IMG/VR virus record: IMGVR_UViG_3300030104_007214
Span: 1-23,786 of that record
Source: a virus
Direction: 5' to 3' (one strand)
Length of the DNA stretch: 23,786 nt
Translations under genes and position numbers: made by a program
The notes under the pieces: model-generated
Told to the model about the DNA's origin: nothing
What the model saw: the letters and a program-made list of their open reading frames with translations, nothing else
Databases searched by the model: none
Shown: positions 1-23,786 of the stretch, in pieces
How the letters are laid out: every line of letters starts with the position of its first letter
How positions within the stretch are numbered: position 1 is the first letter of the stretch

Positions 1-1
1 G

Positions 2-718
2 GTTATGGAAAATATCATTACCAAAGTTAGAGAAAGTGATAAAGATAGATTAGTAACGATAGTAGTAGATTCAGTCGCTGCCGCAACAACAAGAGTAGAA
101 CAAGAAGCAGATTATAGTAAAGATGGCTGGGCAACCAGTAAAGCTATTGTAATTTCTAAAGCTATGAGAAAGATTACCCAAATGATAGGTAGACAGAGAA
201 TAGCTCTTGTATTTACTAATCAATTACGACAAAAACTTGGAGTTATGTTTGGAGACCCTTGGACAACAAGTGGTGGAAAAGCATTACAATTCCATGCAAG
301 TTGTAGATTGAGACTTAAAGCTGCAGGTCAAATTAAAACTAAAGTTAAAGGTCAAGAACAAGTAGTTGGAATTAAGACCAAGGCCCAAGTTGTAAAAAAC
401 AGAATGGGCCCGCCTTTAAGAACGGCTGAATTTGATATTTACTTTGATAGTGGAATTGATGATTTTGGCGGATGGTTAAGAGTTCTTAAAGACTATAACA
501 TGGTTAAGCAGGGAGGTTCATGGTATACCTATACTAGAGAAAATGGTGATGAAATTAAATTTCTTTCCAAAGATTGGAATGGAAAATTAGAGGATGACCC
601 AACTCTAAGAGATGAGGTATATCACAGAATATGTGATAAGGTAATTATGGATTACAAGATTGATAATTTTGGAATTGATGACTTAGAGCATACTGATGAA
701 GCACCCCCAACAGGTTAG
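2..718 (+). CDS. uvsX: UvsX/RecA-like recombinase, 3' part only
   Basis: Strand-exchange recombinase that coats single-stranded DNA and drives homologous pairing in recombination-dependent phage replication. The reading frame is open at the window edge, so the N-terminus and Walker A lie outside. Visible are a Walker B-like strand (VTIVVDSVAA), the RecA L2/NQ region (FTNQLRQKLGVMFGDP then TTSGGKALQFHAS) and the segment VKNRMGPPLRTAEFDIYF followed by DSGIDDFGGWL, typical of UvsX from marine T4-like phages. The C-terminus is acidic (LEHTDEAPPTG), as in many RecA-like proteins. The first in-window ATG at 5 is probably internal. The next gene is rnh, so this is a replication/recombination block. 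Family assignment is secure; RecA versus UvsX naming rests on the phage context. Confidence 0.88.
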   Translation, partial: VMENIITKVRESDKDRLVTIVVDSVAAATTRVEQEADYSKDGWATSKAIVISKAMRKITQMIGRQRIALVFTNQLRQKLGVMFGDPWTTSGGKALQFHASCRLRLKAAGQIKTKVKGQEQVVGIKTKAQVVKNRMGPPLRTAEFDIYFDSGIDDFGGWLRVLKDYNMVKQGGSWYTYTRENGDEIKFLSKDWNGKLEDDPTLRDEVYHRICDKVIMDYKIDNFGIDDLEHTDEAPPTG

Positions 719-724
719 TGTTTA

Positions 725-957
725 GTATATTGTGTAAGTAGTTGAGGTGAACGTAGTGACCTTTTCCTTACGCTAGCAAGTCTGAAGCTTTTTTAGGGCT
801 GATACCAATTGTTTTCTGATCGTCACTGTAGGAAAACTAGTACTAAAAAAGTGATAGAGCTTACACAATATACATTGTTCTGCGAAAAAAGGCCACCTTC
901 CCGTGGTGCAGAATGTTAAGGTTAAAAGTCCTCACTTATATTATGACTGATTTAACC
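725..957 (+). ncRNA. Candidate structured RNA between uvsX and rnh
   Basis: This ORF-free stretch is visibly richer in G and C patches than its surroundings and packed with complementary segments. A perfect 14-bp pairing joins 725-738 with 860-873. Inside it, 755-760 complements 822-827 (6 bp), 762-771 complements 828-836 (9 bp, one bulged T), and 788-796 complements 843-851 (9 bp). These three pairs are ordered A-B-C-A'-B'-C', so they are pseudoknotted or mutually exclusive. Two hairpins follow: 878-883/908-913 with an inner 893-896/903-906 stem, and 920-930/945-957 (11 bp with a 2-nt GA bulge). Neither ends in a U-run, so they are not classic terminators. I recognise no known RNA family. 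The strand follows the neighbouring genes; exact ends are unknown. Confidence 0.6.
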
Positions 958-976
958 GACCAAGAGCCTTTTATTT

Positions 977-1046
977 TTGTTAATAACTTTTTAATAATAA
1001 TCACATCAGATTTTTTTAATTCAAAAAATTTTATTATATTTAATAT
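977..1046 (+). promoter_or_regulatory. Promoter with upstream boxes for rnh-gene 41
   Basis: A near-copy of the region before the DNA polymerase gene. It holds a GTTAATAAC palindrome (979-987), a TCACATCAGA box followed by a T-run (1001-1017), TTCAAAAAA, and the core box TATATTTA (1035-1042). The TCAC box starts 34 nt before the core box. The ATG lies only 4 nt after the core box, so the transcript is probably leaderless. The core resembles the Bacteroidota -7 element TAnnTTTG with A in the last position; no clear -33 TTTG is seen. Confidence 0.65.
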
Positions 1047-2093
1047 ATGAATAAAAAATATGCAGATATGTTAGCTAGTCTTTCCAAACAAGACTTACCA
1101 AAAAATGCCAATGATAGGATTCTAATCATTGATGGATTAAATACATTTATTAGAAGTTTTGTTGTTGTGCCTACAGTAAATGAGCATGGTACCCACGTAG
1201 GTGGTATAACTGGTTTCTTAATGTCTATAGGTTATGCCATTAGAAATATTAAACCAACTAGAGTTATTATATGTTTTGATGGTAAAGGTGGTAGTCAAAG
1301 ACGTAGAAAGCTTTTTCCAGACTATAAAGCAACTCGTAGAGTAAAACATAGAATGACAAGAATAAATGAGTTTAATAGTGTTGATGACGAAAGAGTAGCA
1401 ATGGCTCAACAGCTACAAAGACTATCTCAATACCTAGAACAATTACCTATTAGTGTTATGTCTATAGAAAATATAGAGGCAGATGATGCAATGGCTTATA
1501 TATCTCAACAAGTATATCCTAAAAGTCAATGCATTATTATGTCAACAGATAAAGACTTTTTACAACTTATTGATGATAGAGTTCAAGTTTGGTCCCCAAC
1601 TAAGAAAAAATTCTATTTCAAAGACACAATAAAAGAAGAATTTGATATAGATTCTAAAAATTTTTTAATGTATAGAGTTTTAACTGGTGATAGCTCAGAT
1701 AATATACCAGGAATTCGTGGTGCAGGTACTAAAACACTACAAAAAAGATTACCTATATTATTTGAAGATAAAAAAATAGAATTAGAAGATATTTTCACAC
1801 ATATAAAAACTAAAGATGATGGAACAAAACTATCAGAATCTATTTTAAGTAATAAAGATATGTTAGAATTAAATCACAAACTAATGCAATTAGAAAATGT
1901 TGATATATCTGGTAGAGCCAAAGAATCTATACAAAGTATATGTAATAAGAATATACCAAAATTAGTAAAACCAAATTTTATGAAAATGTTATTGGAAGAT
2001 TCAATAAACATGAATATTAAAAATCCAGAATTATGGCTAAAAGATACTTTTAGTGTATTAAATTCTTTTGCTATAAAAGGAGATAATAATTGA
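1047..2093 (+). CDS. rnh: FEN-family 5'-3' exonuclease / RNase H
   Basis: Structure-specific 5' nuclease expected to remove RNA primers and flaps from lagging-strand fragments, like T4 RNase H. Metal-binding acidic residues of the FEN fold are in order: D29 (LIIDGLNTF), D79 (ICFDGKGGSQRRRKLFPDYK), the IEADDAMAYI cluster at 143-152, STDKDF (D168, D170) and GDSSDNIPG (D215, D218). The last is followed by a helix-hairpin-helix segment GIRGAGTKTL that binds duplex DNA. The 348-aa length is close to T4 RNase H (about 305) with a somewhat longer C-terminal part. The ATG sits directly behind the promoter core with no ribosome site. The stop overlaps the start of the helicase gene, so the two are cotranslated. 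Confidence 0.9.
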   Translation: MNKKYADMLASLSKQDLPKNANDRILIIDGLNTFIRSFVVVPTVNEHGTHVGGITGFLMSIGYAIRNIKPTRVIICFDGKGGSQRRRKLFPDYKATRRVKHRMTRINEFNSVDDERVAMAQQLQRLSQYLEQLPISVMSIENIEADDAMAYISQQVYPKSQCIIMSTDKDFLQLIDDRVQVWSPTKKKFYFKDTIKEEFDIDSKNFLMYRVLTGDSSDNIPGIRGAGTKTLQKRLPILFEDKKIELEDIFTHIKTKDDGTKLSESILSNKDMLELNHKLMQLENVDISGRAKESIQSICNKNIPKLVKPNFMKMLLEDSINMNIKNPELWLKDTFSVLNSFAIKGDNN

Positions 2094-3433
2094 AAGTAAA
2101 TAAACTTAGTGATTTTGGATATGCTTTTCAAATAAAGTTAATCTCCTTATTATTTAAGGATAGGCTATTTTTACAGCAAATAGTAGATATATTAGACTCT
2201 TCATACTTCGAATCAGAAGCAAATATAGTTATACTCGATATAATAAAGGATTATTTTAAGGAATATAATACTTTGCCTACTCTAGAGGCAATGAAAATAA
2301 AAATTATTGAAATTGAAAATGACCTATTAAAAAAATCAATAGCAGAAAATATTAAATCAGCATTTCAACAAATGGAATCTGATGACTTAGCATTTGTAAA
2401 AGAAAAAGCTTTAGAGTTTTGTAAAAACCAAGAAATAAAAAAAGCAATTGTAGAATCTGTAGAATTATTAAATAGAGGAGATTATGATTCTATAAAGGCT
2501 AAAGTGGATAATGCTCTAAAAGCTGGTGTAGAAAAAGATGTTGGCCATGAATACAATATTCATATAGACGAAAGATATGAAGAAAGTGTAAGAAATACTT
2601 GTACAACAGGTTGGGATGCCATAGATGATATAGCTGATGGAGGATTAGGTAAAGGTGAATTGGGAGTAATGGTTGCTCCTGCAGGTATTGGTAAATCTTG
2701 GGCCCTAGTAAATATAGGAGCAAATGCAGTTAAGGCTGGACTAAATGTAATTCATTATACATTAGAATTAAATGCTGCCTATGTAGGTTTACGATACGAT
2801 GCAGTATTTACTGGAATTGCAGCACAAGACTTGAAGTATAATGTAGAAGACGTAAAAAAGAAAGTTGGCAATCTTAAAGGAGATTTAATTGTAAAATATT
2901 ATCCTACAAAAGCTGCAACTGTAAATACCTTATCTGCTCACATCCAAAGATGTATGGCAAATGGTAAAAAACCTGACTTAGTTATAGTAGATTATGCAGA
3001 TTTATTAAGAGGGCATGGAAAAGAAGTACGACACGAACTAGGTAATATATACGAAGACTTAAGAGGATTAGCTGGTGAATATGAAATACCAGTATGGACA
3101 GCGTCTCAAGCAAATAGGTCTGCCTTAGAAGACGATATTATTGGAGCAGAAAAGATTGCAGAATCATATAGTAAAATTATGACGGCAGATTTTGTATTGT
3201 CATTGAGCAGAAAAATAGAAGATAAACTAGCAAATACTGGTAGATGGCATGTAATTAAAAATAGATTTGGACCAGATGGAATAACTTTCCCTAGTAAAAT
3301 GAATGCTAGTAATGGTCAAATAGATATATATGTAGACACATCTATACAAGGAAAAGAAACAACTAAAGAAATGGATAATCATAATGAATATTTAAGAAAA
3401 ATGATGAAAAAGAAGTTTGACGAAATGAACTGA
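2090..3433 (+). CDS. 41: Replicative DNA helicase, gp41/DnaB-like
   Basis: Hexameric 5'-3' helicase of the DnaB/RecA-fold superfamily that unwinds the fork and would recruit a primase. The N-terminal third (residues 1-140) is a helical interaction domain. The ATPase core has Walker A APAGIGKSW (196-204, K202), an acidic TLELN motif near 223-227, Walker B LVIVDYADLL (D300), a WTASQANR sensor/switch segment, and a late HVIKNRFGP segment. At 447 aa it matches T4 gp41 (475). The start is TTG at 2090, overlapping the rnh stop. It is chosen because AAAGGAGA at 2076-2083 is well spaced and the next in-frame ATG would remove about 67 residues of the N-terminal domain. It is followed by a terminator at 3463-3490. 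Confidence 0.9.
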   Translation: MKVNKLSDFGYAFQIKLISLLFKDRLFLQQIVDILDSSYFESEANIVILDIIKDYFKEYNTLPTLEAMKIKIIEIENDLLKKSIAENIKSAFQQMESDDLAFVKEKALEFCKNQEIKKAIVESVELLNRGDYDSIKAKVDNALKAGVEKDVGHEYNIHIDERYEESVRNTCTTGWDAIDDIADGGLGKGELGVMVAPAGIGKSWALVNIGANAVKAGLNVIHYTLELNAAYVGLRYDAVFTGIAAQDLKYNVEDVKKKVGNLKGDLIVKYYPTKAATVNTLSAHIQRCMANGKKPDLVIVDYADLLRGHGKEVRHELGNIYEDLRGLAGEYEIPVWTASQANRSALEDDIIGAEKIAESYSKIMTADFVLSLSRKIEDKLANTGRWHVIKNRFGPDGITFPSKMNASNGQIDIYVDTSIQGKETTKEMDNHNEYLRKMMKKKFDEMN

Positions 3434-3447
3434 TATATGTATATATC

Positions 3448-3460
3448 TATATTTATTAGT
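3448..3460 (+). promoter_or_regulatory. Possible promoter core upstream of nrdJ
   Basis: TATATTTA at 3448-3455 followed by TTAGT matches the core box seen before other genes in this window. It lies just before a terminator-like hairpin, so transcripts starting here would carry that hairpin at their 5' end. No TCAC-CAGA upstream box is present. The region is very AT-rich, which weakens the call. Confidence 0.35.
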
Positions 3461-3462
3461 AC

Positions 3463-3490
3463 AACTGGTCTAGCCACCAGTTATTTTTTT
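3463..3490 (+). terminator. Rho-independent terminator after gene 41
   Basis: Stem AACTGGT (3463-3469) and ACCAGTT (3476-3482), 7 bp with a 6-nt loop, followed by ATTTTTTT. The position right after the helicase stop fits the end of the uvsX/rnh/41 transcript. Confidence 0.75.
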
Positions 3491-3521
3491 CATCAATAAC
3501 TACAGGAATAAAGGGAAGCAA

Positions 3522-5381
3522 ATGGAAATTTCAAATCAAATACTATCAGAAATAACAGTCTATATGAAGTACGCAAAGTTCGTACCTGAATTAAATAGAA
3601 GAGAATCTTGGGAGGAATTAGTAACGCGTAATAAGCAAATGCATATTAAAAAATACCCACAATTAAAAGATGAGATAGAAGAAAAATATAAGTTAGTATA
3701 TGATAAAAAGGTACTTCCTTCAATGAGAAGTCTGCAATTTGGTGGAAAGCCAATTGAGATAAGTCCAAATAGAGTATACAATTGTGCATATTTACCAATA
3801 GATTCTCTTGATGCTTTTAGTGAAACGATGTTTTTGTTGCTAGGAGGGACTGGAGTTGGCTATTCAGTACAAAAACACCACGTTGAAAAACTACCAGTAA
3901 TAAATAAACCTTATCCAAAAAGAAAAAGAAGATTCTTAATTGGTGATTCAATAGAAGGATGGGCAGATGCTGTTAAGGTTTTGATGAAATCATATATGAA
4001 TGGTGGTGGTAGTAAAATAGAATTTGACTTTTCTGATATTAGACCAAAAGGCGCAATGCTAGTTACGTCAGGAGGTAAAGCTCCAGGACCACAACCATTA
4101 AAAGAATGTATTCTTAAAATAAAGGGTATGTTAGATACTAAAGAGACTGGAGAAAGATTAACAACATTAGAGGCTCATGATATTGTATGTCATATAGCAG
4201 ATGCTGTACTTGCTGGTGGTATTAGAAGAGCAGCTCTTATTAGTTTATTTAGTGCAGATGATGACCAAATGATTGGTTGTAAAAGTGGTAATTGGTGGGA
4301 ACTAAATCCACAAAGAGGTAGAGCAAATAATTCTGCATGCTTAATGAGACACAAAATAACCAAAAGCTTCTTTATGGATATATGGGAAAGAGTTGAAAAA
4401 TCAGGGGCAGGTGAACCAGGAATTTATCTAAATAACGATAAAGACTGGGGAACCAATCCATGTTGTGAAATTGCTTTAAGACCATATCAATTCTGTAATC
4501 TTTGTGAAGTAAATGTATCTAATATAGAATCACAAGATGACCTGAATGAAAGAGTAAAAGCGGCATCATTTATTGGAACACTACAGGCTGGATATACTGA
4601 CTTTCATTATCTAAGAGATATTTGGAGAGAAACTACTGAAAAAGAAGCTTTGATTGGAGTTTCAATGACTGGTATCGGTAGTGGAAGAGTACTTGGTTAT
4701 GATATGAAACAAGCAGCAGACAAAGTAAAAAGAGAAAATTCAAGAGTTGCAAAACTTATAGGAATAAATAAAGCAGCAAGAACTACAACGGTTAAGCCTG
4801 CAGGAACAACTTCTTTGGTATTAGGAACAAGTTCAGGTATACATGCATGGCATAATGACTACTATATACGTAGGGTTAGGGTTGGTAAAAACGAATCAAT
4901 ATATCAGTATTTACAACAAAACCACCCAGAACTAGTAGAAGACGAATATTTCAGACCACATGATACAGCAGTAATTCAAGTACCACAAAAAGCGCCAAGT
5001 GGTTCTATATTAAGAACAGAATCCCCTTTTGCCCTATTAGACAGGGTAAAAAAGGTTGCAACTGAATGGGTAAATTCAGGCCATAGGAAAGGTTCTAATA
5101 CGCATAACGTATCAGCTACAATCTCACTAAAAAAAGAAGATTGGGAATTGGCAGGTGAATGGATGTGGAATAATAGAAAAACATATAATGGATTATCAGT
5201 TTTACCTTATGATGGTGGAACATATACTCAAGCTCCATTTGAAGATATTACTAAAGACAAGTATGATGAAATGATGAAGTCATTAACAGAAGTAAATTTA
5301 TCAAACGTTATTGAGATAGAAGATAATACAAATCTATCAGGAGAATTAGCTTGTGCGGGAGGAAGTTGTGAAATCACCTGA
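3522..5381 (+). CDS. nrdJ: Class II (B12-dependent) ribonucleotide reductase, monomeric RTPR type
   Basis: Reduces ribonucleotides to deoxyribonucleotides using adenosylcobalamin as radical source, supplying dNTPs for phage DNA synthesis. Active-site features match Lactobacillus leichmannii RTPR: first redox cysteine C88 (RVYNCAY), a GGTGVGYS loop (109-115), NPCCEI with C314 (radical site) and E316, and C325 eleven residues later, the same spacing as C408/C419. The C-terminal ACAGGSCEIT carries the C611/C616 pair that re-reduces the active site, as C731/C736 do in RTPR. At 619 aa it is shorter than the 739-aa RTPR. No small subunit (nrdB) is nearby, as expected for class II, so activity depends on host B12. 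The ATG is preceded by an AAAGGGAAGC leader. GTP/dNTP substrate level is inferred from the monomeric type. Confidence 0.92.
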   Translation: MEISNQILSEITVYMKYAKFVPELNRRESWEELVTRNKQMHIKKYPQLKDEIEEKYKLVYDKKVLPSMRSLQFGGKPIEISPNRVYNCAYLPIDSLDAFSETMFLLLGGTGVGYSVQKHHVEKLPVINKPYPKRKRRFLIGDSIEGWADAVKVLMKSYMNGGGSKIEFDFSDIRPKGAMLVTSGGKAPGPQPLKECILKIKGMLDTKETGERLTTLEAHDIVCHIADAVLAGGIRRAALISLFSADDDQMIGCKSGNWWELNPQRGRANNSACLMRHKITKSFFMDIWERVEKSGAGEPGIYLNNDKDWGTNPCCEIALRPYQFCNLCEVNVSNIESQDDLNERVKAASFIGTLQAGYTDFHYLRDIWRETTEKEALIGVSMTGIGSGRVLGYDMKQAADKVKRENSRVAKLIGINKAARTTTVKPAGTTSLVLGTSSGIHAWHNDYYIRRVRVGKNESIYQYLQQNHPELVEDEYFRPHDTAVIQVPQKAPSGSILRTESPFALLDRVKKVATEWVNSGHRKGSNTHNVSATISLKKEDWELAGEWMWNNRKTYNGLSVLPYDGGTYTQAPFEDITKDKYDEMMKSLTEVNLSNVIEIEDNTNLSGELACAGGSCEIT

Positions 5382-5541
5382 TTGGATTCAAGAGTTATAC
5401 CTTAAAGAAATGGTGTATAAAAGCATCAAAGGTGAGAAAACTCATGGAAAGTATGGACCAAATGCGCAAGAAGCTGAAAAAAATCAAAGAAGAAATAGCG
5501 AAATTTCAGAAAAATTGCAAACACGAACATCAACAAATTAG
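5368..5541 (+). CDS. Small ORF overlapping nrdJ end and next ORF, uncertain
   Basis: A 57-residue frame with a GTG start placed 7-8 nt after GGAGGAAG (within nrdJ) and overlapping the nrdJ stop. The first part (VKSPDWIQELYLKEMVY, then KSIKGEKTHGKYG) looks protein-like, while the last third (QRRNSEISEKLQTRTSTN) looks like a frame shadow of the Cys-rich ORF starting at 5432. The overlap is 110 nt. It could be a genuine short gene, the 5' part of one gene joined to the next frame by a frameshift, or spurious. I do not recognise it. Confidence 0.35.
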   Translation: MKSPDWIQELYLKEMVYKSIKGEKTHGKYGPNAQEAEKNQRRNSEISEKLQTRTSTN

Positions 5542-5641
5542 GTTCGATGAAAGAAATGAAGCAAAATGGTATTGTACCCTTTGCGATATGTTTATACGAA
5601 GGCCCTCACAAAAGGAATTAGATGATTGGATTAGTCGTTAA
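5432..5641 (+). CDS. Small Cys-His zinc-binding type phage protein
   Basis: A 69-residue protein of unknown function. The N-terminal half is a lysine-rich amphipathic helix (MRKKLKKIKEEIAKFQ), followed by CKHEHQQIRFDE and WYCTLCDMF, giving one Cys plus two His and a CxxC pair that could hold zinc, and a tail PSQKELDDWI. Short proteins of this pattern are common in marine T4-like phages. The annotated start is GTG at 5432; ATG at 5444 or 5453 is equally possible because no clear ribosome site decides. The start lies inside the preceding small ORF. It ends just before the promoter of the giant gene. Confidence 0.65.
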   Translation: MRKLMESMDQMRKKLKKIKEEIAKFQKNCKHEHQQIRFDERNEAKWYCTLCDMFIRRPSQKELDDWISR

Positions 5642-5654
5642 TTTATACAAAAGT

Positions 5655-5667
5655 TATATTTATATAT
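5655..5667 (+). promoter_or_regulatory. Promoter core for the giant gene
   Basis: TATATTTA (5655-5662) followed by TATAT and then ATG at 5668, the same box-to-ATG arrangement (5 nt) as before rnh and the Cas4-like gene (4 nt). It predicts a leaderless mRNA. The TCAC-CAGA box found in the replication promoters is absent, which would fit a different, perhaps late, timing. Confidence 0.5.
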
Positions 5668-8600
5668 ATGTGCATTCATGACTTTAGAACATACATAAAC
5701 GCTGACGTTACTTATTCTGCAGTTAGTCACCCACAGAGACCAAATACGTCTTCTGCCAATATTTCTTTGTTTGGACCTTTCAATAATCCAAATGTAACGG
5801 TTGGAGCCTTTGAGGCAGACTGGGCCCCTTCTACTTTTGAAGTTGACGAAGACAACGCATTTTTTAACAGTTTTGGATTACAAGAATTACTTCCAAGCCT
5901 TAATAATTTTATGTGGACTAGTTCAGCATACAACACTGACCCTAACGTAACTCAACCACCTTATTTCCCACCAAACTATAATCCAGGTTTTGGAAGTGGT
6001 TTTTGCGGTTGGAATTCAGCACAGGCAGTTATTATTTTTGCAAATACTGTATTATATCCTGTAGATGGAACAGGATTACATGTTAGAGCTGGAACGTCTT
6101 CATCTTTCACAACTCAAGCATACTATGTTAGTAATAGTTATGACAACAGTACTGTAATATCTAGTCCACTAGATGCCGTAACATTCGATCCTTCAGGACC
6201 AGGGTTAAATGGAGCAAATAAAGCAGCAAATGCACTTGCGGCTGCTATAACAAGTTCTAACGGTCAGCCAAGTTTAATATCTTGTTCTATATCTACTACA
6301 ACTATTGATGGAGATACATTAACTCTAACTAACATTGACCCTGGTAGTCATGCAAATAATTTTTGTTTTGATTTTATAGAAAAGGTAGACTTTCTAAACG
6401 GGATAGTTTCAATGAATAGCCATGATGCAATAGCTATAAATGCTGGACAAGAAGTGTGTTTTGAAGATGGCCACCAACCTGGATGCCAGTGTTCTTGGAC
6501 TCAGCTAGACGAAGGCCTTGAAACAAAGGATATGCTTAATAATTGTGTGCAAATGAATTATTTCTTTGTTGGAAGTAGTAGTTTTCATTGCGACTATTCA
6601 GCTAGTATGGCTGCTGGAAATCCTGCACCTACACAACATAATCATCCAACCTGGAAAGTAGAAACCTCAGATGGCCATGTTTGTTATGTTACCCGTGACC
6701 AAGAATTCCTAGTTTGGGATGGTGGAGGAACAACAGACAATCATTGGGAAAAGGCTGAAGACCTGGTACCGCAAACACCACAAACTTTTGCAAACTCAGA
6801 TTGGCTACTTGGTAATGCTAATCCAAATTTCTCTGGTTCTCTTAGTCATGGTTGGAATAATGCAACAAAATTAGTTTGTTGGCAAAATGATGTGTATGGA
6901 TATGTTAGGGTAAAATTATCCTATGATGATACACACCCTCACGACGGTAATAGCACATATGGAGGTTTACCTAGAGGAGACTATGGAAACAATTTAGCAG
7001 GATTACATGTTAATCCTGGATATACTATGAGAGAACCTCAACCTGATATTGGTAGGGCTGTTCATTGGATGACGACTGGAACAAATAGTTTCCAATTGGC
7101 AAATAGAATAGTAGTTAGGGGTTGGAGAGGAGAAATGTGTAGCTGTGCTCCTACTACAAATATTGACGATATAAGGTGTGGAACAACTAAATCTTGCTGT
7201 GTAAATAGTTCTGGTTCAGGCCAACCTGCCTCATTAACATATAATCAATTTATGACTACAACAACACAATCGGCGTTTAGTATATTATCATGGAGTCTTC
7301 ACCCTCATACAGAAAGCATAGATTATGATGTCAACTGGCATTATCCAAAACCTGGAGATAAAAGACAGGTTACCATGAGTATATCAACAACAAACGATTC
7401 TAATTTTCAGGTGTGTTTAACAGAATGGGCTCCTGTAGAACAGATATGTGAGCCACAACCTGAAAGCTTACTACCACAATGTCCAAGTTGTGGAGACACG
7501 TCTAAAGGAGTTATTGGCGACCTTTACAACCTACATCCTGCTACAATGTCTATAACGCATTATCAAGCACAAGACAGTTACGGAGGATTCAACCATGCAG
7601 CAGGAACGTTCCTTGATTATCAATTAGGTAATACTCCAGGAGTAGGGGTTTCAGGAAGTAAAGGCTCAAATTGGTCTATAGTTTTTTTAAGTCAATCTGG
7701 AACGAGTCCACAGACTGAATCTTATTACTATCACAATTATGAAATTGCATCAGGATCAGCAACAGCTTCTACAGCTCTACCTGCAGGAAACGAATCATAT
7801 TCGTATTGGGACCCACAATTTACTAGTTCAACCCACTATAGAAAAGCAAGCATGACAACATCATTTTTCTATATAGATTCTGCAGGCCCAGGTACTAGAT
7901 GGGCTGAAAGTCTTGCATTTGCTATAAATAAAACATGGGATAACAAAGAAGACTTTCCAGCATTTCCAGTGGCAGAGTTTAATCCTATTGCAAACGGTCT
8001 TCCTATGGGAATGGGTCATACCTCAACAAGTCTAAACGGTCTTCCTAATGAGTTCATAACTTTAAGAACTACTGGCTGCCATAACTATTGGTCACTATCT
8101 CCCCTTGGAAACGAAGCATTGCCGTTTGAGCCATATAGAATGAGTTATACACCTCACATGGATCTGCTGCAAGATAATGGAATCTATGAATCAATAGTTT
8201 ATGCAACAGGAGCAGTACCAATAGTATCTTATTCAGGTGTAGGAAACAATCATTTAGCTACATTTTACCCAGAGTCAGAATCTTTTGCAAATTCAGGTTC
8301 TTTTTGTGCGGAACAAAAGTGTTGTTTTGATTTAATAATAAACAAAGAACCTTCTTGGAATTCTTCAGAATCTTTATGTCAAGAAACGCCAGGAAGAGTA
8401 ATAAACGTAACTCAACTATTTAACGTAATAGACTTTGATGATATAGAGTGGTACGGTCCTATGGGAATGGAAATACCAGGAAATATGTCTGCAGCCGGTG
8501 AACTTAAGTTTGACCCTTTTACTGGGCTAGTTTTACCTGTCGATCAATTTTTTACTGTGGACGATGACGTAATGTTAAATGGTACTGCTTCACTTTGTTT

Positions 8601-10827
8601 TACTGCTTCAGTATCAAATTCACTATGTTGGAATGACGCAAGCTGTGACTATTCTCATAGTTTATATCACCCTACAACTTCATATACTCCAGACTGTTGT
8701 GCAGATATTTCAGGATGTTCTACTGTTTATCTTAACCCTGGAGTAAGTGCTGGACCAGATCAAATAATATGTTTACCTACACTTTCTGTACATGGACAAC
8801 TAACTTCACAACAACCAATGGGAACTCCATGGCCACTTCAAGGCCTACCAACTTGGAGTTTTGAAGGCGAGCATGGTACCTGGACAGCAAATATTTTAAC
8901 ACCACATTCATTTTCTACAGATGTAATTATAGAGGATTATTCTCCAGGAATAACTCCACTACACGTTACTGCTTCTGGTATTTTTACTATGAGTTTAACT
9001 GTTCCACACGGACCGTGCGAGTACACTGACCATATGTATTTTGAAATAGTAGAACAGTCTTCTTCTATATTACCAGCACAAGTAGAATGCGTAAATATAG
9101 ATTCAGATTATAGAACATTTATTACAGCGTCACAGCCATCTCCAAGTGGATATGGTAACTGGACAGTTGCAGCACCAGATGCATACACTGCTTCAGCTGC
9201 CGTGACAATATACTCTCCATCAAAATTTACTACTCAGGTTCAGATTCCTTTAGATACTACAATTACCTTTTTATGGACAAGGTGTGAGATATTTAGTAGT
9301 TCTCTAGATGTATCTAGTAATGACACTCAATCTGGTATAGCAGATATAGTTTGTTGTGGGTCAGAATCTATAGACGTAACAATTACAGCCCAACCACAGG
9401 CTCCAGTACTATTAACAGGAGTAATGCAAGACTGTCCTGGTTGTGGTGCGCAAACTGCTAGTTTTGTTGGAGAACTTAATGCATTTACTGCCCATGCTTC
9501 TTGGTCTGCAAACTTTACTACTTGGACTGAAACACATTTAACTGATACGTATATTGCTTTTTCATCATCAACCCCACCATTTACTTCTGGTACAATAATA
9601 AATAGTAGTTCTAATCATTACTTAGGTACAGATACCCCTACTATTCCATATCCAAATGCGCCAGTTGGAAATCAAGTTGTCTGGGAAAATGCTCTCGTAA
9701 CTTCGCAAGTACCAACTATATATCCTTGGACAAGTTCTACTCTTGTATTCTCTTCTTCTAATGCCAACGCTTATGGAAAAGATATAGAAATACTTCTTAT
9801 GGCTAGAGGACTTCAAGGTGTATGTGACGTGACACAAAGTACAACTATATCATTTCCATTGCCTATTCAAACAGAGTCATTTGCCTTTGTTTCAGGTGGA
9901 GGATTTTATCCTTGGGAAGAACCTTATTATGTTAATTTCGATCCAGCACAAACATCTTCTGCAGGAATTTTTAATATGCCTAAATTAAATCAGATTGTTG
10001 GTATGACATTTAGGTCTGGAGGTATTGATATACTACCAACTACACATTCCAACGTAATGGCAAAACAACGTAATGTTCCAGCTCCATATTTAACAGGTGC
10101 GTTAGGTGCATGCTTATCTACTGGTGACGTTGAACCACCATCATTACTAACTGAAGGAGGATCGTTTGATACACCATATCCTACTGGTACTCCTACAGCT
10201 GACGGTCAAACTACTTGGACACCTGCTTCTACTTCAGCTGCTGACTGGGCGCTACCATGGCCAACAAATTCTGCTGGACAAACAGACCCGTCAATAATAA
10301 TTCCTACTCCTTCAGGAGGCCTTGGAGCGTATGGAGTTAATTTTGAGTGGAATGCTCGAACAGTTGCACTGTATGGAATAACACATTCAAGTTATAACCA
10401 ATGGCACGACGCACAAATGCAAATTCACTGGCATCATGTAGCATCTATGTCAAATGACGCTACAAGCTCTGCAGGTGGAGACGTATTCACGTATATGTAT
10501 GTAACGCAGTCAAATAGTAATATAAACGAACCAGCTTGGTTAACGGGTTCTTTTGCAGATACAGGAACGTCTAGAAGTTTCCAACAGGTTCCAACATTCT
10601 TCCCTCCAAATAGAAATATAAATCATATTTATGGTTGGACAAATTATGATGGTTCTAATTACAATAATAATGCTCCTTTTGCCAGAGGACTACTAGACTT
10701 TAATCGTAAAGAACAAATAACTTCAGTATCAATAATGTTTGAAGTAACCGCTTCATATACTTCTCCATCTTGTGATGAACGATTCTATTCAAGCATGTCA
10801 ATAATGTTTACTAACCAATACACGTAA
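5668..10827 (+). CDS. Giant Cys-rich secreted/virion-type protein with PKD-like modules
   Basis: A 1719-residue protein, by far the largest in the window, rich in Ser, Thr, Gly, Trp and Cys with many CC, CxC and CxxC pairs (for example CQCSW, CSCAP, CPSCGD, CCGSES, CPGCGAQ). No signal peptide or membrane segment is visible. Residues about 1022-1130 begin VSAGPDQIIC and run to LTVPHGPCEYTDHMYFEI, the pattern of Bacteroidota PKD-like modules (AGPDQ, GTW, closing Cys). A second such module follows at about 1131-1245 (YGNWTVAAPD, ITFLWTRCE). The rest shows no family I know. A role as tail fibre, adhesin or other virion surface protein is inferred from size, composition and phage context. Start at ATG 5668 sits right behind the promoter core; an in-frame ATG at 5674 is absent, so alternatives are much further in. 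It adjoins the next gene with one base between. Confidence 0.8.
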   Translation: MCIHDFRTYINADVTYSAVSHPQRPNTSSANISLFGPFNNPNVTVGAFEADWAPSTFEVDEDNAFFNSFGLQELLPSLNNFMWTSSAYNTDPNVTQPPYFPPNYNPGFGSGFCGWNSAQAVIIFANTVLYPVDGTGLHVRAGTSSSFTTQAYYVSNSYDNSTVISSPLDAVTFDPSGPGLNGANKAANALAAAITSSNGQPSLISCSISTTTIDGDTLTLTNIDPGSHANNFCFDFIEKVDFLNGIVSMNSHDAIAINAGQEVCFEDGHQPGCQCSWTQLDEGLETKDMLNNCVQMNYFFVGSSSFHCDYSASMAAGNPAPTQHNHPTWKVETSDGHVCYVTRDQEFLVWDGGGTTDNHWEKAEDLVPQTPQTFANSDWLLGNANPNFSGSLSHGWNNATKLVCWQNDVYGYVRVKLSYDDTHPHDGNSTYGGLPRGDYGNNLAGLHVNPGYTMREPQPDIGRAVHWMTTGTNSFQLANRIVVRGWRGEMCSCAPTTNIDDIRCGTTKSCCVNSSGSGQPASLTYNQFMTTTTQSAFSILSWSLHPHTESIDYDVNWHYPKPGDKRQVTMSISTTNDSNFQVCLTEWAPVEQICEPQPESLLPQCPSCGDTSKGVIGDLYNLHPATMSITHYQAQDSYGGFNHAAGTFLDYQLGNTPGVGVSGSKGSNWSIVFLSQSGTSPQTESYYYHNYEIASGSATASTALPAGNESYSYWDPQFTSSTHYRKASMTTSFFYIDSAGPGTRWAESLAFAINKTWDNKEDFPAFPVAEFNPIANGLPMGMGHTSTSLNGLPNEFITLRTTGCHNYWSLSPLGNEALPFEPYRMSYTPHMDLLQDNGIYESIVYATGAVPIVSYSGVGNNHLATFYPESESFANSGSFCAEQKCCFDLIINKEPSWNSSESLCQETPGRVINVTQLFNVIDFDDIEWYGPMGMEIPGNMSAAGELKFDPFTGLVLPVDQFFTVDDDVMLNGTASLCFTASVSNSLCWNDASCDYSHSLYHPTTSYTPDCCADISGCSTVYLNPGVSAGPDQIICLPTLSVHGQLTSQQPMGTPWPLQGLPTWSFEGEHGTWTANILTPHSFSTDVIIEDYSPGITPLHVTASGIFTMSLTVPHGPCEYTDHMYFEIVEQSSSILPAQVECVNIDSDYRTFITASQPSPSGYGNWTVAAPDAYTASAAVTIYSPSKFTTQVQIPLDTTITFLWTRCEIFSSSLDVSSNDTQSGIADIVCCGSESIDVTITAQPQAPVLLTGVMQDCPGCGAQTASFVGELNAFTAHASWSANFTTWTETHLTDTYIAFSSSTPPFTSGTIINSSSNHYLGTDTPTIPYPNAPVGNQVVWENALVTSQVPTIYPWTSSTLVFSSSNANAYGKDIEILLMARGLQGVCDVTQSTTISFPLPIQTESFAFVSGGGFYPWEEPYYVNFDPAQTSSAGIFNMPKLNQIVGMTFRSGGIDILPTTHSNVMAKQRNVPAPYLTGALGACLSTGDVEPPSLLTEGGSFDTPYPTGTPTADGQTTWTPASTSAADWALPWPTNSAGQTDPSIIIPTPSGGLGAYGVNFEWNARTVALYGITHSSYNQWHDAQMQIHWHHVASMSNDATSSAGGDVFTYMYVTQSNSNINEPAWLTGSFADTGTSRSFQQVPTFFPPNRNINHIYGWTNYDGSNYNNNAPFARGLLDFNRKEQITSVSIMFEVTASYTSPSCDERFYSSMSIMFTNQYT

Positions 10828-10828
10828 T

Positions 10829-11779
10829 ATGAATTATATATTAGGAAATAACGACGTGTCAATTTTCTTGGCCTATCTTTTAGAAAATACCAGGTTAATT
10901 CTACACAAAACTTTAGAACCTCTTGACTATAATTCTGGTCCTAAAGTATTACCCGTAAAATTACTACAAATGGTAAAAAATGAATTTGAAAATGTAGAAG
11001 TTTTAGAATTTGAAAGATTCTATGACGATAGAGGAAAATATACTTCTATAATGCCAAAAAATTTTCATAATCTTTATTCACTATATACTAGAGGAAAGAC
11101 TACTGTTGAAAAATCGTATTACAAAAATCTAGATAAATACGTAAAATTTATTAGTATAGATAACAACGGTCCTGAAAAAAGTTATGATTTATTTTTCAAA
11201 AAAATCAAAGAAAGTGTAAATAAAAGAGTAATTGATAAACAAATAGCTAAAATAGAATTAAATAGGGCAATCACGGTTGGTGACCAAGAGTTAAATTATA
11301 CCAATATTATATCTACAATAAATATAGTTGATCTGGTAGAGTTAGAAACTTCAGGAAAGTTAAGAAACTCTATAATAGACAATTATAGTCTAGAATCTTT
11401 TGATTTACCATATAATGATAAATTTGTATATGTATGTAGTTTAGATTCTGAAGAAGATAAGACGCTTTCTAAGTTATACAAACAGATACTAGCAACAGGA
11501 AAACCTTATTTTAGAAAAACCTACATTGACGATAAAATTATATATGAATCAATGCGAAACATATATGAAAAAGATATAGAAGAAAATAAGATTTTAGATT
11601 ACATAGAATCTACACAAATATCAGATAATTTAAGAATTAAAAAGGTTATGGGAATAGATTTAGTTGGAAAGTTTTCTGAGTGGAACGACAATACTACTTT
11701 AGAAACGATATATAAAAGGTCAGAACAACTAAAAGAATTTTACAATTTTAGTGAAAATAATCATAAAAAAGTTTTATAG
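10829..11779 (+). CDS. Possible FAD/NAD-binding oxidoreductase-like protein
   Basis: A 316-residue protein. The N-terminus MNYILGNNDVSIFLAYLL has the shape of a Rossmann beta-strand, glycine loop and helix, although the classic GxGxxG is degraded to GNNDVS. Near the C-terminus, IDLVGKFSEWNDN then TLETIYKRSEQL resembles the closing GR(F)xEW motif of flavin-dependent amine oxidase or UDP-galactopyranose mutase-like proteins. These two end motifs are the only basis for the call; the middle gives no clear match and a degraded dinucleotide loop may mean altered cofactor use. It lies between the giant gene (1 bp away, possibly cotranscribed) and the dCMP-hydroxymethylase homologue, so either structural or nucleotide-metabolism roles are possible. 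Confidence 0.45.
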   Translation: MNYILGNNDVSIFLAYLLENTRLILHKTLEPLDYNSGPKVLPVKLLQMVKNEFENVEVLEFERFYDDRGKYTSIMPKNFHNLYSLYTRGKTTVEKSYYKNLDKYVKFISIDNNGPEKSYDLFFKKIKESVNKRVIDKQIAKIELNRAITVGDQELNYTNIISTINIVDLVELETSGKLRNSIIDNYSLESFDLPYNDKFVYVCSLDSEEDKTLSKLYKQILATGKPYFRKTYIDDKIIYESMRNIYEKDIEENKILDYIESTQISDNLRIKKVMGIDLVGKFSEWNDNTTLETIYKRSEQLKEFYNFSENNHKKVL

Positions 11780-11787
11780 TTTCAATT

Positions 11788-11806
11788 ATTTTTATTATAT
11801 TATATA
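11788..11806 (+). promoter_or_regulatory. Promoter for the modification/nucleotide block
   Basis: TTTTTATTATATTATATA, nearly the same as the element at 14701 before the inositol-phosphate synthase. A 20-odd nt A-rich leader (CAAATAAAGATTAAAAGGG) leads to the ATG at 11830, in the style of Bacteroidota leaders with only a weak AAGGG ribosome site. Confidence 0.55.
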
Positions 11807-11829
11807 CAAATAAAGATTAAAAGGGTTAT

Positions 11830-12687
11830 ATGAATAAATTTACCAGTCTTCATGAGTTATTTTTATCAGAATTACAAGCACTTACCTATTTTGGAAATGA
11901 TGTTAGTAGTAATGGTACAAATCAAACAGAATTATTATTTAGGTCGTTTGAATTAACTGACCCTACAATGCTAGGTATTGGTTATCCATCTAGAAAATTC
12001 AATACAAATTATGCAGTTATGGAATTCTTATGGTATCTATCTAGAAATAAACGTGTAGATAATATTGGTAAATGTGCCAACATCTGGTTAAGAATACAAG
12101 ATGGACAAAATGAAGTAGAATCTAATTACGGAACCTTTATACTAGGAGAACAATGGACTTGGATTAAAGAAGAGTTAGCAAAAGATAAAGATTCTAGAAG
12201 ATGTACTATAGTTATAGGTCAGCCATATCATAAGACCAAAAACTGGCATGATATTCCTTGTACACAATTTTTACAGGTATTTATTAGAGAAAATAAATTA
12301 CACTTGTGTGTTAACATGCGTAGTAATGATATTATATTTGGATTATGTAATGATGTATTTAATTTCGCTCTTTTTCAGCAATTGATGTTAAATGAATTAA
12401 GAGAAATATATCCAGACCTAGAACTAGGTTCTTATTATCATATTGCTGGTAGTTTACACTTATATGAAATGCACTATAAAATGAGAGATAATATTCTTCA
12501 CGAAGGCGTACGAGCATTGCATTCATTAAAACACGCTCTACCTGAATTCAATGAGCAGTGGATACTAAAACCTGAGGTAAATATAGATTATATAGACAAA
12601 GAAAAGATATTTTTACCTCAAAAAAGTATGGAAAAACCAGAGCTAGTTAAATTTACAGAAAAACAAATGAAAAAGTTATTTATATGA
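11830..12687 (+). CDS. Thymidylate synthase family enzyme, probable dCMP hydroxymethylase
   Basis: Folate-dependent pyrimidine C5-alkylating enzyme of 285 aa. Catalytic Cys144 lies in DIPCTQFLQ. The phosphate-binding arginines are in DSRR (123-124), the RSND motif is at 164-167, and LHLYEMHY (H210, Y212) closes the site. The residue that reads the base is D175 (FGLCND), exactly 31 positions after the catalytic Cys. That is the spacing of C146-N177 in E. coli thymidylate synthase and C148-D179 in T4 gp42. Asn selects dUMP and Asp selects dCMP in the known enzymes, and VNMRSNDIIFG matches gp42 (VNMRSNDVVFG). So the product is more likely 5-hydroxymethyl- or 5-methyl-dCMP than dTMP. First gene of a tight block; the next gene overlaps by 4 nt (ATGA). 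Hydroxymethylase versus methylase cannot be told from sequence alone. Confidence 0.75.
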   Translation: MNKFTSLHELFLSELQALTYFGNDVSSNGTNQTELLFRSFELTDPTMLGIGYPSRKFNTNYAVMEFLWYLSRNKRVDNIGKCANIWLRIQDGQNEVESNYGTFILGEQWTWIKEELAKDKDSRRCTIVIGQPYHKTKNWHDIPCTQFLQVFIRENKLHLCVNMRSNDIIFGLCNDVFNFALFQQLMLNELREIYPDLELGSYYHIAGSLHLYEMHYKMRDNILHEGVRALHSLKHALPEFNEQWILKPEVNIDYIDKEKIFLPQKSMEKPELVKFTEKQMKKLFI

Positions 12688-12974
12688 AAAAGAAAGAATC
12701 AATACTTAAAAGAGCTGACGAGATAATTCACAATCGATCAGAAGAAAAAGAAAGAAAATACGGTCCTTTTAGTGAAGGCATGGAAAGAGCTGCAAAAATT
12801 GCTAGTGGTATGACTGGTAAAGATTTTGAAGCTGAAGATATGTATGCAGCTTTAGTGGCATTAAAACTATCTCGTCACTCATACAATTATAGAGAAGATA
12901 ATTTATTAGATTGTGTAGCTTATCTAGGCGGATTAGATAACTATATTAAGGAGAAAAATAATGAAAATAAGTAA
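12684..12974 (+). CDS. DUF6378-like phage protein
   Basis: A 96-residue, highly charged, helical protein. It carries the pattern ADEIIHNRSEEKERKYGPF, then DMYAALVALKLSRHSY, then DNLLDCVAYLGGLDNYI, which matches the DUF6378 family as I know it: an N-terminal helix ending in YG, a central helix with KLSR, and a C-terminal helix with D..D...Y. The conserved acidic and Tyr positions recall all-alpha NTP pyrophosphatases, so a nucleotide-pool role is possible, but the function is not established. It starts at the ATGA overlap with the dCMP-hydroxymethylase homologue and overlaps the dUTPase start by 14 nt, so it is translationally coupled to both. Confidence 0.65.
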   Translation: MKKKESILKRADEIIHNRSEEKERKYGPFSEGMERAAKIASGMTGKDFEAEDMYAALVALKLSRHSYNYREDNLLDCVAYLGGLDNYIKEKNNENK

Positions 12975-13398
12975 AATTAGAGATGTAAAAACTCCAACAA
13001 GAGCCAACCCAACAGATGCAGGAATAGACTTTTTTGTTCCAAACGACCAAAAACCTGTTGTATTGAATCCAGGAGATTCTGCATTTATACCATCTGGTAT
13101 TAAGGTTAACTGTCCTGAAGGATATGCTCTAATAGCATTTAACAAATCTGGCATAGCAGTTAAAAAATCTCTACATGTTGGTGCATGCGTAGTAGACAAT
13201 GGTTATCAAGGAGAAGTACACATAAATCTAACCAATGTTGGTGATGAAACAAGAGTAATACGTCCAGGAGATAAAATAGTTCAGTTTGTATTATTACCTT
13301 TAGGTGACCCATCTGTAGAATTAGTAGATGAAAATAATTTATATGAATCAGTATCTTCAAGAGGTGAAGGTGGGTTTGGTTCATCAGGAACAAAATAA
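12961..13398 (+). CDS. dut: Trimeric dUTPase
   Basis: Hydrolyses dUTP to dUMP and pyrophosphate, keeping uracil out of DNA and providing dUMP. All five motifs of the trimeric family are seen: I NPTDAGIDFFVP (17-28), II NKSGIA (in place of PRSG), III VVDNGYQGEVHINLTN, IV GDKIVQFVLLP and V RGEGGFGSSG at the C-terminus. The 145-aa length is typical. An AAGGAG site at 12948-12953 supports the ATG at 12961, which lies inside the end of the preceding gene. Motif II departs from the usual PRS to NKS, which may shift kinetics but keeps Ser and Gly. It lies in the same operon as the dCMP-hydroxymethylase homologue. Confidence 0.92.
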   Translation: MKISKIRDVKTPTRANPTDAGIDFFVPNDQKPVVLNPGDSAFIPSGIKVNCPEGYALIAFNKSGIAVKKSLHVGACVVDNGYQGEVHINLTNVGDETRVIRPGDKIVQFVLLPLGDPSVELVDENNLYESVSSRGEGGFGSSGTK

Positions 13399-13401
13399 GA
13401 T

Positions 13402-13575
13402 ATGTGGGAAGTAGAAATTAGTATACCAAAACACAAATGGGAAGTAATGTACCATACATTTGAAAACATAGCAGATCTATCAAAAGAAATAAATTGGATT
13501 ATGGGACAAGAAGACGACTTAGAAGAAAAGATACCTATGGATTTAATAGAAGGAATAAAAGTATATAAAATATGA
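13402..13575 (+). CDS. Small hypothetical protein
   Basis: A 57-residue ORF (MWEVEISIPKHKWEVMYHT ... MDLIEGIKVYKI) that fills the gap between dUTPase and the SGNH-like gene. It begins 3 nt after the dUTPase stop and ends in an ATGA overlap with the next gene, which is the strongest sign that it is real. It looks like a small alpha/beta fold with an acidic middle (GQEDDLEEKIP). No family recognised. Confidence 0.65.
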   Translation: MWEVEISIPKHKWEVMYHTFENIADLSKEINWIMGQEDDLEEKIPMDLIEGIKVYKI

Positions 13576-14642
13576 TAACACTAACAGACAAATTACAGGA
13601 CAAAAATATAAAAATTGGAATAGATGGATTATCTGGACCTATTTCAAAAAGAATATCTAATCATAATGGCGCATGGGCCCATAAAGTATTAAACCAGTGT
13701 ATTAACTCTGGGTATACTAATATAAGAATATTAGATAAGGGTGAAAAGCTGCATGAATATGATGCGATAATACTTTACTTAGGTATAAGTTATGAAGGAA
13801 CACTAAATCTTTTTGGTGGATTAGGAGATGATTTTTGTAAAAAGATGATTCAGTTAGAAAGCTATCCTGGTAAATTATTATGTCTTCAACATGAAATGCC
13901 AGATTTAGTAGATATGGTTTCTAAAAGGTTAAAAAACTCATCAACCTCAGCCTTCGCAAAAATAATAGATTTAGAAGAATTACAAAAAGCGATTGATAAA
14001 ACTGAAAAATTTGATAGAGTAGAAAAAACAACAAAACTATGCTTTGGAGATAGTCATTCATTTTCAATGTATCAACCAGGATATATGACTAGCAGAAATG
14101 ATGGATTAACTTTATTTTCAATACTAAGAGATGGTGTTAAAGAAAAAATAGTAGAAAAGTCTGGAATAAATACAGATGACCTAACACACCTTACTTTTTA
14201 CGCAGGTAATATAGATATTAGACATCACCTATGCAGAAGAGAAGATAGAGAAAAAGCTACTAGAGTTATGGTTATATATTTAGCAGACCAACTAAGTAAG
14301 TTAAACATACCAAACATTGAAATATCGCATGCTATACCTATTGAGAATGAGAGTAGAAAGCTGCCAAAAACGGGTTATTACAAAGATACTCCTTTTTATG
14401 GTTCTTGGCAAGAGAGAACACAATTAGTAAAAATATTTAATGATACAGTTGACAGTGTATGTACCCAGTATGGATGGAAAGCATTATCATGGCCTGAAAA
14501 TATATTAAATGATAAAAAAGAACTATCATTTGATGCAATGGAAAAACCTCAAAGCGTACATTTAAGTAGAGAATTTTATAGATGGGATATGGAAAATAAT
14601 TGTGAAAATAAATATCACAAAAGTGTAGTTTTTTCATTCTAA
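13572..14642 (+). CDS. SGNH/GDSL-like hydrolase domain protein
   Basis: A 356-residue protein. The C-terminal two-thirds carries SGNH-type blocks: LCFGDSHSFSM with the candidate nucleophile S161, TFYAGNIDIRHHL (G212, N213) as the oxyanion block, and PQSVHLS with candidate catalytic H330. The usual Asp three residues before this His is Gln (Q327), so the acid of the triad would be missing or supplied elsewhere. The N-terminal 140 residues (GIDGLSGPISKRISNHNG, LGISYEGTLNLFGGLGDDF) form a separate alpha/beta part that I do not recognise. The family cleaves or transfers ester-linked acyl groups; the substrate here is unknown. Context between the dCMP-hydroxymethylase homologue and the inositol-phosphate synthase allows a role in a nucleotide or DNA side chain, but this is inference. 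Confidence 0.6.
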   Translation: MITLTDKLQDKNIKIGIDGLSGPISKRISNHNGAWAHKVLNQCINSGYTNIRILDKGEKLHEYDAIILYLGISYEGTLNLFGGLGDDFCKKMIQLESYPGKLLCLQHEMPDLVDMVSKRLKNSSTSAFAKIIDLEELQKAIDKTEKFDRVEKTTKLCFGDSHSFSMYQPGYMTSRNDGLTLFSILRDGVKEKIVEKSGINTDDLTHLTFYAGNIDIRHHLCRREDREKATRVMVIYLADQLSKLNIPNIEISHAIPIENESRKLPKTGYYKDTPFYGSWQERTQLVKIFNDTVDSVCTQYGWKALSWPENILNDKKELSFDAMEKPQSVHLSREFYRWDMENNCENKYHKSVVFSF

Positions 14643-14657
14643 CTTAGTATTTATTAT

Positions 14658-14686
14658 GGGAAAATTAAAAGTGAAATAATTTTACC
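14658..14686 (+). other. Imperfect inverted repeat upstream of MIPS promoter
   Basis: GGGAAAATTA (14658-14667) and TAATTTTACC (14677-14686) pair over 9 of 10 positions around AAAGTGAAA. There is no following T-run, so it is a poor terminator. It could be an operator or a processing hairpin, or simple AT-rich coincidence. Confidence 0.3.
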
Positions 14687-14700
14687 GATTGAAAAAAATT

Positions 14701-14715
14701 TATTATATTATATAA
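14701..14715 (+). promoter_or_regulatory. Promoter for the inositol-phosphate synthase operon
   Basis: TATTATATTATATAA, matching the element before the dCMP-hydroxymethylase homologue. It is followed by an A-rich leader and AAAGGGAA at 14730-14737 before the ATG at 14744. Confidence 0.55.
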
Positions 14716-14743
14716 AAGAAATAAAAAATAAAGGGAATTAAAA

Positions 14744-15931
14744 ATGGCAAAAAACAAAAAAATTAAAGTAGGAATTATAGGAGTAGGTAATTGTGCAAAA
14801 TCACTTGTAGAAGGCGTGCAATATTATGCTAAACACGTTAAAGCAGAATCTGGAGTAATGAAAACAGATATTGGAGGTTATCTAGCTGGAGACGTAGAAT
14901 TTGTAGTAGGTTTCGATATTGATGAACGTAAGATTGATTTACCATTAGGTAAAGCATTACAACAAAGACCAAATTCAGCATGGAGTATTGTAGATAATAT
15001 TGATTCTAAAGCTCCAGTATATGAATCTCCAGTAATTGATGGATATGCAGGGTTAATGGATAATTATCCTGAAGAAAATAGATTCTTAGTTTCTGAAAAG
15101 CTAAGAAATTCTACAGATATGAATAGAGTATCTTGGACTAATGCATTAGAAAAAAAATGGAAAACTTCTATTATTAAGAAATTAGAAGAATTAGATGTAG
15201 AAGTTCTTGTTAACTATTTACCCGTAGGTTCTCAAAAGACTACAGAATTTTGGGCTGAAATTTGTTTAGAAACTGGAATCTCTTTTGTAAATTGTATTCC
15301 AGTATTTATAGCATCTGACCCAGCATGGGAGCAGAGATTTATTGACGCAGGCATTCCATTGATTGGTGATGATATGCGTTCTCAATTTGGAGCAAGTATT
15401 TTATCTCAAATGCTACAAGAATTAGCTTTTGAAAGAGGTCACCATGTAAAGGCTCATATTCAAAGAAATGTAGGAGGTAATACTGACTTCTTAAATATGG
15501 AAGATAAAACTAGATTGGCTTCAAAAAAGATTTCTAAAGAAAATGTTATTAGAGCTCAAAATGAAATTAGAGACATATCAACTGAAGATTCATTCCTACA
15601 TGCAGGACCTTCTGAATATATTCCATTCTACGGTGACAACAAAGTTGCAAACTTTAGATTAGAGCTTGAAGGTTTTGGTGGTTCTCCAGTAATACTTGAC
15701 GCTCAATTAAGTGTTCAAGACAGTCCAAATTCTGCAGGGGTAGTTATAGATGCAATTAGATACTTAAAGGTAGCAAGGGAATTAGGAGTTGTAGGAGCAT
15801 TAAGAGGACCGTCAGCGTTTACTCAAAAAACTCCACCAGATCAGATGATGTTTTCAGATGCAGTTTATGAATGTACTGAATTAGCTAATAGAAGATTAAC
15901 AGAATCTACATCAAAGCAAATGAATAAATAA
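14744..15931 (+). CDS. ino1: myo-Inositol-1-phosphate synthase
   Basis: Converts glucose 6-phosphate to 1L-myo-inositol 1-phosphate by NAD-dependent oxidation, cyclisation and reduction. The N-terminal Rossmann loop is VGIIGVGNCAKSLVEG (9-24). Family blocks follow: VNYLPVGSQKTTEFWAE, NCIPVFIASDPAW, GDDMRSQFGASILSQ, NVGGNTDFLNM, HAGPSEYIPFYGDNKVA and then DSPNSAGVVIDAIRYLK and GALRGPSAFTQKTPPDQM. These are nearly unbroken, so the enzyme is probably active. At 395 aa it is of the short bacterial/archaeal type. First gene of an operon with a HAD phosphatase 2 bp downstream. Its presence in a phage is unusual; possible uses are an inositol-derived DNA modification, an inositol lipid or a compatible solute. 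Confidence 0.93.
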   Translation: MAKNKKIKVGIIGVGNCAKSLVEGVQYYAKHVKAESGVMKTDIGGYLAGDVEFVVGFDIDERKIDLPLGKALQQRPNSAWSIVDNIDSKAPVYESPVIDGYAGLMDNYPEENRFLVSEKLRNSTDMNRVSWTNALEKKWKTSIIKKLEELDVEVLVNYLPVGSQKTTEFWAEICLETGISFVNCIPVFIASDPAWEQRFIDAGIPLIGDDMRSQFGASILSQMLQELAFERGHHVKAHIQRNVGGNTDFLNMEDKTRLASKKISKENVIRAQNEIRDISTEDSFLHAGPSEYIPFYGDNKVANFRLELEGFGGSPVILDAQLSVQDSPNSAGVVIDAIRYLKVARELGVVGALRGPSAFTQKTPPDQMMFSDAVYECTELANRRLTESTSKQMNK

Positions 15932-15933
15932 TT

Positions 15934-16329
15934 ATGAAAGTTAATGGATTTGATATAGACGGTGTAATTCATTTAGGAAATGGAGTATGTGGAGTAAGAC
16001 CTGGACCAAATGATGTAATAATAACTGGCAGAAGTTATGAAGAAGAACCAGAAACAAAGGCTTTTCTACATAAACATGGCATAACAAATCATGTTTATTT
16101 TAATCCTTTACCATTTGAACAAAAATCAAGAGAAAGTTCTGGAGCACATAAAGCTAAAACACTATCATTCTTAAAACATGAAGAAGGAATAGAAGTTCAG
16201 TTTTTCTTTGAAGATGATATAATTCAAAAAGAAGAAATAGAGGAGGCTTGGAACGGAAAGGTTATACACGTGTCTCATGATTTTACTGAAAAAGAAAATG
16301 TAAGGCACTTGGAGGATTTAGATGGATAA
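15934..16329 (+). CDS. HAD-superfamily phosphatase-like protein
   Basis: A 131-residue protein with the four HAD motifs. Motif I is GFDIDGVI (nucleophile D7, acid D9), motif II is IITGRS (T31), motif III is probably K73 in AHKAKTL, and motif IV is FFFEDD (D94, D95). It lacks a large cap domain. Small proteins of this kind dephosphorylate small phosphometabolites or DNA/RNA ends. It starts 2 bp after the inositol-phosphate synthase and overlaps the next gene by 8 nt. It is thus placed to dephosphorylate inositol 1-phosphate or an intermediate of the next enzyme; this substrate is inferred from position only. Confidence 0.7.
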   Translation: MKVNGFDIDGVIHLGNGVCGVRPGPNDVIITGRSYEEEPETKAFLHKHGITNHVYFNPLPFEQKSRESSGAHKAKTLSFLKHEEGIEVQFFFEDDIIQKEEIEEAWNGKVIHVSHDFTEKENVRHLEDLDG

Positions 16330-17785
16330 TATTTTAATACAGCTTGGTAGCACTAAAGACAAATTATTACGGAATAGTCTAGACTGGGATGTATTAAAAG
16401 ACTATGAACATTTTGTAAAGATGGTAAATAGAAGAACACTGTTTCAAAAAGGAATAGTTGACTCATACACTCCATCAGATCCAGCATTAGGATTAGAAGT
16501 AGAATATTTTCACCCATCTATAACAGCTGATGATAGAATGGTTTACATAATGGAAAATATTGTCACAATACCAGGGTTAAAATGGCAAAATGTTATTGGT
16601 AATACTATTATATCTCACTTTTATGGAGCAAGAGGTGTACACAATATTTTAACAGGAATAGATGATGATAAAAAAGCCCATATAGATTTTATTAAGTTAG
16701 GAAAGGAACAAATAGAATTTAAGAAGACTGAAATAGTAGGAGAATATACAAAACACCTTAGAGAATTAGCAGTACAGGCAAAATTAAATAAGCAAAAAGT
16801 ATGGGGTACAACTGAATTACATACAAGTATTCAGACTGCAGGCAGAAGATTTGTAAATGAGTGGTATTTAGGAAATGCTAGACATGATGATAAGGGTACA
16901 TGGTCAAATGTTTCTGAGTGGATTGCATCTTGGACACATTTGCCTTCTAGATATAATCCTAATAAGACAGTTATGCAAGGAATGAGAGAAGCAAAGGATT
17001 TAAGTGAAGGTTTTGCATATTTGACTGGTGAAAACATGATTGGAGATTATTATGGCTATCACTGCTCTACTTCTAATTCAGTAAATCCTAAATTAAATTT
17101 TAGTCATGACTCTAAATTTGTTGCTCCAGGACCAGGTGCAGTAGAAACTTTAGAACTTATGTTTCCAAATTTATCTAAAAAAGATGTACCTTTAGGCGAA
17201 CGTGTTGTTTGGATAAGGGAAAATCAAAAAGAAATATTGGATATAGAGTTTCACAAAGAGTTGTGGAATTATACTTCTACAAATGGCATAAAAATATTTG
17301 AAGATGAACAAAATGAGCTAAAATCTTATGGTACAGAGGTTAGTCTTTGCCAATATTCTGTTTACTGTAGACTTAAAAACAATCCTCACTTAATTAAAAA
17401 TAGAAAGGTTGCAAGAAGTACACCAAAACCTGTGAAGAAGGTATTGACTGAAAATATTGAAATGGAAGAGGTTCTTGTAGGAGAAACTTGCAAAGTAAAA
17501 ATGGTTAAAGAAGAAAAACCTTCTTCTAAAATAGTTAAAAAAATAAGTAAGGCAAAAACAAAAAAGATAACTCTTAACCAGTCTGGTGTTGACCTAATAA
17601 CAAGAATAATGAAGTCTTTAGGAGGAAAAGGTGTATCACACCAACAAGTATTAAAAGTAATAATTTCAGAAGGAGGTCATGGGCTTAGGCTAGATAGTAA
17701 TTGGAAAGAAAGTTGGGCTATAATGCAAGAAATGGTTAAGGCTGGAATGTTAGAAAAAGAAGGCTCTTCTTACGACTTAAAATAA
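16322..17785 (+). CDS. 5-hmdU DNA kinase / alpha-glutamyl-putrescinyl-thymine pyrophosphorylase-like protein with C-terminal winged helix
   Basis: A 487-residue protein. The N-terminal 300 residues follow the helical pattern of the HMUDK/aGPT-Pplase families described for phage base hypermodification: an early helix with VNRR (35-38), TPSDPAL (50-56) in place of PWTxDPIL, ITADDRM (67-73) in place of the NxxRxxDR block, SEGFAYL (228-234) in place of GFGxFMA, and a clear SKFVAPGPGAVETLELMF (264-281), equivalent to the PGPGxxRGL motif. A lysine-rich linker (about 365-415) leads to a helical C-terminal region (TLNQSGVDLITRIMKSLG to MLEKEGSSYDLK) that looks like a winged helix. The family modifies 5-hydroxymethylpyrimidines in DNA by phosphorylation or by displacing pyrophosphate with a nucleophile. 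GGAGG at 16311-16315 sets the start. The match is by motif order, not by search; the activity is inferred. Confidence 0.6.
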   Translation: MDNILIQLGSTKDKLLRNSLDWDVLKDYEHFVKMVNRRTLFQKGIVDSYTPSDPALGLEVEYFHPSITADDRMVYIMENIVTIPGLKWQNVIGNTIISHFYGARGVHNILTGIDDDKKAHIDFIKLGKEQIEFKKTEIVGEYTKHLRELAVQAKLNKQKVWGTTELHTSIQTAGRRFVNEWYLGNARHDDKGTWSNVSEWIASWTHLPSRYNPNKTVMQGMREAKDLSEGFAYLTGENMIGDYYGYHCSTSNSVNPKLNFSHDSKFVAPGPGAVETLELMFPNLSKKDVPLGERVVWIRENQKEILDIEFHKELWNYTSTNGIKIFEDEQNELKSYGTEVSLCQYSVYCRLKNNPHLIKNRKVARSTPKPVKKVLTENIEMEEVLVGETCKVKMVKEEKPSSKIVKKISKAKTKKITLNQSGVDLITRIMKSLGGKGVSHQQVLKVIISEGGHGLRLDSNWKESWAIMQEMVKAGMLEKEGSSYDLK

Positions 17786-17860
17786 TTGTTAATAACTTTT
17801 CTAAAAATAATCACTCAGAATTTTTTTATTTCAAAAAAAATGATTATATTTACTATATAA
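17786..17860 (+). promoter_or_regulatory. Promoter with upstream boxes for DNA polymerase
   Basis: Aligns almost base for base with 977-1050. It has TTGTTAATAACTTTT (17786-17800), a TCACTCAGAA box and T-run (17811-17827), TTTCAAAAAAAA and the core TATATTTA (17845-17852). The TCAC box starts 34 nt before the core, as at rnh. Unlike rnh, the ATG is 18 nt after the core, giving a short A-rich leader (AAAAAATAAACT). Confidence 0.65.
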
Positions 17861-17870
17861 AAAATAAACT

Positions 17871-20321
17871 ATGGAAAATTTTAAGCTATCACGTATCACG
17901 TCAAAATTTGACAGAGGTATATACAAGATATACCAATTTGGTTATGATGATGAAGGTAATTTTGTCACTAAAGTAGATAACTTTAAGGACTACTTTTATT
18001 ATTCTGCAAAACATATTGACGATATACTAGATATAAAGCAATTTGATTGTACAGATACCACAATATACAATTCTTTGTATGAAGAAGAGGTATATAAGGT
18101 TCACTATACTTCCATAAAAATAAGAAATGAAATATCTAAGAAATACCCAGATAGAATATTTGAATGTGACAAAAGTCCAGAATTTAATTTTATATTGGAT
18201 AAAGGAATAGAATGGTCAAGCCATAGAAATATTATGTATTTTGATATTGAGACTTGGTATGACCCAGAAAATCCAAGAGACAATATGCCCGAAAAGGCAA
18301 AACAACCAATAACCTCTTTACAGTGTTATTTGCCAAGTAAAAATAAATATTTTGTATTTGCATGGCACCCAGAACATACAAAAGACTTTGATGAACCTAA
18401 AATTATAGATAAAGGAGAATATGTCTTCATACTTTCCAATGATGAAGAAAGCATGATATTAGGATTCATCAACATGGTAAATATGATGAAGGTAGATATA
18501 ATTAGCGGATGGTATTCTGCAGGTTATGACCTTCCATATATTGTAAATAGGTGTAGAGTTTTAGGATTACCATACCAAAACCTTTCTCCTATAAAAGACG
18601 TTTATATTAGAAAGCGTGGTGAATATTGGAAAGTAAACATTAAAGGATTAGACCATATTGATATGATGGAAAGTGTACAAGATATGGGATATAATCTACC
18701 AAACTATAAACTAGCAACCGCTGTTAAAGAAATTGTTGGCCAAGAAGGATTGGATAAATTAACAGATGTCACTTGGAAAGATTGGCAAGATAACTTCAAA
18801 GGATTTATTGAGTATGGTATTCGTGATGTTGAAATTCTAAAAGAAATAAATGATAAAATAAATGTCTTTGGTTTATATACAACAATTCAAAGTATTGCTA
18901 ATTTAGATTCTTTAGGATTAGTATTCTATAAGTCAATGATTGTTGATAATTATATACTTAAAGAATTCCATCAAAAACTTATTTTTCCAAAAAGACGACA
19001 CGGCCAAAAACAACAATACGCAGGAGCTATAGTATTTAATCCAACAGAGCCAGGTGCTCATGATGACGTAACTGTAATGGATTACACTTCACTGTATCCA
19101 ACTTCGATAATGTCCTTTAATCTTAGTCCAGAAACATTCATAGCATCAGAAAAAGGATGCAAACAAATAGGAATAAATATAGAAGAAGTAGTACAACAAT
19201 TAAAGGATGACAATATAAACTACATAGATACAGGACACGATGAGAGTTTGTTTGGAGATAGATACCTATTCTATGCACAAGACCATAAATTAGGCTTATT
19301 ACCTTACGTACTTAAAAAACTTTTCTTAAAACGTGTTGAGATAAATAGAGCACTTAAGGCTGGAGAATATAAGGGTGATGAAGTTGTAGCAATGGAAAAA
19401 AGACAGTGGGCTTACAAAATTATATTAAACTCAGCCTATGGTGCAATGGGATTCAGTCAATTTAGACTATACAAACCTGAAGTAGCTGATGCAATTACAT
19501 ATTTTGCAAGACAAGCCTTAAAATTTGCTGTTCTTAAATTTAATGAATATGGCCATAAAACTTTATATGGAGATACGGATTCTATATTTGTTAAGTCTAT
19601 GGGTAAATCAGCTGAACAAATGGAAAATCAATTAGAAATATATAATGAATCTCTAAAAGAAGACCTTGTAAAAAAATATAACACTGGTTTGCAAGACGAA
19701 TATATGATGATGGACCTTAAGTTTGAGTATGATATGGAAAAAATATACTTTGGAGATTCTAAGAAAAGATACTATGGTATTATTAGAGATACAGGTAAAA
19801 AATATATTAGAGGTATGAATATTATTCGTAAAGATACTCCAGAATTTATGAAAGGAGCAATGAATAAAATTGCAGAATTTGCTGTTAGAGAAAAGTTATC
19901 TGTAGACCATTTGATAGCTCTTAGAGATAAATTGGCTTCTGTTAATTACAAAGAAATAGGTATATCGAAATCATTTACTAAAAAGTTTGATGAGTATATT
20001 AAAACTATGCCTCAACACGTAAAAGCATCAGTATGGGCCAATGAAAAGTTAGATACTGCAATTAACAATACTGATAATCCATATCTGTTTTATATAAAGA
20101 GTCACTGCGAAGAAGATATGAAATCAAGAGATAGGCAGACAGCAATATGTCTCAACGAAGAAGACTTAAAACTTATAGAAACAAGAAAAGACATATTCGA
20201 AATAGATTACGAAACATTTTTTAAGAAACAAGTGTTAGACCAGCTTAAAGAATTTAATAAAATAGAAAGTGTCAAAAATATATTGGATGAATATAAAGAA
20301 ATAATCAAAGAAAAAGTATAA
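17871..20321 (+). CDS. 43: Family B DNA polymerase, gp43-like
   Basis: Replicative polymerase with proofreading. The exonuclease domain has Exo I MYFDIETW (D125, E127), Exo II IISGWYSAGYDLPYIVNR and Exo III EYGIRDVEIL. The polymerase domain has motif A DYTSLYPTSI (from D404), motif B KIILNSAYGAMGF, motif C YGDTDSIF (D568, D570) and the KKRYYG block. At 816 aa it is somewhat shorter than T4 gp43 (898) but all catalytic blocks are present. In Exo II the usual Asn after GW is Tyr, a modest change. The C-terminal tail (FFKKQVLDQLKEF ... KEIIKEKV) may bind the sliding clamp by analogy with T4. It has its own promoter, shared in design with rnh. Confidence 0.95.
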   Translation: MENFKLSRITSKFDRGIYKIYQFGYDDEGNFVTKVDNFKDYFYYSAKHIDDILDIKQFDCTDTTIYNSLYEEEVYKVHYTSIKIRNEISKKYPDRIFECDKSPEFNFILDKGIEWSSHRNIMYFDIETWYDPENPRDNMPEKAKQPITSLQCYLPSKNKYFVFAWHPEHTKDFDEPKIIDKGEYVFILSNDEESMILGFINMVNMMKVDIISGWYSAGYDLPYIVNRCRVLGLPYQNLSPIKDVYIRKRGEYWKVNIKGLDHIDMMESVQDMGYNLPNYKLATAVKEIVGQEGLDKLTDVTWKDWQDNFKGFIEYGIRDVEILKEINDKINVFGLYTTIQSIANLDSLGLVFYKSMIVDNYILKEFHQKLIFPKRRHGQKQQYAGAIVFNPTEPGAHDDVTVMDYTSLYPTSIMSFNLSPETFIASEKGCKQIGINIEEVVQQLKDDNINYIDTGHDESLFGDRYLFYAQDHKLGLLPYVLKKLFLKRVEINRALKAGEYKGDEVVAMEKRQWAYKIILNSAYGAMGFSQFRLYKPEVADAITYFARQALKFAVLKFNEYGHKTLYGDTDSIFVKSMGKSAEQMENQLEIYNESLKEDLVKKYNTGLQDEYMMMDLKFEYDMEKIYFGDSKKRYYGIIRDTGKKYIRGMNIIRKDTPEFMKGAMNKIAEFAVREKLSVDHLIALRDKLASVNYKEIGISKSFTKKFDEYIKTMPQHVKASVWANEKLDTAINNTDNPYLFYIKSHCEEDMKSRDRQTAICLNEEDLKLIETRKDIFEIDYETFFKKQVLDQLKEFNKIESVKNILDEYKEIIKEKV

Positions 20322-20337
20322 GATAAAGTATTAGAAT

Positions 20338-20352
20338 TATATTTATATATAG
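20338..20352 (+). promoter_or_regulatory. Promoter core for groES-groEL
   Basis: TATATTTATATATAG with the core box at 20338-20345, just after the polymerase stop. A partial upstream box (AATAATCA, TCA at 20305, 33 nt before the core) lies within the end of the polymerase gene. The leader of about 40 nt ends in a strong GGAGG. Confidence 0.5.
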
Positions 20353-20379
20353 TAAACAGTTATGAACAAAACAATAAAT

Positions 20380-20384
20380 GGAGG
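20380..20384 (+). promoter_or_regulatory. Ribosome binding site that sets the groES start
   Basis: GGAGG with 7 nt before the ATG at 20392. An upstream in-frame ATG at 20362 would add ten residues (MNKTINGGYI) and place this site inside the coding region; the family start favours 20392. Confidence 0.75.
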
Positions 20385-20391
20385 TTATATT

Positions 20392-20685
20392 ATGATTGAA
20401 CCAATCAGAGGAAAAGTAGCAATTAAACCAGTAGATCCAGAAGAAATGACTTCAGGTGGAGTTATTATGCCTGATATTTCTCAAGAAGGAGTTAGCCAAG
20501 GAATAATAGAGGCTGTAGGACCAGCTGACGCAGTAAGTGGACAGTTTCTTGACCCTCAATGTAGAGTAGGAGATTTAGTTGCATATCCTAAAAGAGCAGC
20601 ATATACAATGGAACTAGGAGAAGAAGAGCTTTTGGTTTGTAATGAAAGAGATTTATTTTGTATTATTAAGAGAGGAGATAAATAG
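20392..20685 (+). CDS. groES: GroES co-chaperonin
   Basis: Heptameric lid of the GroEL chamber. The 97-residue length from the chosen ATG equals the usual GroES length. The start MIEPIRGKVAIKPV matches the family's N-terminal strand. The mobile loop is EEMTSGGVIMPD, with the GVIM segment in place of the GroEL-contacting GIVL. A QGIIEAVGP turn, a RVGDLVAYPK segment and the final ERDLFCIIK match the canonical order. It resembles bacterial GroES more than T4 gp31, which is only distantly related to GroES. groEL begins 2 bp after it with AGAGGAG overlapping the stop region. Presumably it caps the phage-encoded GroEL and possibly the host's. Confidence 0.92.
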   Translation: MIEPIRGKVAIKPVDPEEMTSGGVIMPDISQEGVSQGIIEAVGPADAVSGQFLDPQCRVGDLVAYPKRAAYTMELGEEELLVCNERDLFCIIKRGDK

Positions 20686-20687
20686 TT

Positions 20688-22307
20688 ATGGCAAAAGAAC
20701 TAGAATTTAATGAACCTGCTAGAAAGGGAATAAATGCTGGAGTTGAACAATTGGCTCAGGCTGTAAAATCAACATTAGGACCTAGAGGTAGAAATGTTGT
20801 TATTGAAAAAGAATACGGAGAATACCATTCAACAAAGGATGGCGTTACAGTAGCTAAAGAGGTAGAGCTAGAAAACCCTTTAGAAAATGCAGGGGCTCAA
20901 ATAGTAAAAGAGGTTTCTCAACAAACAAATGACGAAGCCGGTGATGGAACAACTACGGCTACAGTGTTAGCTTCTGAAATAATTAGAGAAGGATTTAGAA
21001 AGATAGAATCTGGAGCCCATCCAATTGAATTGAAAAGAGGTATAGATAAAGCAGTAAAATCAGTTGTAAGTTCACTAAGAAATATAAGTAAAGAAATTTC
21101 AACTGAAGACGATATTAAAAATGTTGCAACAATAAGCGCAAATAATGATGAAGAAGTAGGTAATTTAATTTCGCAAGCAATTGAGAAAGTTGGTAGAGAA
21201 GGAGTAGTCACTGTAGAAGAATCTCAAACAGGCGATACAAGATTAGAAGTTGTTGAAGGAATGCAATTTGAATCTAAATATTTATCTCCATATTTTGTGA
21301 CCAATAATAATACAATGCAGGTTGAAATGGAAAACCCATGGATATTATTATACGATAAAAAAATTACTTCTATAAAGGAAATAGTTAAAGTATTAGAAGC
21401 AGCAATCCAAGCAGATCAACAATTACTTATTGTGGCTGAAGACGTGGATGGTGAAGCTCTTGCTGGACTTATTGTAAATAAAATGAGAGGAACTTGTAAG
21501 GTTGCAGCTGTTAAAGCTCCAGGATTTGGTGAAAAGAGAAATCAATATCTAGAAGATATTGCAGCTCTAACAGGAGGAACGGTTGTATCTTATCAAAGAG
21601 GAATGAGACTAGATAAAATAACTAGTGAAGTATTTGGAACAGCATCAACAGTAACCATTGGTAGTAAATATACTACTATAGTAGATGGAGCAGGTACTCA
21701 AGAAGGAATAGAATCTCGTATAAATGCAATAAAATTTGATATAGATAACGCAACTTCTAATTACGATAAAGAACAATGTCAAGAAAGATTAGCTAAACTC
21801 GCAGGCGGAGTTGCTATACTAAGAATAGGTTCTCAATCAGAAATTGAAATGAAAGAAAAGAAAGATAGAGTAGAAGATGCACTAAATGCTACAAGAGCTG
21901 CACTAGATGAAGGTATTGTTCCTGGAGGTGGTATAGCCTTGATGAGATGTTTAGATTTAGACTTATCATTAGAAAATGATGACCAAAAATCAGGCGCAGA
22001 TATAGTACTTAAAGCAGCTAGGGCTCCATTCAAATGTATAATGGAAAATTCAGGATTAAATCCTGAGGTAATTTGGGAAAAGGTAAAGGATTCAGAGCAA
22101 AACAATGGATTTGATGCCAGAAGAGAACAAGTTGTAAATATGTTTGATGCTGGAATTATTGACCCTACTAAAGTGACTAGAGTGGCACTTGAAAAAGCTG
22201 CATCGGTAGCAGGAACACTATTAACAACCGAATGCGTAATAACTAAAAATCCAGAAGAGGCTGGAAAAGAACCATCAATGGCTGGTGGTGGCTTCGGTAT
22301 GATGTAA
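20688..22307 (+). CDS. groEL: GroEL chaperonin, full length
   Basis: ATP-driven folding chamber. At 539 aa it is full length. Visible blocks are [17 protein letters not shown] (28-44), the ATP-site [17 protein letters not shown] with D86, an apical domain containing [16 protein letters not shown] and APGFGEKRN, then [20 protein letters not shown], the intermediate/equatorial return [16 protein letters not shown], and the flexible tail AGGGFGMM, shorter than a full GGM repeat tail. All elements needed for an active ring are present. It is cotranscribed with groES. Carriage of both subunits by a phage is uncommon and may serve folding of capsid or the giant protein. Whether it came from the host lineage cannot be judged by eye. 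Confidence 0.96.
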
Positions 22308-22318
22308 GGAGAAACTAA

Positions 22319-22594
22319 ATGAAAGTAGTAAAAGGAAAAGGAAACAATTCAAATAATGAAGATTTCAAAGCAAAGTTATCTCGTAATCTTGAAGGATTAA
22401 AACTAAAAGACTTAGATGACGTGGTATGTTCAGAATGTGGCAATCCAACATTTATACAGGTTCATTTATTAAGAAAAATTTCTGCAGTTATGTCTCCAAA
22501 TGGAAAGGGAGGATTTTTACCGGTTCCAATATTTCAATGCGCAAATTGTGGCCACATAAATGAAGAGCTAATGCCTAGAGAATCTACTGACTAA
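22319..22594 (+). CDS. Zinc-ribbon phage protein
   Basis: A 91-residue protein. A basic, disordered-looking N-terminus (MKVVKGKGNNSNNED) and a short helix precede a four-Cys zinc ribbon: CSECGNPTFIQ, then VHLLRKISAVMSPNGKGG, then FQCANCGHIN. The knuckle pair and the RKISAVMSPNGK middle are typical of a small protein conserved in marine T4-like phages, function unknown; DNA or RNA contact is plausible from the fold. GGAGAA lies 5 nt before the ATG, 11 nt after the groEL stop, so it is in the chaperonin transcript. Confidence 0.75.
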   Translation: MKVVKGKGNNSNNEDFKAKLSRNLEGLKLKDLDDVVCSECGNPTFIQVHLLRKISAVMSPNGKGGFLPVPIFQCANCGHINEELMPRESTD

Positions 22595-22605
22595 AGTGTA
22601 AAAAT

Positions 22606-22800
22606 ATGAGCAAAATAGAAGATGCTGTATGTAAAAAGATACAGGATAGAGCAAGAGTAGGAAAAGAAAAATATGGAGTAACCATGGAAAGGGATGACCT
22701 AAACTTCAAAGAATGGATGACCCACCTCCAAGAAGAGCTCATGGATGCAATAGTTTATATCGAAAAAGTTATTAACAATAAAGATTCTGGTGAAAAATAA
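22606..22800 (+). CDS. MazG-like / all-alpha NTP pyrophosphatase-type small protein
   Basis: A 64-residue protein with ARVGKEKYGVTMERDDL followed by FKEWMTHLQEELMDAIVYIEKV. The EWxxHxxEELxDAxxY helix is a recurrent phage pattern related to MazG-like and dATP/dGTP pyrophosphohydrolase families, in which acidic residues (here E735-type EEL..D) hold Mg and hydrolyse nucleotide triphosphates. At this length only one helical hairpin is present, so it would need to oligomerise or act as a partner. Activity is inferred. Its last codons form the 5' arm of a terminator. Confidence 0.65.
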   Translation: MSKIEDAVCKKIQDRARVGKEKYGVTMERDDLNFKEWMTHLQEELMDAIVYIEKVINNKDSGEK

Positions 22801-22818
22801 ATCACCAGAATTTTTTTA
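22784..22818 (+). terminator. Rho-independent terminator ending the groES-groEL transcript
   Basis: Perfect 10-bp stem ATTCTGGTGA (22784-22793) and TCACCAGAAT (22802-22811), 8-nt loop AAAATAAA, then TTTTTTA. The 5' arm encodes the last residues of the MazG-like protein and the stop codon lies in the loop. The 3' arm is also the TCAC-CAGA box of the next promoter. Confidence 0.85.
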
Positions 22819-22846
22819 TATCGTGTATTTTTATTATATTTAATAT
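22802..22846 (+). promoter_or_regulatory. Promoter for the Cas4-like nuclease
   Basis: TCACCAGAATTTTTTTAT, then TTTTTATTA and the core TATATTTA (22835-22842), 33 nt after the start of the TCAC box. The ATG is 4 nt after the core, as at rnh. A GTTATTAAC palindrome (22768-22776), the inverted form of GTTAATAAC upstream of rnh and pol, lies further upstream inside the preceding gene. Confidence 0.6.
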
Positions 22847-23770
22847 ATGCAATTAAAAACACCATACGACTTTGCTGTCAAAGCAAGAAAGATGGGTAAG
22901 AAAACTATTTCTTATTCCCAGATAAGTACATACACCAATTGTCCTCACCAATGGAAACTTGAAAAAATAGATAAACAATCTAGATTCGAGCCAAACATGT
23001 TTCTTGTATTCGGTACAGCCTTTCATGAAACTTTACAGTTTTATTTAGATACAATGTACAAAGAAACTGCCGTTGCTGCAGACAGGATTGACCTAAATAA
23101 GTTATTAAAGGATAATATGTCTAGCGAATATAAAAAAAGGTTAGAAGAAACAGAAGGCAAACACTTCAGTTGCCAAGAAGAAATGGCAGACTTTTATTCA
23201 GACGGCGTAGCAATATTAGAATGGTTCAAAAAGAAAAGAGGTGCATACTTTTCAAAAAAATATACTGAATTAGTTGGAATAGAGATGCCAATATTTAGTG
23301 AAGTTGAGTATAATAAAAATATAATGTTTATGGGTTTCATGGACCTAGTAATGAAAGAACATGATACGATAAAAATCATAGATATTAAAACTTCATTTAT
23401 GGGGTGGAAAGATAAAAAGAAAAAGAAGGAAGGTAATCAACTAAGGCTATATAAAAAATATTTTGCAGAGCAATATGGAACAGATATAAAAAATATAGAA
23501 GTAGAATATTTTATAGTTAAAAGAAAGCTATACGAAAATTGTGATTTTCCCCAAAAAAGAATACAACAATACAGACCATCAGCTGGCAAGCCTTCTATAA
23601 ATAAGGTTGATAAGTTGTTAAAGGCTTTTGTTGAAAACGTGTTCAATCCTGATGGATCGTATAATAAAGAAGGTGATTATCCAGCTTATAAAAATGATTG
23701 TACATATTGTCCGTTTAAGAAAGAACACGACTTGTGTCCACCAAAAAGTAGAGTATTAAAACCGTGTTAG
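22847..23770 (+). CDS. PD-(D/E)XK nuclease, Cas4/RecB-like with Fe-S cysteines
   Basis: A 307-residue nuclease. The N-terminal block ISYSQISTYTNCPHQWKLEK carries C32, and FGTAFHETL supplies a catalytic His (H60). The nuclease core is FMGFMDLVMKE (D166) and IKIIDIKTS (D179, K181), followed by a GNQLRLYKKYF helix in the position of the family's QxxxY motif. At the C-terminus NDCTYCPFKKEHDLC gives C285, C288 and C297, which with C32 form the four-Cys set that holds a 4Fe-4S cluster in Cas4 and AddB-type enzymes. Expected role: end resection of DNA in recombination-dependent replication or breakdown of host DNA. There is no CRISPR array or cas1/cas2 nearby, so an adaptation role is not supported. 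It starts directly behind its promoter core. Confidence 0.85.
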   Translation: MQLKTPYDFAVKARKMGKKTISYSQISTYTNCPHQWKLEKIDKQSRFEPNMFLVFGTAFHETLQFYLDTMYKETAVAADRIDLNKLLKDNMSSEYKKRLEETEGKHFSCQEEMADFYSDGVAILEWFKKKRGAYFSKKYTELVGIEMPIFSEVEYNKNIMFMGFMDLVMKEHDTIKIIDIKTSFMGWKDKKKKKEGNQLRLYKKYFAEQYGTDIKNIEVEYFIVKRKLYENCDFPQKRIQQYRPSAGKPSINKVDKLLKAFVENVFNPDGSYNKEGDYPAYKNDCTYCPFKKEHDLCPPKSRVLKPC

Positions 23771-23786
23771 AACTATTTTTGGCAAG

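Follow-up and report, generated by a model that had tools for sequence, protein, structure and literature searches.

A putative HDV-like ribozyme and a kissing-loop RNA in series behind the uvsX gene of an environmental phage

Introduction

The HDV-like ribozymes form a class whose sequence varies widely, and its members are recognised by defining features and named parts (G1.U37, P1.1, L3, J4/2 and C75) that are established knowledge of the HDV fold. The definitions of these parts were also drawn here from work on theta ribozymes (PMC10879173), which are minimal HDV-like ribozymes of gut Caudoviricetes that cut at the 3' ends of tRNAs; about 90% of their predicted hosts are Bacteroidota, and over 80% come from gut phages (PMC10879173). 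Another described relative is drz-Fprau-1 of Faecalibacterium prausnitzii (RF02682). Structured RNAs of other kinds are known from marine T4-like phages, namely the manA and wcaG motifs (RF01745, RF01761; PMC2864571), which lie in 5' UTRs, and the L17 downstream element (RF01708; PMC2864571) is likewise structured and presumably lies in the 3' UTR of its companion gene.

The locus considered here lies in a 23,786-base IMG/VR virus record, the whole of which we call the window, and consists of the gap behind uvsX, where two structured RNAs stand in series on the + strand: element 1 (725-873) and element 2 (877-971). It is probable, in our judgement, that the 3' end of the uvsX mRNA is made by element 2, acting as an HDV-like ribozyme, and is capped by element 1. 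Element 2 resembles drz-Fprau-1 in the order P1, P2, P3, L3 and in a P1 of 7 bp; L3 reads UCUACGU in drz-Fprau-1 and UUCNCGU in element 2, and J4/2 reads CUAAGA and CYRAGA, respectively. It is unlike drz-Fprau-1 in its P2 and P4, its sub-threshold score, its phage host and its place behind what would be a structured mRNA tail. With the theta ribozymes it shares a phage-borne, HDV-like fold and a predicted cleavage site next to the 3' end of a structured RNA that lies upstream. However, the thetas have no P4 domain, whereas element 2 has an 11-bp P4 that shows compensatory changes, and it is therefore not a theta ribozyme: the arrangement is the same and the cargo is different. The upstream RNA is a tRNA in the thetas, which cut within 5 nt of its 3' end, and element 1, a short motif termed element 3 or a plain stem here; moreover, the thetas are mostly from the gut, whereas the closest relatives of the window are environmental, apparently marine, IMG/VR contigs. 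The manA and wcaG motifs are similar in being structured RNAs of marine phages, but both are in Rfam and neither matches the window, and the L17 downstream element, which belongs to another gene and host, likewise gave no match in the Rfam scan.

The uvsX-exonuclease gap

The window opens with the 3' part of uvsX (2-718, + strand), a RecA-family recombinase gene (Pfam RecA, E 4.7e-37), whose stop codon ends 6 nt upstream of element 1. The next gene downstream (1047-2093, also +) encodes a 5'-3' exonuclease (Pfam 5_3_exonuc_N and 5_3_exonuc), so that the gap is 328 nt long (719-1046). The proteins of this phage are far from those of annotated phages, the best match of the exonuclease being 42% identical and from a Microcystis phage, and a search of the window against annotated phages found no DNA match. 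Among the nearest annotated relatives, Microcystis phage Mel-JY01 has a 68-bp gap at the corresponding place, and in Flavobacterium phage immuto the genes overlap there. Elsewhere in the window are a 1719-aa ORF (5668-10827) and neighbouring ORFs (20362-22307) that resemble, on inspection of their translations, a phage-borne GroES/GroEL pair.

A sequence-only reading had singled out positions 725-957 as one unrecognised, ORF-free structured RNA with long-range pairings and unusual GC patches. A protein-coding explanation of the gap was indeed rejected, as its longest ORF is 45 aa and no notable protein is encoded, and local GC is 35-43% against 17-31% immediately downstream. No Rfam 15 family matches at threshold, and neither a tRNA nor a tmRNA was found in the window. 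The structure is real, but it belongs to two RNAs (725-873 and 877-971) rather than one. The folding energy of the region (z = -2.2) is by itself weak evidence; the case is carried by comparative evidence, and the covariation by which the reading could be checked is present as compensatory changes in related phages. These relatives were gathered by exonuclease, recombinase and DNA-pattern scans. Bacterial chromosomes were set aside as a source of homologues, a contig scan having returned two matches, both within coding sequence. Among openly licensed full texts, no description of element 1 or element 2 was found.

Element 2, a candidate HDV-like ribozyme

Of the two hairpins that the sequence-only reading had placed at 878-913 and 920-957, both exist and both covary in 34 sequences. 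They form part of a nested double pseudoknot (P1-P2-P3-P4) spanning 877-971, in which 98.8% of cells are paired over 34 distinct sequences; 12 pairs are changed on both sides, against 0 of 500 shuffles, and pairing collapses when the alignment is slid by one column. P1 (877-883, GUUCUGC, with 908-914) has 7 bp, five of them changed on both sides, and opens with a G.U pair: the first pair is GU in 30 sequences, GC in three and AU in one, the AU coming from a misaligned row, which is also the only one of the 34 to lack G1. P2 joins AAAGGC (888-893) to GCCUUU (966-971) and is invariant, with 99.5% of cells paired. P3 (895-897/905-907, ACC/GGU) closes L3 (898-904, UUCCCGU), whose consensus UUCNCGU holds in 34 of 34. 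P2 and P3 are fully formed but invariant, so covariation cannot test either. P4 is an 11-bp hairpin (920-957; strands 920-930/945-957), and seven of its pairs show two-sided changes. In J4/2 (960-965, CCAAGA; consensus CYRAGA), the predicted catalytic cytosine, C960, is C in 34 of 34 sequences and is followed by Y, R and A, the A963 column again being constant (34/34). The class is also expected to have equivalents of U20 and G25 in L3, and a P1.1 formed by L3 and the strand that follows P1; here P1.1 has one Watson-Crick pair (C900-G915) and an apparent U.U at its second position.

A strict HDV descriptor, run on both strands of 3.7 Mb, gave 36 distinct matches, all of them element 2, with C at the catalytic position in all 36 and A, G or U in none; it had been tightened once element 2 was known and is thus not independent of it. 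With a loose descriptor, the base at that position told nothing, being C in 57 matches, A in 60, T in 58 and G in 26. The same kind of catalytic-base control has been used in a published study (PMC10879173). The alignment to the Rfam model HDV-F-prausnitzii (RF02682) starts exactly at G877, with E 0.031 in a 116-nt search, and its 20.8 bits against a gathering score of 44 make it a sub-threshold match, a supporting rather than a defining criterion. It was through this match that the HDV topology was recognised. Element 2 thus has nearly every hallmark of an HDV-like ribozyme for which we looked, and cleavage is predicted between U876 and G877. The earlier suggestion of a switch or ribozyme therefore has a ribozyme signature to its credit in 877-971, but none in the interleaved part of the structure.

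Element 2 had at first been read as a small RNA or a terminator, an interpretation abandoned after the HDV topology was recognised. As a trans-acting small RNA or pseudoknotted terminator, it would end transcription at AAAGGC/GCCUUU followed by U, and this would suit the U-rich tail of most copies as well as its occurrence as a single copy per genome in varied gene contexts: a 20-base pattern from the stretch matches 45 viral contigs in varied gene contexts, and each large record that carries element 2 has one strong copy. Such a reading nevertheless fails to predict the invariant C in the CYRA junction, the sequence of L3 or the G.U that opens P1, and in L007, L017 and L106, where a tRNA gene follows at once, it would require read-through; we give it almost no credence.

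Element 1, a kissing-loop RNA

Element 1 is a 149-nt RNA (725-873) that occurs in four sequence groups, A to D, with covariation among them. Counts across groups are from 18 curated sequences, aligned in blocks with the structure in view, and those within group A from a MAFFT alignment. Its closing stem, P1 (or P0 of the ribozyme), is the perfect 14-bp helix noted earlier (725-738/860-873), a length matched in none of 1000 dinucleotide-shuffled versions of the 328-nt gap; it is the sole helix of at least 12 bp in the window at spans under about 250 nt. Eight of its 14 pairs are changed on both sides in group A (six sequences), and groups B and D have a shorter closing stem that covaries. Within it, hairpin H1 (744-769; stem 744-747/766-769, 4-5 bp) has two-sided changes at every position across groups and is weak in group A, with 83% of cells paired.

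The loop of H1 carries K1 (754-760, UAGUGAC), which pairs with K2 (822-828, GUCACUG) in the loop of P3 to form a kissing helix with two-sided changes at seven of seven positions across groups. The variants are UAGUGAC/GUCACUG in group A, UGGUGAC/GUCACCG in group B and UGAUGGC/GUCAUCA in L039, and UAUAGC/GCUAUA in group C and UAUAGU/ACUAUA in L233; the helix is 7 bp long in A and B and 6 bp in C. In group D it is not restored, three contiguous base pairs being found. P2 (788-796/843-851) has two-sided changes at all positions across groups, and four of the six pairs of P3 (811-816/832-837) covary. Between P2 and P3 lie two facing strands, GGCUGAUACCAAUU (797-810; CUGA[U/A]ACCAA) and UAGUA (838-842; CUAG with C837), single-stranded and nearly invariant: the first contains CUGAUACCAA in 14 of 18 sequences and CUGAAACCAA in the other four, UAG is present in 17 of 18, and GAUACCAA is a sequence of this core. 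Element 1 has 30 G.U cells and one A.C cell, which identifies the + strand as the RNA. In group A, invariant strands beside P2, UCUGAAGC (780-788) and GUGAUAGA (851-858), might be a kink-turn-like joint.

The sequence-only reading had proposed three interleaved pairs in the order A-B-C-A'-B'-C', of which two are real. AGUGAC/GUCACU (755-760/822-827) is an exact complement conserved as the loop-loop helix, and CUUUUUUAG/CUAAAAAAG (788-796/843-851) is an exact complement conserved as P2. The third, 762-771/828-836, fails: it is imperfect and unconserved, with 66.7% of cells paired and no pair changed on both sides, which does not exceed shuffles, and it competes with P3, which covaries. Consequently, one true pseudoknot is left in element 1. 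The alternative folds offered for that order also fall away, there being no sign of mutually exclusive structures, because the sole would-be competitor is the unconserved helix. The earlier observation is thus partly confirmed, and its interpretation is partly supported.

A search of Rfam 15 with the whole window gave element 1 no matches up to E 1 and only chance-level ones up to E 10, and element 1 is apparently an undescribed RNA family, in which the kissing loop covaries and the core is invariant. It is very unlikely to be a second self-cleaving ribozyme of a new kind: a fold as compact as this, with its kissing loop and invariant internal loop, could accommodate a catalytic core, but element 1 matches no known ribozyme family in Rfam, no conserved cleavage-site pattern was recognised in it, and such an activity would be redundant beside the HDV-like cutter.

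Distribution of element 1

Group A comprises the window, L002, L007, L008, L089 and L115, and the diverged marine phages make up groups B (L028, L030, L031, L084, L039), C (L057, L233, L143, L158, L232, L238) and D (L141, L148, L157, L219). In every case, element 1 lies directly 3' of uvsX; L233 and L238 are too short for the uvsX test, and both open on the last part of a uvsX-like gene. When 98 sources were searched with a covariance model of the core, the 23 copies that were expected came back and no others at E up to 1, and the four large records that carry element 1 have one strong copy each. On the uvsX tree its presence implies that it was gained or lost at least 6-7 times, and uvsX recombinases that are almost identical differ in it: L002 has it and L003 does not, which shows that it is dispensable. 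L037 and L025 apparently retain only parts of the closing stem. Element 1 is therefore an accessory module of fixed place, not an essential one.

Frequent gain and loss would fit an accessory function, and a role in trans is conceivable, if rather improbable: element 1 might be freed as a stable RNA in its own right, through the ribozyme in group A and through termination in the other groups, and might serve, for instance, to decoy a protein of the host or phage. The conservation of its core in sequence agrees with this, as does its retention in L058/L089, where no ribozyme adjoins it. On the other hand, a role in cis is favoured by its position: across the sequences and large records that were searched, element 1 is always directly behind uvsX and nowhere else.

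Some sister phages, which form a single clade on the uvsX tree, carry another structured RNA of about 200 nt behind uvsX (L034 2668-2900; also L035, L041, L045, L052, L102, L124 and L136). Its T-arm is perfect (GGUUCGAAUCC), it starts with a Leu-type GGUGGAAU, and a tetraloop takes the place of the anticodon arm; neither ARAGORN at standard settings nor Rfam calls it a tRNA or tmRNA. A likeness of the element 1 core to this T-arm RNA was inspected and is not conserved. Separately, contig L099 has a permuted tmRNA gene (6532-6740; Rfam RF04321, 55.7 bits, ARAGORN concordant).

Arrangement at the message 3' end

The predicted cut (U876^G877) falls 3 nt behind the closing stem of element 1. Both folds, their strand and position, the diagnostic nucleotides of the ribozyme and, in most relatives, the stem ahead of the cut emerge from the computational comparison itself. 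At most element 2 loci, a stem stands 0-4 nt ahead of the predicted cut and holds element 1, element 3 or a plain loop; plain hairpins occur in L012, L015, L019 and L130, and element 3 stems in L103 and L135. Some short plain stems are no better than shuffles, and a convincing stem upstream of element 2 was not found in L058, L106, L112, L113 and L123, so that capping is not universal. Element 3 is a short motif (UAAGACCGGCAUCA..GAA..CA) seen directly behind uvsX in L144, in the place of element 1, and also within the pre-ribozyme stem just upstream of element 2 in L035, L036, L041, L042, L103 and L099/L135.

Where element 1 occurs without the ribozyme, an intrinsic terminator follows it in L028 and L141; in L143 a simple scan found no terminator pattern behind it, though a hairpin is visible in the sequence. 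With either a ribozyme or a terminator behind it, element 1 stands where the uvsX message presumably ends. The exception is L058/L089, where a 214-aa ORF is inserted between the two elements, and element 1 is thus not tied to cleavage.

Its position just ahead of an intrinsic terminator in groups B and D, together with an aptamer-like anatomy in which an invariant asymmetric internal loop is braced by a kissing loop, might suggest a metabolite-sensing riboswitch that governs read-through from uvsX into the exonuclease operon. We regard this as distinctly unlikely, as inspection by eye showed no element 1 strand in conserved overlap with the terminator stem, element 1 lies behind and not ahead of uvsX, the most constant of its neighbours, the ribozyme and not a terminator comes next in the window, and very close relatives lack element 1 altogether.

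The favoured reading is that the gap is the 3' end of the uvsX transcript, with the two RNAs in series. Element 2 would fold as an HDV-like ribozyme and cut its own transcript between U876 and G877. Of the two products, the uvsX message would carry a 2',3'-cyclic phosphate and stop three bases past element 1's closing stem, and the downstream RNA would start at G877 with a 5'-OH. Element 1 would fold compactly, the loop of one hairpin kissing that of the P2-P3 arm beside the invariant asymmetric internal loop; it would cap, and probably protect, the 3' end so created, and a protein or ligand probably binds at the invariant loop. In phages without the ribozyme, an intrinsic terminator placed behind element 1 would do instead. 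That cleavage occurs and that it sets the mRNA 3' end we infer, as we do every function here given to element 1, 3'-end protection included.

As a separate observation, tRNA-Ala or tRNA-Gln genes lie directly behind the ribozyme in L007 (3250-3324), L017, L018, L009 and L106 (9888-9959, - strand); where the tRNA is tRNA-Ala, its gene is an insertion within the ribozyme's U-rich tail.

Implications

A published phage motif search sought minimal folds without P4 and would probably miss element 2. To our knowledge, the biological roles established for HDV-like ribozymes are few, and here a predicted one is kept across environmental phages, in no fewer than 34 distinct sequences, placed behind an interchangeable structured cap so that it could define the 3' end of a message. 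A bolder proposal, to which we incline only tentatively and on somewhat less than even terms, is that marine phages have a modular 3'-end device, in which a P4-bearing HDV-like ribozyme trims a message immediately past an exchangeable structured cap (a plain stem, element 1 or element 3), and that element 1 represents a new kissing-loop class with its own ligand or protein. If this is true, the device would be the protein-gene counterpart of the theta ribozymes that trim tRNAs.

Follow-up and report, generated by a model that had tools for sequence, protein, structure and literature searches.

Why does a marine phage keep a gene for inositol synthesis among genes that modify DNA? The locus that raises this question lies on a 23.8-kb IMG/VR virus record, the whole of which we refer to as the window, and its genes occupy positions 11830-17785 on the plus strand. 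A first-pass annotation had read them as a candidate pathway of DNA base hypermodification, and the genes and coordinates it gave were reproduced in the window. We favour, with a probability of roughly two in three, a pathway that draws on inositol to hypermodify cytosine. The division into two adjacent transcription units proposed at first pass found no support, as scans for consensus promoters and terminators scored no better than shuffled sequence, and Rfam, tRNA and PADLOC scans contributed nothing further.

The cassette opens with a predicted cytosine hydroxymethylase

The first gene (11830-12687) encodes a thymidylate-synthase-fold protein that matches PF00303 with 59 bits. Its best solved relatives in the PDB are CMP and dCMP hydroxymethylases, the CMP hydroxymethylase MilA scoring about equal to the dCMP enzymes. 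The dCMP-type Asp noted earlier was recovered at the E. coli N177 position, aligned with T4 gp42, and the catalytic Cys lies in a PCT motif. An Asp at this position has been described as a mark of modified-cytosine contigs (PMC8670742). The Asp type was found in all 26 thymidylate-synthase-like proteins near the cassette, and each of the ten larger genomes with the cassette encodes an Asp-type hydroxymethylase; a T4-type dNMP kinase was found in only one of 11 cassette phages. By its fold, Asp and Cys the protein is thus predicted to be a T4 gp42-like (d)CMP hydroxymethylase, and dCMP hydroxymethylation as the first step of the pathway is well supported.

Three smaller genes follow. A DUF6378 protein (12684-12974; PF19905, 40 bits) keeps a conserved position, its gene lying directly upstream of the SGNH gene in loci L018 and L019 and in a lineage that has SGNH only, and near upstream of it in the window; a role as nucleotide pyrophosphohydrolase would be a guess. 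Next come a dUTPase, a nucleotide-pool enzyme (12961-13398; PF00692, 70 bits; phrog_135), and a 57-residue protein (13402-13575) that is kept in several close relatives.

A candidate 5hmC DNA kinase

The last gene of the cassette (16322-17785) encodes a 487-residue protein containing the PGPG motif. It matches the HMUDK_hel family PF18723 with 43.1 bits against a cut-off of 25, over profile positions 149-276 of 281, that is, over the C-terminal half only. Alignment with the HMUDKs of ViI, M6 and phiW-14 in hhalign covered 249 columns (E=1.8e-5, probability 78%); a second run gave E=2.6e-6 and was set aside, its input possibly having contained a known HMUDK. In the structural model, a C-terminal winged-helix-like domain (residues ~422-486) is the sole part with a PDB fold match, and no convincing PDB fold was matched by the model as a whole. 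The aGPT-Pplase and ADDT (PF18724) families returned no match at E<=1, and both assignments were rejected; the profile link between ADDT and HMUDK is itself weak (E=0.001, probability 21%) and was given no weight. Of the HMUDK/aGPT-like enzyme named at first pass, the HMUDK half therefore stands and the aGPT-Pplase half falls, and PF18723 places the protein inside the hypermodification families. In phage M6 the HMUDK places a phosphate on 5hmdU within DNA, ahead of later modification steps (PMC6449724). The protein of the window is a candidate 5hmC DNA kinase, its partner hydroxymethylase predicting 5hmC rather than 5hmU.

Predicted synthesis of an inositol donor

The inositol-phosphate synthase (MIPS; 14744-15931) held up as first identified. 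It matches PF01658 with 86 bits and PDB entry 1gr0 with E=1.9e-79, and its residues D210, K300, D326 and K362 align with D197, K284, D310 and K346 of 1gr0, which we take to be the catalytic residues of inositol-phosphate synthase. Two base pairs downstream begins the HAD phosphatase gene (15934-16329), which the HMUDK-like gene overlaps by 8 nt, both as previously noted. The phosphatase belongs to phrog_415 (polynucleotide kinase/phosphatase) and has the complete set of HAD motifs (DIDGVI, TGR, K and EDD), with the nucleophile motif DxD present in 126 of 126 homologues, as DIDGV in the window. We regard it as a candidate inositol-phosphate phosphatase, whose substrate would be the MIPS product.

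The same hypermodification could attach a group other than myo-inositol, either another cyclitol or a further-converted inositol phosphate. Consistent with this, the closest characterised relatives of the MIPS include the five-membered-cyclitol phosphate synthase 6k96 (E=5e-44), its score lies below the cut-off of the mycothiol INO1 equivalog TIGR03450 (291.6 against 638 bits), and in Aeromonas phages an SGNH gene sits beside a UDP-galactopyranose mutase or a sugar symporter. The true inositol-phosphate synthase 1gr0 is, however, far closer, all four catalytic residues are kept, and besides an FkbM methyltransferase no dedicated cyclitol-modifying enzyme recurs in the cassette, so that a different group appears unlikely.

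Inositol synthesis travels with DNA-modification genes

The cassette was found in hundreds of viral loci, which places the co-location of its genes beyond chance. SGNH, MIPS, HAD and HMUDK genes occur together in divergent phages, in differing order with the content unchanged, and the HAD-HMUDK and HMUDK-SGNH pairs overlap or abut. The FkbM methyltransferase is present in 13 of 18 informative clusters and absent from the window. Bacterial genomes yielded four relatives only: three on virus-like contigs that carry the whole cassette, and a single isolated gene.

In searches made with MIPS alone, 29 viral MIPS clusters had at least 4 kb of flank and were counted as informative. All 29 adjoin DNA-modification genes: 14 HMUDK, which answers the earlier suggestion that the two genes might co-occur in other phages, 10 ADDT (amino acid:DNA transferase) and five preQ0. 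The HAD gene accompanies MIPS in all three contexts (26 of the 29 clusters), and on the MIPS tree the contexts interchange repeatedly. ADDT is missing from the cassette, and it was not found in 11 larger cassette genomes by a search that was positive in ViI, M6 and phiW-14.

These distributions bear on the idea that MIPS and HAD serve the metabolism of the infected cell, as auxiliary metabolic genes brought close to DNA-modification genes by coincidence or by shared early expression. Inositol has roles as osmolyte, in phospholipids and in phosphate economy in bacteria generally, and phage MIPS genes have been annotated without a stated role. Set against this are the association of every informative cluster with one of three unrelated DNA-modification types, the repeated switching between them, the overlapping or abutting genes and the lack of recurrent lipid or transport genes in the cassette, and we consider a purely metabolic role highly improbable. 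Comparative genomics supports the cassette as a functional module, and a tie between inositol synthesis and DNA modification is well supported by these sequence comparisons. More tentatively, and at somewhat less than even odds, MIPS-HAD may be a portable module feeding three pathways, namely that to 5hmC (with HMUDK and SGNH), that to an ADDT-modified pyrimidine and that to 7-deazaguanine, which would define a class of cyclitol-bearing bases.

The SGNH protein as likely coupling enzyme

Between the hydroxymethylase and MIPS genes lies that of a protein whose SGNH fold is joined by an additional alpha/beta domain at the N terminus (13572-14642; phrog_13881/17781). The fold noted at first pass was confirmed in a model with pLDDT 90.6 that matched several SGNH enzymes with a Foldseek probability of 1.00; the protein is a core partner in the cassette rather than a bystander. 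It was found in 14 of 14 HMUDK-MIPS clusters tested, locally in 13 and elsewhere in the genome in the fourteenth, and in no ADDT-MIPS or preQ0-MIPS record, nor in M6, ViI or T4. Across 37 sequences Ser161, Gly212, Asn213 and His330 are invariant, as is Glu324; the Asp of the usual SGNH DxxH motif is absent, position 327 (three residues before His330) being K, G, Q or R. Acyl esters are the usual substrates of SGNH enzymes. A further 22 clusters carry SGNH without MIPS or HMUDK, and in Aeromonas phage AS-gz the protein lies beside UDP-galactopyranose mutase, so SGNH is not tied to inositol. The coupling enzyme is likely to be the SGNH protein, with HMUDK itself as another option.

Three other proteins, the SGNH-only partner f0, a 318-residue protein of AS-gz and phrog_10773 of Menderavirus, gave no homology to HMUDK or ADDT in hhalign.

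Fusion of SGNH and HMUDK in Aeromonas phages

Aeromonas phages 44RR2.8t and 31 encode SGNH and HMUDK fused in one protein, which argues that the two form one active unit there, as well as a dCMP hydroxymethylase. No MIPS or HAD gene was found beside the fusion, which instead adjoins a vSGLT-like symporter; that of 44RR is nearest a sugar transporter and is a putative carrier of inositol. Import through the symporter possibly replaces inositol synthesis in these phages. Phages 44RR, 31 and 25 were reported to encode dCMP hydroxymethylase and no glucosyltransferase, and further modification was posed as a question in 2010 (PMC2993671).

The fusion also helps to judge whether 5hmC is only phosphorylated, or given some other small group, with inositol involved indirectly, for example as precursor of another donor. 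The HMUDK family does install phosphate (PMC6449724), and the identity of the coupling enzyme is less than certain, but the fused SGNH-HMUDK and the optional FkbM suggest that a further, hydroxyl-rich group is added, and we give this explanation very little weight.

A proposed route to inositol-bearing cytosine

For the favoured cytosine pathway we propose that the thymidylate-synthase-fold enzyme converts dCMP to 5-hydroxymethyl-dCMP, which would be phosphorylated and incorporated into phage DNA. MIPS would turn glucose 6-phosphate into inositol phosphate, from which HAD would release free inositol. The HMUDK-like protein would activate 5hmC in DNA by phosphorylation, and an inositol hydroxyl would then be joined to the activated hydroxymethyl group, likeliest by SGNH, else by HMUDK; the presence of inositol on DNA, the linkage and the coupling step are what we infer from this gene content. 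In many relatives FkbM probably methylates an inositol hydroxyl. Glucosylation shields T4 DNA from host nucleases, and the product is expected to protect phage DNA in like manner. We found no description of an inositol-modified base in the open-access papers searched, and an earlier mention elsewhere is possible.

The thymidine pathways of ViI, M6, SP10 and phiW-14 follow the same order, from thymidylate-synthase-fold hydroxymethylase to HMUDK_hel protein to donor-specific enzyme (ADDT or aGPT-Pplase). In the cassette, by contrast, the hydroxymethylase is of the cytosine type, SGNH takes the place of ADDT, and the donor genes would yield inositol instead of an amino acid. Glucosyl-5hmC in T4 and arabinosyl-5hmC in RB69 likewise combine a gp42-type dCMP hydroxymethylase with a hydroxyl-rich group on 5hmC, and the RB69 gene set also holds a PNK-type phosphatase (PMC8056088); unlike these, the cassette is without a glycosyltransferase or sugar-nucleotide gene, and the cyclitol would join via the activated base. 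In the 5hmC carbamoylation system found by MetaGPA (PMC8670742), an Asp177 thymidylate-synthase-like protein similarly stands beside a dedicated 5hmC transferase, with HMUDK, SGNH, MIPS and HAD here in place of the carbamoyltransferase. Also close are 44RR2.8t and 31, with the same two core domains and a dCMP hydroxymethylase; these domains are separate genes in the cassette and fused there, and MIPS and HAD in the cassette contrast with possible polyol or sugar import in the Aeromonas phages.

The proposal is immediately testable because cultured relatives exist, namely Caulobacter Cr30 and Stenotrophomonas Menderavirus, both of the MIPS type, and Aeromonas 44RR. If it is right, a cyclitol would join the known groups on viral DNA, the MIPS genes of hundreds of viral contigs would gain a role, and the question of hydroxymethylcytosine modification in Aeromonas 44RR, 31 and 25 would have a concrete answer. 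Hypermodified bases bear on defence by restriction, CRISPR and type IV systems, and on the reading of modified virome DNA.

Gene content of the inositol-phosphate synthase region

The window is a virus record from IMG/VR, 23,786 bp long, with GroES/GroEL and a B-family DNA polymerase encoded in addition to replication genes. At 11830-17785 it carries, on the + strand throughout, genes for a thymidylate synthase (TS)-fold enzyme, DUF6378, a dUTPase, a protein of 57 aa, an SGNH-fold protein, myo-inositol-phosphate synthase (MIPS) and a HAD phosphatase; a 487-aa HMUDK_hel protein ends the series, and the DNA polymerase gene comes next. The 2 bp gap between MIPS and HAD and the 8-nt overlap of HAD with the 487-aa gene, both described in the first-pass annotation, are present, and its enzyme assignments for this pair hold: the MIPS protein hits 1gr0, the inositol-phosphate synthase of M. 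tuberculosis (E=1.9e-79), and its D210, K300, D326 and K362, invariant across the phage alignment, pair with the catalytic residues D197, K284, D310 and K346 of 1gr0; in the HAD protein the four HAD motifs are complete. Elsewhere in the window, a 1719-aa protein (5668-10827), built from repeated segments that look Ig/PKD-like, forms an insertion next to the replication genes and has far shorter, divergent relatives, and the GroES/GroEL pair (20362-22307) is retained in close relatives whose contigs extend there.

The TS-like protein had been proposed to be a dCMP hydroxymethylase homologue with the dCMP-type Asp. In agreement, its nearest solved structures are CMP and dCMP hydroxymethylases, it can be aligned with T4 gp42 via MRSND..FG..ND, and it has Asp at the position of E. 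coli TS Asn177 and PCT in place of the TS PCH. In a metagenome association study, Asp at 177 occurred mostly in modified-cytosine contigs, 177 and 147 being the two most telling TS positions (PMC8670742). Near the cassette (SGNH, MIPS, HAD and HMUDK genes), the 26 TS-like proteins are all of the Asp type, as is one in each of the ten larger cassette genomes searched, even where it is far from the cassette. Among three MIPS genomes with amino acid:DNA transferase (ADDT) or 7-deazaguanine (preQ0) genes, two lack a TS match and one has the Asn type only. Judged from these sequences, the modified base in cassette phages is probably cytosine.

The cassette recurs in divergent phages

The gene order is retained in 17 close relatives, and SGNH-MIPS-HAD-FkbM-HMUDK is retained in a separate phage lineage (L018, L019). 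As MIPS of that lineage is 84% identical to that of the window, against 37% for SGNH, 42% for HMUDK and 27% for the polymerase match, MIPS moves independently of its neighbours. Wider scans gave >200 additional loci, and 211 loci grouped by shared sequence into 50 clusters, with the further orders SGNH-MIPS-FkbM-HAD-HMUDK and MIPS-HAD-HMUDK-SGNH. MIPS and HMUDK genes do co-occur in other phages: in the 18 clusters with 4-kb MIPS flanks, a set drawn from three mixed queries and so carrying selection, SGNH and HMUDK are present in 18, HAD in 17 and FkbM in 13, most relatives being metagenome fragments in which absence of a gene from one contig is weak evidence. The full cassette is also found in contigs binned as Rhodobacteraceae (L325:10194-11405) and Planctomycetaceae (L327:5316-6545); both have a dCMP-deaminase-like protein upstream and a related protein immediately after SGNH, which in L325 matches C5-cytosine methylase.

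The 487-aa protein and the SGNH protein

Of the two families named for the 487-aa protein, HMUDK stood (PF18723, 43.1 bits; cut-off 25), while aGPT-Pplase did not, the profile search giving no match to it or to ADDT. PF18723 finds one protein in each of phages ViI, M6 and phiW-14, and the 487-aa family profile aligns with these HMUDKs over 249 columns (E=1.8e-5), pairing YYGYH with PF(L/M)AY, PGPGA with (A)GPG and CQYxVYxR with CExxKYxR. The predicted fold is helical and has a winged helix at the C terminus; comparison of the whole model with the PDB gave no convincing match. The bacterium Crocinitomix algicola has a lone HMUDK_hel protein (57.7 bits; L326:8004-9035) on a contig where an integrase-like ORF is close by and MIPS is absent, and a defence system with a 5-hmdU DNA kinase component has been described (PMC13092281).

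The SGNH protein gives a confident model (pLDDT 90.6) that matches sialate O-acetylesterase, GDSL lipases and PAF acetylhydrolase. Ser161, Gly212, Asn213 and His330 are invariant among 37 homologues, and the customary Asp of DxxH is substituted by other residues. SGNH is local in 13 of 14 HMUDK-MIPS clusters and lies elsewhere in the genome in the fourteenth (L243); searches of all six ADDT/preQ0 MIPS contigs, Caulobacter phage Cr30, Menderavirus, M6, ViI and T4 did not find it. As a control for the MIPS-query test below, 22 SGNH-only clusters (L130-L163, L165, L167; 314 kb) gave no hits for MIPS, HAD, HMUDK, ADDT or preQ0 genes. These always have a 405-aa protein downstream, 20 have a PLP-fold protein (phrog_7093), and they possibly represent another hydroxymethylcytosine decoration.

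In Aeromonas phage 44RR2.8t, SGNH and HMUDK, separate genes in the window, are fused in one 795-aa protein. A symporter gene (nearest vSGLT, E=3e-103) adjoins the fusion, and the phage encodes a gp42-type dCMP hydroxymethylase. Gene 42 is present in phages 44RR, 31 and 25, all of which lack a glucosyltransferase, further modification, if any, being unknown at the time (Petrov et al. 2010, PMC2993671). The SGNH protein also occurs in phages 25 and AS-gz; in AS-gz it forms a row of genes with UDP-galactopyranose mutase and a 318-aa protein (L024:4762-8026), and a search of that genome found no HMUDK.

A putative route to inositol-modified cytosine

In M6, 5hmdU in DNA is first phosphorylated by HMUDK and transferases act afterwards (PMC6449724); by analogy, the HMUDK-like protein would phosphorylate 5hmC. 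MIPS and HAD would supply free inositol, for whose synthesis import could stand in in 44RR. The genes point to coupling by SGNH or by HMUDK itself, because a search of eleven larger cassette genomes for ADDT found none. Since SGNH is constantly present and is fused to HMUDK in 44RR, we favour it as the candidate coupling enzyme, with odds that we put at about even. FkbM enzymes are methyltransferases for sugar-like hydroxyls, and their presence fits a hydroxyl-rich adduct. Searches of an open-access library that lacks key hypermodification papers turned up no description of a DNA base modified with inositol.

MIPS-HAD in other modification contexts

A test that avoided the three-query selection used MIPS-query loci only (147 loci, 51 clusters at 90% identity), taking the best 80 loci per scan, with very distant MIPS outside its coverage. 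Each of the 29 clusters that have at least 4 kb of sequence on each side has DNA-modification genes as neighbours (HMUDK in 14, ADDT in 10 and FolE/QueC/QueE or the Menderavirus protein in 5), and 26 contain HAD. MIPS-HAD adjoins ADDT, in some cases with FkbM, in L240, L245, L250, L252, L276, L279, L285, L298, L304 and L305, which suggests inositol on another modified pyrimidine; two MIPS-HAD-ADDT contigs also have a canonical HMUDK. MIPS adjoins the preQ0 genes FolE, QueC or QueE in L021, L244, L251, L259, L260 and L300, accompanied by HAD except in L260 and in several loci by a 400-450-aa protein (phrog_10773). Cultured examples are Cr30, where ADDT and a TAGT-like glycosyltransferase adjoin MIPS, and Stenotrophomonas Menderavirus, with FolE, QueC and QueE. 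Near its MIPS region, Cr30 also encodes a protein that matches Acb3, an inhibitor of CBASS (L022:15816-16616, 231 bits). On a tree of 47 MIPS sequences the three contexts require 12 changes, against 2 if each formed one clade, and the MIPS-HAD pair has therefore been recruited repeatedly into different base-modification pathways.
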